A stretch of DNA of 64,000 nucleotides from Candidatus Kapaibacterium sp. (GTDB taxonomy: Bacteria; Bacteroidota; Ignavibacteria; Kapaibacteriales; UBA2268). Shown piece after piece: positions 1 through 64,000 of the stretch. Positions within the stretch are counted from its first letter, which is position 1. Each line of letters starts with the position of its first letter. The notes beneath the pieces are model-generated. The model did not search any database. It was not told where the DNA came from and saw only the letters and a list, made by a program, of their open reading frames with translations. Location: positions 124,001 through 188,000 of the forward strand of contig JAOABA010000049.1 of assembly GCA_026418625.1 (NCBI GenBank), given 5' to 3'. A program made the position numbers and the translations under genes.

Positions 1-84
1 ATGCTGGATGTCCAGACTGCTCAACACCATATGATCTTTGGTTTATTGCTCTCTATTGGTATATTAATTTCATACTTTATATGA
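1..84 (+). CDS. C-terminal end of an integral membrane protein (partial)
   Basis: An open frame enters at the window edge and stops at 82-84. The 27 visible residues end in one hydrophobic segment (MIFGLLLSIGILISYFI), so this is probably the last membrane span of a polytopic protein. The in-frame ATG at base 1 is more likely internal than a start. The stop overlaps the next ATG by four bases (ATGA), which suggests one operon with translational coupling to the CPBP protease. Too little is visible to name a family. Confidence 0.5.
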   Translation: MLDVQTAQHHMIFGLLLSIGILISYFI

Positions 85-701
85 TTAAAGTAATTATAGG
101 TTGCTTAATAGCAACAGTATTCTGGTTTTTAATGTTTTTTCCTGCAACAGCCCAAAACTTAAACTTTTGGGCTGTGATGATTATTGCGACCTCAACCTTG
201 ACTTTATATAGTCTTTATTTTCAAAGAAAAAATTTAAAAGAACTTTTCCAGTTTAAAATTAAATTTATTTTTTATGGAATCTTTTCGGCGTTTATCCTCT
301 ATTTAATTTTTTACTTTGGTAATTTTATATCACAATTATTATTTGATTTTGCAAACCATCAGATATCAAATATTTATAAAACTAAAGATCAGGCTGATAA
401 TTTATTTATTGGATTAGCTTTATTCCTTTTGATAGGACCTGCTGAAGAAATTTTCTGGCGAGGTTTTGTTCAAAATTCTCTCGAACAAAAATACGGCGCA
501 TTTCCTGCTTATATCATAGCTACTCTTATATATGGATTTGTTCATATATGGGCTTTCAACTTGATTTTACTTCTAGCAGCTTTGATTTGTGGGTTCTTCT
601 GGGGCTTCATTTATATGAAGACAAAATCTCTTTTACCAGTGATTATTTCCCACTCTTTGTGGGATTTATTCATCTTCATTATCATTCCAATAAATAATTA
701 A
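81..701 (+). CDS. CPBP family intramembrane metalloprotease
   Basis: A 206-residue polytopic membrane protein with about six hydrophobic spans. It carries the three CPBP (Abi/Rce1) motifs in order: EExxxR (E122, E123, R127 in 'AEEIFWRGF'), the FxxxH-type motif with H155 ('YGFVH'), and HxxxD (H191, D195 in 'SHSLWD'). In this family the Glu and His residues hold the catalytic metal inside the membrane. Bacterial members are often linked to peptide maturation or immunity, but the substrate cannot be told here. The start overlaps the upstream stop by four bases. Family assignment is firm; the biological role is open. Confidence 0.9.
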   Translation: MIKVIIGCLIATVFWFLMFFPATAQNLNFWAVMIIATSTLTLYSLYFQRKNLKELFQFKIKFIFYGIFSAFILYLIFYFGNFISQLLFDFANHQISNIYKTKDQADNLFIGLALFLLIGPAEEIFWRGFVQNSLEQKYGAFPAYIIATLIYGFVHIWAFNLILLLAALICGFFWGFIYMKTKSLLPVIISHSLWDLFIFIIIPINN

Positions 702-781
702 TATTTGAATGTAATTATTTATGCTTGTTAATCAAATCTTTATTATATTGCTCTTTGAAATTTAATTTAAATTGCGGCTAA

Positions 782-1405
782 ATGTATTTACAAGGACTAT
801 TTCCTCTAAACTTGGTTTTATTTCCAAACTCGGTCATAAAACTTCATATTTTTGAAGAACGATATAAGTTATTAATAAATCAATGTGTTGAGAGTGATAA
901 CTTTTTTGGCATCAATTTAATTGTATCTTCTAAAATATTTGAAATCGGGACATCTGCGAAAGTAATAGAAATTACCAAAGTTTACGAAGATAAAAGAATG
1001 GATATTTTAGTAAAAGGCTTTTCGAGGTATTTATTAAGGAATTATTCCCAAACAAGTTATGGTTATCTTACTGGTGAATATGAAGAATTCATTGATAGGA
1101 AAGAATTTGTTGTTCCGACTCTAATAGACCAATGCTTTGATCTGTTCTCAAAGATTATCGAAAAGTCTGGTCTTAGCCATTTTGAATTTTCAGACTTAAC
1201 CAGTTACAATCAAAACTTGTCTTATGTGTTTGCACAAAAAATTGGACTTAATACAATTCAAAAATATAAATTATTATCATTAGACTCTGAAAATGACAGA
1301 TTAATGTTTATTATTGAACATTTAAACAAAATACTACCCATTCTTGAACCTGATGATTTAACAAAAAAATTAATCAAAAATGATGGATATGTCAAATACT
1401 TTTGA
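782..1405 (+). CDS. Stand-alone Lon N-terminal (LON substrate-binding) domain protein
   Basis: A 207-residue protein opening with 'LFPLNLVLFPNSVIKLHIFE' (residues 6-25), the hallmark of the ATP-dependent protease La N-terminal domain. There is no AAA+ ATPase or Ser-Lys protease domain, and the length fits a single LON domain plus a helical tail. Such single-domain proteins are common in bacteria and are presumed to bind unfolded polypeptides, but their function is not settled. The 3' end overlaps folP by 26 bases, which implies co-transcription. Confidence 0.88.
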   Translation: MYLQGLFPLNLVLFPNSVIKLHIFEERYKLLINQCVESDNFFGINLIVSSKIFEIGTSAKVIEITKVYEDKRMDILVKGFSRYLLRNYSQTSYGYLTGEYEEFIDRKEFVVPTLIDQCFDLFSKIIEKSGLSHFEFSDLTSYNQNLSYVFAQKIGLNTIQKYKLLSLDSENDRLMFIIEHLNKILPILEPDDLTKKLIKNDGYVKYF

Positions 1406-2216
1406 ACAACCAAAATTTCCAAAAATTATGGGGATTTTGAATGTAACACCTGACTCTTTTTCTGATGGTGGTTTGTATTATTCCATCCAATCTGCAACTG
1501 AATATGCCTTAAAAATGTTAGAGATGGGGGCTGATATTATTGACATTGGCGGAGAAAGCACAAGACCTTTTTCTGAACCAGTTTCCGCAGAAACTGAAAT
1601 TAAGAGAGTGATACCCGTTATTGAAAACATTTTGAAACATTATCCTGATGCTTGTCTTTCGATTGATACAACTAAATATGATGTTGCTTTCGCTGCTGTC
1701 GAAACTGGAGTAAAAATTATTAATGATGTATCAGGTTTGAAAAATGATATGAGATTAGCTGCTTTAGCTGGTTATTATAATATTCCTATAATAATTATGC
1801 ATATGAAAGGTAATCCTCAAAATATGCAAATGGACCCCACTTATACCAATTTACTAACAGAAATATTTGACACCTTAGAAAAACAGATTAATCTTGCCCG
1901 TTCTTTAGGAGCAAATAAAATTTACGCTGATGTTGGAATTGGTTTTGGAAAAACTTATGAGCATAATATTGAGCTTCTAAAGAATCATAGATATTTTCTT
2001 GATCTTAATGTTCCTCTGGTTTTGGGTCTATCAAGAAAATCTTTTATCGGAAAAATGCTGGACATACCTAATCCTCTTGATAGAGATATTCCTACAGTAT
2101 TAATTCATTCCCTATTACTAAATTCTGGTGCTTCAATTATAAGAGTCCATAATGTAAATAATTTTATTATACTCAAAAAAATATATTTATCATTATTCGA
2201 GGATGAAAAAGTATAA
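1380..2216 (+). CDS. folP: Dihydropteroate synthase
   Basis: Condenses 6-hydroxymethyl-7,8-dihydropterin diphosphate with p-aminobenzoate in folate synthesis (cytosol). The 278 residues contain the pterin-binding signature 'MGILNVTPDSFSDGG' (about 17-31), 'DIGGESTRP', the 'SIDTTK' strand, 'INDVSG', the 'MHMKGNPQNMQ' loop, 'DVGIGFGKT' and 'LGLSRKSFIG', together covering the whole TIM barrel at normal length. Three ATGs (1380, 1383, 1389) lie at the start inside the preceding gene, so the exact start is uncertain by a few codons. No other folate gene is adjacent; the SDR gene at 55956 resembles pterin reductases but is far away. Confidence 0.97.
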   Translation: MMDMSNTFEQPKFPKIMGILNVTPDSFSDGGLYYSIQSATEYALKMLEMGADIIDIGGESTRPFSEPVSAETEIKRVIPVIENILKHYPDACLSIDTTKYDVAFAAVETGVKIINDVSGLKNDMRLAALAGYYNIPIIIMHMKGNPQNMQMDPTYTNLLTEIFDTLEKQINLARSLGANKIYADVGIGFGKTYEHNIELLKNHRYFLDLNVPLVLGLSRKSFIGKMLDIPNPLDRDIPTVLIHSLLLNSGASIIRVHNVNNFIILKKIYLSLFEDEKV

Positions 2217-2298
2217 ATTTTTTATTTTTTAAAAAAAATTTTAAAAAAATCAATTTTTTTTGAGACCTTTTTGCCTTTTATGTGTTTAATATAATGAG

Positions 2299-3366
2299 AT
2301 GTGCAAAAATTTAAAAATATTGTTTTTTTTAACATTTTTATTGGCAATAAATTCTTGTGATTATTGCAATACAGGTGGTTACGTGCCTCCAGAAGAATCT
2401 GATATTTACTTTTCTTCTACTGGAGTTAATGGATTAAGTCCCGGTATGTTTAGAATAAATAAAGATGGCTCAAAATTTAGAGAAATACTCCCAAATGGAT
2501 TATTATATTCACCCCCAACTAAAACTGGAATTAAAAAAATTGCTTATTTAATTGATGATCCTTCAGGTAGAAGATACATTGCTACTTGCGAGATAGACGG
2601 AAAAAATATTTTATACGTTCCAACTGAACCAGCAACTGTCCCATATCAGCAACCAACAATTTCATCAGATGGTAAATGTATTTCATACATTCTTGGAACA
2701 AGAGAGTTATGGTTATATAAAAGTATAACAAAACAATATCGTCTGTCCTCGAGATTTGCACTTGAAACATTTCAGGCATTTTCACCTGATGGAACAAAAA
2801 TTGCTTTCTATGAAGCGGATGATATCGAAACTGAATTCACAATTAGAGTTATTGATGTTACTTATGATCCACCTAAAGAAATTATGAGAAAAAAATTTGA
2901 GGATGGCTTGCGATTATGGAAAGGACTTGCTACTATAAGTTGGACCAAGGACAATCAATTTATTATTTATGTAAATTCAGTTTCACCAACAATTGATATT
3001 ATTAATATTACTGATATTAACAACCCTGATTACACTGAAAGTTATGAGATAGCAGGTATAGGGGCTTATATGCCATCATTATCTAACTCTAAGGACAGGC
3101 TCACTTTTGCAGGGCGAGATGGTAATATATGGATAAGAAATTTATCCAAAATTACTCCAAAATATATTAATCTAACTGAAAGTGGTAATGTTAGCTTTAA
3201 TCTATATCCTAAATGGTCAAATGACGATAATTTCATATTGTATAATAAATACTTTAAGGATGATTTAAATCCATTAAGCTCTAATTTAGAAATTGTTAAG
3301 ACTGACTCAACAAAAAAAATAACTGTTTTATGTAATAATTCCTTTATCGGATTTTGGAATAGGTAA
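2299..3366 (+). CDS. TolB-like beta-propeller lipoprotein
   Basis: A 355-residue secreted lipoprotein: signal peptide with lipobox 'LAINSC' (Cys at about residue 20), followed by repeated propeller blades of the WD40-like PD40/TolB type ('YFSSTGVNGLSPGMFRIN', 'PTISSDGKCISYILG', 'AFSPDGTKIAFYE', 'PKWSNDDNFILYN'). Such propellers usually act in protein-protein contacts in the periplasm or at the cell surface. The next gene, an ECF sigma factor, starts four bases after the stop, so this lipoprotein may be the sensory or target component of that sigma operon; that link is inferred. Confidence 0.8.
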   Translation: MCKNLKILFFLTFLLAINSCDYCNTGGYVPPEESDIYFSSTGVNGLSPGMFRINKDGSKFREILPNGLLYSPPTKTGIKKIAYLIDDPSGRRYIATCEIDGKNILYVPTEPATVPYQQPTISSDGKCISYILGTRELWLYKSITKQYRLSSRFALETFQAFSPDGTKIAFYEADDIETEFTIRVIDVTYDPPKEIMRKKFEDGLRLWKGLATISWTKDNQFIIYVNSVSPTIDIINITDINNPDYTESYEIAGIGAYMPSLSNSKDRLTFAGRDGNIWIRNLSKITPKYINLTESGNVSFNLYPKWSNDDNFILYNKYFKDDLNPLSSNLEIVKTDSTKKITVLCNNSFIGFWNR

Positions 3367-3370
3367 AAAA

Positions 3371-3922
3371 TTGAATAAATATTCTCATTATAGTGATTAT
3401 CAACTTACAGAACTATTAAAAGGTAATAAAAATGATTCTGAAAAAGCTTTTACTGAAATCTATACTCGCTATTCACACCGTTTATATGCTTATTGCTTAA
3501 GAATGGTGGGAAATACAGAAGATGCAAGTGATATTTTTCAGGAATGTTTTTTAAAATTTTATAATAGTTCAAAAAACGAAGCATATATTGATAATATAAG
3601 AGCTTATTTATTCAGAATTGCACGTAACCTTTGCATTAACAAAAAAAGAAGCCATAAACATTTTAGTGTTTTGAATGATGATAATTTGATAAGTTCTGAC
3701 ACTGACTATGCTGACAAAGAGTTAATGGATATTCTGATTTCAAGTCTTGATGTTCTTGATTTTGAATATCGTGAAGTTTTTATTTTAAGGCAATTTCAAG
3801 GTCTATCTTATAAGGAAATAGCCGAAATTACTGGTGAACCTCTCTCCACACTTAAAAACAGAGTCTGGAGAGCAAAAGAAAAACTTAAAACTATTTTAAC
3901 TCATTATTTAGAAGATATTTAA
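3371..3922 (+). CDS. ECF-type RNA polymerase sigma-70 family factor
   Basis: A 183-residue two-domain sigma factor. Region 2 spans about residues 24-90 ('RMVGNTEDASDIFQECFLKF' for -10 recognition/core binding) and region 4 about 120-175, a helix-turn-helix ('QGLSYKEIAEITGEPLSTLK'). It lacks regions 1 and 3, as is normal for ECF factors. The start is a TTG at 3371; no in-frame ATG precedes region 2. It sits four bases after the TolB-like lipoprotein gene and 19 bases before a membrane protein with an anti-sigma-like N-terminus, so it is probably controlled by that protein. Confidence 0.93.
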   Translation: MNKYSHYSDYQLTELLKGNKNDSEKAFTEIYTRYSHRLYAYCLRMVGNTEDASDIFQECFLKFYNSSKNEAYIDNIRAYLFRIARNLCINKKRSHKHFSVLNDDNLISSDTDYADKELMDILISSLDVLDFEYREVFILRQFQGLSYKEIAEITGEPLSTLKNRVWRAKEKLKTILTHYLEDI

Positions 3923-3941
3923 AACTATATAGATTTTTATT

Positions 3942-5213
3942 ATGAGCTACTCAAAATTAATACACGATTATTTAGATGGTGAACTGAATGCAAGTCAACA
4001 AGACCTGCTTTTCAGTGAATTAGCTCACAATACTGAGCTACGCCAAGAGTTCAACCAACAGGTTAGATTGCAAACTCTTGCCCAAAGCGACTTGCCTTCT
4101 ATAACACCACCTACAGACGCAGCTAATGCTGTTTTTGCAAAGTTGGGGTTTAGCATTCCAAATTCGGATTTTGCTAATAATTTCGTTAATAACAAACCCA
4201 CCCCAACTGTATTATTGTGGAAATCCACTTTTGATTTTTTGAAAAAAAGATTTCCTACATTTCTCACATCAGTGCTTTCGGCAACCATAACAGCCTTAAT
4301 ATTTTTATATTTTCTTAACAATAACTTATTGCTTGATAATGCAAATCTTAGTGGACCAAGCAGGATGGTGGTTTCAACTAATACTAATGAGCTTCAAACT
4401 GCAAATATTCCTAATGCTTTAGTAACAAATCAATTAACAAGAAATATTAGTCAGGATGATTTTGAAAAATTATTCTCAAAAGCCTTGGCAGATTATTTCG
4501 CAGCTAATCCGATTAACCTAAATACTAATGCTCAGGACTCAAAAATTGCTGAGCAGAATGTAAAATCATTATCAAATGATAATTTAATTGATAATTTTAA
4601 CAGAAATAATTATCTCCAAACAAATACTTATCAAAACAAATTACCATTAGTTGTTTTACCAAATTCAGAATCTAATACGAAAAATAGAGATTTTGTATCA
4701 TCAGAAAATCTCTCAAGCAACGCTCTTGATGAACTAAGCTTATCAATAAGAAGTTTTACATCTCAATCCTCAACAAAAATTAATGTTCCTTCGAACGCTA
4801 ATCCTTGGTTCAATAATATGGCTTTATCAATAGGATATAATCTTAATAAATATCACTCATTTGGATTAGAAGTCGGACAAGAGCAGTTTGCCCAAAGATT
4901 TCAAAAAACTGAATTTGACTTGACATCAACTTATGAACAAAATCCATTATTATTCTGGTATGGTGGTTACTACAGATTTAGTTATCCAGATATTATTTTT
5001 AATGAAAAAATATTCCCATTTGCACAGATTTTTGGTGGTGCCACTTCAGTTGGTCCTGTTATAAAATCACAGCTTGGAATTCAATATAAACCCGATAAAA
5101 GAGTAACTTTCATACTTGGCGGTGAAATGACCAAATTACTTTATAAACTCCAAAATAACATTTATAATACTGATAAATTTGGGATAACTTACGGAATTTC
5201 GATTCAATATTGA
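3942..5213 (+). CDS. Putative anti-sigma factor with outer-membrane beta-barrel-like C-terminal domain
   Basis: 423 residues in three parts. Residues 1-45 ('LIHDYLDGELNASQQDLLF') resemble the cytosolic sigma-binding helix region of anti-sigma factors but have no zinc-binding His/Cys. Residues about 106-126 form one transmembrane helix preceded by basic residues (KKR). Residues about 130-285 are a polar Asn/Ser/Gln-rich linker. Residues about 288-423 show alternating amphipathic strands rich in Gly and aromatic residues and end in 'GISIQY', as outer-membrane barrels do. A polypeptide running from cytosol to outer membrane is inferred. Related barrel-bearing proteins next to ECF factors occur in Bacteroidota, so the architecture may not be unique. 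Confidence 0.65.
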   Translation: MSYSKLIHDYLDGELNASQQDLLFSELAHNTELRQEFNQQVRLQTLAQSDLPSITPPTDAANAVFAKLGFSIPNSDFANNFVNNKPTPTVLLWKSTFDFLKKRFPTFLTSVLSATITALIFLYFLNNNLLLDNANLSGPSRMVVSTNTNELQTANIPNALVTNQLTRNISQDDFEKLFSKALADYFAANPINLNTNAQDSKIAEQNVKSLSNDNLIDNFNRNNYLQTNTYQNKLPLVVLPNSESNTKNRDFVSSENLSSNALDELSLSIRSFTSQSSTKINVPSNANPWFNNMALSIGYNLNKYHSFGLEVGQEQFAQRFQKTEFDLTSTYEQNPLLFWYGGYYRFSYPDIIFNEKIFPFAQIFGGATSVGPVIKSQLGIQYKPDKRVTFILGGEMTKLLYKLQNNIYNTDKFGITYGISIQY

Positions 5214-5920
5214 AAAAAGTATATTTAATATTGTTATCCTTAATTTTGTTCTGGGGTTGCGAGTGTGTTACTGAAATTGATACACCTAAAAACATATCTC
5301 CCTCGACTTATGCTCATTTAATGACTGTAACAGCTTTGCCGGAATTTGATGAATTAAAAATTTTCAATGAATTCTGGCAAAAGCCATTTTACATTTTCTA
5401 TCAAAACGATGGGAATAACTATCAATACAAGGATATTACTTATGGTTTGAATAATATTAGGGTTATGACTCGAAAAGATTCAGTCATATTTAATTCAACT
5501 ATATCTCTTGAAAAAACTAAATATTATACATTCATAATTTTTGGCTCTAAGCAACGTGTCCAAGCAATGTTATTAAGGGATTCCATTTTTAATTACAAGA
5601 AAAGTAATGCTTATTTTCGTTGTATTCATACGTCCAGCGACGCCCCACAAGTAAATTTTATTATTAATTCCAACTACCCTATTATTTATTCACTTCCTTA
5701 TAGAACAAATTCTAATTTTACTCCGGTTGTCCCCGGAATTTATTCTATCAAAATAAATGATGCTATAACTGACAGCACCCTGACAAGTATAAAAAAATTT
5801 GAATTTAAGGAAGGTTTCTTATATTCACTCATTTTAAGAGGTTATTCCGAAGGTAAAGGAAGTAAAACATTAGAATGTCAGATTGTCGAAAGCGATGAGT
5901 TCTATAAAAAAAGTGAATAA
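5210..5920 (+). CDS. DUF4397 domain lipoprotein
   Basis: A 236-residue lipoprotein: signal peptide with lipobox 'LFWGC' (Cys at about residue 17), then a DUF4397-like region at about 130-215 ('RCIHTSSDAPQVNFIINSN', followed by 'VVPGIYSIKI' and 'EGFLYSLILRG'). DUF4397 proteins are extracytoplasmic beta-sandwiches of unknown function. The start is a TTG whose last two bases belong to the preceding TGA stop (TTGA), a four-base overlap that implies coupling to the anti-sigma-like gene. It is the last gene of the sigma cluster; rnpB follows on the other strand. Confidence 0.7.
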   Translation: MKKVYLILLSLILFWGCECVTEIDTPKNISPSTYAHLMTVTALPEFDELKIFNEFWQKPFYIFYQNDGNNYQYKDITYGLNNIRVMTRKDSVIFNSTISLEKTKYYTFIIFGSKQRVQAMLLRDSIFNYKKSNAYFRCIHTSSDAPQVNFIINSNYPIIYSLPYRTNSNFTPVVPGIYSIKINDAITDSTLTSIKKFEFKEGFLYSLILRGYSEGKGSKTLECQIVESDEFYKKSE

Positions 5921-5925
5921 AGTTT

Positions 5926-6350
5926 GAATGCAGAGAAAACTGTAAGCCGAATTCTGTCTTCATCATTTTGATGGAGGCAGTTATCAATCTGGGAGTATCG
6001 TCACCGATACCCTCAAGCAGCCTACCCAAATGCAGTCCCAAAGGAATTGAGCGAACAACCCAACATTGCATTAAAGCAATCTGCATTTATATTTGGCCTT
6101 GCTCCATGCAGGGTTTACAAAGCCGATACAGTCACCCATATCGCTGGTGGTCTCTTACACAGCCATTTCACACTTACCTCCTTGACATCTGGCAAGAACC
6201 AGACCGGATTGGCGTTGTATTTTCTGTTGCACTATCCGTCGGCTCGTTCATCACTTGCCGCCTTCGCGTTACGAAGTGCATTGTTCTATGGAGTTCGGAC
6301 TTTCCTCATTAGTAATTTTACTAATGCAACTGCCCGTTTTCCCTGCATTC
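5926..6350 (-). ncRNA. rnpB: RNase P RNA (bacterial type A)
   Basis: Read on the minus strand, the 5' part holds the universal 'GAGGAAAGTCCG' element (plus positions 6296-6307) and the 3' end holds 'ACAGAATTCGGCTTACAG' (5940-5957), the two conserved halves that flank the catalytic core. The ends pair as helix P1: GAATGCAGGGAAAAC at the 5' end with GTTTTCTCTGCATTC at the 3' end. The length of about 425 nt is slightly longer than typical type A RNAs. It processes the 5' leaders of tRNAs and lies just downstream of tRNA-Thr on the same strand. The apparent reading frames here are spurious. Confidence 0.93.
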
Positions 6351-6375
6351 AACTTTTTTCAAATAACTAAATAAG

Positions 6376-6448
6376 AGCCAACAGGCGGACTTGAACCGCC
6401 GACCTGCTCATTACGAGTGAGCTGCTCTACCACCTGAGCTATGTTGGC
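6376..6448 (-). tRNA. tRNA-Thr (anticodon CGU)
   Basis: A full cloverleaf on the minus strand: acceptor GCCAACA/TGTTGGC, D-arm GCTC...GAGC, anticodon arm GCTCA-CTCGTAA-TGAGC with anticodon CGT reading ACG, and T-arm GGCGG-TTCAAGT-CCGCC. The discriminator base is T. The 3' CCA is not encoded. It is followed 25 bases downstream on the same strand by rnpB, so the two RNAs may share a transcript. Confidence 0.95.
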
Positions 6449-6460
6449 ATTAAATAAATT

Positions 6461-6490
6461 AAAAAACCCGTTACAATGTCTTGTAACGGG
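6461..6490 (-). terminator. Rho-independent terminator of the DtxR/MntR-family gene
   Basis: A perfect nine-base stem (CCCGTTACA / TGTAACGGG) with a six-base loop. Read on the minus strand it is followed by a run of six T. It lies 27 bases after the stop of the minus-strand regulator gene and just before tRNA-Thr, so it separates those two transcription units. Confidence 0.85.
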
Positions 6491-6517
6491 ATAATTATTA
6501 AATAATTTTTTTTAAAA

Positions 6518-7177
6518 TTATTGTATTTTAACAAAAATGTTGCTTGCAACTTCATTCCCTATTATTTTTTCTGACCCATTATAAGATATTGTTATTGGAC
6601 CTTTGAAGGGAGCTTTATCAATTACTTTAATCTTTATATTTGGCATTAAATTCATTAATTCAAGGTAAGCCAAGAGCTTTTGGTCTGTATCTGAAAGTCT
6701 GCTTATATAATATTCTCCACCCGGTTCAATTTCTGATAAAGGCTTCTCTTCATACTCAATAATTGTTCCGTCTTTACTTGGTATTGGATGACCGTGTGGA
6801 TCAAATTTCGGTTCGCCTAATAACTTGTTAATTCGTTCAATAAATTCTTCTGAAATATGATGTTCTAATCTGCAAGCTTCATCATGAATTTTATCAAGTG
6901 GAAAGCCCAACATTTCTTTTAAGTAAGTCTCAATTAGCCTATGAAATCTTATTATTTCTAAGGCTACTTTTTCACCTTTTTCTGTTAGCTTAACTCCCTT
7001 GTATGAACTATAATCAACCATACCCATAGTATCTAATCTTTTAATCATTCCAGTAACTGATGCACCGGATACATCCAAATCCTTAGCTATATCTGTAGTT
7101 GAAACTGAATCATCAGGATTTTCCTGTTGAAGTTTATATATAGACTTCAAGTAATCCTGAACAGCTTGACTTATCAT
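6518..7177 (-). CDS. DtxR/MntR-family metal-dependent transcriptional regulator
   Basis: 219 residues with the three-domain DtxR layout. An N-terminal winged helix covers 1-65 ('VSTTDIAKDLDVSGASVTGM', then 'KGVKLTEKG'). A metal-binding/dimerisation domain covers about 66-140 ('EIIRFHRLIETYL', 'DEACRLEHHISEEF', 'DPHGHPIPS' carry the usual His/Glu/Cys ligands). A C-terminal FeoA/SH3-like domain covers about 148-219. It represses metal transporters when loaded with Mn(II) or Fe(II). No transporter gene is adjacent, so the regulon is elsewhere. The divergent neighbour is a TPR protein. Whether it is iron- or manganese-specific cannot be decided by eye. Confidence 0.92.
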   Translation of the reverse strand: MISQAVQDYLKSIYKLQQENPDDSVSTTDIAKDLDVSGASVTGMIKRLDTMGMVDYSSYKGVKLTEKGEKVALEIIRFHRLIETYLKEMLGFPLDKIHDEACRLEHHISEEFIERINKLLGEPKFDPHGHPIPSKDGTIIEYEEKPLSEIEPGGEYYISRLSDTDQKLLAYLELMNLMPNIKIKVIDKAPFKGPITISYNGSEKIIGNEVASNIFVKIQ

Positions 7178-7395
7178 AAATATTTTCCTTTTATAATCTT
7201 ACAAATTTATTAACGAACTTATAAAAAAATTAATTTTTCAAAAATAACAATAAAATTAATCAAATCTAAATATTTTTTTTAATTAAAAACGTTTATGTAA
7301 ATATAAAATTAACAATATTGAAAATATGTATTCAAAATGTTGCAAAATATAATTTTTACTGAATTGTCTTAAAATTTTCAATAACCTTGGATATT

Positions 7396-8688
7396 ATGAA
7401 AACAAAATTAGTATTCGTATTAATAGTTTTATTAAATTTAAATCTAATTGCACAGGAAGATGTTTGGTTTGCCAGAGGTGAAAAAGCTCTGAGAAATAAT
7501 AATTTTACAGAAGCTATAAATTCATTCTCGAAAGTAATTGAACTTAATAATAAAAATAAACATGCCTTCTACAATCGAGGACTATGCTATTTATATACTT
7601 TCGAATTAGAAAAAGCGATATTCGATTTCACTGAAGTTATTAACCTTGATCCCAAAAATGCTGACGCCTTTAACAATCGAGGTTTATCCTTTATTTATAT
7701 CGGATTACCTGATAGTGCTTTGAACGATTTAAATCAAGCTATTAAACTTGATAACACATTCATAGAAGCCTACATTAATAGAGCAACTGCTCTAATTGAG
7801 CTCAAAAAATATGATGAGGCATTAAAGGATTTATCTTTTGCTACTAAAAATGACCCAAAGAATCCAAGTCCATATAATGAACAAGGTAGAATTTACTACA
7901 AAAAAAAGGAATATAAAAAAGCTATAACAAGCTTTTCTAAAGCTATTGAACTGGGAATGAAGGCTCCTGTTGTTTTTTATAACCGTGGAAACGCCTATTT
8001 CAGAAATAGCCAATTCAAAAAAGCTATTGAAGATTACACCACAGTTCTTAAAACAGATACAACAAACCTTGAAGCTCTTAATAATCGTGCTTTAGCTTAT
8101 GATAGCCTTGGTATGAAGGATTTAGCTGATAAAGATAGAGCTACACTAAGGGCAAGACGTGAATCAGATCCTGATTTCCCACCCATTGAAAAAATTGTTT
8201 TTGAAAAATTTGCTGACCCTACAGAAAGTATTTCTATTGAGTTGCCAGAAAATTGGTTTTTCTTCACAGAATCCGATTCAAATAGCATTACATTAGTTGT
8301 TAGCAAAGACCGAATTAAATCTATAAATGAACCTTTTTTAACCGGTGTCAGACTTACTATTGATAAAAATATGAAGGAAAGATTTGATGTTACTGGTGAT
8401 GATGACTTACTTGAGTTTTGGAAAGGAAGCACAATAAAAAATTCTGTTGAATATCATTTTTACGATATTATTTCTCAAAAACTTTTTAATAGATTTGGTT
8501 ATAGAGGTTTAATGAATACTTCAACTCTCCAAATAACCGAAAATTCCTATAAAATGTCATTATATGAATACGTTTTAGTTCATAATGACAATATTTTTTA
8601 TGCCTATTTTCAGTGTCCGGAAATTCAATTCAAATATTATAAAGATATTTTTGATAAAGCTATTGATAGCCTGTTCGTTAAATTATAA
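7396..8688 (+). CDS. Secreted tetratricopeptide repeat protein
   Basis: I prefer the ATG at 7396 over an in-frame TTG at 7387 because it leaves a compact signal peptide (MKTKLVFVLIVLLNLNLIAQ). About six to seven TPR units follow (residues about 22-250), with the usual 'AFYNRGLCYLYTFELEKAI' and 'AFNNRGLSFIYIGLPDSAL' pattern at 34-residue spacing. A C-terminal globular part (about 265-430, 'ISIELPENWFFFTESDSN') looks like a small alpha/beta domain of the PsbP/DcrB sort, but that is a weak resemblance. Likely a periplasmic scaffold. Transcribed divergently from the DtxR/MntR-family gene. Confidence 0.83.
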   Translation: MKTKLVFVLIVLLNLNLIAQEDVWFARGEKALRNNNFTEAINSFSKVIELNNKNKHAFYNRGLCYLYTFELEKAIFDFTEVINLDPKNADAFNNRGLSFIYIGLPDSALNDLNQAIKLDNTFIEAYINRATALIELKKYDEALKDLSFATKNDPKNPSPYNEQGRIYYKKKEYKKAITSFSKAIELGMKAPVVFYNRGNAYFRNSQFKKAIEDYTTVLKTDTTNLEALNNRALAYDSLGMKDLADKDRATLRARRESDPDFPPIEKIVFEKFADPTESISIELPENWFFFTESDSNSITLVVSKDRIKSINEPFLTGVRLTIDKNMKERFDVTGDDDLLEFWKGSTIKNSVEYHFYDIISQKLFNRFGYRGLMNTSTLQITENSYKMSLYEYVLVHNDNIFYAYFQCPEIQFKYYKDIFDKAIDSLFVKL

Positions 8689-8719
8689 CTTAAACAATTA
8701 ATTACGTTAATTAATAAAA

Positions 8720-9706
8720 TCAAAACTTTCTAACCATAAGAGTTGTTACAAGCCATTCGAGCATTGATTTATATTCAGAATCTTTGATTTTAACCAGATT
8801 ATCTAATGCTTTTTTGAAATAATTATTAAACTCTTCTACTGTGGATTCTATAATACCTAAATTTTTGAATAAATTGAAAAACTCAGGTATATATTCTTCA
8901 GTCATTCCATTATTTTGATAAAATTCATCTAATAATTTAACATCATTAGAGGATTTTGCAAGTTCTTTAGCTTTGATAATTAGATATGTTTTTTTTCCTT
9001 CTAAAATATCGTTTCCAATTTTTTTGCCCAGTTGATTTTGTTCAGCTGAAATATCAAGCCAGTCGTCCTGAATTTGAAAGGCTATTCCTAAATTATTAGC
9101 ATACTTTCTCAAATTTTCAATCTCATCCAAGTCCATCTTTGCTATATGTCCCCCAATAGTTGCGCAAGCCTCCAAAACTCTTGATGTCTTTTTTTCAATC
9201 ATCAATAAATATTTTTCGAGACTTACATTTTTATCTGTATTGAAGTCCATATCGTAAGCCTGACCCTCGCATACTTCAATCAATGCTTTGACAAATTCAT
9301 TTTTGATATATTCCGACCTTTCGTGATTTGAGCAATTAGGTAATAATCCAAAAGCATATCCTACCATAATATCACCAGTGAGAATAGCGATTGGTTCACT
9401 CCACTTAATGTGTATTGTTTCCCGACCTCGCCTTAAATTGCTTCTATCCATAATATCATCATGAACCAATGTAAAGTTATGAAGTATTTCCATAGCACAA
9501 GCACTATCCAAAGCTTCAGAGGGGTTTCCACCATTTAAACCAGAACAAATCATAGTTAAAACTGGTCTAACTCTCTTTCCCCCACCTTTTAGAATGTAAT
9601 CAAATGGTTCGTATATACTCTTCGGTTCTTTATCCTTTAATAAATTAAATAACCGATTTTCTATTTGATTCAAAAAACTGTTATATTGTTCTTTAAAGTT
9701 AAGCAT
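8720..9706 (-). CDS. Polyprenyl diphosphate synthase (short-chain, FPP/GGPP type)
   Basis: A 328-residue trans-prenyltransferase that extends allylic diphosphates with isopentenyl diphosphate. It has the first Asp-rich motif 'DDIMD' (D83, D84, D87) followed by 'RSNLRRG', the 'GGGKRVRP' substrate loop (41-48), and the second Asp-rich motif 'QIQDDWLDI'. The first motif has no two-residue insertion, and an aromatic residue (F78) stands five positions before it. By the known chain-length rules this suggests a C15-C20 product, but that is inference. It overlaps dprA by eight bases, so the two are one transcript. Confidence 0.92.
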   Translation of the reverse strand: MLNFKEQYNSFLNQIENRLFNLLKDKEPKSIYEPFDYILKGGGKRVRPVLTMICSGLNGGNPSEALDSACAMEILHNFTLVHDDIMDRSNLRRGRETIHIKWSEPIAILTGDIMVGYAFGLLPNCSNHERSEYIKNEFVKALIEVCEGQAYDMDFNTDKNVSLEKYLLMIEKKTSRVLEACATIGGHIAKMDLDEIENLRKYANNLGIAFQIQDDWLDISAEQNQLGKKIGNDILEGKKTYLIIKAKELAKSSNDVKLLDEFYQNNGMTEEYIPEFFNLFKNLGIIESTVEEFNNYFKKALDNLVKIKDSEYKSMLEWLVTTLMVRKF

Positions 9707-10826
9707 CTATTTTTCCTTTTATGTAATATTTTCCGGGTAATTGTTTGATATAGCCATCGAATTCAAGATCTAATAAAATCACCAAAAGCTCTGAAATTTC
9801 TATGTTTGTAGAATGAATGAGCTCATCAATATGTATTGGTTGACTATCAATAGAGTTATAAACCAACTCTTGATTATTATTCTTGAATTTTAACTTATTT
9901 TGTTTTTTTTCGTTTCTATTTAATGATGATATTCCAAGATCTTCAAGAATTAATTCAGGAGATAAAGCGGGTTGTGCTTTCATATTTCTTAAAAGCAGGT
10001 TTGTTCCTTTACTTTTTTCTGAATTAATATTTCCGGGAACAGCATAGACTTCACGATTTTGGTCAAAAGCAAAGTTTGCAGTTATTAATGCTCCCCCCTT
10101 TTTTGCACTTTCGATTACGATTGTTGCTCTCGACATTCCACTAATTATTCTATTCCTTTGTGGGAAATAACCTTGTAAAGACTTAGTTCCACATCTATAT
10201 TCAGTTATGATGGCTCCACCTTCGGCGACTATTTTATCTGCCAAATTTCTTGCTATCTCAGGATTAACTTCGTCCAAACCTGAAGCAACTACTGCATAGG
10301 TTATTCCTTTGTTTTTTATCGTGGTTGAGTGTGCTATTGAATCAATACCATAAGCTAATCCAGAAACAATTCTTATACCATTCTTGACAAAGCATTCAAC
10401 GAAATGTTCTGTAACCAGCTTACCATAATGAGTGTTTTTTCGGGTTCCTACTATTGATATATTGTATGAACAATCGGATGTAATCTTTCCATTAACAAAT
10501 AATAGTAATGGTGGATAAGGAATATTCTTTAAAAGTTCGGGATAGTCATTATCCCAAAATGATATGATACTGTAATTATTTTTTTGGCATACATCAATTT
10601 GATGACTGACTTCATCATTAAGCTTATTATTTTGAAAAATTTCCAGTTGTCGAAGTTTATATGCAAAAGGGCTTTCTGAATTTACAAATTCTTCAAATGA
10701 ATGAAATGTTTCAATGATTTTTAATAAGTCCGCATTAGTGAAACTTCGTAAAAAAGTCAATTTTAAGAAATCATTAATAGTCCAATTTTCTCTTTTATTC
10801 ATATTTATAAATTTTGAATTTATCAA
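9699..10826 (-). CDS. dprA: DNA-processing protein DprA
   Basis: 375 residues. DprA binds single-stranded DNA and loads RecA during natural transformation. The Rossmann-like DprA/Smf core is clear at about 110-310: 'VGTRKNTHYGKLVTEHF', 'IVSGLAYGIDSIAH', 'FPQRNRIISGMSRATIVIES', 'GALITANFAFDQNREVYAVP'. The last 60 residues fit the winged-helix DML1-like domain. An alternative start lies at 10802 (MNKREN). Its presence says little about competence because dprA is nearly universal. The 3' end overlaps the polyprenyl synthase gene. Confidence 0.96.
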   Translation of the reverse strand: MINSKFINMNKRENWTINDFLKLTFLRSFTNADLLKIIETFHSFEEFVNSESPFAYKLRQLEIFQNNKLNDEVSHQIDVCQKNNYSIISFWDNDYPELLKNIPYPPLLLFVNGKITSDCSYNISIVGTRKNTHYGKLVTEHFVECFVKNGIRIVSGLAYGIDSIAHSTTIKNKGITYAVVASGLDEVNPEIARNLADKIVAEGGAIITEYRCGTKSLQGYFPQRNRIISGMSRATIVIESAKKGGALITANFAFDQNREVYAVPGNINSEKSKGTNLLLRNMKAQPALSPELILEDLGISSLNRNEKKQNKLKFKNNNQELVYNSIDSQPIHIDELIHSTNIEISELLVILLDLEFDGYIKQLPGKYYIKGKIDA

Positions 10827-10889
10827 TTAATAAATTAAAAAAAAATTGACTTTTTGCATTAAAAATACTAAATTTGCTATCATTTTTTT

Positions 10890-10899
10890 GGAGGACAAT
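10890..10899 (+). promoter_or_regulatory. Strong Shine-Dalgarno site deciding the start at 10900
   Basis: GGAGG lies five bases before the ATG at 10900. Most genes in this window lack such a site, as is usual in Bacteroidota-like genomes, so this one both fixes the start and hints at high expression of the small secreted protein. Confidence 0.6.
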
Positions 10900-11316
10900 A
10901 TGAGAAAATCTGTTCTATCTTTTGTCGTATTTATTTTAATCTCCTTACTTTCTTCATCAACTAATCTTTTTGCTGAGGATTTTAAAGTAACAGAAAAACA
11001 ATTCAATCACGGTCTTGATGTTCTTCGTGAACATCTTTTACTCCTCAATGTTCGATATGATCTTGCAGAAGGTGAAAAAGAGGTAACTTTGACAATCAAC
11101 TCATACAATGATTTGATGAGTTTTGTCAAGAAAAGAAAACCGGGTAAGTTCTATTTACTTCACGAAAAAACAGATGAAACTTACGATATTTGTGAAATGT
11201 CCCCTGATGATTTTAAAAGCAAAGGCTTTGGGCAATGGTTCTGGAAAAAAGTTTGTGAAGCTGCTGAACTCGGCGGCATTATGAAAGATTGTAACGGTTT
11301 TTTCCAATGGAAATAA
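10900..11316 (+). CDS. Small secreted protein of unknown function
   Basis: The frame is open from a TTG at 10846, but the ATG at 10900 is preferred: it has one of the few good ribosome binding sites in the window (GGAGG at 10890-10894) and opens directly with a signal peptide (MRKSVLSFVVFILISLLSSS, cleavage near 'LFAED'). The mature part of about 112 residues is mixed alpha/beta with two Cys ('YDICEM', 'VCEAAEL') and a third near the end ('KDCNGFFQW'). I recognise no family. Monocistronic by context, between divergent dprA and the convergent methyltransferase. Confidence 0.7.
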   Translation: MRKSVLSFVVFILISLLSSSTNLFAEDFKVTEKQFNHGLDVLREHLLLLNVRYDLAEGEKEVTLTINSYNDLMSFVKKRKPGKFYLLHEKTDETYDICEMSPDDFKSKGFGQWFWKKVCEAAELGGIMKDCNGFFQWK

Positions 11317-11324
11317 GTTTGTGA

Positions 11325-12122
11325 TTATTTTTTCATTTTGGAAATTTCATAAAATACAACCGCTGAGCTTGATGCGACATTGAAAGAGTCAATTCTTTCA
11401 GACATTGGTATTTTAAGTGTAATATCGCTTAATTCTAAAATATCTTCCTCAATTCCTTTATCTTCGCTTCCGAAGATGAGGAGTGTATTTTTATCAAATT
11501 TATGTTCATTGATAAATTTAGATTTATCAGAAATTTCAAAAGAAACTATTTTATAACCTCTTCTCCTTAAAATATTTATATCATCAGTTAAATTATCCGA
11601 ATGACAGACATTGCAAAAAAATATACTACCCATAGAAACTCTTACAGCTCTTCTTAGGTATGGAGATGCTGATTTTTTATCAACAATTATGTTGTCAATA
11701 CCAAATCCTATCATATTCCTAACTATTGAACCTATGTTCTCAGCGTTGTTAATACCATTTGTAGCCACAATCATTCCTCTCATTTCACCTATTTTAATAT
11801 CTTCTGGTTGATAAGCCAATGCCATAACACCAGTGTGTAGGCGAAAACCAACAATTCTCTCCATTAATTTTTTTTCTGCGCTATAAATTACAGTTTCTTT
11901 GTTAATACGGTTTGAAATTAGAATTTCATTCTCTGCAATATACTCATCGGTAGCAAAAATTGAATAAATAGGTATTTGGGTTTTTAGTAATTTGTTTACG
12001 AGTCTTTTACCTTCTGCTATAAAAAGTCTTTTATCTTGATGAGTTTTTGGAGTAAATCTCAAATTTTTATAAAGCGAAATTCTTGGGTCGCTTAAATCAT
12101 CGATTTTAACTGTTTCAAGCAT
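11325..12122 (-). CDS. SpoU/TrmH-family RNA 2'-O-methyltransferase
   Basis: 265 residues from the ATG at 12122, which overlaps the stop of the OmpA-like gene by one base (TAATG); a longer frame back to 12170 exists but has no supporting features. The N-terminal substrate-binding domain (about 1-90) precedes a SPOUT knot with its three motifs: 'NGINNAENIGSIVRN', 'IFGSEDKGIEEDI' and 'KIPMSERIDSFNVASSSAV'. The knot binds S-adenosylmethionine and methylates a ribose in rRNA or tRNA. The target position cannot be read from sequence. It is convergent with the small secreted gene. Confidence 0.9.
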   Translation of the reverse strand: MLETVKIDDLSDPRISLYKNLRFTPKTHQDKRLFIAEGKRLVNKLLKTQIPIYSIFATDEYIAENEILISNRINKETVIYSAEKKLMERIVGFRLHTGVMALAYQPEDIKIGEMRGMIVATNGINNAENIGSIVRNMIGFGIDNIIVDKKSASPYLRRAVRVSMGSIFFCNVCHSDNLTDDINILRRRGYKIVSFEISDKSKFINEHKFDKNTLLIFGSEDKGIEEDILELSDITLKIPMSERIDSFNVASSSAVVFYEISKMKK

Positions 12123-14188
12123 TAATTCTCTTGAACGGGAGTTTCGATAGTTATTTTTACAGTCCTGCAATAGAATCTACCCTCAGGTAAAGTATTATCG
12201 TAGAGTAACACTGATTCACCAACACCAAAAACCTTAGCATTAGGAATGTTTAATCTTTTAGCTGCAGCTTTTGCTCTGGCTTCAGATAGCTTTAAATTCG
12301 TTTCTTCATCACCGATACTATCAGTATAGCCTGTTATAGTAACTATAGATTTATCGGAGACCCTACTTTTTACAAAGTCCAGAACAGAGCGATTTTCTTT
12401 GCCTAAATCAGACTTGCCATAATCAAAAAGTATTAAGCTGTAATATTCGAATTCTTTATCGGCTATTCTCTCTAATCTCTTCCTGTCTATTGTCAATTGT
12501 TCGATTGGAATTTTTTTAGGTTCGGTTTTTACTTCTTGTCCCAGTTTATCTTTAGCTTTGAGGCTAACTTCTACAAAACCACCTTTCTTTGGAGCAGCTG
12601 TGTCCTTTTGATTAATAAACCAATCAATCTTATCAGCCTCTTTTTCACCAAAAAACCTGATTAGGCTTTTTTGATTTTGTTTAACATCAATAGTCCATTC
12701 ATTTAAACCAGCATCAGCTTTTATCTTTGGTAAAAATCTTATTATTGTTTCAGATATTTTTCTTAATGTATCACCAGTTATTACTGGTTCAAGTATTCTC
12801 CAATCATCAGATAATATTTCAACCCGACGGTTCTCTTCAGGACCTCCCTCTTCATTATTATTAGCAGGCTCCTTAGGAAGATTTCTTGCTGTAACTTTTA
12901 TCTGGCTTTCATTAACATTCCAAACGTTAACTAAATAGTCTTTCACAGCTAAAGCCCTTCGCTCAGATAACTCAAGGTTTCCTTTCTCCTCATTAAAATT
13001 TTGATTTGTGCCAACTAATGTAATTTTAGCATTAGGTATTTCGTTCAAACGCTTGCCAACAATATTCAAAATGTGATAATAAGTTGGTATGACATCTAAA
13101 TTAGCTAAGTCCTTGATGGAAAAACTATTTGTCTGATTTCTTTTAAGTTGATGATATCTTTTGGGAATTTCAGCCGAATTCTCATCAAAAAAGATATAGT
13201 TAAGCAATGGTCTTAAATTTAATGAAGTGAAGTCCTCAATTTTTATTTTGAAATCTTTCTGAACATTTTTATTTGTGTCTAACTGCATAATATCCAATTC
13301 CGCAAATAAAACAGGCGGTTTTGGTGGCAAAGGATAATCCGGATCGGGAGGTAATAATGGTGGTGGTGGAGGCGGTGGTGGAGGCGGTGGTATTCTGTAT
13401 TTTATTGCCGCTCCAAACCTTAAATAATGTAAATTCCAGTCTACCTCTTTGACTATGTTTGTAAAATTATAACCATAAAATACTTCAGGAACAAGAAACA
13501 ACCATTTTTTTCTATTTAATGGAAGTTCATAACTAAAACCTAAATTCAATGATAATTGTAATCCGTTCAACTCAGGAATATTTCCTGAGTTTTCATTTCT
13601 GACCCTTGTTCCGTCGAGAAAAGTCCCCTTATCAGCAGGTTTCACAATTTCCTCTTTTTGCTTATAAGTTCCTGATAATGGAAATCCTATTCTTAAACCA
13701 AAGTGCCCAGAAAGGCTTTTATAGAATGTATTTGAATAAAAACCATTTAAACCAAGTGAGGAAATTTTGGCATCAATTAAATGTTCGAATGATACTTCCG
13801 CAGATTTTCCATCTATAATTCCATTTGTAGTCTCAGTTGTTTTTAAAATTCCATCATATTTTGAGAACTCTGCTCTTAATCCAATATACTGATTCTCAAC
13901 TATATAAAAATCATATAGAACACCAAAAGAATAACCAAAACCACTTCCTGAGGAAAATTTTGGGCAACAATTCGGAACGCCGGGCAAATTTCTAAAATCT
14001 GCATTATAAAAATTTGGACCAAAACTTAGGAAAAGACCATATTTTGGCTTGATTGACACACTATCTATTTCCTTGAATTCTTCCTGTGATAATAAGCAAA
14101 ATGAACCTATACCAATGTTATCGGTTAATATTGGAAACAGAAATATCAATTTAAAAACAAAAAAAATGAGCAACTTGCTCAATCTCAT
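12122..14188 (-). CDS. OmpA-family outer-membrane protein with two OmpA-like domains
   Basis: 688 residues. After the signal sequence, about residues 45-270 look like an outer-membrane barrel (alternating strands such as 'YGLFLSFGPNFYNADFR' and 'LRFGAAIKYRIP'). A run of about twelve Pro (near residue 272) leads to 'PPKPPVLFAELDI'. Two OmpA-like peptidoglycan-binding modules follow: one at about 335-460 ('NYIFFDENSAEIPKRYHQL', 'LSERRALAVKDYL') and one at about 590-688 ('LILFDYGKSDLGKENRSVLD', 'GYTDSIGDEETNLKLSEARA'). It probably tethers outer membrane to cell wall. A 1-base overlap couples it to the methyltransferase. Confidence 0.88.
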   Translation of the reverse strand: MRLSKLLIFFVFKLIFLFPILTDNIGIGSFCLLSQEEFKEIDSVSIKPKYGLFLSFGPNFYNADFRNLPGVPNCCPKFSSGSGFGYSFGVLYDFYIVENQYIGLRAEFSKYDGILKTTETTNGIIDGKSAEVSFEHLIDAKISSLGLNGFYSNTFYKSLSGHFGLRIGFPLSGTYKQKEEIVKPADKGTFLDGTRVRNENSGNIPELNGLQLSLNLGFSYELPLNRKKWLFLVPEVFYGYNFTNIVKEVDWNLHYLRFGAAIKYRIPPPPPPPPPPPLLPPDPDYPLPPKPPVLFAELDIMQLDTNKNVQKDFKIKIEDFTSLNLRPLLNYIFFDENSAEIPKRYHQLKRNQTNSFSIKDLANLDVIPTYYHILNIVGKRLNEIPNAKITLVGTNQNFNEEKGNLELSERRALAVKDYLVNVWNVNESQIKVTARNLPKEPANNNEEGGPEENRRVEILSDDWRILEPVITGDTLRKISETIIRFLPKIKADAGLNEWTIDVKQNQKSLIRFFGEKEADKIDWFINQKDTAAPKKGGFVEVSLKAKDKLGQEVKTEPKKIPIEQLTIDRKRLERIADKEFEYYSLILFDYGKSDLGKENRSVLDFVKSRVSDKSIVTITGYTDSIGDEETNLKLSEARAKAAAKRLNIPNAKVFGVGESVLLYDNTLPEGRFYCRTVKITIETPVQEN

Positions 14189-14344
14189 TAATTATACCCA
14201 AAATGATTTCACAAAGAGTAACAAAAATAAAGAATTTCTATCATTTTCTTAAATTCGATTTTAAATTTATTTTAAAAACATATAACAAAGCTTTTTTTTG
14301 TAATTTAGAATTATATATTTTTTTATTAATTATTTGTAATTGAT

Positions 14345-15571
14345 ATGTTAAAAAGATTTTTTACATTAGTTTTATTGGCTCTATTTTTCTTTCCAATGGG
14401 AAGTTATTCCCAAAAAGATAGAATTGACAAAGGTGTTTTTATTGACTATAAAAGCGAGTTCTGGGATACAATTACAACTAAAACTGAACAATTCAAAAAA
14501 AGAAATGATAAGAAAAAATTAATCTTCAAGATGGATTTTACGGGTATAGATTTACCAAAATCTATTAACGAGTTCAAAACTGTATGGCATAATGAGCCTA
14601 TTTCTCAGGGAATAACCGGAACTTGTTGGTGTTTTTCAACAACAAGTTACCTCGAATCTGAAATTTACAGATTAACGGGTAAGAAAATGAAAATTTCACG
14701 TATGTTCACGGTTTATTGGGAATATGTTGAAAAAGCAAGACGCTTCGTTCGTGAATTTGGGAATTCTGAATTTGGAGAAGGTTCTCAAGCCAACGCTGTA
14801 ACAAAAATCTGGAAAACTTATGGATGCGTTCCCGATGAAATTTATACTGGTTTAAAACCCGATCAACCTTTCCACGATCATTCTGAAATGTTCAGTAAGA
14901 TGAAAACTTACCTTGAAAGTATTAAAAGAGATAATAATTGGAATGAAGAGATAGTAGTTAACACAATAAAAAGCATTTTAAATCACTACTTAAGCACTCC
15001 ACCAGAAAATTTTGAATTTCAGGGGAAAAAATGGACACCAAAACAATTTTTAAATGATTATGTAAAGATTAATCCAGATGATTTTATTGATGTCATTTCA
15101 ATCCTTGAAAAGCCATATTATACAAAGATTGAATATCCAGTGCCAGATAATTGGAGAAAAGATTCTACATATTACAACATCCCACTCGATGAATTTATGA
15201 ATATCCTTGTTGAAGCGATAAAAAACGGATATTCATCAGTTATTGGAGGCGATGTTTCCGAAGCTGGAATACTTTCTCAAGCTGAAGTTGCTATGGTTCC
15301 ATCATTTGATATTCCATCATCATATATAAACGATTACGCCCGTCAATTTAGATTTAGCAACCAAACTACTACCGATGATCACGGTATTCATATAGTAGGA
15401 ATAACAGAAAAAGAAAATGGTATATGGTTCTTAATCAAAGATTCGGGTGCTGGTGCTTTTAACGGTAGTAACAAAGGTTATTATTTCTTTCATTACGATT
15501 TCGTTAAATTAAAAATGATGACCTTTATGCTCCATAAATCGGCATTAACAAAGATTTTGAATAAATTTTAA
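14345..15571 (+). CDS. Secreted C1-family (bleomycin hydrolase-like) cysteine peptidase
   Basis: 408 residues with a signal peptide (cleavage near 'GSYSQ'). The papain-fold active site is present: oxyanion Gln88 and catalytic Cys94 in 'SQGITGTCWCFSTTSYLESE', and His346 in 'DDHGIHIVGI'. The usual Asn of 'NSWG' is replaced by Asp366 ('IKDSGAG'). The end 'MTFMLHKSAL' is typical of the aminopeptidase C/bleomycin hydrolase group in Bacteroidota. Unlike cytosolic PepC this one is exported, so it probably trims peptides in the periplasm. It is followed 11 bases later by an HTH gene. Confidence 0.88.
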   Translation: MLKRFFTLVLLALFFFPMGSYSQKDRIDKGVFIDYKSEFWDTITTKTEQFKKRNDKKKLIFKMDFTGIDLPKSINEFKTVWHNEPISQGITGTCWCFSTTSYLESEIYRLTGKKMKISRMFTVYWEYVEKARRFVREFGNSEFGEGSQANAVTKIWKTYGCVPDEIYTGLKPDQPFHDHSEMFSKMKTYLESIKRDNNWNEEIVVNTIKSILNHYLSTPPENFEFQGKKWTPKQFLNDYVKINPDDFIDVISILEKPYYTKIEYPVPDNWRKDSTYYNIPLDEFMNILVEAIKNGYSSVIGGDVSEAGILSQAEVAMVPSFDIPSSYINDYARQFRFSNQTTTDDHGIHIVGITEKENGIWFLIKDSGAGAFNGSNKGYYFFHYDFVKLKMMTFMLHKSALTKILNKF

Positions 15572-15582
15572 GTCTCTTTTTT

Positions 15583-15966
15583 ATGCAAGAAGAAGAATCA
15601 AACAGATTAAGAGAATTTGCAGAAATTTCTTATGGCAGTTTAGCTGAACTTGCAAGGCATTTGAAAAAAACCAACAACTTTTTTTCATCTTATGTTTCTA
15701 ATCCAAATAAATACTTTGGTTGGAGAGTCCTAAAGAAGTTATATGAAGCTGGATTAAACATTGATTGGCTGATTTCTGGATATGGTTCAATGTTTTCTAA
15801 TAGTAAAATTGGATTAAAACTTCAGAAAGAAAGATCCCAACTAATTAATCAGGATGATTTAAGCCTGAAATTAAAAATTGAGTTAGATACACTAAAAGAC
15901 AAAGTCTCTTTTGAATTGACACAAATTGAGGAGCTAATTTCAAAAATCAAGAAGATAATAAAATGA
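15583..15966 (+). CDS. Helix-turn-helix DNA-binding protein (phage CI-repressor-like N-terminus)
   Basis: 127 residues. Residues about 8-65 fit an XRE/CI-type helix-turn-helix ('SLAELARHLKKTNNFFSSYV'), ending in 'AGLNIDWLISGYGSMF', a phrase common to CI-like repressors. The remaining 60 residues are charged and helical, probably a short coiled coil; there is no LexA-like peptidase domain. It is 11 bases after the C1 peptidase gene and its stop lies one base from the stop of the convergent hydrolase gene. The target is unknown. Confidence 0.72.
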   Translation: MQEEESNRLREFAEISYGSLAELARHLKKTNNFFSSYVSNPNKYFGWRVLKKLYEAGLNIDWLISGYGSMFSNSKIGLKLQKERSQLINQDDLSLKLKIELDTLKDKVSFELTQIEELISKIKKIIK

Positions 15967-15967
15967 C

Positions 15968-16651
15968 TCAAAATTCAAGAAAACGCTTAAAATCGTGAAT
16001 TAAGCTTATGTGATCCATTTTATCAATTAAATGACCTGTGTTTGGCATTACTAATAATTGAGAGTTAGCCATTCTCTTATATATATGATAGGTTTCTGGA
16101 AAAGTTGCTATTTCATCTCTATCACCAGTGCTTAATAAAACAGGATGCTCAATTTTGGACATATCATCTTCTGTTAGATGATTGCTCCCCAATTCAATAA
16201 AAAAATCAGAAGTTTTCTGGCAAATTAAACGCCAGTCTTGTGGTGAATGAATGATACTCAACTTCTCGGCAAATTTTGGATTGTTTTTTTCAATCACTTC
16301 GGGCAATATCTTTTGAGCCTCTTTTTGAGCAAATTCCGCATCCCATTTAAGTTTTGTTGATAATGTTATTACTTTGTTAACTTTCTGAGGATAGTTTAGG
16401 GCTAAGTTTAAAGCTACATAACCGCCCAAACTATAACCCAAAATATTAGCTTTTTGGGGATTATACTTATCAATTTCATTTAAAACATCATTCGTGAACA
16501 TCTCGAGTGAAAATTTGGATGTTGGTATTTCGTTACCTCCATGTCCCGAAAAATTGATTGTTTCAACATCGAAATAATCAGATAAGAGAGTTTCCAAAGG
16601 TTCCATTTGCTTTTTTGAACCTAATGCTCCATGAAGTAATAATAATTTCAT
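15968..16651 (-). CDS. Alpha/beta hydrolase
   Basis: 227 residues with a complete alpha/beta-hydrolase triad: nucleophile Ser74 in 'GYSLGG', acid Asp177 or Asp179 in 'STGDRDEIA', and His207 in 'MPNTGHLID'. The oxyanion region is 'LLLHGALGS' (4-12). Length and the short lid fit small esterases or MenH-like enzymes. No menaquinone gene is nearby, so the substrate is undetermined. Confidence 0.9.
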   Translation of the reverse strand: MKLLLLHGALGSKKQMEPLETLLSDYFDVETINFSGHGGNEIPTSKFSLEMFTNDVLNEIDKYNPQKANILGYSLGGYVALNLALNYPQKVNKVITLSTKLKWDAEFAQKEAQKILPEVIEKNNPKFAEKLSIIHSPQDWRLICQKTSDFFIELGSNHLTEDDMSKIEHPVLLSTGDRDEIATFPETYHIYKRMANSQLLVMPNTGHLIDKMDHISLIHDFKRFLEF

Positions 16652-16733
16652 TTCAATCCTGAAAGTTTACATAAATATTATCGTTATTAAAGACTTAAAC
16701 TTAAGTATTTTTTAAAGATAATTAACAAGTTAT

Positions 16734-17264
16734 TTATTTTACTTCTCCATCTCTTTCAGGATAAGGTGGCAATGGAAGAGAATCTGGAATTCCCATTAAT
16801 GGGAAATCTTTTCTTAATGGATGAAGTGGCTCGCCAGTATTAGGATCGACAAAATCCTCTGGCATATAAAATCTTCTTAAGTTTGGATGATTATTGAACT
16901 TTATTCCATACATATCATAAGTTTCTCGCTCATACCAATTTGCACTTTCCCAAATAGATGTTAGTGATGGAACTTCTGGCTCATATTCACTAACAGGGAC
17001 TTTTATAAATAGTCTTTTTTTAAATTTATTCGAATATAAGTTATATACTACTTCAAATCTTGGTTTTTTATTATACCAGTCAATAGCAGTTATATCAAGC
17101 AACATATCAATCTTTGTGTTATCATTTTCTTTGAGTTCTGCTACTAATTGTATTAAATAGTTAGATTTAATAATTATAGTTAACAAATCATTATGAATTT
17201 TTTGCTCAAAATCTGGCGCTATTATTTGTGCTAAACTTATTACAGAATTATTAAACTCATTCAT
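16734..17264 (-). CDS. nuoC: NADH-quinone oxidoreductase subunit C
   Basis: 176 residues of the 30-kDa (NuoC/Nqo5) peripheral-arm subunit of respiratory complex I. The signature 'WESANWYERETYDMYGIKF' is present, followed by 'HPNLRRFYMPEDF' and the C-terminal 'PLRKDFPLMG'. The length is that of the unfused subunit, not a NuoCD fusion. Normally this gene sits between nuoB and nuoD; here neither is adjacent (alpha/beta hydrolase on one side, prkA divergent on the other). It is either detached from its operon or an extra copy. Confidence 0.93.
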   Translation of the reverse strand: MNEFNNSVISLAQIIAPDFEQKIHNDLLTIIIKSNYLIQLVAELKENDNTKIDMLLDITAIDWYNKKPRFEVVYNLYSNKFKKRLFIKVPVSEYEPEVPSLTSIWESANWYERETYDMYGIKFNNHPNLRRFYMPEDFVDPNTGEPLHPLRKDFPLMGIPDSLPLPPYPERDGEVK

Positions 17265-17507
17265 AGAATTTCAAGATATATTGAATAAAAAAACAAATTT
17301 ATCATTTTTTTGAATTTATTTCAATTCAAAACAAAATATTTATTTAAAAAGTTTAAACAAAAATTGAGAAATTTGATGATATGACCGAAAATAAAAGAGG
17401 AAGAAATATAATCATAGATAGTAATAATAAACAAATATTTATTAATTTTAGAAACTTTTTTATTAAAAATGTGTTTTATAAAGATATAATCATATTGGAG
17501 AAAAATA

Positions 17508-19583
17508 ATGGCACAAAAAATTTCTAACAACGCCGACCAAAACGGTTTAGAATGGCATATTGCCGAAGTCATCAAGGGTAACAGGATGTTCGAAAATGCC
17601 TTTCAGGCTGTTTCAAGAATGATTTTAGAAGACCACGAAATTGAAAAAGTTACTGTTAACGGCAGACCAACTTATGATTTTAAAGTTTTTAGAAAAGGAA
17701 CAAAACATATAATTGGTATGTATGATGAGATAAACAGCTTTGTCTCTTTTGTCAAAGATGCCGCTGAAGGTGGGTCTTCAGCCGAAATGGCTTTTGTTCT
17801 TATAGGTGAACCCGGAAATGGTAAAACATATTTTGTCGATTTTCTAAATAAAGTTTATAGAGATTTTACTTCACTTGAAAAAAATAGGAAATACACTTTC
17901 AGGTTTAACAATCTTGATAAACTTGGTGGTTATGGCAAAATCAAATTCATTGAATCTCAGACTTACGAGGATCCAATGATATTAGCTATGAACCTTTTTG
18001 AAACAAAAGAGGAAAATATTAGTTGGCTCGAAAAGCTTGGAGCAAAAGAAAAGCAAATAGAAAAATTTTATAGGAATTATCGTCCGCTCGGTGCTTGTAG
18101 TTCCTATATTTGGGAACAAATCAGAAATTTCTGTAATGGTGATATAAACTCAATGTTGGAGTTTATCCAAGTCATACCTGTTCCAATCAGTGAAACAATG
18201 GGAACATTAACCGGAAAATATGCTGCTAAGGATAAAATAACAAGTTCTGCCGTTGACTTGATTGGTGAAGAATCAATAACAAGATTGCTTCATATTTCAG
18301 ATACAACGCATCCTTATAGGTTTGATTTAAGAAGAGGTGCTTTGGCAAGAGTAGCAGGTGGTGGCATTCATTTCGCAGATGAAATATTCAAAAATAAAAG
18401 GGATTTAGTTCAGGTTTATCTTGGTGTAATTCAGAATAGAACTATTGAAATCGAAGGATTTAAATGGCCACTTGATACTTTAATTATAGCTACATCAAAC
18501 AATTCAGAATTTGCAAGATTTTTGGAAGAAAAAGAGCAAGCTCCAATTGTTGATAGATGTAGACTAACTTATATGGCTCATAATACCAATTACTTACTTC
18601 AAAAAGAATTAACTGCTTATGCCATTGGCAGCCGAGAAAAAACTACATTTACTGGCGAAAAACTCCATATTGATCCTAATTTAAATTACGCTCTTTCTGT
18701 TTCAGTAATATTAACCAGAATGCCAGCATCTGATAAATTAACCCCTGTCGAAATGATGAAGCTTGCTGCTGGAGAAGTCGCTGGAGAAAAAAGCATTAAG
18801 ACTCTTATGGAGGTAATTAATGATTTAAATAATGAACCGGATATTACAAAAAGATTTGGTCAGAAAGGTTTAGGACATAGAAACTTGGGTAGGGCTATTC
18901 AAGTCCTTCTTGAACGCTCAGAAACTCAAGAAGGGAAATGTATGTATGCCGGTGATGTTTTTATTGCTTTGAATAGTGTCATTTTAGATTATATTCAAGA
19001 CCCCAACGATAGGATTAAATATTTGAACGATATCAAAATCGGAAAAAGCTTGCATAGAAAAAATATTATGGCTGAAATTTTTAATGCTTATATGGATCAA
19101 CCTGATGCTGTTGAAAAGGATGTCTTGAATTATGTTAATATGGTCATTGGGATTGATGCTAAAAACCTCGGACCAGATAAAGTATGGACATACAAAGACC
19201 CTCAAACAGGAAAACTCGTCCCTTTAAAAATTGACGAGTCCTTCATAAATAGCGTTGAAGATAGACTCGGTTTGAAAACAAACGAACAAAAACAGAGTTA
19301 TAGAACAACAATCGCTAAAATCTATGGTCAAAAAATGATTCAGGATCCTAATTATAACTTTATGGATAACAATGACCTTGTTAAAGCTGTAACTGACGTT
19401 AGACTAAAATCAGATGTTGCTGGTGCAGGTAGCCTTGTTGGTGCATTGTCTAATAGAACAAATGATGAAAATCAAAAACTTTATAATAGAATGATTGATA
19501 CAATGATTAATAAACTTGGATATTGCAGAACCTGTGCAGAAAAGACAATTGAGTATTTCTGCACCCAAGATGATGCTAATTAA
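17508..19583 (+). CDS. prkA: PrkA-type serine protein kinase (AAA+ domain plus kinase domain)
   Basis: 691 residues, full length for PrkA. The AAA+ part has Walker A 'GEPGNGKT' (100-107) and a Walker B-like 'HFADEIF' (about residue 290); the C-terminal third fits the PrkA kinase/activation domain. PrkA (YeaG in E. coli) acts with YeaH (DUF444) and YcgB (SpoVR) in starvation and nitrogen stress. Start ATG at 17508 follows GGAGA eight bases upstream. It leads the operon with the DUF444 gene 55 bases on. The C-terminus carries Cys pairs ('CRTCAEKTIEYFC') that could bind metal. Confidence 0.96.
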   Translation: MAQKISNNADQNGLEWHIAEVIKGNRMFENAFQAVSRMILEDHEIEKVTVNGRPTYDFKVFRKGTKHIIGMYDEINSFVSFVKDAAEGGSSAEMAFVLIGEPGNGKTYFVDFLNKVYRDFTSLEKNRKYTFRFNNLDKLGGYGKIKFIESQTYEDPMILAMNLFETKEENISWLEKLGAKEKQIEKFYRNYRPLGACSSYIWEQIRNFCNGDINSMLEFIQVIPVPISETMGTLTGKYAAKDKITSSAVDLIGEESITRLLHISDTTHPYRFDLRRGALARVAGGGIHFADEIFKNKRDLVQVYLGVIQNRTIEIEGFKWPLDTLIIATSNNSEFARFLEEKEQAPIVDRCRLTYMAHNTNYLLQKELTAYAIGSREKTTFTGEKLHIDPNLNYALSVSVILTRMPASDKLTPVEMMKLAAGEVAGEKSIKTLMEVINDLNNEPDITKRFGQKGLGHRNLGRAIQVLLERSETQEGKCMYAGDVFIALNSVILDYIQDPNDRIKYLNDIKIGKSLHRKNIMAEIFNAYMDQPDAVEKDVLNYVNMVIGIDAKNLGPDKVWTYKDPQTGKLVPLKIDESFINSVEDRLGLKTNEQKQSYRTTIAKIYGQKMIQDPNYNFMDNNDLVKAVTDVRLKSDVAGAGSLVGALSNRTNDENQKLYNRMIDTMINKLGYCRTCAEKTIEYFCTQDDAN

Positions 19584-19638
19584 TCAAAAGATACTGTAAA
19601 AATAACTTTAACATTATCATTATTTAAAATTAATTGAA

Positions 19639-20886
19639 ATGGACTTAAAGAGAAAAATAGTCACAGACCTATATGAATTAAATGATTCTGATGTTCTTCC
19701 CGGCTATTATAAGCCTAAGAAAACATTTGTTACTGGATTGCAAACCCTTGATGAATTATTGGAAAGAGATAAAAAGAGAGAAGAAGACGGTTTCCCAAGA
19801 AAAATAAGACTTGGCAGAATTATTAAAAGAAAAGGAGCTAAAGATAATCAGGTTATTGTTGTTCCCACTACAACTGAACCAAAATTTGAACACGATGACT
19901 CTATTTCCGAAGATCAAGAAGAACAAACTGGTGGTTCAGGAGATGGTGAAGAAGGAGAAATTCTGGGTGAAAGACCTCTTGAGCAAGAATCGGGCAGCGG
20001 TGCTGGTCCCGGTCAAGGAGACGAATCAGAACACGAGGTTGGAACAGATGCTTTTGACTTGGGTAAGGTTCTAACTGAAAAGTTCAGTCTTCCCAATCTA
20101 AAAGATAAGGGTAAAAAACGCTCTTTAACAAAATTCACTTATGATTTAACTGACAAACATCGTGGCTTTGGTCAGGTTATTGATAAAAAATCAACCCTTG
20201 AAAGAGTAATAAAAACTAATATTATCTTAGGAAATGTTCGTGAAGAAGAAGAAATTGACACTGAAGAACTCATTATAACCCCTCAAGATCAGGTTTATAG
20301 AATTTTATCAAAAGAAAAGGACTATGAAAATCAGGCAGTTGTTTTCTTCCTTAGAGACTATTCCGGTTCTATGCAGGGTAAACCAACGGAGGTTGTATGC
20401 ACTCAACATCTTTTTATCTATAGTTGGTTAATGTATCAATACCAAAATAATGTTATTCCAAGGTTTATACTTCACGATAGCAAAGCAAAAGAAGTTCCTG
20501 ATTTTTATACTTATTATAGGTCACAGGTAGCAGGTGGAACAAATATTTATCCAGCTTATGAATTAGTAAATCAAATCGTTGAAATGGAACATCTTTCTGC
20601 AGATTATAATATTTATGTTTTCCACGGAACTGATGGCGATGATTGGGATGAAGACGGTAGGCAAATGATTGCAGAAACAACAAAAATGCTCTCTTATGTT
20701 AATAGGATTGGTATTACTGTTGCCAAAAATAGTTGGGGTCTTGGTGGTCTTTCTGCTGTAGAGAAATATCTTCAAAGGTCGAATTTGCTTAAAGAACGCT
20801 CTGAATTAATTAAAATGGATGTTATGCCCGCAGAAACTTCTGATGAAAAAAGAATCATTGAAGGCATAAAAACACTTATAAGTTAA
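19639..20886 (+). CDS. yeaH: DUF444 (YeaH/YhbH) family protein
   Basis: 415 residues. Residues about 80-140 form an acidic, Gly/Glu-rich linker of low complexity. The C-terminal half is a von Willebrand A-like domain with a MIDAS-type 'RDYSGSMQG' near residue 240, and 'AGGTNIYPAYELV' further on. In E. coli YeaH works with the YeaG kinase; in Bacillus YhbH is a sporulation-linked homologue. Position between prkA and spoVR is the conserved order. The exact biochemical role is unknown. Confidence 0.95.
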   Translation: MDLKRKIVTDLYELNDSDVLPGYYKPKKTFVTGLQTLDELLERDKKREEDGFPRKIRLGRIIKRKGAKDNQVIVVPTTTEPKFEHDDSISEDQEEQTGGSGDGEEGEILGERPLEQESGSGAGPGQGDESEHEVGTDAFDLGKVLTEKFSLPNLKDKGKKRSLTKFTYDLTDKHRGFGQVIDKKSTLERVIKTNIILGNVREEEEIDTEELIITPQDQVYRILSKEKDYENQAVVFFLRDYSGSMQGKPTEVVCTQHLFIYSWLMYQYQNNVIPRFILHDSKAKEVPDFYTYYRSQVAGGTNIYPAYELVNQIVEMEHLSADYNIYVFHGTDGDDWDEDGRQMIAETTKMLSYVNRIGITVAKNSWGLGGLSAVEKYLQRSNLLKERSELIKMDVMPAETSDEKRIIEGIKTLIS

Positions 20887-20942
20887 TAGTTCAGATATTT
20901 TTTGATTTTATCTTAAAAAAATGAAAAATGACAGGTGATTAA

Positions 20943-22553
20943 ATGTATCTTATAGATCAACATACAAAAAGCATAATGGAAGAATGTAAATCCAGAGCAA
21001 GAGATGCAGGACTTAAATTCGATAAAGAAAGCCTTGAATATATTGTTACAAACAGAGACTTAATAGAACTCTCTCCAAAGCTAATGATACCTACTTTATA
21101 TGATTATTGGGTTAACGATGTCGAAGTTCTAAAAGGAAAAGGAATATATAAACTCTATCCAAATAATCCTTACGAGACTGTCATAAATTCACGTCCGGCT
21201 ATATCTTATTATAACGACAATAACCCTGACTGGCTGAATATTATGATTTTTTATCACGTCATTGCTCATATTGATTTTTTTCAAAACAATATTTTTTTCA
21301 AACATACTTGGAACGATGATTTCGTTGGACAAGCTTTAGCGGATAAACGCTTAATTGATGGATTAAGAAGCGAATACGGGCGTTGGGTTGATTATGTTAT
21401 TGAATTTAGTCGCAGTATTGACAATTTAGTCGGATACTATGATATACTTTCTAAAACTAATTTACCAATTAATATGGGAACTTCCGAAAGAGTTGAATTC
21501 TATTTTGGGGAGTTCTTACAAGAAATTCACAAAGTTCCGGAAATGCTTCTTTTCAAGGATATAGAAAAATATAATTCATTAATAATGGAACAAGGTTCAA
21601 TTGGTGAAACTTCTTTTTTTGCTGAAGTCAAAATTAAATATCCCGAATTCCAAGCTAAATTCGATAAATATCTCGAAAAACGAAAACCAAAAAACAAAGA
21701 TCTAATGGAATTCATTATAGATAATTCACCATTCTTAAAAAAAGAAACAAATCGGTGGATGGTTTCAGTCATTAACATCATCAGAAACACTGCTTTATAT
21801 TTCAGTCCTCAAAGCAGAACTAAAATTATCAATGAAGGTTGGGCCAGCTACTGGCACGATGAACTTTTCAGAAAAGATGAAAGAATCAAAGGACACGAAG
21901 TTGATTATGCAATTATTAATGCGGGAGTTACTTCGCTCAGCCGTGTTGGTTTAAACCCCTACGCAATTGGTCTAAGACTTATACAGTATGTTGAGGATTT
22001 AGCAGATAAAGGTAAACTTAATTTCAATTTTCAAAAAATCAACAACTACGAGATAATTGAAAACTACGACCTTAAAACTGGAACAGGAAAAGAAGCAATT
22101 TTTGACTTGAGAACAAATTTCAGTGATTTTATGTTATTAAATACATTTATTACACAAGAATTTGTCAATTTACATAATTTATTTGTTGTAGGTCAAAGAA
22201 TAAATGAACAAAGAGGGACTGTTGAATATTATATTAAAAGTAGAAATGCTCAAGATTATAAGTCAATGCTTTTGGATAAACTGCAACATCCTCCAAAAAT
22301 TACTATTGATAACAACAAAACAAATGAAAAAAATTTATATTTAGTTCATAAGTTCGAAGGAAAACAGCTTATAAAGGATTACATACCGGAAACAATGATT
22401 GGAATTGAATTTTTGTGGGGAGATCAGGTTCAATTAGAAACTACAGAAATTTACCAAATTCCACCTCGTTCTGAGGATGAGGAACCTAAGTATGAAAATC
22501 GTCGTGTTTTATATACTGTCAAAAATAAAAAAATTAAAAAAGAATATATCTAA
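20943..22553 (+). CDS. SpoVR family protein
   Basis: 536 residues, normal for SpoVR/YcgB. Typical segments include 'NIMIFYHVIAHIDFFQNNIF' (with conserved His), 'NEGWASYWHDELF' and 'GVTSLSRVGLNPYAIGLRL'. SpoVR is needed for spore cortex in Bacillus, but homologues in non-spore-formers always travel with PrkA and DUF444. It lies 57 bases after the DUF444 gene and 19 bases before a second kinase, in one co-directional operon. Confidence 0.95.
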   Translation: MYLIDQHTKSIMEECKSRARDAGLKFDKESLEYIVTNRDLIELSPKLMIPTLYDYWVNDVEVLKGKGIYKLYPNNPYETVINSRPAISYYNDNNPDWLNIMIFYHVIAHIDFFQNNIFFKHTWNDDFVGQALADKRLIDGLRSEYGRWVDYVIEFSRSIDNLVGYYDILSKTNLPINMGTSERVEFYFGEFLQEIHKVPEMLLFKDIEKYNSLIMEQGSIGETSFFAEVKIKYPEFQAKFDKYLEKRKPKNKDLMEFIIDNSPFLKKETNRWMVSVINIIRNTALYFSPQSRTKIINEGWASYWHDELFRKDERIKGHEVDYAIINAGVTSLSRVGLNPYAIGLRLIQYVEDLADKGKLNFNFQKINNYEIIENYDLKTGTGKEAIFDLRTNFSDFMLLNTFITQEFVNLHNLFVVGQRINEQRGTVEYYIKSRNAQDYKSMLLDKLQHPPKITIDNNKTNEKNLYLVHKFEGKQLIKDYIPETMIGIEFLWGDQVQLETTEIYQIPPRSEDEEPKYENRRVLYTVKNKKIKKEYI

Positions 22554-22572
22554 ATAAATTTATATCAAGAAA

Positions 22573-24858
22573 ATGGAAAAAAAAGGGTATACTGAAGAAA
22601 CAGATATTGATAATTTAGAGCAAAAAGGCAAAAGACTTGAACGCTTAATGAAAGAATTTTTGAAAGACCGATTAAGCGAAAGAAGAAATCCTATATCCTT
22701 TAATGACTTCTTGTATTTAGCTTCAAAAGAACCTGAAAAGGTATTTAGAAATATTTTTCAAATATTTCACGATATGATTCATTACTATGTCCCTGAAGGA
22801 ATAGATGAATACAAGGACGAAGAATCAGCCGGATTTCTTAATTATGATATGACTAACCTATTCATTAAAGGTTGCGATAATCCTTTTTATGCTGATAGAC
22901 TCTTTGCAAACAGAATAATAAATCTTTCCAAAATTTTTAAAAAAGGCACTCAAAACAACCAAATCTATCTTTTCGAGGGACCTCCCGGTAGTGGTAAAAG
23001 CACATTTTTAAATAACTTACTTTATAAACTTGAAGAATATACTAAAACGGAAGATGGAACTACTTATAAAATCAATTGGAAACTTGATTTAGAAAGATTA
23101 GGTAGTAAAAAGAAAAAAATTCTAAATGATGTTATAACCCAAAATCATAACAAACCTGAATCTAAAATATCTACTGACGAAGAGTCTTATTTAGAATTCT
23201 CCTGTCCTAATCATTGTAATCCAATTTTATTAATCCCAAAAATCTATAGAAGAGAATTTCTAAAAGAATTAATCGAAGATAAAACTAAATTACATTGCTT
23301 GCTTAATGATAGAGAATATGAGTGGGTTCTCCAAGATGATGTTTGTGGGATATGCAGTTCCATTTACAAAGGATTAATGGACAAACTCGAAGATGTTATG
23401 GAAGTATTCAGTATGGTAAGAGCTAAAAAGAATTATTATAATCGTCAGTTTGGTGAGGGAATTAGTGTGTTCAATCCCGGAGATGAAATTAAGAACATAG
23501 AAATTCGACAACTAAAACTCGAAGAAAAAATTCGTGAACTTATCGGAACTGAGCATTTTAGATTCGAATATTCATATCTTGCAAAGACCAACAATGGTGT
23601 TTTGGCTTTGATGGATATCAAAGAGAAAAATGTCGGAAGATTGAAAGATTACCACGGTATCATTAGCGATGGCATACATAAAGTAGAACTAACCGAAGAA
23701 AAAATCAGAACTTTATTTGTAGGCTTGGTTAATCCCGAAGACACCGTTCATTACGAAGAAGTTATGTCGTTCAGAGATAGAATCATCACTGTTAATATTC
23801 CTTATGTGCTTGATTATATGACTGAAGTTGCTATATATAAAGAACATTTCGGCTCTGATATTGCTAATAAATTCTTACCCGGTGTCCTTGAAAATTTCGG
23901 AAAAGTTATTATTTCTACAAGATTGGATAAAGAATCCAAAGCAATCAAGAAATGGTTAGGTGAAAGAAATAACTACTCAAATGTCATTGACAAAGATTAT
24001 CTCTTATTGAAGATGGAAATCTATCGAGGTATCATTCCTGAATATATCAAGGAAGAAGATATTAAAAAATTTGTTCGTCCCATAAGAAAAGAAATTCTTG
24101 CTGAATCTGAACTTGAAGGTAAAAAAGGTTTCTCGGGTAGATTATCTCTTAATATTTTTAATAAATTCTTCAATCAATATTCTGCAAATCATAAATTGAT
24201 AACTATGAGTAATGTTAAAAGCTTTTTTTATAATCAAAAAGATTTATCAAAAAATATTCCTGATGGATTTATTGACTCGCTTGAAAATCAATACGATTAC
24301 CAAGTTGTTCAGGAAATGAAAGAATCTCTTTACTATTATAATGAAGAACAAATTTCAAAAGATATATTAAATTATATCTTTGCTGTTAACTTTGAAATTG
24401 GTGAAACCAAAAAAAATATATATACGAACGAAATGATAGATATTGACGAAGAGCTATTCAAATCTTTTGAAACAATGATTCTTGGCGACAATGCAACTGA
24501 TTTCTCAAGAATAAATTTCAGAAATAGTATCCGTAATGAATATATTTCAACTACTCTTGCTCAGGAAATAAGATTACAAGGAAAGGACATAAAAGAAACA
24601 GATTTATATCAAAATCTTTTTGAAAAGTTTACTAGAAATCTTAAAGAATTTGCCCTTGTCCCCTATCTTTCGAACGATACTTTTCGAAGAGCTTTGTATG
24701 ATTATGGAACAGAATCATTTAATGCATATGATAATAAGATTAAGAAAGATATTAACTTTATGATTGATAATATGACCAAGAAGTTCAATTATTCAAAAGA
24801 AGGAGCATTGCAAATATGTCAATATATACTCGAAAAAAATATTGGCAAAAAGTATTGA
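22573..24858 (+). CDS. Second, divergent PrkA-like serine kinase with a Cys-rich insert
   Basis: 761 residues, resembling PrkA in layout but clearly diverged from the first copy at 17508. The AAA+ Walker A is 'EGPPGSGKST' (135-144). Between the Walker A and the rest of the AAA+ core lies an insert with C211-x3-C215 and C258-x2-C261, a likely zinc site. Later parts match PrkA ('RQFGEGISVFNPGDE', 'TEVAIYKEHFGSDI', 'FSGRLSLNIFNKFF'). It is the fourth gene of the operon. Likely role: an additional or partner kinase in the PrkA/SpoVR stress module; kinase activity is inferred from family only. Confidence 0.85.
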   Translation: MEKKGYTEETDIDNLEQKGKRLERLMKEFLKDRLSERRNPISFNDFLYLASKEPEKVFRNIFQIFHDMIHYYVPEGIDEYKDEESAGFLNYDMTNLFIKGCDNPFYADRLFANRIINLSKIFKKGTQNNQIYLFEGPPGSGKSTFLNNLLYKLEEYTKTEDGTTYKINWKLDLERLGSKKKKILNDVITQNHNKPESKISTDEESYLEFSCPNHCNPILLIPKIYRREFLKELIEDKTKLHCLLNDREYEWVLQDDVCGICSSIYKGLMDKLEDVMEVFSMVRAKKNYYNRQFGEGISVFNPGDEIKNIEIRQLKLEEKIRELIGTEHFRFEYSYLAKTNNGVLALMDIKEKNVGRLKDYHGIISDGIHKVELTEEKIRTLFVGLVNPEDTVHYEEVMSFRDRIITVNIPYVLDYMTEVAIYKEHFGSDIANKFLPGVLENFGKVIISTRLDKESKAIKKWLGERNNYSNVIDKDYLLLKMEIYRGIIPEYIKEEDIKKFVRPIRKEILAESELEGKKGFSGRLSLNIFNKFFNQYSANHKLITMSNVKSFFYNQKDLSKNIPDGFIDSLENQYDYQVVQEMKESLYYYNEEQISKDILNYIFAVNFEIGETKKNIYTNEMIDIDEELFKSFETMILGDNATDFSRINFRNSIRNEYISTTLAQEIRLQGKDIKETDLYQNLFEKFTRNLKEFALVPYLSNDTFRRALYDYGTESFNAYDNKIKKDINFMIDNMTKKFNYSKEGALQICQYILEKNIGKKY

Positions 24859-25295
24859 TTTATTCAGATGTTTTCTTAAAAATATTTATTTTATTTTCTT
24901 TTATCTTGCAATCCTGTAGTTCTGGTATAATTGTAAGTGGTGTTGTTAAGGAATGGAATAATGCTTCACCTTGGATACGCTCCGATATTGTAAAGCCCGG
25001 TGAATTAAATTTACCTGATACTCTAATACCGGTACCTGAGGCAGAAATAATAATTTTACACTCAACTGATTTTTCAAAAGCTGACTCATTAGCTGATAAT
25101 ATTACTGTCTTTAAAACCAAAAGCGACATTAATGGCAAATATATAATAAAAATAAATCCACCTAAAGATAGTTCGACATCAGCTATAATAGCACGAAAAA
25201 AAGGATATATCTTTGGTTTCAAAAATTATATTAATTTCACTAAGATTGGAAATTATGATTTTGACATTTATTTAGTTCCTGAGAGATTCAAATAA
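24816..25295 (+). CDS. Small lipoprotein with carboxypeptidase-regulatory-like fold (putative)
   Basis: 159 residues from an ATG that overlaps the kinase gene by 43 bases and has AAGGAG ten bases upstream. An alternative TTG at 24855 would overlap the stop (TTGA), giving a shorter signal peptide. The lipobox is 'FILQSC'. The rest ('VSGVVKEWN', 'PVPEAEIIILHST', 'KTSDINGKYIIKI'-like segment, 'AIIARKKGYIFG') follows the pattern of CarboxypepD_reg-like beta-sandwich domains found on envelope proteins. It may belong to the kinase operon by position alone. Confidence 0.6.
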   Translation: MSIYTRKKYWQKVLIYSDVFLKIFILFSFILQSCSSGIIVSGVVKEWNNASPWIRSDIVKPGELNLPDTLIPVPEAEIIILHSTDFSKADSLADNITVFKTKSDINGKYIIKINPPKDSSTSAIIARKKGYIFGFKNYINFTKIGNYDFDIYLVPERFK

Positions 25296-25296
25296 T

Positions 25297-26286
25297 ATGA
25301 AAATAAAATTATATCAAATTATTATTGTGCTTTTTGCATTGTTTACAGTCACATATTTTTTTATCAAGATGTTGGTTTATGAAACTAAGGAAGATGTTTA
25401 CAAAATATTAGCTGAAACAGAATATTTAATGATTGATGGAGATTGGAAAGAAAATATTGACACAAGATATGATTATGATGAAGATGGTGATAGAAGCTCA
25501 ATGACTGTTCTTAAATTTTCTAATGGGAATTGGGTTAATGATTATAAAGTTATCTATTTGTATGACGAAACCAAAACAATTATTGGAGAGCTTTACAAAA
25601 CTTGGAAGAATAATCAATGGACAGACTCTTTAAAAATTGAAAATTTTAATAAAAATTCTGAAACTGGATACATCAGTTATGATTTAAGAACAGGGAAATT
25701 AATGCCATTAGAAAAACTGAGTATTAAGTTAGACACAATTAATAAAAGAAAAGAAGAAATCAAATACATTTACGAAAATTTTGATTGGAAACTGATTGAG
25801 TTAACTACTACAATATTAAATATAGAACTCAACCCTTTAGAGAAAACAGTCAAAAAATTAATCGACAATGCTCTCCAATACACAAATATGAGTAAATATC
25901 AATACAATGAGTTGGGTCTTGAAACCTCTGAAGAAATTTATCAATGGAAAGATTCAAACTGGGTTAAGTTTGAAAGGTTTTTAAACAAATATGATACAAG
26001 TAACGTTCAATTAACAAGGCTTTGGCAGAAATGGAATAGCAAAGATTGGGTTAATGGTTGGATTTGTTATTATGATTACGATGATAGACTGAACTTAACT
26101 ACGCTTGTTTATAATATTTGGAGAGATAATTCTTGGTTTCCCGATGAAAGATATAGATATACCTATAACAATGAAGATATCGGCACAGCCCACTATATAG
26201 ATAAATGGAAAGAAACTAAATGGGTTGACTCTCTTAAAAATATTTATACTTTTGGTAAATTCACTATCAAGAAGAAAAACAAATAA
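25297..26286 (+). CDS. Membrane-anchored Trp/Tyr repeat protein of unknown function
   Basis: 329 residues with an N-terminal hydrophobic anchor (about 5-24). The rest is built of about seven diverged repeats of 30-35 residues, each with a Trp-x5-Trp-like core and a 'Y-x-YD' strand ('SNGNWVNDYKVIYLYDE', 'KNNQWTDSLKIE', 'NSKDWVNGWICYYDYDD', 'RDNSWFPDERYRYTYNN', 'KETKWVDSLKNIYTF'). This resembles the W/YD repeats seen in Bacteroidota surface proteins. It starts two bases after the preceding lipoprotein stop. No function is known to me. Confidence 0.65.
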   Translation: MKIKLYQIIIVLFALFTVTYFFIKMLVYETKEDVYKILAETEYLMIDGDWKENIDTRYDYDEDGDRSSMTVLKFSNGNWVNDYKVIYLYDETKTIIGELYKTWKNNQWTDSLKIENFNKNSETGYISYDLRTGKLMPLEKLSIKLDTINKRKEEIKYIYENFDWKLIELTTTILNIELNPLEKTVKKLIDNALQYTNMSKYQYNELGLETSEEIYQWKDSNWVKFERFLNKYDTSNVQLTRLWQKWNSKDWVNGWICYYDYDDRLNLTTLVYNIWRDNSWFPDERYRYTYNNEDIGTAHYIDKWKETKWVDSLKNIYTFGKFTIKKKNK

Positions 26287-26352
26287 GAAAATTGAATAAG
26301 TAGCTAAAATTACTTTCACCCATTAAATAATATATATACGAAATTAATTTTG

Positions 26353-26426
26353 TGCTCCCTGAGGGACTCGAACCCTCGACCCATTGATTAAGAGTCAATT
26401 GCTCTGGCCAGCTGAGCTAAGGGAGC
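26353..26426 (-). tRNA. tRNA-Lys (anticodon CUU)
   Basis: Cloverleaf on the minus strand: acceptor GCTCCCT/AGGGAGC, D-arm GCTC...GAGC, anticodon arm ATTGA-CTCTTAA-TCAAT with anticodon CTT reading AAG, T-arm GAGGG-TTCGAGT-CCCTC, discriminator A. The 3' CCA is not encoded. It lies downstream of, and on the same strand as, the ABC-F gene. Confidence 0.95.
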
Positions 26427-26485
26427 GTTGCAAAATTACGAATTTTTTTAATTTTGGTAAATTTTTATTTTTTTATTTAGTGCTT

Positions 26486-28447
26486 TTAGGAGTCTATTGT
26501 GGTCTTTAAACGCTCCAATTCATTATGTAGGGCTTCCCATTCGTTGAATTTTTCTTCGAGTTGATTTTTTAATTGATTATAAGTTGTAACTTTTGAGTTC
26601 ATTAATTCGAAGTCATTTATTATCGCAGGTTTTGAAAAATCCTCTTCTAAATTGCTTATCTCTGTCTCTAGTCTGTTTATTTCGTCCTCTATTTTTGAAA
26701 TTCTTTTGTTTGCTGAAGATATCTCACGTTGCAATCTTTTCTGCTCTTCCCTTGCTATTTTATCTTTTCCGGCAAATACTTTTTCCTCTGACTTATAGGA
26801 TTCAAGGGATTCTTCTGACTTATTTAACTGTGCCAGATTATCAATACTATAGCTATTAATGAAATAAGAAATGTCACCAAGATACTCTTTTATGGTTTTA
26901 TCTTTGAATAAATATGTTTTTGATGTTAGTCCCGAAAGAAAATCCCTGTCGTGAGAAACAACGATTAAAGTGCCACCAAAATCCATTAGTGCATTTTTTA
27001 AGACTCTTTTTGCTACCATATCCAAATGATTTGTTGGTTCATCTAATAGCAAAAAATTAACAGGTTCAAGCAATAGCCGAGCCAGAGCCAGCCTTGATTT
27101 TTCACCACCAGATAGGACTTTAACTTTTTTATATATTGTATCGCCGCTGAACAAAAAAGCACCTAATAAAGATCTGATTTTGGTTCTCATATCTCCAGTT
27201 GCAACTTTATCAATAACATCGAAAACAGTATCATCAGAATCCAGCAAATCAGCTTGATTTTGAGAATAATACCCAATTCTGACGTTCATTCCATATTCAA
27301 TTTTTCCCTCATATCCTTCAAATCCAGCTAAAATCTTAGTAAAGGTTGTTTTTCCCTCACCATTTTTTCCAACAAATGCAACCCTGTCTCCCCTATTTAG
27401 CTCAAAGTTGATGTTACTCAAAATCAATTTTTCACCGTAACTTTTTGTTAGGTTATTTACTGAAACTACTAAAGCGCCAGAACGTGGGACTTCAGGAAAT
27501 TTTACAACAATTTCAGATGAATCCTCTTCTTCAATTTCAATCAGTTCTTTCTTTTCAAGTTGTTTTATTCTTGATTGAACACGAGAAGCAAGAGTAGCTT
27601 TGTAGCGAAACCTTTCAATAAATCGCTCAATCTGTTCAATTTCTTTTTGTTGAGCTTTATATTGGTTCAAAATTTGTAGTTTTTGCTCTTCCCTTGCTTT
27701 GATAAACTCTGAATAATTTAAATTCATATCATAAATTCTACCCATAGATATTTCAATCGTTCTCATAGTAATATTATCCAAGAAAGTCTTATCGTGCGAT
27801 ACGATCACTACTGCCCCATCGTAATTTCTTAAATATTGCTCCAACCATTGAATTGATTCGATGTCCAAATGATTGGTAGGCTCATCCAAAAGAATACAAT
27901 CAGGTCTTTTTAATAAGATTTTAGCAAGCTCTATTCTCATTTGCCAACCACCACTAAATTCATTCGATGGACGCCAAAATTCGTCACGGATAAAACCTAA
28001 CCCTTTTAATACCTTTTCAATTTCCCCTTCAATATTATAACCACCAAGAACATCATACCTATGAGTGATTTCGCTCAATTTCTGCGTTAAATTGAAAAAT
28101 TCCTCTGATTCATAATCATTTCTTTTTTCTAATTCTTTTGTAATATTTCTAACTTGTTTCTCAATATTAATTAATTCAGTAAGTGAAGATTTTACTTCCT
28201 CGAATAAAAATTGATTAGATAGAGTAATGCCCTCTTGAGGCAAGTAACCTATTATTAAATCATTTGGTTTTGAAATAATACCAAATTGAGGTTTTTCAAT
28301 GCCATAAATAATCTTCAAAAGAGTTGTTTTTCCTGAACCGTTTCGTCCAATTAATCCAATTCTGTCATTTTTATTAATATTGAATGAAACATCATTAAAA
28401 ATGAATCTTCCTGAAAATTCAATCGTAAGATTATTAATTGAAATCAT
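26486..28447 (-). CDS. ABC-F family ATP-binding cassette protein
   Basis: 653 residues with two ATP-binding cassettes and no membrane part. The first cassette has Walker A 'GRNGSGKTT', signature 'EFSGGWQMR' and Walker B 'CILLDEPTNHLD'; the second has 'GKNGEGKTT', 'LSGGEKSRLALARLL' and 'FLLLDEPTNHLD'. A basic inter-domain linker ('YKAQQKEIEQIERFIERFRY') and a C-terminal coiled coil (about 560-650) are typical of Uup/EttA-type translation factors that act at the ribosomal E site. Which subfamily, and whether it confers antibiotic protection, cannot be decided here. Confidence 0.95.
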   Translation of the reverse strand: MISINNLTIEFSGRFIFNDVSFNINKNDRIGLIGRNGSGKTTLLKIIYGIEKPQFGIISKPNDLIIGYLPQEGITLSNQFLFEEVKSSLTELINIEKQVRNITKELEKRNDYESEEFFNLTQKLSEITHRYDVLGGYNIEGEIEKVLKGLGFIRDEFWRPSNEFSGGWQMRIELAKILLKRPDCILLDEPTNHLDIESIQWLEQYLRNYDGAVVIVSHDKTFLDNITMRTIEISMGRIYDMNLNYSEFIKAREEQKLQILNQYKAQQKEIEQIERFIERFRYKATLASRVQSRIKQLEKKELIEIEEEDSSEIVVKFPEVPRSGALVVSVNNLTKSYGEKLILSNINFELNRGDRVAFVGKNGEGKTTFTKILAGFEGYEGKIEYGMNVRIGYYSQNQADLLDSDDTVFDVIDKVATGDMRTKIRSLLGAFLFSGDTIYKKVKVLSGGEKSRLALARLLLEPVNFLLLDEPTNHLDMVAKRVLKNALMDFGGTLIVVSHDRDFLSGLTSKTYLFKDKTIKEYLGDISYFINSYSIDNLAQLNKSEESLESYKSEEKVFAGKDKIAREEQKRLQREISSANKRISKIEDEINRLETEISNLEEDFSKPAIINDFELMNSKVTTYNQLKNQLEEKFNEWEALHNELERLKTTIDS

Positions 28448-28450
28448 AAA

Positions 28451-29680
28451 TTACCAAGGTAATAATTTGTTCAGAAAAGTATCATCAATCCTTACAATTT
28501 GTAACTTATTCATTGCAGCAAAACAAATTACTCCATCAGACCTAACAGTTGGAGTTATATTTACCAAAGGGGCGTCATTCAAACTGATATGATTAATAAT
28601 TACACCATCTTTTTTAAGAAAAAATACTGCAGTTAAATTATCTTTTATACCCAAGAATGCTAATTTATTTTGACTAATCATAATAGGGGTTTTAATTGTC
28701 ACATCATAATATAATTTCCATTTTTCTTTTCCTTGTTCATCAAAACAATAAATAACACTTAAAGGCTCGCCAATACCAGAATTAAATCCAACAATAAAAA
28801 TTAGCCCATCCTTACCTATTGAAGAATATCTTGGAAATAAATCTATTTTTTTTCTCCAGATTTCTTTCCCTAAGGTATCAATACAAATAATTAGATTGTT
28901 CTTATCGGCATTAATTTGTTCTACCCCAGTTAAGATCATTTGATTATTAAAAATAGAAGGTGATCTGAATAATCTTACTCCTTTAAGCTCTTTCTCAAAA
29001 ATAATTTCTCCATTTTTATCTAAAGAAACAATTTTATCATTTCCTCCAAATTCGTCGTTTGTTAATGTAATAATTATTTTCCCTGTTTCGGAAATAGATA
29101 ATGTCCTATTTATTGTTAAAGGAAATACTTTATTCCATAATAACTTACCATCAATTGAATATGCATATAGGTTTCCATAATTATCCGCAAAAAATAAAAA
29201 ATTATCATATATCATTAATTCAGAAAATATTATGTTTTTTTTCAATGAGTCAGAAACATTATTTTTCCATTTTATTTTTCCTTTATTATCTAATGAAACT
29301 AATTCACCAGAAACAGAGATAAAATAAAAATTTCCATTTTTATCTGTAACAATTGATGAGACTGGAAAGTTTTCATCTTCCAATTTCGATGACCATTCTA
29401 CTTGCTTTTCAAAAACTTTGTGTAAAGTGCCATTTTCTGTAAAAATGGCTATTCTTGAACCTGTAAGTGCCAAAGGTGGAATTAGAGCTCCGGAGGTATC
29501 TTCAGCTATTAACTTATCTACATAGGCATTATAACTGTAAAAACTACCGTAATCTTCAAATGAGAAATCCTTTTGTGGTCCACCAAATCCATTAATGTCG
29601 GTCCCCTCCAAAGGATCTTCTCTTTGGCAGGATATAAGAATCGTAAAAATGAACAAACAAAATAAAAGATTAATTTTCAT
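28451..29680 (-). CDS. PQQ-like beta-propeller lipoprotein
   Basis: 409 residues: signal peptide with lipobox 'ILISC' (Cys at about 18), then repeated blades with PQQ-propeller phrases ('LVSLDNKGKIKWKNN', 'YAYSIDGKLLWNKV', 'CIDTLGKEIWRKK', 'CFDEQGKEKWKLYY'). BamB-like and surface scaffold proteins share this fold; no cofactor residues can be asserted. Three bases upstream of the ABC-F gene and 52 bases after the FGE-like lipoprotein, so the three genes may be co-transcribed. Confidence 0.82.
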   Translation of the reverse strand: MKINLLFCLFIFTILISCQREDPLEGTDINGFGGPQKDFSFEDYGSFYSYNAYVDKLIAEDTSGALIPPLALTGSRIAIFTENGTLHKVFEKQVEWSSKLEDENFPVSSIVTDKNGNFYFISVSGELVSLDNKGKIKWKNNVSDSLKKNIIFSELMIYDNFLFFADNYGNLYAYSIDGKLLWNKVFPLTINRTLSISETGKIIITLTNDEFGGNDKIVSLDKNGEIIFEKELKGVRLFRSPSIFNNQMILTGVEQINADKNNLIICIDTLGKEIWRKKIDLFPRYSSIGKDGLIFIVGFNSGIGEPLSVIYCFDEQGKEKWKLYYDVTIKTPIMISQNKLAFLGIKDNLTAVFFLKKDGVIINHISLNDAPLVNITPTVRSDGVICFAAMNKLQIVRIDDTFLNKLLPW

Positions 29681-29732
29681 AATTAAAAATTAAAATAGAA
29701 TATTAATTGATGATAATATTTTTGAGAATCAT

Positions 29733-30782
29733 TTAATCTTTGGCATTACGAACAAATCTAATCCCCAGATTTTTATAATTCCCATCATCGTAGTGACGAG
29801 CCGAAGAACGTAGCTTTGCAAAACCATCCAAAAATGAACCGCCTCTGTGAACCCTTTTTAAACCACTTTTTGGTCCTTTAGGATTTATGGTTTCAGATTG
29901 TTTGTAATAGTTTTCGTCATACCAATCCCAGCACCATTCTGAAACATTTCCGTGCAAATCATAAATACCGGCTCTATTCGGCTTCTTTTTACCTATTGGT
30001 TGAATTTTGTAACCAGAATTCTTGTTAAACCAAGCCAAATTTTCTATGCTTTCATCCGCATTATAATCTCCCTCATATCCAGCTTTGCAGAAAAATTCCC
30101 ACTCGGCTTCAGTAGGCAACCGAAAACCGTTTGCATTAGTATCCCAAATTATATTACCTTTATCAAATACGTAACAGGTATCATAATCAAAGAGCTTTGA
30201 TAAATTATTACAGAAAATAATTGCATCAAGCCACTGAATATTATTAACGGGAAGTTTTTCAGCGATTTCTGACGAAGGATTTGTGTCGCAAACAAATGAA
30301 TATAAATACTGGCTGACTTCGTATTTAGAAACATAGAGATTATTTGGAATATTAACTCTATGAGCAGGTTTTTCATCATACCATCCATTATTTGAACCTA
30401 TGTCAGCTATACCAGCATTTACAAGAATCATATGAATTTCCGGCAAATAATTAAAATTGATTTTTAGGGTATTACTAGTATCCTTATTATTAACAACCTT
30501 GATATTTCCATTAAATCTTAACTTGGGAAGCTTCAATCTAATGTATGTATTATTCCATTTTAGGCATTCTTTGGATAAAATTTTAATATTAGAATCTAAA
30601 ATTACAAAAGAGCTATCTTGAGGTAAACCTAAATTCTTGCCATATATTGTTATAACAGTCCACACACCTGATTGAGTGGGTTGAATTTCCTTAATTTCAG
30701 GTTTAGATGGTTGTAATGGTATGTCCTCCTGACAACTATAAAAAAGAGCACAACAAAGTAATATTTTTATTATAAATTTCAA
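29733..30782 (-). CDS. Lipoprotein with IPT/TIG domain and formylglycine-generating-enzyme-like domain
   Basis: 349 residues. Lipobox 'LFYSC' (Cys17). An IPT/TIG-type immunoglobulin fold covers about 33-115 ('IKEIQPTQSGVWTVITIYGK'). The FGE-sulfatase (SUMF1) domain covers about 118-349 ('YVSKYEVSQYLYSF', 'LPVNNIQWLDAIIFCNNLS', 'GFRLPTEAEWEF', 'YDLHGNVSEWCWDWY', 'VHRGGSFLDG', 'LGIRFVRN'). The Cys pair that copper-dependent FGEs use near 'RGGSF' is absent ('GFAKLRSSARH'), so sulfatase activation is unlikely; it probably serves as a surface binding fold. Confidence 0.88.
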   Translation of the reverse strand: MKFIIKILLCCALFYSCQEDIPLQPSKPEIKEIQPTQSGVWTVITIYGKNLGLPQDSSFVILDSNIKILSKECLKWNNTYIRLKLPKLRFNGNIKVVNNKDTSNTLKINFNYLPEIHMILVNAGIADIGSNNGWYDEKPAHRVNIPNNLYVSKYEVSQYLYSFVCDTNPSSEIAEKLPVNNIQWLDAIIFCNNLSKLFDYDTCYVFDKGNIIWDTNANGFRLPTEAEWEFFCKAGYEGDYNADESIENLAWFNKNSGYKIQPIGKKKPNRAGIYDLHGNVSEWCWDWYDENYYKQSETINPKGPKSGLKRVHRGGSFLDGFAKLRSSARHYDDGNYKNLGIRFVRNAKD

Positions 30783-31045
30783 TCAATACCACTTTTTAAC
30801 ATAAATACGAAAATCAAAATTAGCAAAAATTAAACCATAATAAAATGGTTAGATTCACTGGAAAAGGAAAAAGATTATTTTTGGATATTATAAAAATTTG
30901 ACAAAAAGTTAAAAATAAGTTATTCACAATCATTTTCTAAAGCGAACTTTTTGGGGTATGAGCTATCTTAGAAAAAAGCTCATTGACTTTTAGCTCAAAA
31001 AAAATAGTTCAAATTTTAATTAGAATTGAATAATTCGAGCTGATT

Positions 31046-33013
31046 TTACTTCACAAGCCAAGGAGCCTCGTAATTTTCAGGTCGTTTTTTTACTATTGGT
31101 GTCTTTGGAACAAATGTTATTTCAATTTCTTCAAAGTTGTCTTTGGTTATTTTTATTAATTTTGATTGATTCGGTGGAAATACTAAATTAAATTTATGAT
31201 TAATTGGATATTTATTAAATTCAAAAGATAATCGCATAGTGTCAGATTGCAGGGATTGTCCGTATTCCAATGGGAATTTCAAATTTTTTGATTTCGGATT
31301 TGCTATTAAAATATAAAATGTATCCAAATCTTTTCTTATCCAATGTGGTGGCATTTTTTCATCAGAATTAACTAATGAGAAGGCTCCTTTTGATTGAGGA
31401 TGCCAATAGCTACTTACATTTTTATATTTAAACATTTCGGAAATTAGTTTGTCATAATCTTTATGTTTTTTATATCCGGGTTCTTTGGGCTTTCTTTTTA
31501 GGACAATATGAACTTTTTCCTTGGCTAATTCATTTAACCTTTTTACCACTTTATAATCTAAATATTCAGCATCAATATAAATAGTGTGAAATTCAGCATC
31601 ACCGACAATCAAATTGCCATTTTTAACTTTACCTTTTTGTAAAAATTCATAATTTATCCAAGCGGGTGAAAATGAGCTAAGTTCTTCAGGGAAATAAACA
31701 TACCTCATTTCGTAATATCCCCAAGCCCATTTGAACTGTTTTTCTTTAGGCATCACACCCTTCACCCAAGCATCTTCAGTTGGCAGATATACTGCTACTT
31801 CAGAGAAAGTAACACCTTTTTTCATCAAAGAGGATACTTTTTGCAAATATTGGTTGAAACCAATAATTTCATCTTTTAAAAGACTTTTATCACCAATGTG
31901 AGTGGTTGCATAGAAATTGACTGAATCAGAATTTTTGTGATTATGAGCTTTGCCGTGCCAAATAATATGATTAACACCATTAGCAAATAATGCATCTGCA
32001 ACTAATTTCAAATCCGCTGTCTGTTCCTCTCGAATATAATCTCGGGGCCAGCCATAGATACAAGTGAAGGTTTCGGAACTAACAATTTGTTTGCTTGATA
32101 GTAATGCTGCAGAAGCTGGAATAGCACAGAACTCCGGCTCAAAAAGCATTGATTCACCTTCAGGAATATCTAACTTAGCATATCCTGAAATTAAATCACA
32201 AGGAGCTCCAGATACCTGCCCTCGTGAGAGAATCCCAGCAGAATTTAATGTTTTGTCAAAATTTTCATAAAACTTCAATACTTTGTCGGAAATCAAACTC
32301 ATATAATCATACAAGAACATAGAATTTTCGGGTTTATATATTGAATCCATATATGGAGTAATGTCATATCCAAAACGTTTTTTGAAATCTTTATCAAATC
32401 CATCACACCATAATTTTTCTGTTTCAACCTCCCAACTATCAATAAAATAAGCTGTAGAAAATTTTGTTTTAGGTCGCGGGAAAGCTTTTAACAAGCGGTC
32501 AAAATACTTTTGATAATTTTTTGGATTTAAATGGTCAACAACATATCCAACCTTGGGATGTTGCCAAGATAATTTAATTTCCTGACGCCATTTACTATCA
32601 CCAAACTTTTGGGTTGCTTCATCAAATTTTACATATGTATCACCAAAGGGCCACAAAGTTCCAAAAGTTAAATCGCAACCCATTCCTATCGAATCAGCAT
32701 ATTTAATTGCAAATTCTACGATTTTACCCCATTCTGGAGAAAGCCATTCCTGTCGTGGTGTATAGCTTGTATCAGAAGGATTAAATCTATTCAAAGGATA
32801 AACCCAAGCTATTTCAACGCCGCCAAATCCATTAGATTTTAGCCAATCAAGATTATATCGAATATCGTCTTTATTGATTAATGAAGCAAACCACCAGTAT
32901 CTGGAATAAGGTTTGTCGTTTAGATTAATTGAGAAATTCTTATCATTAGCAATTAATTCGAAATAAAAGAGAGAAGATATCAGGATGATCAATAGAATAA
33001 ACTTTTCTTTCAT
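31046..33013 (-). CDS. Secreted glycoside hydrolase, GH106 (alpha-L-rhamnosidase)-like
   Basis: 655 residues with a signal peptide. The N-terminal catalytic region resembles GH106: 'RYWWFASLINKDDI', 'WLKSNGFGGVEIAWVYPL', 'WLSPEWGKIVEFAIKYADSI', 'GMGCDLTFGTLWPFGD', 'FIDSWEVETEKLWCDGF'. Canonical GH106 enzymes are often about 1000 residues, so this is a short form lacking the C-terminal beta domains. It may remove rhamnose or a similar sugar from external polysaccharide. It has no T9SS domain. Family call is from memory of motifs and is moderate. Confidence 0.72.
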   Translation of the reverse strand: MKEKFILLIILISSLFYFELIANDKNFSINLNDKPYSRYWWFASLINKDDIRYNLDWLKSNGFGGVEIAWVYPLNRFNPSDTSYTPRQEWLSPEWGKIVEFAIKYADSIGMGCDLTFGTLWPFGDTYVKFDEATQKFGDSKWRQEIKLSWQHPKVGYVVDHLNPKNYQKYFDRLLKAFPRPKTKFSTAYFIDSWEVETEKLWCDGFDKDFKKRFGYDITPYMDSIYKPENSMFLYDYMSLISDKVLKFYENFDKTLNSAGILSRGQVSGAPCDLISGYAKLDIPEGESMLFEPEFCAIPASAALLSSKQIVSSETFTCIYGWPRDYIREEQTADLKLVADALFANGVNHIIWHGKAHNHKNSDSVNFYATTHIGDKSLLKDEIIGFNQYLQKVSSLMKKGVTFSEVAVYLPTEDAWVKGVMPKEKQFKWAWGYYEMRYVYFPEELSSFSPAWINYEFLQKGKVKNGNLIVGDAEFHTIYIDAEYLDYKVVKRLNELAKEKVHIVLKRKPKEPGYKKHKDYDKLISEMFKYKNVSSYWHPQSKGAFSLVNSDEKMPPHWIRKDLDTFYILIANPKSKNLKFPLEYGQSLQSDTMRLSFEFNKYPINHKFNLVFPPNQSKLIKITKDNFEEIEITFVPKTPIVKKRPENYEAPWLVK

Positions 33014-33111
33014 ATTAAAATAAAATGATTGAAAAAAAAATACAAATTATGCAGAGTTAAGAAAAAAATAAATATTTCTGAATAAATTATATTAATAACA
33101 TTAACATCATT

Positions 33112-33247
33112 TGGCTAAAGCCATTGATTTCTTTATTTAATATTAATCCACGATCTAAAGATTGTGGCTATTCAGTAGTGCTTAATTAATTGCCACGGGC
33201 TTCAACTCGTGGATCAAATATTTCAAAGGAGCCTCGGCTTTATAGCC
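33112..33247. repeat. Cluster of short palindromic repeats
   Basis: Four short inverted repeats within 136 bases: TGGCTAAAGCCA (33112-33123), CCACGATCTAAAGATTGTGG (33148-33167), CCACGGGCTTCAACTCGTGG (33193-33212) and GGCTTTATAGCC (33236-33247). They lie between a glycosidase gene and a T9SS gene and look like REP/MITE-like intergenic elements of the 'CCACGG-nn-CTTAAA-nn-CCGTGG' style seen in other FCB genomes. They could also act as a transcript 3' end. Confidence 0.55.
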
Positions 33248-33259
33248 AAATATTTATTA

Positions 33260-33790
33260 TTATTTTATAATTATTAGCTTTTTTGTTAAAATTTCATTAT
33301 CAACTTTTAGCTGATAAAAATAATTGCCAGAACCAACAAAAAAACCTTTAGAATTAGAACCATCCCAATCAATTTTGTGTTCACCCTTGTCAATAATTCC
33401 AGATAGCAATGTTTTAACAATATTTCCATTCAAATCATATATTGTTAAATCAACTTTATTGGTATTTTCAAGGGTAAATGTAATTGTTGTCTTATGCTCA
33501 AATGGGTTTGGGTAATTATTAAATTTTAAAGTATTAGAATTATAATTATCAACACTTGTTATTCCTTCAAAAATTATACGACTCACTTCAGATAGCTTAA
33601 ATTCATCGATAGTCCCATCTTTCTTTTTCACATACATCACATCATCTGAACTTGTGCCTTCAAAAATGATTTGGCTGTTATTTTTAATTTTCAATTCTTC
33701 GCTTTCACCCATATTTTTATTAATGCTCAAATCAAGTTGAGCGAATAATGAAAAGGAAATTAGAATTCCAAATAAAATTAAAGTTTTCAT
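33260..33790 (-). CDS. Small secreted protein with T9SS C-terminal sorting domain
   Basis: 176 residues: signal peptide (cleavage near 'SLFAQ'), a region containing two similar phrases ('IIFEGTSSDDVMYVKKKDGT' and 'IIFEGITSVDN'), and a C-terminal 'NYPNPFEHKTTITFTL' to 'KKLIIIK' domain. The last is the FlgD-like/Por-secretion type A sorting domain that directs export by T9SS. The mature cargo is only about 75 residues, so this may be a small adhesin or partner protein. Several similar cargo genes follow downstream. Confidence 0.75.
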   Translation of the reverse strand: MKTLILFGILISFSLFAQLDLSINKNMGESEELKIKNNSQIIFEGTSSDDVMYVKKKDGTIDEFKLSEVSRIIFEGITSVDNYNSNTLKFNNYPNPFEHKTTITFTLENTNKVDLTIYDLNGNIVKTLLSGIIDKGEHKIDWDGSNSKGFFVGSGNYFYQLKVDNEILTKKLIIIK

Positions 33791-33850
33791 AAGATAGACA
33801 CCTTAAATAACAAAAAAACTGTTTTATATTATCAAATTAATAAAATCAAA

Positions 33851-36223
33851 CTAAACAATTATAAATTTTCCTATAAATTTCCCGAATTTAATAAAATATA
33901 ATCCTGCAGGTAAAGCGGAAATATCAATCCTTATAATATTTGCTTGATCCCCTCTAAAGACAGTCATCACGCATTCTCCGAATATGTTGTAAATTTTAAT
34001 TTCATTTGTAGAGAAAGCTCCCAGATCTGCCTCAACATTATTACTTATTTCTAAATAATCAGATGCTGGATTAGGAAAGATTGTTGGATTACTGTAATTA
34101 ATGTGAGTAAAATCAATATCGTTTACTGAATCATAAATTTTCCATGCGTGTAAAACTATTACTCCTTCAAGCTCCTCGATAAATTCAGTTCCGTAAAGTA
34201 TATTATTTATTGGGTCATAAGTAGCATCACGTAAGATACGGTCTTTGCCAAAAAAACCAATATTTTCAAGTCTTAAAGCAGCATAAGGTTGTGGTTCGTA
34301 TGGTTTAATATTACCTTTTGCCACTTCAGCAAGCTCATCAACATCATAAAATACTATCATTGGTATGACATTATTTGCTCTCCACCCTTTACCGTTGGGG
34401 TCAGTTTCGGAAAAATCCGGATAAGGTATATCATATAAAACCCAGTCATGATGCATATTTTCACCAGTATAACCATACCAATTTTTACCTAATCCTTTAT
34501 TACCATAAAGAGCAATAGCTTTTTGTGAGCCAACTTGAAGCCAAAAACCAGCCCTAAACCAATCTTTGTGATTATAACATATAAAAGAATTTGGGAATTT
34601 ATATCCATCAGAATTTTCAACGCTTCCGTATTGTAGAAGTGCCAGTTCTGATAATTCAGAATTTGGAGTAGGTGGGTTATAGTGATTAACTGGTGCCACA
34701 GCATATAGGGTTGGTCCTAAACCACTTAATCCCCCCTCACGACTTCTTCCGGTTATAATTGTTCTATTATTAGTGTTAATTTTAGCCCAATCTTCAGGAA
34801 CCTTGAATAAATAATCATTTAATGCAGCATCTATTGGAGGAGAATCAGCTTTACCAATATACCAAGCTCCATATTTTTGACTAGATGATAAATTTTTTGC
34901 AAAACAAAATGACAATGATGCAGTTTTTTCTCCACCAACTTGGTAATAGTAACCCCAACTACTGTATAAAGCAAAATCATCTGTCCCATCTATTGGAATA
35001 CAAGTCAAACCCATAATCCAGTTATCTACATAACTCCAATTATTAACATTTGATGGTCTAATATTTGTAAAATTTTGAATTATATAAGGTTCGTTTAAAT
35101 CAGACAGATTAGAAGATAACTTAAAAGATGGTAAAGAAAATTCAGCAACAAAGTTGTCTTCTGGTGTATTAATATTTGAGATAAAAACAGAACCCGGAAA
35201 GCCATCCACCGCTCCTATACCGTTTTGTCCACCATCCCCATTTGGGTTATAAGCAATTCCCTCTCCTCCATAATTGATTGATTCAGGCATTTTTATTGCT
35301 CCCAAATATTTTAAATTATTTGGATTTATTAAATTATTTTTTCCCGTAAAATTATCTGTTTTAGTAGTAACAAAGTTTGATTTCGAGCTTTCATTACCAA
35401 AAGGATCAACCGCAGTTACTGAAAAAGTGTATGACTTTCCAGCCTCGAGTAAAGCAACAGTATAATTAGTATCCTTTGAATAGCCTTCAATCAAATCGCC
35501 ATTATATATAAAATAACCTGCAACAACCGTATTGTCTTTGGTTGGTTCCCAATTTAATTTAATTCTACTATGTGATTTTACCTCAGACTTTAGATTTTTG
35601 GGTATTTCAGGAGCAAGTGTGTCAGCATCAAATAATATTTCAATACGATCACAAATGAGATATTGTTTCATCTCATTATTACCCCATTCTATTGCTAAAT
35701 TAATATTGATAATGTTATATATTTTATCTGTTTTATGGACACCTTTGTTTTCAATATTAAAAACTGTTTTTGCGTTACTAAATGGTTCAATTATGCAATG
35801 TGTAAGACTGTAGTCTCCGAAATTTCTCATAGTAAACCAAGAACCACTGACTGGACCGCCATCTGGAATATCTGGATCGTCAAAACTGATTCGTGAAGAA
35901 AATGATATTGGTTCATTAAAATTATTATACCAAGTAACAACAACACGTTCACCTTTGGAAAAATTTCTATTTTTACCCTTAATCCCTCGAAAATCAGTTA
36001 AATCTCCAAAATTTGATGTTACATACACACCACCATTACCCAAATTTGTATAATTCTGATTAGAACTTAATAACACTTGGTTCCATCCATCAAGCTCGAA
36101 CGAATTTTGACTTGCTGTTGATCCAAAATCTATCAAAATTTTGCCTTGAGAAATAAATGGTAATGAATTGGTTAGTATTAGCAATAAAACTAATTTTAAC
36201 AAACTGAATAATTTTGTTTTCAT
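33851..36223 (-). CDS. T9SS-exported protein with fibronectin type III domain
   Basis: 790 residues. After the signal peptide, about 28-200 look like a beta-sandwich. A fibronectin type III domain lies at about 208-290 ('SHSRIKLNWEPTKDNTVVAG', 'LEAGKSYTFSVTAVD'). The large middle part (about 300-690) has propeller-like strands but no family I recognise. The end is a T9SS domain: 'FPNPASDYLEISNNVEADLG', 'EIKIYNIFGECVM', 'RIDISALPAGLYFIKFG'. That domain is closely similar to the one at the end of the serine hydrolase encoded at 37940-39274. Confidence 0.8.
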   Translation of the reverse strand: MKTKLFSLLKLVLLLILTNSLPFISQGKILIDFGSTASQNSFELDGWNQVLLSSNQNYTNLGNGGVYVTSNFGDLTDFRGIKGKNRNFSKGERVVVTWYNNFNEPISFSSRISFDDPDIPDGGPVSGSWFTMRNFGDYSLTHCIIEPFSNAKTVFNIENKGVHKTDKIYNIININLAIEWGNNEMKQYLICDRIEILFDADTLAPEIPKNLKSEVKSHSRIKLNWEPTKDNTVVAGYFIYNGDLIEGYSKDTNYTVALLEAGKSYTFSVTAVDPFGNESSKSNFVTTKTDNFTGKNNLINPNNLKYLGAIKMPESINYGGEGIAYNPNGDGGQNGIGAVDGFPGSVFISNINTPEDNFVAEFSLPSFKLSSNLSDLNEPYIIQNFTNIRPSNVNNWSYVDNWIMGLTCIPIDGTDDFALYSSWGYYYQVGGEKTASLSFCFAKNLSSSQKYGAWYIGKADSPPIDAALNDYLFKVPEDWAKINTNNRTIITGRSREGGLSGLGPTLYAVAPVNHYNPPTPNSELSELALLQYGSVENSDGYKFPNSFICYNHKDWFRAGFWLQVGSQKAIALYGNKGLGKNWYGYTGENMHHDWVLYDIPYPDFSETDPNGKGWRANNVIPMIVFYDVDELAEVAKGNIKPYEPQPYAALRLENIGFFGKDRILRDATYDPINNILYGTEFIEELEGVIVLHAWKIYDSVNDIDFTHINYSNPTIFPNPASDYLEISNNVEADLGAFSTNEIKIYNIFGECVMTVFRGDQANIIRIDISALPAGLYFIKFGKFIGKFIIV

Positions 36224-36531
36224 TTTTTTCTCTTCATTAAAGTTGTTTTAAAAATTTATACTCTTAATTAATATTTTGATATTATATTTTAAAGAACTTT
36301 AAGGATATTAGAATTCTTTCTTCCTTCTAATAAAATTAATAAATCTTAAATTTCGTGGCATTTTGTAGTTTTAATTTCTATATACTAATCTAATAACAAA
36401 GTTTTATTATTTCTAAAACTCATTATATAGGGTTCACCATTCGAATACTTCTATTTTCAAATTTTGATAAAATTAAGCTTTTTATTTCGCCCTAAAAACT
36501 TAACAGAAATAGAGCTTTTTTCAACTGAATG
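36224..36531. other. Intergenic region, nothing recognised
   Basis: 308 AT-rich bases between two minus-strand T9SS cargo genes. I find no RNA gene, no clear terminator and no repeat; only a weak seven-base inverted repeat (ATTAGAA / TTCTAAT, 36307-36331). It must hold the promoter of the 36223 gene. Confidence 0.5.
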
Positions 36532-37653
36532 TTATTTTTTTACAAATAACTGACCAATATTATCGATTGTTAAATAATAAACCCCACTCGTTAAAGTAGA
36601 GATGTCTATTTTTATCGGTTGTTCGCATCTTGAAATAGGAACTTCATGAACAATTAAACATTGCCCTAAAATGTTGTGTATTTTAATTTGACGGGAATCA
36701 TCGTTGTAATTTAAAAAGTGATTTTTGGATATTTCAATGAATTCCGAAGCAGGATTTGGATACATAAAAAGCTGATTTTCTTTATTATCTGATTCGACAA
36801 AAGTTTCATTATCTTCCCAACCTACTAATTTAGCCCATAAATGCCAACTAGCTATTCCTTTCATAACACAGTTCAAGCTCTCCGAATGAGCACATTCTGA
36901 AACTAATTCACATATCTTAGCTAAAATATGGTCAGGATGAGATTGCAACCATTCAATCGCCCAATTTCCATATTCTCCACCGGGTTTCTGATAATTGCAT
37001 CCATCGTCTGCAAAAAATTCATCATAATTAACAGTCCCATCAGGGTCGTATTTCTCAATATCAGCAAAATCATATAGAATCTTATTGTTATTAATGCAAA
37101 ACTGTCTTATGTGGTTATTAGCTCTTTCAAGCGAGCCATTTGGTCCTTCTCCTTCAAGATGGCCAGTCATATAAACAAATTTTACTTTTGGATAGTCCTT
37201 TTCCAATTGATTCATTTTTGAAAGATAATGTGAATTTAAATCAACATCATTAACCTGTCCACACCAAGACCAGATAATAACATTACATTTAGGATTATTC
37301 TGTAAGTAATCCCGGGTTAAATCATCCCAACCGGGTTCTCCACAATCCCCATACAGAGTTCCATCTTCTTCTATTTTTAAATAACCCGGACCACCCTCAC
37401 TACTCCAATTAAACCGACCATCTTCAAAGTAAGACATCAAAGCATTCATACCGGTGATAAGTTGGCTCCCGTGAGAAGTATGTCCATAACCAATGTTTAA
37501 ATTATATTTGGCTTTACTGATGTAATTATTATTTAGTATTTTGCTCAAATCAACTGACTTATGGTTGATTATTATCGGTTTTTGATGTTGAGAGAAAAGA
37601 GCAGGGCAAACAAAAAGAAGGCAGATAGACAAAATGGCATTCAAAGTTTTCAT
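36532..37653 (-). CDS. T9SS-exported protein of unknown function (possible SGNH-like fold)
   Basis: 373 residues with a signal peptide (cleavage near 'ALFSQ'). The central part has 'NIGYGHTSHGSQLITGMNAL', 'NVIIWSWCGQVNDVD', 'VKFVYMTGHLEGEGPNGS' and 'FADIEKYDPDGT'. The order of a small Ser/His motif, a strand with 'WCGQ' and a 'TGH' motif is reminiscent of SGNH-type hydrolases, but I cannot confirm this. The C-terminus is a T9SS sorting domain ('YPNPASEFIEISKNH' to 'DNIGQLFVKK'). Flanked by other T9SS cargo genes on the same strand. Confidence 0.7.
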   Translation of the reverse strand: MKTLNAILSICLLFVCPALFSQHQKPIIINHKSVDLSKILNNNYISKAKYNLNIGYGHTSHGSQLITGMNALMSYFEDGRFNWSSEGGPGYLKIEEDGTLYGDCGEPGWDDLTRDYLQNNPKCNVIIWSWCGQVNDVDLNSHYLSKMNQLEKDYPKVKFVYMTGHLEGEGPNGSLERANNHIRQFCINNNKILYDFADIEKYDPDGTVNYDEFFADDGCNYQKPGGEYGNWAIEWLQSHPDHILAKICELVSECAHSESLNCVMKGIASWHLWAKLVGWEDNETFVESDNKENQLFMYPNPASEFIEISKNHFLNYNDDSRQIKIHNILGQCLIVHEVPISRCEQPIKIDISTLTSGVYYLTIDNIGQLFVKK

Positions 37654-37939
37654 CTCGGCTCCTTTGAAAAAGTTTTACTTACCCAAAAGTAATAAATTTT
37701 TTGATAAAAAAAAATTTTTTTACTAAAAAAAGAGCTTATTTAGATATTATTTAATAAAAAATTTTGAGAATATAGAGATTGGCAATTTGGTAGCTATTTT
37801 TATCAATATTTCCAAGAAAAAGACTTTTATTCAAACCTTGTTCAATATAATTAAATAAGTTTCAATTTAAGACTTGGATAAATTGATAAATTCTTTAAAG
37901 TAAAAATTTTATGGTAAGTTTGTTGTATAATAAAATTTT

Positions 37940-39274
37940 TTATTTACACACTTTTAAAAAAGAAAATACCCTATCATCAAAAGAAATGTAATATAAACCA
38001 ACGGGTAAACTCGAAATATCAATCCTTTGTAAAGACACAGTATGCTGTGTCTCTACTGTAATCACACATTCTCCCAATATGTTGAAAATTTTGATTTCTT
38101 GAGTAGTAGAGACAGGTCTAAGGCCTGTCTCTACATTATTACTTATTTCAATGTAATCAGATGCTGGATTGGGAAAAACAACTAAACTATTTGCATTTTT
38201 CTCCTCTGCTAAATCTGTGGTTTGCATTATTTGGTTTAGATATCTCCAAATCTCATTACTGAAATTGGTAGAAATGAAAAACTGATTGTCAGGTCTTTCA
38301 CCCATACGAACCCAAATAAGTCCCTTACTGGGTGAAATGTTAAGGCATTGGCCATCCTTACCAAGCGCTGCATAAGTATCAAACGGAGCGTCAGGTATAA
38401 GCATCGTATTGAAAACCCTCGTGCTACCGGGTATCATACAGCTTTCTTTTCCATTTAACCACCATAAATAACCATAGGATTTGTTTAAATTCTGAGATGT
38501 ATTAATCATTTGATTAAGATATGTCTTATCCTTTATGATATTCTTATTTTCCCAAAATCCATTACTTGAAATAAGAATTCCAAACCTTGCCATAGATCTG
38601 GCATTGCTAAAATAAACGTTGTTAAATCCTAATTTAATCCAAGCACCGTTCATCCCAATCTGATTACGAATTTTTTGTGATGTATAAATATTATAATTCT
38701 GTCCTGTTGCTTTTTCTACAACTTTCTCCAGTAAAGTATAAGGAGCATTATGGTAATACCATTGTGTTCCTGCATCTGCTTTATATTTAAGGCACTCAGG
38801 ATTTGTGCAATCCAAATCCTCAACATTGTAATCCAAGCCTGTTGTCATAGTGAGTTGATGTAGCACTTTAATTAAATCTTCTTTTTCTTTTGGTAACGAA
38901 GTCCAACCCTCACCGAGATATTTAGAAGTTTTTTCATTTATGTCTATCAATCCTTCTTCCTGAGCTATTCCAACCAAGGTAGCAGTAAGTGTTTTTCCTG
39001 CAGAAGCCCAATACCATAAACTGTCTTTAGTAAATGTATCAAAATATTTTTCAAGAACAATTCTTCCATCTTTAAGCAAAATAAATGCTTTAGAGTTTTT
39101 TTCATTTAGATATTCATAAAAGTCATTTATTTTATTTTCATTCCAGCCGAGTTCGGTTGGGGTAATACTCTCCCAAAAATCGGTGTCAATAGGAGGATAA
39201 TATGGAGTTTGAGAATGTATTGCCAAGATAAAATTTATCCAGATTAGTAATATAGTAAAAATTAAACTTTTCAT
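37940..39274 (-). CDS. Serine hydrolase (class C beta-lactamase fold) with T9SS sorting domain
   Basis: 444 residues with a signal peptide. The penicillin-binding fold is shown by Ser91-x-x-Lys94 ('WASAGKTLTATL') and Tyr174-x-Asn176 ('WYYHNAPYTLLE'). Such proteins are esterases or D-amino peptidases more often than true beta-lactamases. The end is a T9SS domain ('FPNPASDYIEISNNVETGLR', 'IFNILGECVI', 'RIDISSLPVGLYYI'). Two palindromic elements lie in frame within this domain (38029-38056 and 38106-38134) and encode its loop residues. Confidence 0.88.
   Translation of the reverse strand: MKSLIFTILLIWINFILAIHSQTPYYPPIDTDFWESITPTELGWNENKINDFYEYLNEKNSKAFILLKDGRIVLEKYFDTFTKDSLWYWASAGKTLTATLVGIAQEEGLIDINEKTSKYLGEGWTSLPKEKEDLIKVLHQLTMTTGLDYNVEDLDCTNPECLKYKADAGTQWYYHNAPYTLLEKVVEKATGQNYNIYTSQKIRNQIGMNGAWIKLGFNNVYFSNARSMARFGILISSNGFWENKNIIKDKTYLNQMINTSQNLNKSYGYLWWLNGKESCMIPGSTRVFNTMLIPDAPFDTYAALGKDGQCLNISPSKGLIWVRMGERPDNQFFISTNFSNEIWRYLNQIMQTTDLAEEKNANSLVVFPNPASDYIEISNNVETGLRPVSTTQEIKIFNILGECVITVETQHTVSLQRIDISSLPVGLYYISFDDRVFSFLKVCK
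38029..38056. repeat. Palindromic element inside coding sequence (loop 1 of T9SS domain)
   Basis: GTAAAGACACAG-TATG-CTGTGTCTCTAC: two 12-base arms with one mismatch around a 4-base centre. It is read in frame by the minus-strand serine hydrolase gene and encodes the loop 'VETQHTVSLQ'. It shares the GTAGAGACA-type outer arms with the second element 50 bases away. Confidence 0.75.
38106..38134. repeat. Palindromic element inside coding sequence (loop 2 of T9SS domain)
   Basis: GTAGAGACAGG-TCTAAGG-CCTGTCTCTAC: perfect 11-base arms. It encodes the loop 'VETGLRPVSTTQ'. The homologous 29 bases in the gene at 33851 (34008-34036) match at 21 of 29 positions but have lost the palindrome. Confidence 0.78.
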
Positions 39275-39361
39275 AAATATATCTAAAAAATCAAATAAAT
39301 ATTTGACTTAAAATAAATAAAAAAGATTAATAAATTTGGAAAAAATTTGAAATGATTTATA

Positions 39362-39757
39362 TTAACCAAAAATAGATAAAATTAGTCCACAAATAAGCAT
39401 AATGAAGGAGATTGGTGTCATAAACAACTTTTCATATTTACTCTTAGAAGCTAAATTACCAATTGTGTTCAACAACAAGAAAACAACAATAATCCACATA
39501 ATTATTTTCGTGGTCTGGAAGGGTATTATTTCAGGCAAAATTTTAGAAGCAAGAAGATAAATAAAACCGATAAAAATTAATAGTATTGTTGCTATAACGC
39601 TTGCAACTCTAAGTTTTTTAGGTAAGACTTTATATTTGCCACCCCAAGATGCTTCGGCATAAGGAAAACCAAGCACAAGCATAACTTGAAACATAGCTAT
39701 CAGGAATGATAACAAAGCTCCTAACGAAGATGCAAAATATATTATATCAGGATTCAT
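39362..39757 (-). CDS. Small four-span membrane protein of unknown function
   Basis: 131 residues with four hydrophobic segments (about 10-32, 48-68, 82-100, 112-130). The loop 'AEASWGGKYKVLPKKLRV' between spans 1 and 2 is the only charged stretch. No family recognised; similar small proteins are often called hypothetical in FCB genomes. It stands alone, with about 110 bases to the antiporter gene on the same strand. Confidence 0.65.
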   Translation of the reverse strand: MNPDIIYFASSLGALLSFLIAMFQVMLVLGFPYAEASWGGKYKVLPKKLRVASVIATILLIFIGFIYLLASKILPEIIPFQTTKIIMWIIVVFLLLNTIGNLASKSKYEKLFMTPISFIMLICGLILSIFG

Positions 39758-39867
39758 TATAACTTTCTATAATAAAAGATTTTTAACGCTTGTAAAGTAT
39801 GAATAGTGTTAATGAATTAATAGCATTAAATAAATTTTTTCTTAAGAAAAATTTTAGGAGTTATGAT

Positions 39868-40821
39868 CTATCTTAAGAAAAATAAGTAATAGAGATAAAC
39901 AAGATATGCTATGAGCAATAATAAACCTTCGAAGCGATTAACATAATAGCCGGTTCGAGCAAGAGGTAAGAATAAAACTGGCATACCCATCAGAACGTAG
40001 AGGTCAATTTTTGTGATACCGATCATCTGAATGGGATAAAAGATAGAAATTAAGCCCAAAACGAAAAGAAGGTTGAATATACTCGTGCTGAAAACATTGC
40101 CAATTGAAATATCACCTTGATCTCTTAATGCTGAAACAATTGCTATAACTAATTCAGGGAGAGAACAAACCAGAGCTATAGCCGTTAATGACATTATATA
40201 ATCGGGAATAAGAAAGCTTTTTCCAATAATTTTAATGGAATAAATAAAAAAGTTTGAACCGATTGATAATAGTGCAATTGATCCAATAAGAAAAATGATA
40301 CTTAAAATATTTTTCTTTCTCAAATTAGAATATTTTGCTATGTATTCTTTGACCACTTCTCTTTGTTCATCTTTTGAGAATTTAATTAGTAAAAAAGTAT
40401 ATAAAGCAAAAACAAGAAGTAAAATAATTCCATCAACTCTTGAAAGCTCCCTGTCATAAAATAAAGCTATGATTAGTATTGAAACAACAATCAAAACAAA
40501 AACGTAAAATTTAATTAAATGAGCATTTAGTCTTAATGGTTTGATTATTGCGCTAATACCAAGGATAAATCCAATGTTCATAATGACTGAGCCAACTATG
40601 TTGCCTAATGCAAAATCAAAATCAGAATTAGCTGCGGACTTGAAAGACACAAATAATTCAGGTGATGCAGCGCCCAAGGTAAAGAAAACAACTCCAGCTA
40701 TGAGTGGTTTAAAACCTACCCTTAGTGCTAATGAGACAGTTCCTCTAACCAATCCTTCGGCACCGAGATAAAGGAATATAGCTCCTAAAATCAAAAGACC
40801 AAATGTTCCTAATAATTCCAA
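39868..40821 (-). CDS. CaCA-family sodium/calcium (cation) antiporter
   Basis: 317 residues, about ten membrane spans, in two homologous halves. The alpha-1 repeat is 'FFTLGAASPELFVSFKSAAN' and the alpha-2 repeat is 'VCSLPELVIAIVSALRD' with 'GNVFSTSIFNLLFV'. These are the ion-binding repeats of the YrbG/NCX family. The stop is 18 bases before the transketolase-type gene's end on the opposite side, so both are read leftwards, perhaps together. Confidence 0.93.
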   Translation of the reverse strand: MELLGTFGLLILGAIFLYLGAEGLVRGTVSLALRVGFKPLIAGVVFFTLGAASPELFVSFKSAANSDFDFALGNIVGSVIMNIGFILGISAIIKPLRLNAHLIKFYVFVLIVVSILIIALFYDRELSRVDGIILLLVFALYTFLLIKFSKDEQREVVKEYIAKYSNLRKKNILSIIFLIGSIALLSIGSNFFIYSIKIIGKSFLIPDYIMSLTAIALVCSLPELVIAIVSALRDQGDISIGNVFSTSIFNLLFVLGLISIFYPIQMIGITKIDLYVLMGMPVLFLPLARTGYYVNRFEGLLLLIAYLVYLYYLFFLR

Positions 40822-40838
40822 ATTAATTCTATTTTAAA

Positions 40839-41855
40839 TTATAAATTATCAAAATAAGATTCTACTTGACTAATCTTTCTATAACCTATGAAACCTTTGT
40901 CTCTGCGTTCAATAGCTTTAAGAGCAGAAGCGTAAATTTCTTTCCAAGTTAGACCAAATTTTTCCATTAATTCTTCAGGCTCTCCGCTACCGCCAAAACT
41001 ATCTTTGACGCCAACAAACTCAATGGGAACAGGAAAATTCTTCGTAACGACTTCAGCAACTGCTCCACCCAGACCACCGTGAACCTGATGTTCTTCAGCA
41101 GTAACTATACAACCGCACTCAATTGCAGCATCAGTTATTGTTTTTATATCAATTGGTTTGATTGTTGCTGAGTTAATAACTCTTGCTTTTATACCTTTTC
41201 GTTTTCTCAATTCTTCAGCAGCAATTAAAGCTTCCCAAACAAGTAAACCTGCTGCTATTATAGCTACTTCGTTGCCATCCACAAGAACTTGTGCTTTTCC
41301 TATTTCGAATGGTGTATCTTCTTTAGTAAACATTGGAACAGCAGACCTTCCAAAGCGAATATAAGCAGGACCAAACATTTCACCAATAGCGATAGTAGCT
41401 TTTCTTGCTTCTTCATAATCGCAGGGAACAATCAAAGTCATATTTGGAAGTGTTCTTAAAAATGACAACTCTTCAAGCGATTGATGTGTCGCACCATCTG
41501 GACCAACAGTTATACCAGAGTGACCACCCCCAATTTTTACGTTGACATTGTTATAGCATACAGAAATTCTTAATTGGTCCGCATTTCTAAAAGCAGCAAA
41601 AGCACTATAACTCGAGAAAAAAGCAATTTTTCCCGATAATGCTAATCCAACCGCAATTGTTGTTGCATTTTGTTCAGCAACACCAATTGAAAAGAATCTT
41701 TCGGGAAATCTTTCTTTAAAAAAAGATGTCATAACTGAACCGGTGATATCGCCACCAAGAACAACAACGTTATCATATTTTTCGCCAAGTTCGACTAAAC
41801 CTTTACCAAAGCCGTGTCTCGTTGGTTTTTTACCTAATAATTCGTATCCAAACAT
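40839..41855 (-). CDS. Transketolase, C-terminal subunit
   Basis: 338 residues holding the pyrimidine-binding domain ('GVAEQNATTIAVGLALSGKI', 'SYSAFAAFRNADQLRISVCY', 'GGHSGITVGPDGATHQSLEE') and the C-terminal transketolase domain ('VITAEEHQVHGGLGGAVAE'). It lacks the thiamine-diphosphate domain, which is encoded by the separate gene at 42491. Together they interconvert pentose-phosphate-pathway sugars. A lipoprotein gene is inserted between the two halves. Confidence 0.93.
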   Translation of the reverse strand: MFGYELLGKKPTRHGFGKGLVELGEKYDNVVVLGGDITGSVMTSFFKERFPERFFSIGVAEQNATTIAVGLALSGKIAFFSSYSAFAAFRNADQLRISVCYNNVNVKIGGGHSGITVGPDGATHQSLEELSFLRTLPNMTLIVPCDYEEARKATIAIGEMFGPAYIRFGRSAVPMFTKEDTPFEIGKAQVLVDGNEVAIIAAGLLVWEALIAAEELRKRKGIKARVINSATIKPIDIKTITDAAIECGCIVTAEEHQVHGGLGGAVAEVVTKNFPVPIEFVGVKDSFGGSGEPEELMEKFGLTWKEIYASALKAIERRDKGFIGYRKISQVESYFDNL

Positions 41856-41857
41856 AT

Positions 41858-42472
41858 TTATAACTTATTTATCTCTTTTTGCAAACTTTTTGTATTTATA
41901 AAATAATAAAAATCTGAGAGATTGCGATTTTTTTCCTCTAATCTGATACCTTCTATTTTCACAATAATTCTATTGAAAATTAAAGCTTCTAACATTCCAG
42001 ATTCAGTAACCTCATCCCATCTTTGATAACCTACACCATCAGGAAGAATTAACTTTTGAATGTTACCTTCCTGTTGTTGACTATATTTTTTTATTAGTTG
42101 TAGATCTTCATAAGGTATATTATTATAAGAACCGTAATCGGTAATGATAATAACTATACCACCGGGTTTAAAAACATATTCAGATGAAGCTGAAGAAAAT
42201 TTTTTATCATTCCATATCTGGAAACCACTATTTGAGGGATATTTTTCTGCTTTAGGAATGGAATTAGGCAAAAACTCAGCTAATTTTTCTGGTTCAATTA
42301 ATTTTATATTTGAATTTGTTGCTATGTTTTTTGTGTTTGTATTATTATCATCTTTTTGAACTTTATCAATATCAACTTGTTTTTGATTTAGTTCTTGTTT
42401 ATTGTCGTTATTACAAGAACTAAACAACATTAAGTTAACCAAAAAAAGAGTCAGAATAATATAATTTTTCAT
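41858..42472 (-). CDS. Lipoprotein of unknown function
   Basis: 204 residues: signal peptide with lipobox 'MLFSSC' (Cys20) and an Asn/Asp/Gln-rich stretch (about 21-52). The rest ('LAEFLPNSIPKAEKY', 'SASSEYVFKPGGIVIIITDYG', 'GVGYQRWDEVTESGMLEALI', 'NRIIVKIEGIRL') looks like a single alpha/beta domain of the kind found in small Bacteroidota lipoproteins that sense or bind. It ends two bases from the start of the C-terminal transketolase gene and begins 18 bases after the N-terminal one, so it is embedded in that operon. Confidence 0.65.
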   Translation of the reverse strand: MKNYIILTLFLVNLMLFSSCNNDNKQELNQKQVDIDKVQKDDNNTNTKNIATNSNIKLIEPEKLAEFLPNSIPKAEKYPSNSGFQIWNDKKFSSASSEYVFKPGGIVIIITDYGSYNNIPYEDLQLIKKYSQQQEGNIQKLILPDGVGYQRWDEVTESGMLEALIFNRIIVKIEGIRLEEKNRNLSDFYYFINTKSLQKEINKL

Positions 42473-42490
42473 ATCAAATTTAAAATTAAA

Positions 42491-43363
42491 TTAAACCAAT
42501 TCCTGTAATGCTTTGATTGCTTGTTCTTCATTAGGAGGAATACCGTGCCACTCATATTTATCTTCCATAAATGATACCCCTTTTCCCATAAAAGTCTTAG
42601 CAATGATAGCAGTTGGTTTACCAATATTATTTTGAAAATTCTGATTAAACTTATTTAATGCTTCAACAATTTCAGTATAATTATGACCATCAATATTGAT
42701 TACTTCAAAATTAAAAGCTTCAAACTTTTTATCGATGGGATAAACGCTCATTACTTCATGAACTCTACCATCAATCTGGCAATCATTGTTATCAACAATA
42801 ACACAAAGATTATCAAGCTTGAAATTACCAGCTGACATTGCTGCTTCCCAAACAGAACCTTCCTGAATTTCTCCGTCGCCAGTAAGAGTAAAGACTTTTC
42901 TGTCATTTTTATCAAGATATTTATCGCTGAGAGCCATACCAACAGCAATTGAGATACCCTGTCCTAAGGAACCGGTGCTCGCTTCAAGACCGGGCAAATT
43001 CATATCAATTCCCGGGTGACCTTGCAATCTTGAGCCATATTTTCTTAAAGTTTTCAATTCTTCAACTGGAAAATAACCTGCTCGAGCTAAAACTGAATAT
43101 AAAACCGGACAAAGATGTCCCGCACTCAAAACAAATCTATCGCGACCCTTCCAATTTGGTTCTTTTGGATTATAACGCATAAACCCACCAAAGTAAAGAA
43201 CAGTCATTACATCTGTGATCCCAAGAGGTCCGCCGGAATGACCGGATTTGGCAAGAAAAAGACTTTTAATTATGTCAGTTCTTATCTTTAAGGCAATTTC
43301 TGCAAATTCTTTTGGTTCTCTTGGCTTATTCTCAAACACTAAATCGTCAAATTCTATCTGCAC
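42491..43363 (-). CDS. Transketolase, N-terminal (thiamine diphosphate-binding) subunit
   Basis: 290 residues. 'LAKSGHSGGPLGITDVMTVL' and the thiamine-diphosphate motif 'GDGEIQEGSVWEAAM' with 'VIVDNNDCQIDG' identify the N-terminal half. It also has 'EASTGSLGQGISIAVGMAL'. It needs the separate C-terminal subunit at 40839 to act. Split transketolases are common in archaea and many anaerobes. The promoter should be in the 350-base gap upstream. Confidence 0.94.
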   Translation of the reverse strand: MQIEFDDLVFENKPREPKEFAEIALKIRTDIIKSLFLAKSGHSGGPLGITDVMTVLYFGGFMRYNPKEPNWKGRDRFVLSAGHLCPVLYSVLARAGYFPVEELKTLRKYGSRLQGHPGIDMNLPGLEASTGSLGQGISIAVGMALSDKYLDKNDRKVFTLTGDGEIQEGSVWEAAMSAGNFKLDNLCVIVDNNDCQIDGRVHEVMSVYPIDKKFEAFNFEVINIDGHNYTEIVEALNKFNQNFQNNIGKPTAIIAKTFMGKGVSFMEDKYEWHGIPPNEEQAIKALQELV

Positions 43364-43713
43364 TTTTAAATCAAATATACTTTATCAAACATCTCAAAAC
43401 TACAAAATTTCTCAAAATTACTACTAACAAACTGAATTAATTTTAAAGAAAAATTAACAGATTTATAGGTCAATATTAGCCAGATTGTTGTAATGATTAT
43501 TATTCAACTTAATTAAGAACTAATAATAAATAATCAATTTCTATAATTTGAATAAGTGAATTTCTATAAATAATTCAAAATTAAACAGATAATAACTCAA
43601 ATTATCAATATCAAGGAAATTAATGGAAAAACATTACTGTGGCACAATTTTTACTAAATGATTTTTGATAAATAATTTTTATGATGAAAATAATTATGTA
43701 GTTAAAGTTTTCT
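43364..43713. other. Divergent intergenic region between split transketolase and flhF
   Basis: 350 AT-rich bases without a plausible gene. Both flanking genes start here and run apart, so two promoters must lie here. I see no RNA gene, no clear terminator, no strong inverted repeat. Individual promoter boxes could not be assigned with any confidence. Confidence 0.6.
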
Positions 43714-44865
43714 ATGAAAATCAAAAAAGTTCTTGTTTCATCAATTCAGGAAGGAATGCAGATTATCACCAAAGAACTTGGTGAGGATGCTATCATACTA
43801 TCGACAAGGAACATTGAGTCGGAAACAAGCGATGATGAAAATAAAATAGAAATTATTGCAGCAGTGGATGATTCATTTTCAAAAGAAGTGAATGAAACAG
43901 GCTTAGATATTAAAAATAACGGACATACAAACAATATTAATACAAAATCCATTGAAAACACTCTGACAGACCCCATTGTTTATTCAGATGGTTTAAAAAA
44001 TCAGATTTTTGAAATAAAACAGCTATTAAGTGATTTATCTCACAGAGTTAAGTTCAAGTTTAATAACGCTGAAAAAGAAGAATTAAAGACTATTCTCAGA
44101 CTATTATTAAATTCAGAATTTAGTGAAGAATTTGCTTATAGAACCATTGATGAACTATCTGAACTAATAGATGAAAAGAACATAACTGAAAATAATGATA
44201 ACAGTTTTAACTATTTAAAAGAAAAAAGCAAAGAAATAATTTTTAAAAATATAAAAACATTACCACCTGTTAATAAATCAGAGAATTGCACAATAATCTC
44301 ATTCTTTGGAACAACCGGTGGTGGAAAAACTACAACGTTAATAAAACTCGCTATTTTATTTAAAATAATATTTAATGCGGATTCAGTCATATTATCAACT
44401 GATGTTAATAAAGTTGGAGCAATTGAGCAATTACAAACATACTCTTCCATTGCTGCTATTCCTCATTACGCCGTTTATTCACCTGAAGATTTAGCAATAG
44501 CATTAGAGGATAATAAGACAAAAGATTTTATTTTTATTGATACAACAGGATGTAGTCAGCAAGATAAAGAACTTCTTCAAGAAATTAAAAAGTATTTAGA
44601 CATTGCAGATGAACACTATAGATTCTTGGTTCAGTCCTGTAATGTTGGCAAAGCAACTTTCAGGCAAATTCTAAAAGAATATTCAATATTGAATCCAAAG
44701 GGGATTATTTTGACAAAACTCGATGAGGCTGCAGCTTTAGGTAATATAATAGAAGTATTGGATGAAGAAAAACTTCCACTTGTTTACTTTACGAATGGAA
44801 CAAGAGTGCCTGATGATATTGAACCGGCAAATATTGATTTTTTAAAACAATATGCTTTTATTTGA
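43714..44865 (+). CDS. flhF: FlhF-like SRP-type GTPase
   Basis: 383 residues. N-terminal 'KIKKVLVSSIQEGMQIITKE' (2-21) and 'LGEDAIILSTRN' are the FlhF B-domain start; the N domain follows; the NG GTPase has Walker A 'FFGTTGGGKTTT' (about 197-208), 'LSTDVNKVGAIEQLQTYSSI' and the G4 motif 'LTKLDEAAALG'. The G3 motif reads 'DTTGCSQQD' rather than the usual DTAGR. FlhF places the flagellum and its first parts at the pole. It is followed 12 bases later by the FlhG-like gene. Confidence 0.85.
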   Translation: MKIKKVLVSSIQEGMQIITKELGEDAIILSTRNIESETSDDENKIEIIAAVDDSFSKEVNETGLDIKNNGHTNNINTKSIENTLTDPIVYSDGLKNQIFEIKQLLSDLSHRVKFKFNNAEKEELKTILRLLLNSEFSEEFAYRTIDELSELIDEKNITENNDNSFNYLKEKSKEIIFKNIKTLPPVNKSENCTIISFFGTTGGGKTTTLIKLAILFKIIFNADSVILSTDVNKVGAIEQLQTYSSIAAIPHYAVYSPEDLAIALEDNKTKDFIFIDTTGCSQQDKELLQEIKKYLDIADEHYRFLVQSCNVGKATFRQILKEYSILNPKGIILTKLDEAAALGNIIEVLDEEKLPLVYFTNGTRVPDDIEPANIDFLKQYAFI

Positions 44866-44877
44866 TTTTTGGTAATT

Positions 44878-45672
44878 ATGCTTAAGGTAAAGGAGAAAGA
44901 CAAAAGTTCAGAAAATAACTCCTTCGTTATTACTGTATGTAGTGGCAAAGGAGGTGTTGGCAAAAGTATTGTTTCAACAAACTTAGCTTATTCACTAAGC
45001 GAAATGGATGCCAACGTTTTAATATTTGACGGTAATCTGAACTATCCTAATCAACATCTTATTTGTGGCATAGAGCCAAACTTCAGATTATTCGATGTTA
45101 TTCATTCTCAATTAGATTATAATGATGCTGTTTATAAAATAAGCGATAATCTTCATATATTAGCTGAAAGACCAGCAACAGGAGAGATGGATAACTATTC
45201 AGCAGAAAATTTGAGAAATTTACTTACAAAAATAAAATCTGAAAATAAGTTCGACTATATTGTTATTGACACTCTTTCAGGTGCTTACCAAGAGCTTTTT
45301 GAGTTTTGCAGGATATCTGATTTAATATTGATTTTAATTAATGATGAACCAACATCACTCCTTGATGCTTATGGACTAATAAAAATTTTTAGAAAATATG
45401 TTAATATAAGAAAAATTGCTCTGCTTGTTAATAATGTTATAGATAACGATGATGCTAACGATATTTCGAACAAGTTAAATCTCGCTACTGAAAAATTTCT
45501 AAAATTAAAAATTGAGGTCTTGGGTTATATTCCCTATGATAGAGCTGTAAGAAATTCTGTTTTAATGCAAGAACCATTTGTCAAAAATGCTCCTAATTCT
45601 GATGCATCTAAAGCTTTAACGGGTATAGCAAAAAAAATTATGAAAAAGAATAAAAAATTAGTTAAAGTTTAG
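44878..45672 (+). CDS. flhG: FlhG/MinD-like P-loop ATPase
   Basis: 264 residues from the ATG at 44878; a TTG at 44869 would add three residues. Deviant Walker A 'CSGKGGVGKSIVSTNLAY' with the signature Lys; 'IFDGNLNYPNQHLI' and 'YIVIDTLSGAYQ' complete the ParA/MinD core. In FlhG a short N-terminal DQAxxLR helix activates FlhF; here the N-terminus ('MLKVKEKDKSSENN') lacks it. The pair flhF-flhG sets flagellar number and position. A MinD-like role cannot be excluded. Confidence 0.85.
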   Translation: MLKVKEKDKSSENNSFVITVCSGKGGVGKSIVSTNLAYSLSEMDANVLIFDGNLNYPNQHLICGIEPNFRLFDVIHSQLDYNDAVYKISDNLHILAERPATGEMDNYSAENLRNLLTKIKSENKFDYIVIDTLSGAYQELFEFCRISDLILILINDEPTSLLDAYGLIKIFRKYVNIRKIALLVNNVIDNDDANDISNKLNLATEKFLKLKIEVLGYIPYDRAVRNSVLMQEPFVKNAPNSDASKALTGIAKKIMKKNKKLVKV

Positions 45673-45778
45673 ATTTTTTTTACCGATTAAAATAGTATTT
45701 CGAGGGTTTAATTTAAATATTTATGATAGGGTTTGATTAAATTTTGTAAGCTTAGGAAAAAAATAGAAAAGGAATTTC

Positions 45779-46387
45779 GTGTCAGCAAAAGAAAATAACG
45801 AAAACAATAGAGAAAAAGGAAGTAAAAATAAATCTACTTCTTCAAAGCGTTCTAAGGATACTGAAAATAACCTGAAAAAACAGGTTAAAGAATCCAAGAA
45901 AATGCTTAATAGAATTATAAATTATCCATTCAATTCCCTGTTTCAGATAGGTGCATTGATTGGAATTTTGTATTTTTCTTACAGTTATTTTGGTAACGAA
46001 GTCGAATTAAAACAAGCATTACTCAATTCTTTTCTTTATTTCACAGCAATTTATTTGGGATTAGGGTTATTATATTCAATCGTCATTTACTTTATTGCAC
46101 ATTATAGAATTAAGGATGAAGAAGAAAAAAAGAGATTAAAGGAAGAACAAATGAATTGGGAACGAGAAAAAATGGAATTACAAAAAAGTAAATATCAAGA
46201 AGAATTACGTATGGCAGAATTACGAAGAGAAGAAGAGCTAAAGAGATTTAGAGAATTAAATCAGAAAAAAGCAAATGAATTGCCCCCAAGAGAAGGAATT
46301 AGTTATAATGACTTTATGAGCGGAAATGATGATGGGGGTAATTATGATTACCAAAATCAAGAATTAGTTACGGAAGATAATATTTAG
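45779..46387 (+). CDS. Membrane protein with C-terminal coiled coil, between flhG and fliA
   Basis: 202 residues from a GTG at 45779. The N-terminus is highly charged (about 1-40), two hydrophobic spans follow (about 57-76 and 82-107), then a long Glu/Lys/Arg helix (about 112-165) and a Gly/Asp-rich tail. The tail and helix suggest a membrane-anchored coiled-coil protein. I recognise no family. Its place between flhG and fliA suggests a role in flagellar or polar localisation, by context only. Confidence 0.6.
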   Translation: MSAKENNENNREKGSKNKSTSSKRSKDTENNLKKQVKESKKMLNRIINYPFNSLFQIGALIGILYFSYSYFGNEVELKQALLNSFLYFTAIYLGLGLLYSIVIYFIAHYRIKDEEEKKRLKEEQMNWEREKMELQKSKYQEELRMAELRREEELKRFRELNQKKANELPPREGISYNDFMSGNDDGGNYDYQNQELVTEDNI

Positions 46388-46392
46388 GCATG

Positions 46393-46440
46393 AAGCCCTT
46401 ATGAAATCTTTAAAAAATGATATGAATCATTGCAGGGCTT
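46393..46440 (+). promoter_or_regulatory. Nested hairpin directly before the fliA start
   Basis: AAGCCCT (46393-46399) can pair with AGGGCTT (46434-46440), the last base of which touches the fliA ATG. Inside it AATGAT (46416-46421) pairs with ATCATT (46426-46431). The structure could block ribosome access or act as a processing site. It is only a sequence observation; there is no evidence of regulation. Confidence 0.4.
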
Positions 46441-47283
46441 ATGATAAGTTTAAATGAAAGAAAAAGTTTTTTTTATGAACTTTTAAATACAACGGAAGAA
46501 GAAATGACACACTTAGATAAGGATATCTACTTAGTTTGGAATCGCTATAGGAAGACAAGTGCCATTGAACTAAAAAACAAGTTGATATTACATTATATCT
46601 GGCTTGTTAAATATGTTGTCCAAACTATGAATTTACCAAATAATTCAATTCTCAATGATGAGGATTTTCTAAGTATAGGAATTTTAGGGCTTCATGAAGC
46701 AATCGAAAGATTTGAAATAGACCGTGGAGTCAAATTTGAGTCCTATGCAATACCGAGAATCAGAGGAATTATTCAGGACGAGCTTCGTAGGCTCGATTGG
46801 CTATCGAGAACTGCAAGGAAAAAAGCTCACGAGTTCTTACAAGCAACCGATGAATTAAGAAAACAAACAGGAAGAGAGGTCTCAGCTGAAGAGATCCGCC
46901 AAAAATTAAATGTAACACCCGAAGAATATAATTCTTACCTTTCTGCAGCTGCCGCAGCAAAAGCATCATACACTTTGAACGAAGCTTCATCACAAAACAT
47001 ATCTGATGATGATGAAAGAGATATTATTCAAGAAGTCCCTGATAATCAAAATGTCAGTATCCTCGAAAAAATGGAAAGTGAGGAAAGAATCAACTTCATA
47101 ACGAATTTTATCAAAACACTGAATGAACGAAAAAAACTTGTTATGACTTTGTATTATTATGAAAATCTCACTTTCAAGGAAATTGGAAACTTGATAAATG
47201 TTTCTGAAAGCAGGGTTTGCCAAATTCATAGCCAAGTAGTTCAAGAATTAAAAGAGAAACTATTAAAATTTGACAATTCCTGA
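46441..47283 (+). CDS. fliA: Sigma-28 (FliA/WhiG)-type RNA polymerase sigma factor
   Basis: 280 residues with regions 2, 3 and 4. Region 2 is 'DFLSIGILGLHEAIERFEID' and 'KFESYAIPRIRGIIQDELRR'. Region 3 is about 125-165 ('TGREVSAEEIRQKLNVTPEE'). Region 4 is 'LTFKEIGNLINVSESRVCQI'. The phrase 'RRLDWLSRTARKKA' is typical of FliA. It should drive late flagellar genes. The preceding gene ends 53 bases upstream; a nested hairpin fills that gap. Confidence 0.92.
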   Translation: MISLNERKSFFYELLNTTEEEMTHLDKDIYLVWNRYRKTSAIELKNKLILHYIWLVKYVVQTMNLPNNSILNDEDFLSIGILGLHEAIERFEIDRGVKFESYAIPRIRGIIQDELRRLDWLSRTARKKAHEFLQATDELRKQTGREVSAEEIRQKLNVTPEEYNSYLSAAAAAKASYTLNEASSQNISDDDERDIIQEVPDNQNVSILEKMESEERINFITNFIKTLNERKKLVMTLYYYENLTFKEIGNLINVSESRVCQIHSQVVQELKEKLLKFDNS

Positions 47284-47404
47284 AAAAAAATAAATCATTC
47301 CGAAAAATATTAAGAATTTTTTTTGAATTTCAAAAAATTTTTATAAATCTTATTGCATAAAAACCTTACTTAGATTTATTTTTTAATATAAATCGGCCTA
47401 AGGT

Positions 47405-47755
47405 TTGCCAAAAAAAATTTATATCAGGAGTTTTTTTTTCCAAAAAATATTTCTAATTCTTGCCCTTTTCATCTTTTGCTCTTCAGTTATTGACTTGTCA
47501 TCAAAATGTGATGTAAAAAATAAGAGCAAATATCTTGGAAAAGATGAACAATTTGGCGAAATGATATTTGATACAAGTCTTCCATTTGGGGAGGAGAACA
47601 AATTCAAAGGAATAGCAAAGACTTTTACTTGGGGTGAATTTGATCACCTAGAAGGAAGAGCTTATTTTCCTTGTAAGTTTGTTGATATCAAAAACAGACT
47701 ATTAAACGAGGTTGTCCAAAAAGGGATTTTTACAAATCCTTATATCAATAGCTAA
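47405..47755 (+). CDS. N-terminal fragment of a secreted protein broken by an in-frame TAA
   Basis: 116 residues from a TTG at 47405 with a signal peptide (hydrophobic core 'FLILALFIFCSS'). The frame is stopped by TAA at 47753-47755. It continues open in the same frame from 47756 ('GWEMWIYEMKG') through to the next stop at 48131-48133. It thus looks like the first part of a single secreted protein of about 242 residues, disrupted by one nonsense codon. Function unknown. Confidence 0.55.
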   Translation: MPKKIYIRSFFFQKIFLILALFIFCSSVIDLSSKCDVKNKSKYLGKDEQFGEMIFDTSLPFGEENKFKGIAKTFTWGEFDHLEGRAYFPCKFVDIKNRLLNEVVQKGIFTNPYINS

Positions 47756-47764
47756 GGTTGGGAA

Positions 47765-48133
47765 ATGTGGATTTACGAGATGAAGGGAGATAAAATAGGA
47801 GAACAATTAGCTTATGCAGGTTCGAAAATTGAAGATATGGAAAATGATGATGACCAGCTAAGCTTCTGGATTTATGATTCTAAGGAGGTTTCTGATTTCT
47901 ATAAAGTTCCCAGAAAATCATATCCTCCCGGTGTAGAATTGCCTTTTCCAGACATTTTCAAAAATAAACCCGGAAAATATCATATTCAAATCCAATTTTA
48001 TGTTCAAGTTAAGGGCAATACAAAGGTTGGAACTTGGTCTCAAGGGTCTTCAGGCAAATGGACTTTTAATCCTGCCGAAGGTTATGTTAATGTAGGAATT
48101 GCTGGAGGGGAGTTTACCCTTATAGTTCCTTAA
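47765..48133 (+). CDS. C-terminal fragment of the same broken secreted protein
   Basis: 122 residues in the same frame as the preceding fragment, from an ATG nine bases after its stop. It has no signal peptide of its own. The beta-rich sequence ('QLSFWIYDSKEVSDFYKV', 'PGKYHIQIQFYVQVKG', 'GYVNVGIAGGEFTLIV') looks like the second half of an immunoglobulin-like beta-sandwich. Without export it would be mislocalised, which supports the pseudogene reading; an alternative is a sequencing error. Confidence 0.5.
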   Translation: MWIYEMKGDKIGEQLAYAGSKIEDMENDDDQLSFWIYDSKEVSDFYKVPRKSYPPGVELPFPDIFKNKPGKYHIQIQFYVQVKGNTKVGTWSQGSSGKWTFNPAEGYVNVGIAGGEFTLIVP

Positions 48134-48320
48134 TTTCTATTTCATAATGATTATTAAAAATCCACATCAGTTGTGGAGAGATATTTTATTGCTTAATGAA
48201 CTCCTTCTCACTTTTTAATATCTACCACAAATTTAAAAAAATCAATAACTTAGAATATTTGTAACAATTAATAAAATTTTTAGTCGTTTTTCAAATATTT
48301 ATTAACTAAATGAGAATATT

Positions 48321-49877
48321 ATGAAAACGATTATATATGTAATTCTAACAACTTTTCTAAGCTTGAATATCTTGGAAGCTCAGCAAGGTTCCATTCCGAT
48401 GACTCCTAAAAAAGAATTAGGATTAAAACCAGTTAAAGTGTTAGTCCCTGACAAATTCAAAGGCATAATATCAGAAAACCTAACCGTTAATCTTCCTGAA
48501 GGCTATAAAGCACAAATTTTTTACACTGGTGGACTACAAAAGCCAAGATTTTTTTCTTGGAGCCCAGATAGTATTCTTCACTTGGTTGATATGAATTCAG
48601 GAAAGATTATCGCTCTTCCTGATTTGAATAAAGATAAAATTGCTGATACAGCGATAGTTGTTGCTGAAAATGTTAACGCACACAGCATTGAATTTTACGA
48701 AGGAGATATTTACACAGCCTTGACCGACAGAGTGTTGAAACTTTCTGATGAAAATAAAGATGGAATTTACGAAAAAAGAACAGTTTTTATATCTGATGTT
48801 GGTGGTCCGGGCGGTCCGGGTGGACATATTACAAGGACAATTGTAATTGATAAAATTAATAAAAAAATATATTTATCAATTGGTTCAAAATGTAATGTCT
48901 GCAAGGAAGAAAAGGTTGTCGAAAATCAAGAGCCGAGGCGTGCTGTCATTGAACAATATAATATTGATGGAACAGGACGAAGAATATTTGCCAAAGGAGT
49001 TAGAAATGCGGTTGGAATGACACTTCATCCAGTTACTAACCAACTTTGGGCTAATAATAATGGTAGTGATTGGCAAGGGAATGATATACCACCGGAATGG
49101 ATAGACATTGTTAGGGATGGCGGATTTTATGGTTACCCTATAGCTCATTCTTATCAAATGTATTTTTCAAATTATAATATTAACAGTGACTATAAAAGCT
49201 TATTACCCATAACCCCTTACGATAGTAGCTTAGTGCGTTCAATGATAATGCCAGCAGCTTTGGTTCAGGCTCATTCTGCACCAATGGGAATGAAATTTTC
49301 AAATAGTTCCTTTGAAAAAGAATTTCAAAATGGAGCTTTTGTTGTTTTCAGAGGTTCTTGGAATAGATCACCTGCTACAGGTTACAAAGTAGTCTTTTTA
49401 GGCTTTGATAATGATTATGATACCACAGCCAATTACGTAGCTGACTTTTTAACGGGGTTTCTGACTGACTCCATTTCAGGAGCTAATTGGGCTCGCCCAG
49501 TTGGTCTTGAGTTAGATAGTCGAGGAAATTTATATGTTGGTTCCGATGCTAATACAACATTTGTAATGATTGTTTACAAAGATTCACCAAATTCCATAGA
49601 GGTTAATCAAAATTTAATTCAATCAGATATTGAAATATTTCCAAACCCAGCAAGTGATTATGTGTCAATTAAATTTCAAAATCAGATTTTGAAGGTAAAC
49701 AATGATATAAGTCTTTCAATTTATGATTTACTTTGGAAAAATATTATGTTTAAAAAAATTAGCATTGATAAACAAGAAGTTAATTTAGATTTGAGTTATT
49801 TACCGAATGGTTTATATCAATTAATTTTGAAAAGTGAAGAAAAAGTATTTAACAAACCAATAATTATTTTAAGGTAA
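48321..49877 (+). CDS. Sorbosone-dehydrogenase-like beta-propeller protein with T9SS sorting domain
   Basis: 518 residues with a signal peptide (cleavage near 'ILEAQQG'). Residues about 50-410 form a six-bladed propeller of the L-sorbosone/soluble glucose dehydrogenase kind ('LPEGYKAQIFYTGGLQKPRF', 'FAKGVRNAVGMTLHP', 'WANNNGSDWQGNDIPPEW', 'GGFYGYPIAHSY'). PQQ binding cannot be asserted. 'CNVCKE' is not a haem c motif (no His). The end is a T9SS domain ('IFPNPASDYVSIKF' to 'NKPIIILR'). It probably oxidises or binds a sugar at the cell surface. Confidence 0.85.
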   Translation: MKTIIYVILTTFLSLNILEAQQGSIPMTPKKELGLKPVKVLVPDKFKGIISENLTVNLPEGYKAQIFYTGGLQKPRFFSWSPDSILHLVDMNSGKIIALPDLNKDKIADTAIVVAENVNAHSIEFYEGDIYTALTDRVLKLSDENKDGIYEKRTVFISDVGGPGGPGGHITRTIVIDKINKKIYLSIGSKCNVCKEEKVVENQEPRRAVIEQYNIDGTGRRIFAKGVRNAVGMTLHPVTNQLWANNNGSDWQGNDIPPEWIDIVRDGGFYGYPIAHSYQMYFSNYNINSDYKSLLPITPYDSSLVRSMIMPAALVQAHSAPMGMKFSNSSFEKEFQNGAFVVFRGSWNRSPATGYKVVFLGFDNDYDTTANYVADFLTGFLTDSISGANWARPVGLELDSRGNLYVGSDANTTFVMIVYKDSPNSIEVNQNLIQSDIEIFPNPASDYVSIKFQNQILKVNNDISLSIYDLLWKNIMFKKISIDKQEVNLDLSYLPNGLYQLILKSEEKVFNKPIIILR

Positions 49878-49891
49878 TAAATTTAACGATT

Positions 49892-50896
49892 TTATTTGAT
49901 AATACTTTTGAAACCAGATTTGTTAAGTGCTTGTCTTATATATGGTTCAAATAAAAATATTAGAACGACAAGCAATAGTCCTGCAATTATATCAACTACG
50001 TAGTGATATCGTAGATAAACTGTTGATATGATTAGTAAAATTGTAAAAATTAAGAAAATCCACCTGAATTTTGATTTAAATTTAAATGCACATATCATAT
50101 TTATAGTAGTAACAAGCGTGTGGCCGCTTGGCATACAGTCCCTGTTTACAAAAAATGCCGGATTAAGATCTGATATTCCTTTTAGAATATCAATAGGTAT
50201 ATTTTCGCCTGAATTAATAATAAATCGGATATATTCAGTTAAAAACAAACCGGGTAACTCAATATTAATTGAACCAAAATCGTGCAAAACAAATCTTGGT
50301 CCGATGGCAGGCATAATAAAATACAGAATATACGATATGTAGTATGAAAAAATGAGATAACCAGCAAATTTGTTGAACGAATCATTATTTTTAAAATGCA
50401 ATTCGAGACCTAAAATTATAGGCATTATAAAATAAGATGCATAACTTATTTGAAGAATTTCAGTAAATATTGGGTTTGCAAATTGATAGATCCATTCGGT
50501 TGGATTAACCCCAAATAAAGCATAATCCCATTTTATCAATATATCATCATAGTCAGCGGGGTTGATTACTTTTATATAATTTTGAACTTGGTCAAACAAA
50601 AAAAGAACAAGTGGAATGACATAAATTCTACGAAAAACCATAAACCATTTATTATCATTCAGCTTTCCTGAAAGGACAACAATAGTTAAAATGCTAAAGA
50701 TAATGAATATGTTAGTTAAAATTAAGTTAAGTGACTTGGGAATTTGGTTAAAGAAAATAATTGCAAGAGTAGTATAAATAGAAAGTTGAACTATTGTATA
50801 AAAATCAATAATTATTATGTTTTCTTTGATTTTTAGGTCTGAAATAACAATTTTTATTTTATTGATTTTCTCTCTTAATACTCTTAAAATACTCAT
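49892..50896 (-). CDS. PAP2-family phosphatase, Aur1/Ipt1-like membrane protein
   Basis: 334 residues, about six to eight membrane spans. The PAP2 active site is at the C-terminal side: 'RDCMPSGHTLVTTINM' (C2, catalytic His) and 'STVYLRYHYVVDIIAGLLLV' (C3, Arg, His and Asp). The N-terminal half resembles the Aur1/inositolphosphotransferase layout. It may dephosphorylate or transfer a lipid-linked phosphate (undecaprenyl or phosphatidic). The start overlaps rsmA by 38 bases, so the two are co-transcribed. Confidence 0.88.
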   Translation of the reverse strand: MSILRVLREKINKIKIVISDLKIKENIIIIDFYTIVQLSIYTTLAIIFFNQIPKSLNLILTNIFIIFSILTIVVLSGKLNDNKWFMVFRRIYVIPLVLFLFDQVQNYIKVINPADYDDILIKWDYALFGVNPTEWIYQFANPIFTEILQISYASYFIMPIILGLELHFKNNDSFNKFAGYLIFSYYISYILYFIMPAIGPRFVLHDFGSINIELPGLFLTEYIRFIINSGENIPIDILKGISDLNPAFFVNRDCMPSGHTLVTTINMICAFKFKSKFRWIFLIFTILLIISTVYLRYHYVVDIIAGLLLVVLIFLFEPYIRQALNKSGFKSIIK

Positions 50897-51734
50897 ATAA
50901 TTCCTTAAAATCCAAGTAACTTAATTCTTCAGGTCTTTTATTCAAATAATTTTCAATGAAATCTTTATTTTTTTCGCTGAAATTCTCATTAGTTTTTATG
51001 AGAGAAAAATACTCTTTTAGAGAATTTCTCAATATTTTTCTGCGTTGATTAAAAGCTTTTTTTACTAAGATCATTATTTCATCAAATTCAAATTTAGTGA
51101 ATTTTCTTTGAAGATTTAGTTTAATTACCGAAGAAATTACTTTCGGAGGGGGATGAAAACACATCGGGGGGACATCAAAAAGTAACTTGGGTTCTCCTGA
51201 TAGTTTAGCAGCAATTGAAAGTATGCCATAAATTTTATTTCCCGGTGGGGAGACAATTCTAAGAGCAACTTCTTTTTGAACTGTTAAAACACATACATCA
51301 ATAATATCAGCGTTTTCAAAGATTTTGAATAGAATATCACTGGTAAGATAATAAGGTATATTGCCAATTAATTTTATTTTCTTTTTTTGTTGCGAGTTTA
51401 AATTGCTAAGATTTAATTCTTCTGAATTTTTAAAAAAATGATTGACAACAGTATCATTTAGATTAAGTTTTGAAAAATCATTTTGTAAAATAGTTACATT
51501 TTTTAAATGCCCAAATTTTTTGTTTAAAATCTCAACGGCTCTAACATCAATCTCAATAAGTATTAGTTTAAAGCATTTTTTAACCAAAAATTCTGTTAGA
51601 GAACCAGTCCCCGGACCAATTTCGACGACAAAATCATCTGGCGAAATTTCCAATGAATCAACAATTTTTTTTGCAATGTTTTTGTCAATCAAGAAATTTT
51701 GTCCAAGGGACTTTTTGGGTTTGATATGTTCCAA
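50859..51734 (-). CDS. rsmA: 16S rRNA (adenine(1518)-N6/adenine(1519)-N6)-dimethyltransferase
   Basis: 291 residues. 'KPKKSLGQNFLIDKNIAKKI' (6-25), the S-adenosylmethionine loop 'VVEIGPGTGSLTEFLVKK', the acidic 'LIEIDVRAVEIL' and the catalytic 'LIGNIPYYLTSDI' identify RsmA/KsgA. It dimethylates two adjacent adenines in the 3'-terminal 16S helix. Two Lys/Leu-rich extra loops ('LNLSNLNSQQKKKIKL') are minor insertions. It overlaps the PAP2 gene at its 3' end. Confidence 0.97.
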   Translation of the reverse strand: MEHIKPKKSLGQNFLIDKNIAKKIVDSLEISPDDFVVEIGPGTGSLTEFLVKKCFKLILIEIDVRAVEILNKKFGHLKNVTILQNDFSKLNLNDTVVNHFFKNSEELNLSNLNSQQKKKIKLIGNIPYYLTSDILFKIFENADIIDVCVLTVQKEVALRIVSPPGNKIYGILSIAAKLSGEPKLLFDVPPMCFHPPPKVISSVIKLNLQRKFTKFEFDEIMILVKKAFNQRRKILRNSLKEYFSLIKTNENFSEKNKDFIENYLNKRPEELSYLDFKELYEYFKSIKRENQ

Positions 51735-51749
51735 TTTATTCGATTTTCT

Positions 51750-52655
51750 CTATTTACTGTCAATAATAAAGGGAACTCCTCCTTTAGAATTGCCGAGTAT
51801 GATTATTTTGGAATTAGGTGAATTTACAAGTTCTTTTTGGACTTTAATCATTTCAAACTGAAGAATTTTGTCTGAAAGCCCCATATTGACAATTCTTTGA
51901 GCATCAGCTGTTCCTTGGGCTTCAACTCGTTTTCTCTCTGCCTCCTGACGTTCTTTTTGCAGAACGAATTCCATCCTTTGAGCGTCTTGTATTGCAGTAA
52001 TCTTCCTTTCTATACTCTCTTTGACAGAAGCAGGAAGAGCTATATTACGCACTAAAAGTTGCTCTAATAACAGACCACGTTTTCTGAAATCCTCGGTAAT
52101 TTTCTCTTTAATTCTGGATTCAAAATCTTCTCTCTTCTCTGCAAATAATGCGATTGCGTCAAAATATGAAGCACTTTCTCTTATACCGGTTCGGGTGATT
52201 GGTCTAATAATCTTATCCTGATAATTTAGTCCTACCTCTCTATACAGACGAGGAGCATCCGTGGCTATAACCCTATAGAGAACTGTTAAATCAATAATGA
52301 CTTCGAGTCCATCTTTGCTAAGAACTCTAATAGCATCATCACCCTGACGCTCACCTTCGTTCGCTGTGCCGGACATAGTATAATTTTGAGTCTGTATGCT
52401 AATTTCTTTTACATCAACTAATGGATTAACTAAATTTAGCCCTTCATATAAAATACCTTCTTGGACTTGACCAAACAGAACTTGGACTCCTACGTGCCCT
52501 GCATTGATTTGCCTTAAAGATGCTGTTAAAGCTCCAACGATAGTTACAAGAACACCAGCTAAGATGATGAGGCTCTTAAATCTGCCTAAGGGTGAGTTCC
52601 GACCGCTAAAAGCTCCAATAAGGATGACAATTAAACCTAAAATGATGATAGTCAT
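51750..52655 (-). CDS. Prohibitin-family (SPFH/band 7) membrane protein
   Basis: 301 residues: an N-terminal membrane segment (about 2-45, interrupted), then the SPFH domain ('INAGHVGVQVLFGQVQEG', 'DLTVLYRVIATDAPRLYRE', 'IRPITRTGIRESASYFD') and a C-terminal helix region ('QKERQEAERKRVEAQG') typical of prohibitins. Such proteins form membrane rings that organise proteases or lipids. It lies next to an unknown protein on the same strand, 51 bases apart. Confidence 0.93.
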   Translation of the reverse strand: MTIIILGLIVILIGAFSGRNSPLGRFKSLIILAGVLVTIVGALTASLRQINAGHVGVQVLFGQVQEGILYEGLNLVNPLVDVKEISIQTQNYTMSGTANEGERQGDDAIRVLSKDGLEVIIDLTVLYRVIATDAPRLYREVGLNYQDKIIRPITRTGIRESASYFDAIALFAEKREDFESRIKEKITEDFRKRGLLLEQLLVRNIALPASVKESIERKITAIQDAQRMEFVLQKERQEAERKRVEAQGTADAQRIVNMGLSDKILQFEMIKVQKELVNSPNSKIIILGNSKGGVPFIIDSK

Positions 52656-52706
52656 ATAAAACCTTTCTAATATAGATGAAAATGATTATTAATTTAACTT
52701 ACTTTA

Positions 52707-53690
52707 TTAATTAGATTTATTCGATTCATCAGGATTATTGTCATCATAATCAAGCGGAAAATTTTTGCTATCTTCTATCATATCCTGAATCTGAATATCA
52801 GTGTTTAATGCATTGCTTTGTTTAGCAAAAAATCCATTTTCTCCAATGGTAAAGATTTCATTACCATATTCATCGGTAATGAAAAAATTACTGCAATACA
52901 AATTATTTTTAAACATTAAATCACTCCAGAGGTAGATATAGAAAGCAGACTTATCAAAACCGGGGTATCCATAATGTATAGGCTGGGAGGATTTTAAGTG
53001 TTTCACCTGATTTAATTTAGTAATTTTTTGATTGGGTCTAACAAGAACTCTTTTCGATCTTTTGATAACATTATCAACGGGGATATATTTTTTGGCTGCA
53101 ATTTCGACTTTATCCAAAAAATTGTTAAACTTCATTTTGTTTATCTCAAAAAATTCATCAAAAGATTCTTGATTAGAGAATCGTGTTACAAGGTTTTGGA
53201 ATAATTCTTCTTCGCTTTTGTAATGAGATAGATTAAACTCTTCGAAAACACAATTAATATCTATAAATATAGGATATTCTCCAACTTTGTGTTTTCTTTT
53301 TACATCAACTTCGATTAAAAAATTTAAATTATCTTCCCTATGTTCAAGAACAAGATAAATTGTTTCAAATAATTCTGATTCAATTGGATCAACTCTTGAA
53401 GTAAAAGAAAATACAGCTTTATCAAGGTCATTTTCTTGACCGGTTTCATCTAAATAAAAATCATAATTATCCATAGATAATCGGATAACATTGTTTATCC
53501 CAATGGAATTAAACCCATCATAAATTTGTTGAAGAATAGATGTTGCATTAAAGGTTTCTAATTCCTGTTTTGGTGATAACTGACCAAAAGAGACAGCATT
53601 GAGGAATTGAGTAATAAAACCCTGTTTTTTAATAGGTTTAATTTTAGTCAATTGTGATGGATCAATCTCGAGAGTGCCAATAAAATACAT
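52707..53690 (-). CDS. Protein of unknown function, next to the prohibitin gene
   Basis: 327 residues without a signal peptide or membrane span. The N-terminus 'MYFIGTLEIDPSQLTKIKPI' and the middle 'TIYLVLEHREDNLNFLIEVD' suggest an alpha/beta cytosolic protein; the last 20 residues are acidic and polar. I recognise no family. Co-directional with the prohibitin, 51 bases apart, so the two may be one unit. Confidence 0.65.
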   Translation of the reverse strand: MYFIGTLEIDPSQLTKIKPIKKQGFITQFLNAVSFGQLSPKQELETFNATSILQQIYDGFNSIGINNVIRLSMDNYDFYLDETGQENDLDKAVFSFTSRVDPIESELFETIYLVLEHREDNLNFLIEVDVKRKHKVGEYPIFIDINCVFEEFNLSHYKSEEELFQNLVTRFSNQESFDEFFEINKMKFNNFLDKVEIAAKKYIPVDNVIKRSKRVLVRPNQKITKLNQVKHLKSSQPIHYGYPGFDKSAFYIYLWSDLMFKNNLYCSNFFITDEYGNEIFTIGENGFFAKQSNALNTDIQIQDMIEDSKNFPLDYDDNNPDESNKSN

Positions 53691-53770
53691 ATAACCCCTT
53701 TTTTATTATGCTAAGAATTTTATAAAACGAATAAATTAAGAAAGAATTTAAATTGAAAAATTCAAAAAAT

Positions 53771-55882
53771 CTATTCTATTACAACAAATTTTACTATATC
53801 TGTTTTGGATTTTTGTTTTATAACAGCAAAGTAGTTTCCTATAGCAAAGTTATTGACTGGCAACAAATATACAGCTAAACCGGGATCACGAATTGGATAA
53901 TATTGATTATAAACTAATTGACCAGTTAAATTATACACTTTTATGTAAGTATCAGAAGGCTCCTGAAGCATTATATTAATTTTGACATAATCAGAATTTT
54001 GCATAATTATGGAGGGATAAACAAAAGCTGAAATATTTGGATTGTCAAATCTTGGCAATTTTGTGAAATCTACCCCACACTGAATTATCTCAGATTCAGG
54101 ATAAATCAAAACACCCATCTTTGAATTGTATGGATATGTTCGTTTAGTGTAATTATCTTCAGCAATAATAAAAACTTCAGCTGCTTCATTATTAAACAAT
54201 GATAAAGGTATATCGGTTGTATAAAGATTTTCATTTGATGATTTATAAAGCTTGAAAGATTTGAAATCTTGCTGACCTTTGAATTTTACTAAAAGTTCAG
54301 ATTTCGTAATTGAATATTTTGAGAAAATAAAAACTGCAATTTTCTGAAAATTTAGCAGTTTATAGGTTGAAATAGGTGATATGATGATACCATATTCAAG
54401 GGCAGCTTTAAAAAAATCTGGTATACCCCACCCTAAAATAGGATCAGGATTATTTGACTGAGAAGCCGTTTTTTTAAGCATTTCTCTAATTTCATAAGGT
54501 TTTAGTTCAGGAAATACAGATAAGAGAAGCCCAATTGAACCAGAAATTAAAGGGGTTGCCATTGAGGTCCCATTTGCATTAATAAAGCTATCCGTTTCAT
54601 TTGGATTAATTGTATAAACTGTATTCCCCATTGCAGACAAGTCAGGTTTGATTACTTCATCATATCTTGGACCTCTGGATGTAAAATTTGCAGGTGTTTT
54701 ACCATCTGGCATTGTAGCACCAACAGCAATAACGCTATCCGCATCCGCAGGTGTAATAATCGTTTTTGGGTTAGGACCTGCATTTCCTGCAGCCGTTACA
54801 CAAACTACACCATAATATACAGCTTTGTTTATTGTTTTAGCTGGAAGTGTAGATCTTCCATCAAGATTTGAATAAGAATACTCAACTTCAGTTGAATCAA
54901 AATTAAAATAACCCAAAGAAGTTGATATAACATCAACGCCCTGCGACTCGAGCCATTCTATGCCCGCAGCATATAAATCTTCTTCAATTCTTCTTTCACC
55001 GCTCATATCTTCGGTTTTTCCCAAGTAAAATGATGCACAAGGGGCTACTCCAATCAACTTTCCATTGTAGAATGAGGAAACAATTGAGAATACTATTGAG
55101 CCGTGACCATCTTGATCAGGTCTATCCCCTTCTTGATTTGCTGTGATGGAATCACGATTGATAAAATCATATTCAGCTAATACTTTGGAATTTTTAACAC
55201 CATTGTGAATTTTCCAGCGAAACCCGTTATCCAAAAAGCCAATGGTTACACCATCACCATTGATGCCCATCTCGTGAAATTTAATGACATTCATTAAATT
55301 AAGCTGCTGGAAGGATTTTCCATATTCTATGACCCCGCAGTTTGAACATTCATCTAATGAAATTAGGTTTAGAATATTTTTTTTTAGTTGTTGGTTATTT
55401 TCGTATTTCGACTGTGAAAATAATGTTGAAGATGTTTCCTGAACTTTTTTAACAAAAGGAAAACTTTTGATTTTATTGATATTGCTTTCAGTTGCTTCGA
55501 TAACAATATAGTTGTGCCAACGTAAAACTGCTCTCAATTTTGGAGCTATTTTAAGAACTGCATCAATGTATTCATTATAAACTGGAGCATCATCATAAAA
55601 GATTGGTGTTTCAATGTTAAGAACTTTTTTTCTTCTATCCAAAGCTTTTTTTGAGATGATATTAAGTGTCTCTTCAAAAATTTTTGTACCTGTTTGAAAT
55701 TTTTCAGGACCTTTGTCCTTAAAAAAGACTCGATAAGTTTTAAAAATTTCCTCAGATTTTAATAAAGACTGACCTAAAGTCAAAATCATCAATATCAAAA
55801 TCACCTTAAAAACTATTAAGCTATATTTCTGAAAAAAATTTCTTTTCGATTTTTTTAATTGTAACGATTTTATTATTTTCAA
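53771..55882 (-). CDS. Subtilisin-like serine peptidase (S8) with T9SS sorting domain
   Basis: 703 residues. The N-terminal 30-45 residues are hydrophobic (signal/anchor). The propeptide-like region is about 46-200. The S8 domain has Asp218 ('TIGFLDNGFRW'), His260 ('PDQDGHGSIV'), Asn367 ('VTAAGNAGPNP') and Ser440 ('NGTSMATPLISG'). A C-terminal T9SS-type domain follows (about 620-703, 'SDTYIKVYNLTGQLVYNQYY' to 'DIVKFVVIE'). It is likely exported by T9SS to degrade proteins at the surface. The promoter lies in the 73-base gap to the divergent SDR gene. Confidence 0.93.
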   Translation of the reverse strand: MKIIKSLQLKKSKRNFFQKYSLIVFKVILILMILTLGQSLLKSEEIFKTYRVFFKDKGPEKFQTGTKIFEETLNIISKKALDRRKKVLNIETPIFYDDAPVYNEYIDAVLKIAPKLRAVLRWHNYIVIEATESNINKIKSFPFVKKVQETSSTLFSQSKYENNQQLKKNILNLISLDECSNCGVIEYGKSFQQLNLMNVIKFHEMGINGDGVTIGFLDNGFRWKIHNGVKNSKVLAEYDFINRDSITANQEGDRPDQDGHGSIVFSIVSSFYNGKLIGVAPCASFYLGKTEDMSGERRIEEDLYAAGIEWLESQGVDVISTSLGYFNFDSTEVEYSYSNLDGRSTLPAKTINKAVYYGVVCVTAAGNAGPNPKTIITPADADSVIAVGATMPDGKTPANFTSRGPRYDEVIKPDLSAMGNTVYTINPNETDSFINANGTSMATPLISGSIGLLLSVFPELKPYEIREMLKKTASQSNNPDPILGWGIPDFFKAALEYGIIISPISTYKLLNFQKIAVFIFSKYSITKSELLVKFKGQQDFKSFKLYKSSNENLYTTDIPLSLFNNEAAEVFIIAEDNYTKRTYPYNSKMGVLIYPESEIIQCGVDFTKLPRFDNPNISAFVYPSIIMQNSDYVKINIMLQEPSDTYIKVYNLTGQLVYNQYYPIRDPGLAVYLLPVNNFAIGNYFAVIKQKSKTDIVKFVVIE

Positions 55883-55955
55883 TTTTATTTCAATTTTTAT
55901 TCATAATGATTTTAAAAAAACAAATTATTAAATTTTTTTTAATTCTAAAGCAAAA

Positions 55956-56678
55956 ATGATTGTATTTATTACAGGAAGCGGTAAAAGATTAGGAAGATCG
56001 TTAGCTCTCAGTTTCGCAAGGAAGGGTTGGGATGTAGTTATACATTATAATGAATCCGAAGAAACAGCAAAAAAAACTAAAGATGAGATTATTGCTTTCG
56101 GAAGAAAAGCATTTTTAGTTAAAGCAGATTTGAGATCACATAGTCAGATAGAAACTGCTTTCACCACAACAGTAAATGAATTTGGTATTCCAAATGTATT
56201 AGTAAACAATGCAGGCATCTTTCCAAAACCAAAAAAAATATTTGAAATTTCAAAGGAGGATTGGGAAGAAACACTCCAAATCAATTTATCAGCAAGTTTT
56301 TATACATCAAAAATATTTGTAGAATATGCAAGAAAAAATTCAAGAATTGTGAATATATCATCATTGGGTGCATTAGAAATTTGGAAAAATCGAATACCAT
56401 ATAACGTTTCAAAGTCTGCATTGATTCAATTAACTAAAGCTTTGGCAAGAGAATTAGCTCCTTATATTAGTGTTAATACTGTTTGTCCGGGTGCTATATT
56501 ATTCGAAAATGAGCCTTCTGAAAGCGACTCTTCAATGATTAAAACAAACAGAATACCAATGAAAAGGTATGCCACAGCCGATGATATATTTGAAGCTGTG
56601 TATTTTTTTGCAACTTGTAGCAATTACATTACTGGGCAATTTTTATGTGTTGATGGTGGTGCTTCGCTTACTAAATAA
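55956..56678 (+). CDS. SDR-family oxidoreductase (pteridine reductase-like)
   Basis: 240 residues of a classical short-chain dehydrogenase: 'TGSGKRLG' (6-13) cofactor loop, 'NNAGIF' (84-89), Ser135/Ser136 in 'NISSLGAL', and Tyr149-x3-Lys153 in 'YNVSK'. The loop GxGKRLG and 'VIHYNESEETAKKT' are like those of pteridine/dihydromonapterin reductases, and an NADP-type Asn/Arg is plausible, but many SDR subfamilies share this. Start ATG at 55956. It is followed by the GNAT gene 28 bases later. Confidence 0.88.
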   Translation: MIVFITGSGKRLGRSLALSFARKGWDVVIHYNESEETAKKTKDEIIAFGRKAFLVKADLRSHSQIETAFTTTVNEFGIPNVLVNNAGIFPKPKKIFEISKEDWEETLQINLSASFYTSKIFVEYARKNSRIVNISSLGALEIWKNRIPYNVSKSALIQLTKALARELAPYISVNTVCPGAILFENEPSESDSSMIKTNRIPMKRYATADDIFEAVYFFATCSNYITGQFLCVDGGASLTK

Positions 56679-56706
56679 TTATATGTTTCACAATTAGAGT
56701 GTTGAA

Positions 56707-57840
56707 ATGTCAGTTCAGATTAAAGAAGTAAAAACCAAGAAAGAGCTTAAAGAATTTGTAAAATTTCAATTCGAAATTTTCAAGGGCAATCCTTATTTTG
56801 TGCCACCCATTATTGATGATGAAATTAGCACATTTTTACCTGAAAAAAATCCAGCTTATGAACATTCAGAAAGCAAGCTATTTTTAGCAATAAAGGATGG
56901 AAAAATTGCTGGTCGTATTGCCGCAATTATCAGTCATATTGCTAATCAAAAATGGAAAATGAATAATTTGAGATTTGGCTGGATTGATTTTATAGATGAC
57001 TATGAAGTTGTTAAAGCTCTTTTCAATGCGGCAGAAAGCTGGGGAAAGGAATGTGGACTGAATACAATTACCGGACCCCACGGATTTTGCGATTTTGATA
57101 TGCAAGGTTTATTGGTTGAAGGATTTGATAAATTAGCTACTATTGCCAGTTACTATCATCATCCCTATTATCAAAAACATATTGAGAATTATGGTTTTCA
57201 AAAAGAAGTTGATTTTGTGGAGTTTTTGTCTACTCCCCCCTACGAAACTGGTATCCCAGAAAAGATTCTTAAAATTGCAGACTATGTTAAGGAAAAATAT
57301 AAATTCAGATTACCACAATACACAAATAAAAAAGATATTATCAAAAGAGGAAATGAAATTTTAAAATTGCTTGATGAAACTTTTGAAGAAAATTATGGAA
57401 CCGTTCCACTGACAGACAAGCAGAGAGAATATTATACAAAAAAATATATTTCGTTTATTCATAAAGATTTAGTGAAATTAGTTGAAACTCAGGATGGAGA
57501 GTTGATTGGTTTTTTAATTACTATGCCAAGCCTTTCGAAAGCATATCAAAAAGCTAATGGTCACTTATTTCCTTTTGGAATATTTCATATGCTAAAAGCT
57601 TTGAAAACTTTTGAAATTCTTGACTTTTATTTTGCAGGTGTTAAAAAAGAATACAGAGGTAAAGGTGTTGACCTTCTTATGACAGTAGAAATAGTTAAAA
57701 CAGCGATGCAATTAGGGTTCAAATACGCTGAATCCAATCAGGAACTTGAGACAAACACAAGGGTTCAGGCAGAATGGAAATTTTTTAATCCAGTTTTACA
57801 TAAAAGACGAAGAATTTATAAGAAAGAAATAAAAGATTGA
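56707..57840 (+). CDS. GNAT-fold protein of the large (about 380 residue) type
   Basis: 377 residues. Residues 1-170 are 'KEFVKFQFEIFKGNPYFVPP' and 'ITGPHGFCDFDMQGLLVEGF' and look like a GNAT-like domain; the C-terminal half has 'FAGVKKEYRGKGVDLLMTVE' with the acetyl-CoA-binding RxxGxG-like loop. Similar proteins are widespread in FCB genomes and are named only as N-acetyltransferase-like. The substrate is unknown. It is probably co-transcribed with the SDR gene. Confidence 0.78.
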   Translation: MSVQIKEVKTKKELKEFVKFQFEIFKGNPYFVPPIIDDEISTFLPEKNPAYEHSESKLFLAIKDGKIAGRIAAIISHIANQKWKMNNLRFGWIDFIDDYEVVKALFNAAESWGKECGLNTITGPHGFCDFDMQGLLVEGFDKLATIASYYHHPYYQKHIENYGFQKEVDFVEFLSTPPYETGIPEKILKIADYVKEKYKFRLPQYTNKKDIIKRGNEILKLLDETFEENYGTVPLTDKQREYYTKKYISFIHKDLVKLVETQDGELIGFLITMPSLSKAYQKANGHLFPFGIFHMLKALKTFEILDFYFAGVKKEYRGKGVDLLMTVEIVKTAMQLGFKYAESNQELETNTRVQAEWKFFNPVLHKRRRIYKKEIKD

Positions 57841-57889
57841 TTTAATTGATTTTTTATCAATTTTTTCATAAAATTTTTAAAATAGGTTG

Positions 57890-58486
57890 ATGAAGAATTT
57901 ACTTAAAATAATTATTATTATCATTTTTTTTCAATTTAATGCTTGTGAACTATTTGAAACTAGAAAACCTGAGGAACCAGATACCAAAAAAACAAGTTTT
58001 CAACCACCTACATCCCCCTCTATAACAATATCAAATTTTATAAATTCTATAATTGAAAAAAATCCAGACAATTATGCTTCTTGCTTTTATAATGAAAGCG
58101 GAGAATTAGCTAAATTTTCTTTTATTCCATCAAATGATGTTAAATCAGCTTACTCTGCATTATTTCAAGACTGGAACATACAAAAAGAAAGGATATACTT
58201 CTATTCACTTATCAACAATTTACCACTTGACGTAAAACCTGATGTAAAAATTGAAATAGTTCCATTTGAAGTTCTTACTCCAGATTCTGCAATCTTTAAC
58301 ACAAGTTACTTTTTATATTTTAACCATAATATTGAGAATTATCCAAAAGTTTTTAGTGGTAATTTGCAATTTACTATTGTTCCAAATAAATCTGGATTAT
58401 GGAGTATTTTAAGATGGATAGACAATAAAAACGAGAAAGATACGAATTTCACTTGGAGTGTATTAAAAGTTCGATTTAGTAATTAA
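57890..58486 (+). CDS. Lipoprotein of unknown function
   Basis: 198 residues from the ATG at 57890 (a TTG at 57887 is one codon earlier). Lipobox 'QFNAC' after 'NLLKIIIIIIFF'. The mature part has a Pro/Glu/Thr-rich stretch (about 25-45) then a helix-strand domain ('SITISNFINSIIEKNPDNYA', 'VPNKSGLWSILRWIDNK') that resembles NTF2/SnoaL-like cystatin folds in length and pattern only. It precedes the MORN-caspase gene by 55 bases. Confidence 0.65.
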   Translation: MKNLLKIIIIIIFFQFNACELFETRKPEEPDTKKTSFQPPTSPSITISNFINSIIEKNPDNYASCFYNESGELAKFSFIPSNDVKSAYSALFQDWNIQKERIYFYSLINNLPLDVKPDVKIEIVPFEVLTPDSAIFNTSYFLYFNHNIENYPKVFSGNLQFTIVPNKSGLWSILRWIDNKNEKDTNFTWSVLKVRFSN

Positions 58487-58541
58487 AATTCAATTTCTTA
58501 AGTTGAAAAAAAAATTGTTTAATATTTTTAGAAATTTTAAA

Positions 58542-60146
58542 ATGAAATACTTCTATCTAATTATACTACTTTTCCTTGCTTCCCAATATGACGGCTTTTC
58601 TCAATGTGTTTCCGGTGATTGTAATAATGGTAAAGGAGTAAAAAAATTTGATAATGGGGACCGATACGAAGGTCAGTTCAAGGAAGGACGTTTCAACGGA
58701 AAAGGAACTTATTTTTATGCTGACGGCGACAAATATGTTGGGGATTTTGTTGATGGTTTTAAAGAAGGAAAAGGAAAATACTTTTATAAAAACGGAAAAG
58801 TTTATGATGGAGAATGGAAAGAAAATAACAGAAATGGACAAGGAACTGAAACATATCCCGATGGTAGCAAATATACAGGTGGTTGGAAGGATGGACGACA
58901 GCATGGTTATGGTGTTACTCTCTTTTCTGATGGTGCAAAATATGAAGGTGAGTGGAAAGATAACTTACAAAATGGACAAGGCACATATATTTGGGCAGAT
59001 GGTGATAAATATGTTGGGGAATGGCTTAATGGAAAAAGGCACGGCAAAGGAAAATATACTTGGGCTTCCGGAGCTTCCTATGATGGGGACTGGAAATTTA
59101 ACAATCAAGAAGGTTTCGGAACTTATATTTGGCCCGTTGGTGATAAATATACGGGGGAATGGAAAGACAACTTGCATCACGGAAAAGGAAAGTTATGGTG
59201 GGCTGATGGGGATTATTATGATGGAGAATGGAAAGAAGGCTTTCGAGATGGTTATGGAACTTACATTTTTGCAAATGGTGAAAAATATGTTGGAGAATTT
59301 AAAAGAGACCAATTTCACGGTAAAGGAATTTGGTATTACAAAGATGGGACAAGCACTGTTGGTATTTGGGAATATGACCAATTTCTCGAAAATACAAGCA
59401 TAGACACTGATATTGAAGGAGAAAAATCAAAAATTTGGGCTATTGTAGTTGGTATTTCAAAATACAATCATAATAAAAGCTTAAGATACACAAAAGATGA
59501 TGCTTACCGCTTTTACGCTTTTCTTAAAAGTCCTGAAGGTGGTGCCTTACCCGATAAACAAATAAAATTATTGATTGACGAAGATGCAACCAAACAAAAA
59601 ATTTTAAGTTCTATGAGACAAATTTATAGCCAAGCTGGCAAAAATGATGTTATTATGATGTATTTTGCAGGGCATGGCGTAAACGGAGCATTCCTTGCCT
59701 TTGATGGATATGACCACGATAATCTTGTTCCCCATGGAGAAGTAAATCGTATTTTTGCTGAAAGTAAAGCAAAGTATAAGTTATGCATTGCTGATGCTTG
59801 TAATTCTGGTAGCCTTGATATGGCTCAAAGGGGAGAAAAAGATCAGTTAGAATTGTTTTACAAAGAAATAACAAAAGGTGCAGGTGGCACGGCTTTGATG
59901 ATGTCTTCAAAATCAGATGAGACTTCGGGCGAATTCGAGGGTTTGAGACAAGGTGTTTTTAGTTATTACTTAATCAAAGGTCTTAAAGGTGAAGCCGATA
60001 GTGACGCTAACTCTTTGATAACGATTAAAGAATTGTTTGCCTACGTTAAAAACAATGTAAGCAATTTCACAAATTACAATCAGAATCCAGTTCTAAACGG
60101 TAATTTTGATGAAAATATGCCAATCGGAGTAGTTATTAAAAAATAA
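58542..60146 (+). CDS. Secreted MORN-repeat/caspase (C14) fusion protein
   Basis: 534 residues from the ATG at 58542, which gives a clean signal peptide (MKYFYLIILLFLASQYDGFS); an in-frame TTG at 58503 would add 13 residues. Eleven MORN repeats cover about 25-285 (such as 'KYVGDFVDGFKEGKGKYFY', 'YDGEWKENNRNGQG'). A caspase-like domain covers about 300-534 ('SKIWAIVVGISKYNHN', 'LRYTKDDAYRFYAFL') with catalytic His378 ('YFAGHGVNG') and Cys420 ('IADACNSGS'). It is probably an exported cysteine protease whose MORN part binds membrane lipid or protein. Bacterial caspase-like proteins act in cell death or defence, but an exported one need not. Confidence 0.92.
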   Translation: MKYFYLIILLFLASQYDGFSQCVSGDCNNGKGVKKFDNGDRYEGQFKEGRFNGKGTYFYADGDKYVGDFVDGFKEGKGKYFYKNGKVYDGEWKENNRNGQGTETYPDGSKYTGGWKDGRQHGYGVTLFSDGAKYEGEWKDNLQNGQGTYIWADGDKYVGEWLNGKRHGKGKYTWASGASYDGDWKFNNQEGFGTYIWPVGDKYTGEWKDNLHHGKGKLWWADGDYYDGEWKEGFRDGYGTYIFANGEKYVGEFKRDQFHGKGIWYYKDGTSTVGIWEYDQFLENTSIDTDIEGEKSKIWAIVVGISKYNHNKSLRYTKDDAYRFYAFLKSPEGGALPDKQIKLLIDEDATKQKILSSMRQIYSQAGKNDVIMMYFAGHGVNGAFLAFDGYDHDNLVPHGEVNRIFAESKAKYKLCIADACNSGSLDMAQRGEKDQLELFYKEITKGAGGTALMMSSKSDETSGEFEGLRQGVFSYYLIKGLKGEADSDANSLITIKELFAYVKNNVSNFTNYNQNPVLNGNFDENMPIGVVIKK

Positions 60147-60163
60147 AAAGTCACTATAAAAAT

Positions 60164-60202
60164 AAATAAGGGCTGTCAAAAAAATGACAGCCCTTATTTT
60201 AT
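60164..60202. terminator. Bidirectional rho-independent terminator
   Basis: Perfect stem AATAAGGGCTGTCA / TGACAGCCCTTATT around a six-A loop. T-runs lie on both sides when read on either strand, so it can end both the plus-strand caspase gene and the minus-strand tRNA-Ala/tRNA-Asp transcript. Confidence 0.85.
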
Positions 60203-60205
60203 TTG

Positions 60206-60280
60206 CGGGGCCGACGAGGCTCGAACTCGCGGCCTCCAGTGTGACAGACTGGCGCTCTAACCATGCTGAGCTACGACCCC
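60206..60280 (-). tRNA. tRNA-Asp (anticodon GUC)
   Basis: Cloverleaf on the minus strand: acceptor GGGGTCG/CGGCCCC with one G-U pair, anticodon arm CCAGT-CTGTCAC-ACTGG with anticodon GTC, T-arm CGCGA-GTTCGAG-CCTCG-like, discriminator G as expected for Asp. The 3' CCA is not encoded. It lies three bases downstream of tRNA-Ala on the same strand. Confidence 0.95.
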
Positions 60281-60283
60281 ACG

Positions 60284-60356
<73 letters not shown>

Positions 60357-60534
60357 CCTCTAAAATTGTTTTATAGAAAACAATTAAATAAGGATTACAA
60401 ATATACAAAAAATTATTATTTTTTTTCAATAGTATATAAAAAAAATATTAGCTAACAAGATTTTGTAACAAATTTCTATTTTAATTGTTATATTGTAATT
60501 ATAATGAAAATGTTTTTATTAAAGGGGTTTAATT

Positions 60535-63500
60535 ATGAAAATTTTATACAAAATGTCTTTAGTGGCAATTATGCTTTTAGTTTTTACAAGCATATTAAGT
60601 TCAAAAATACCTACACCTGAACAAATGCTTTTCAATTCAGCTCAAGGTAGAGAATTTTACATTGCCATACCCCCCAATGAAGCTGACGGACAGCCTTTAG
60701 GAAATACACAAGAAAGATCTATTGATATTTATGTTACTTCAAGCAAAAATTGTAATGTAACAGTCGAGATTCCCGGATTAGGATATAAGCTCACTAAACC
60801 AGTTCAAGCAATGAAAATCACAACTTTTAATACCTTTAGAAATGAAACAAGTTTTCAATGGGAGGTTAGAGAAAGTGAAAAGGTTCTTGATCTTGGTATT
60901 CACATATTTGCGGATCAACCTATATCTGTTTATGTAATGAATACAAGAATGGTAACAAGTGATGGTTTTTTAGCTATACCGACCTCAGCTTGCGGAACAG
61001 ATTATATTCATCTTGGTTATTATGATTTTTATGAAAATATCACTGGAGGTGGTGAAAGAAGAGGAGCAGGATTTATTGTCTGTGCAACTGAAGATAATAC
61101 TCGTGTAAGAATAGTTCTTAAGGGTGTCGGTGGTGCTTATGCAAAAACTCTCGGAGGAAGAAAAATTGGTGAGACTTGGACAGTTACATTGAATAAAGGT
61201 CAAATATATTGCGTAATGGGAGATGGTCTAACACGTGGACAATTTGATATTTCTGGAACAAGAATTACTTCTGACAAGCCGATTGGAGTTATATCTTTCC
61301 ATATGAGAACACTTATTCCATCTTATGATTTATGGAATGGTAGAGATATGATGTGCGAGATGATACCACCTGTTACAGCTTGGGGTAAAAAATATTCAAC
61401 CGTTGAATTCAAAAGAAATGACCATGGTGATTTCTTCAGAATAATCGCTGCACAGGACAATACAACTTTTACTGCAAAATGGTATAGTCTGACAGATGGA
61501 AGATTGATAGGCCAAGCTGGTCCACATAAATTAAACAAGTCTGGTGATTTTATGGAGTTTATCGAAGCTTATGTGGAAAGAAATGTCCCAAATACAATCG
61601 AATCCATTAAAGGAACATCTGTTTGGGAAGCTGATAAACCAGTTCTTGTTATGCAGTATTCTTACTCTGCAGATTGGGACAATGCAGCTGAATTCGATCC
61701 ATTTATGGTGTTAGTTGTTCCTACAGAACAATTTATTCCATCAACTGTATTCCAAACACCAGAAGGAGGTGCAGAATTTAATACTAACTGGTTTAATATC
61801 ATTGCTGTCGGAGATCCAAATGACCCTAATAAAGAGCTACTTAAAAGTATTATTTTAGATGGTAAACCCGTTTGGTCTATCGTTCCTCAATTTCTCTATA
61901 ACAGAATTCCAACAACAGATTTGTATTGGGCAAAGATACCTATGACGAAAGGTGCTCATGTCATCAAAGGTAATACAAAATTTGGTGGATATATTTACGG
62001 ATTTAGTGAATATAATTCTTATGGTTGGCCCGCTGCTATGGCTATTAATAAACTTGACGAAACTGATACATTACCTCCAGAATACTATATCACTGGTGAA
62101 TGCGGCGATTATAGAATTAGGACAACTGAATTCAGGACATCTAAGAATCCAAATGATGATCCAAGACAAGTTGATCAAGGTATTGCAGATATTTTCCTTC
62201 TTGATGATAGTTATAATTATGAACTTGATTTAAATAACTTTAAACCATTTCCTGTAACTTATGATCATACATTTTTCTTAAGAGTAAAAGATAAAACTAA
62301 AGATGGTAAAGCTATTTTCCAAATTACTGATAGAGCTGGTAATTTTTCAGTAGATAGTGTATTTTACAAAGCAGATAGATTGACTTTGAACCCAGATTTG
62401 CTCGATTTTAAAACTGTTAGATTAGGTAATTCCAAAACTATTAAAGCAATTTTGACAAATACTGGTGATAGCGCAGTGGTTGTCAGAGAGATTAAACTTA
62501 AATTAGGCGGAGATTTCAAGATTACTAATATGAGTAAAACTCCTGAATTTACTCTTCAACCAAAAGAGTCAATCGAAATTGAAGTAACTTACACTCCTTC
62601 AAAAGAAGGTTTAACCCCAAATAATAAGGACAGAGATTCAATAGACATAACAACAAAATGCGCTGATTTCTTGTGGCCCCTCGAAGGTCGCGGAGTTGTT
62701 CCAAGAATAATTGTTCAGGATTGGAATTTTGGTGCTGTTGTTGTTGGAAAGAAGGCATTCAAGAAAGATCAATCAGGGGAAGGTTTACAAATTCAAAATG
62801 TTGGCACAGACGTTCTTACTATCACTGATATCATTGATATGACTGCACCTTTTGAATTTAAACCAAATTATACACCTTCGTTACCAATAGTTTTACAACC
62901 AAATGAGATGGTCTATCTTGAAGACGTAGGTTTTGCTCCAACGGCTACTGGACCATTTGAAATAAATGTAAAATTTGTTAGCGATGCAGTAGGTATAGAT
63001 GATATTGCCATTCTTAAAGGAGTTGGAATTATTCCGGGACCAAGAATTACATCAAAAGACTGGGAAGAAAGAAGAGTGAAGACAATTCACGATTCGGTTA
63101 TTCATATCTATAATGAAGGAACATCAAAAGTTACTGTTACTGGTGTTAATCTTGGCTCACCAAGTCCACATTTCAGAATAACCAGAGTGGTTCCTGATCC
63201 AAGTATTACCCCAGTTGCATTAGAACCTGTTGGAAATCCAACAGGAGTTACTGATATTGTTGTTTTTGTTCAATTCGAACCACAAATTGAGGGACAGCTT
63301 AATGCTACTGTGGTTCCGGAATTTGATCCTGATGATAACATCACTCCCGGCTCAGTAGTCGGTAATCTCGCTGGTTTTGGTATTCTTCCAAAAATTGAAG
63401 TTAAAGGAGATACTCTTAGGCCAGCGGTATTAGTTGGAACTCAACATCCGAAGACAGCCTATGTTACCATAAAATCAACAAGCACAACTGCTGATTTATT

Positions 63501-64000
63501 TATAAGTGAAATAAAGTGGAGCCCAACATCCAAGCATCCTGGAGATTTTACTTGGGTTAATCAGCCTCCTTCTAATTTTATACTCAAAAGAGGTGATAGC
63601 TTAAAGCTCCCTGTTTATTTCACACCTTCCTTTGTAAACGAAAGAATAACTACAGTTGATGTTAGTTCTGATGCTGTAACAGGTCCTGAACCTATTAATT
63701 TTGTTACTACCTCAGATTATGTGGTTGGCTATGGCTATGAAAGTGGAATTGTTAATGATTCAATTAATTATGGTTTGGTTTTATTATGTGATGAACCAGT
63801 GAGACCATTTAGAATAACTAACACAAGTTCTACAACTGACGCTGTAATTGACAGCGTTGTTCTATACTCTGGAGATATTAATAATTTCAGCATAGAAGCA
63901 AATTTCCCACAAACTATCGGACCAAAACAAACGAGCACTTTTAATGTTAGGTTTAAACCAGACAGAACTGGAAGTTTTAGTGCTTTAGCAAGAATTTATA
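60535..64000 (+). CDS. Very large surface protein: IgGFc-binding-like domain and choice-of-anchor D repeats (partial)
   Basis: The frame opens at ATG 60535 (AAAGGGG upstream) and runs off the window: at least 1155 residues. A signal peptide is followed by an IgGFc-binding-protein N-terminal-like region (about 35-480; 'GREFYIAIPPNEADG', 'GADIYVTSS'-like and 'SDKPIGVISFHMRT'). Repeated Ig-like choice-of-anchor D/ASPM-SPD-2-Hydin domains follow from about residue 620 ('LGNSKTIKAILTNTGDSAVV', 'IEIEVTYTPSKEG', 'AVVVGKKAFKKDQSG'). Such proteins are long cell-surface adhesins in FCB bacteria; the missing 3' end may hold a T9SS domain. Confidence 0.85.
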   Translation, partial: MKILYKMSLVAIMLLVFTSILSSKIPTPEQMLFNSAQGREFYIAIPPNEADGQPLGNTQERSIDIYVTSSKNCNVTVEIPGLGYKLTKPVQAMKITTFNTFRNETSFQWEVRESEKVLDLGIHIFADQPISVYVMNTRMVTSDGFLAIPTSACGTDYIHLGYYDFYENITGGGERRGAGFIVCATEDNTRVRIVLKGVGGAYAKTLGGRKIGETWTVTLNKGQIYCVMGDGLTRGQFDISGTRITSDKPIGVISFHMRTLIPSYDLWNGRDMMCEMIPPVTAWGKKYSTVEFKRNDHGDFFRIIAAQDNTTFTAKWYSLTDGRLIGQAGPHKLNKSGDFMEFIEAYVERNVPNTIESIKGTSVWEADKPVLVMQYSYSADWDNAAEFDPFMVLVVPTEQFIPSTVFQTPEGGAEFNTNWFNIIAVGDPNDPNKELLKSIILDGKPVWSIVPQFLYNRIPTTDLYWAKIPMTKGAHVIKGNTKFGGYIYGFSEYNSYGWPAAMAINKLDETDTLPPEYYITGECGDYRIRTTEFRTSKNPNDDPRQVDQGIADIFLLDDSYNYELDLNNFKPFPVTYDHTFFLRVKDKTKDGKAIFQITDRAGNFSVDSVFYKADRLTLNPDLLDFKTVRLGNSKTIKAILTNTGDSAVVVREIKLKLGGDFKITNMSKTPEFTLQPKESIEIEVTYTPSKEGLTPNNKDRDSIDITTKCADFLWPLEGRGVVPRIIVQDWNFGAVVVGKKAFKKDQSGEGLQIQNVGTDVLTITDIIDMTAPFEFKPNYTPSLPIVLQPNEMVYLEDVGFAPTATGPFEINVKFVSDAVGIDDIAILKGVGIIPGPRITSKDWEERRVKTIHDSVIHIYNEGTSKVTVTGVNLGSPSPHFRITRVVPDPSITPVALEPVGNPTGVTDIVVFVQFEPQIEGQLNATVVPEFDPDDNITPGSVVGNLAGFGILPKIEVKGDTLRPAVLVGTQHPKTAYVTIKSTSTTADLFISEIKWSPTSKHPGDFTWVNQPPSNFILKRGDSLKLPVYFTPSFVNERITTVDVSSDAVTGPEPINFVTTSDYVVGYGYESGIVNDSINYGLVLLCDEPVRPFRITNTSSTTDAVIDSVVLYSGDINNFSIEANFPQTIGPKQTSTFNVRFKPDRTGSFSALARIY

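Follow-up and report, generated by a model that had tools for sequence, protein, structure and literature searches.

REP-like palindromes read in frame in the loops of T9SS sorting domains in a Candidatus Kapaibacterium genome

The window, the whole 64,000-nucleotide stretch of Candidatus Kapaibacterium sp. DNA that was analysed, carries on its minus strand a gene for a secreted protein with a beta-lactamase fold. The gene ends in a T9SS type A C-terminal sorting domain (CTD), within which two palindromes are read in frame. Two further CTDs of the window are given for comparison.

37940..39274, minus strand: gene of the beta-lactamase fold (PF00144 and PF18962), secreted, 444 aa, with the T9SS sorting domain at its end
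37943..38188, minus strand: T9SS type A CTD containing both palindromes
38106..38134, minus strand: palindrome 1, 29 bp, double-foot GTAG REP type by its sequence, read in frame as VETGLRPVST, in CTD loop 1
38029..38056, minus strand: palindrome 2, 28 bp, double-foot GTAG REP by its sequence, slightly decayed, read in frame as VETQHTVSLQ, in the CTD loop-2 hairpin
33854..34081, minus strand: paralogous CTD without intact palindromes
34008..34036, minus strand: decayed counterpart of palindrome 1, 21/29 bases, palindromy lost
36538..36762, minus strand: third CTD of the cluster, palindrome-free, an internal control

Por_Secre_tail (PF18962) matches residues 366-434 of the encoded protein (E 2.4e-11 for the whole protein), and the CTD scores 44.2 bits against a cut-off of 27. 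The AlphaFold model of the CTD, whose prediction drew on 32 CTDs from the same genome, comprises seven strands with a mean pLDDT of 85. This C-terminal match together with a predicted seven-strand beta fold is as expected of a T9SS type A CTD, and the PDB relatives of the domain include T9SS CTD entries, such as 8glj. In the model, palindrome 1 forms a flexible loop between strands 12-17 and 30-35, with the low confidence that loops usually give at residues 18-29. Palindrome 2 covers the turn that joins strands 41-47 and 53-57, together with a few strand residues. An earlier sequence-only reading had described both as surface loops, which, judging from the model, suits the 29-mer and is only approximate for the 28-mer.

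The same reading had reported two in-frame palindromes 49 bp apart, which we could confirm. Palindrome 1 (GTAGAGACAGGTCTAAGGCCTGTCTCTAC) pairs at 13/14 positions around a single central base, while palindrome 2 (GTAAAGACACAGTATGCTGTGTCTCTAC) pairs at 12/14, and they are translated as ..NNVETGLRPVSTT.. and ..TVETQHTVSLQ.., respectively. The arms of both are of the GTAGAGAC type, and one foot of the 28-mer has decayed to GTAA. The bare octamer GTAGAGAC is not enriched in the window (17 matches at no more than one mismatch, 18.1 expected), so the argument rests on the whole palindromes. The count of 21 identical bases out of 29 between palindrome 1 and its counterpart in the paralogous CTD was reproduced. 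The claim that the two domains share their loop lengths held for loop 2, loop 1 of the paralog being one residue shorter than that of the window gene. Elsewhere in the window, only one other long palindrome lies within an ORF (ACAGCCCAAAACTTAAACTTTTGGGCTGT, 147-175, ORF 81-698), and a strong, terminator-like intergenic hairpin, AAATAAGGGCTGTC..GACAGCCCTTATTT, is found at 60164-60199.

Searching the genome for exact-arm palindromes of the form GTAGAGAC...GTCTCTAC, we found 10 copies, compared with 0 for a reversed-pattern control; the palindrome of the window is thus not a product of chance. Four of the copies lie in loops of intact CTDs, five in orphan 3' halves of CTDs with no upstream part of the gene present, and one at the relic of a RAYT gene. 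With mismatches allowed, three further sites of the 28-mer type appeared, among them the window's own 38029-38056. The copy at the relic (C19:50785-50810) and the decayed gene of the RAYT (TnpA-REP) transposase are separated by 136 bp; the gene contains a further decayed palindrome (ETGLRPI) and has another nearby. The assembly, which is 96% complete, contains no intact RAYT of the GTAGAGAC type, so the palindromes may no longer be mobile here.

REPs are short palindromes that move around bacterial genomes beside a dedicated transposase. We found the same palindromes in 15 of 40 genomes of the same order, mostly as ordinary intergenic repeats, and GTAGAGAC-type palindromes in 62 of 296 genomes sampled across the phylum. 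The copies of the relatives are mainly extragenic, whereas those of this genome, with one exception, lie in CTDs or CTD fragments. Among 15 RAYT loci tested in nine genomes, five had a palindrome within 300 bp (0.014 expected). Palindromes flank or sit within RAYT genes in G020, G032 and G034 (in G034, one lies inside the gene) and adjoin relics in G000 and G001. In the palindrome-carrying relatives G002, G012, G015 and G023, no RAYT of the GTAGAGAC type was detected. The RAYT ORFs gave matches to Y1_Tnp (PF01797), in some cases with scores under the gathering cut-off; the profile alone missed relevant RAYTs in several genomes, and a protein query recovered more.

The RAYT of G020 displays the motifs PNHLH, LWQ and YIRNNP, where the published first motif is NH[IFV]H, and an in-frame decayed palindrome, RGANCSRGANHCVST, separates its HuH motif (PNHLH) from the WQ/YIRNNP region, in agreement with the published account of such genes (PMC6006769). 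All exact-arm copies have GTAG and complementary CTAC feet by construction of the search pattern. The stem interiors vary with their pairing kept: 27 two-sided changes were counted, compared with 6.3 in shuffles (score 0.269 vs 0.076), and the compensatory changes stand well above both shuffled and slid controls. Known REPs of TnpA-REP subclass 2.4, from Bacteroidetes and Cyanobacteria, are 'double-foot' elements (GTAG...CTAC) that flank tnpA-REP and occur in frame within it, and their transposases carry the motifs NH[IFV]H, WQ and YIxNNP (PMC6006769). In the E. coli system, GTAG is needed for cleavage by TnpA-REP (PMC8266576). On sequence grounds, the window palindromes match the double-foot GTAG REPs of this subclass.

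Two sites in relatives deserve description. In the sister species, a RAYT remnant on G001:C38 (L093/L020) has three VETGLRPVS-type palindromes in or beside it and is the only site found in G001 with an exact-arm GTAGAGAC palindrome. In G015, GTAGAGACAGGTCTAAGACCTGTCTCTAC occurs four to five times near contig ends (G015:C67, L116, 93-474; G015:C155, L120, 53-670), mostly at intervals of 117-118 bp, forming a tandem array built on the REP.

The same two loops also host other palindromes. A second family, ATTCATCCGAT..ATCGGATGAAT, has 16 exact-arm copies, 14 of them in loop 2 of CTDs or in orphan halves, two at a RAYT and none elsewhere. On contig C14, these two copies are found in and immediately upstream of a RAYT that fits subclass 2.6 by its YIHQNP motif. 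This family (ATTCATCC..) is like the 'atypical structures' of subclass 2.6 (PMC6006769) in that it flanks and interrupts a YIHQNP-type RAYT, an assignment made on the YIHQNP motif alone; the remaining copies of the family are located in CTDs and pieces of CTDs. A second TnpA on the same contig (G000:C14, L014, 1402-1704; MPDHVH..YIKNQKEHH) fits subclass 1.2, and the CCCACGAATAAATTCGTGGG and AAACCATTAAAATGGTTT palindromes near it recur around the neighbouring RAYT.

Between near-identical flanks, loop 2 of this genome's CTDs accommodates alternative modules: the GTAGAGAC 28-mer, the 33-bp palindrome of the second family, ATTCATCCGATAACTCNGAGTTATCGGATGAAT, read as EKIHPITLSYRM, or a double hairpin, CCCCGGCACTTCGTGCCACCCCTCAAGAGGGG, translated as TPALRATPQEG. 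Loop 1 contains the 29-mer, an CATTCCTGC..GCAGGAATC palindrome (SFLRMQES) or ATCAACCCTACGGTTAACCATAGGGTTGAT. Kapabacteria/Ignavibacteria MAGs obtained with a CTD query carry other palindromes in the same loops, two of them GTAG-tagged (GTAGGGGCAATTCATGAATTGCCCCTAC and GTAGGGGCACATTGCAATGTGCCCCTAC). None of 17 control CTDs from other Bacteroidota and none of the 21 top-scoring PF18962 domains of order relatives had such palindromes, which makes the trait lineage-dependent rather than universal in the order. Contigs of JAGXRP01 (L159, L176), a MAG labelled Desulfobulbaceae, encode Kapabacteria-like T9SS sorting domains, probably through a binning error.

To quantify the concentration in CTDs, we took a census of palindromes with an arm score of at least 11 in a 390-kb sample of this genome centred on CTDs. 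It returned 13 long palindromes in 27.8 kb of CTD, against 4 in the 282.5 kb of coding DNA outside CTDs (2 of these 4 at a GC content of at least 0.3, one of them within the RAYT gene), with a further 38 in 75 kb of intergenic sequence. The density in CTDs thus exceeds that in other coding DNA by a factor of 33-66 and about equals that in intergenic DNA. The odds ratio is 33 and the Fisher p 4e-11 to 2e-12, and the MAG set gave 10 in 8.0 kb of CTD vs 2 in 66 kb (p 1e-8); since the CTD copies are paralogs, these p-values overstate the number of independent events and do not count them. Most CTDs of the genome have no long palindrome, the 13 being spread over roughly 116 sampled domains.

We then considered how the copies are related. 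The ortholog of the window gene in the sister species of the same genus (G001, 67% identical) has a CTD with neither palindrome. When the window gene is compared with paralogs on other contigs that bear palindromes, identity is 83-90% in palindrome 1, 93% (26/28) in palindrome 2, 61-67% between the palindromes, 43-52% in the remaining CTD and at random level upstream; part of this likeness between CTDs may be due to protein constraint. Among the intact CTDs with the palindrome cassette, identity is random upstream (0.33), rises to 0.79 in the middle and 0.84 in the tail, and the likeness runs past the stop codon; the five-prime half gives 0.41 ungapped, with uneven starts, and 0.61 when aligned. 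More than 20 orphan CTD 3' halves begin just after loop 1 and run through the stop codon, and many continue into a chain of palindromes (CCACTACTTTCAAGTAGTGG, AGATGTCCTACACC..GGTGTAGGACATCT and others). Upstream of loop 1, the orphan halves show no more than random identity (0.36), against 0.81 in the tail; these averages are approximate because a few segments are those of a neighbouring copy (the two C36 entries, for example, show one and the same segment, as do the two C17 entries) and one intact CTD is included.

Within one family, loop-2 copies have identical left and right junctions. Set beside generic CTDs and the ortholog, the loops differ by replacement or by only a few extra residues, with no clean 28-29 bp insertion; hence no base-exact empty site can be given, and none was found among these CTDs. 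The shared junctions and the dispersed orphan 3' halves with their downstream palindromes make copying of CTD segments likelier than repeated insertion. From the sequences compared, the simplest reading, and the more likely one, would be that each family was captured once, after which recombination or gene conversion copied the CTD segments.

These observations can be brought together in an account that we consider probable as a whole, in which RAYT-linked GTAG REPs were captured in CTD loops and then spread by segment copying. A RAYT of the subclass 2.4 type would once have been present in the lineage, leaving the relic with its palindromes on contig C19, and would have made the original insertions. 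The two variable loops of CTDs would have captured REPs of the GTAG family and of one or more further RAYT-linked families; being readable in frame there, these REPs may have done little harm. Their spread would have proceeded mainly through copying of sorting-domain segments, from loop 1 to beyond the stop codon, rather than through fresh transposition, with recombination or gene conversion placing these segments in other genes and in intergenic DNA. The suggestion that a mobile or gene-converted repeat was at work is supported by the further copies, the RAYT relic beside the copy outside CTDs, the RAYT-linked repeats of relatives and the copied CTD segments. As for its supposed domestication as protein loops, the repeat origin was borne out; retention for a protein function was not, as tolerance of palindrome-bearing loops in a variable region explains the data.

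Several other explanations have to be weighed. CTD loops 1 and 2 could be repeated landing sites of RAYTs, each copy being a separate event; the two loops do host several unrelated palindrome families, in this genome as in related MAGs, in-frame REPs are already known in RAYT genes (PMC6006769), and the palindromes are more alike (26/28 for palindrome 2) than the coding DNA between them (61-67%). However, independent insertions would not lead one to expect identical loop-2 junctions within a family, nor that flanking CTD and post-stop DNA are common to the copies as well, a combination that points to one capture per family and subsequent copying. We therefore regard separate insertion of every copy as rather unlikely, while the window pair may include one independent insertion event. 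It is less probable again that the mobile unit was itself a composite of loop-1 palindrome, CTD 3' half, stop codon and downstream palindrome chain. If so, single-strand chemistry of the RAYT type or REP-mediated recombination would insert the cassette at new places, the 3' ends of genes would gain a new export tag, the secretion signal itself would be a mobile module, and each orphan half would be a displaced tag or a spare one.

The palindromes could also be kept for a function in the nucleic acid, for example as an mRNA hairpin close to the 3' end that protects the transcript or ends transcription. The stop codon is indeed no more than about 200 bp away, the cassette CTDs have a further palindrome chain after it, and published REPs are mostly downstream of coding regions (PMC3733652). 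Yet most CTDs of the genome lack a long palindrome, both window copies contain mismatches, one is decayed in the paralog, and no match to an Rfam family was obtained, so that we find such a role improbable. A CRISPR-like or terminator element had been considered and was dropped, there being no array and the position being in frame. Ordinary CTD sequence whose codons are palindromic by accident would account for the in-frame loops and for encoded peptides that recur (VETQHAVSLQ, VETGLRPVST). But the palindromes are absent from other CTDs of the genome, from the sister ortholog and from the Bacteroidota controls, the same DNA is also found next to RAYT genes, away from CTDs, unrelated palindromes replace one another at one position, and the arms pair by compensatory change. 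Plain protein conservation or codon usage is refuted by the RAYT-linked non-coding copies, and we give it hardly any credence. Neither of the outcomes that would have spoken against a repeat origin, a genome free of further copies or the same bases in unrelated T9SS domains of other Bacteroidota, was encountered.

REPs are usually regarded as extragenic, with in-frame copies seen as scattered accidents. Literature searches, which covered T9SS with palindromic repeats and palindromes of Kapabacteria, brought up no earlier description of REPs gathered in a single protein domain or in T9SS signals, and their concentration in a secretion-signal domain appears to be new. Here, at least two RAYT-linked palindrome families of one genome reside mainly in a single protein domain, an export tag, which offers a natural series of cases in which to study the entry of REPs into coding DNA and their spread. 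This raises the question of whether repeat-driven copying of gene 3' ends passes secretion signals between genes.

In-frame REPs and REPs inside their own transposase gene have been described before (PMC3733652, PMC6006769), and GTAG repeats have been reported in Proteobacteria, Cyanobacteria, Chloroflexi and the PVC superphylum, but not in Bacteroidetes/Chlorobi (PMC3733652). The palindromes resemble Rickettsia palindromic elements (RPEs), with which they had been compared, in giving in-frame peptides, as RPEs do in many proteins. RPE-4 and RPE-6, however, correspond to CGTC-type repeats, apparently without a dedicated transposase (PMC3733652); here the feet are GTAG, the copies are RAYT-linked and they are confined to one domain family. 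The comparison thus remains an analogy, the REPs of TnpA-REP subclass 2.4 being closer. Like the intragenic GTAG and CGTC REPs (PMC3733652), the palindromes are short and in frame within protein genes, but those cases are spread over unrelated genes, whereas here several families share the same two loops of one domain type. The closest likeness is to subclass 2.4, or RAYT group 4 (PMC6006769), in the GTAG...CTAC feet, the long, perfectly paired stem and the position in or flanking RAYTs with NHxH, WQ and YIxNNP motifs; unlike those REPs, nearly all copies in this genome lie in T9SS CTDs or their fragments, and the RAYT is a relic.
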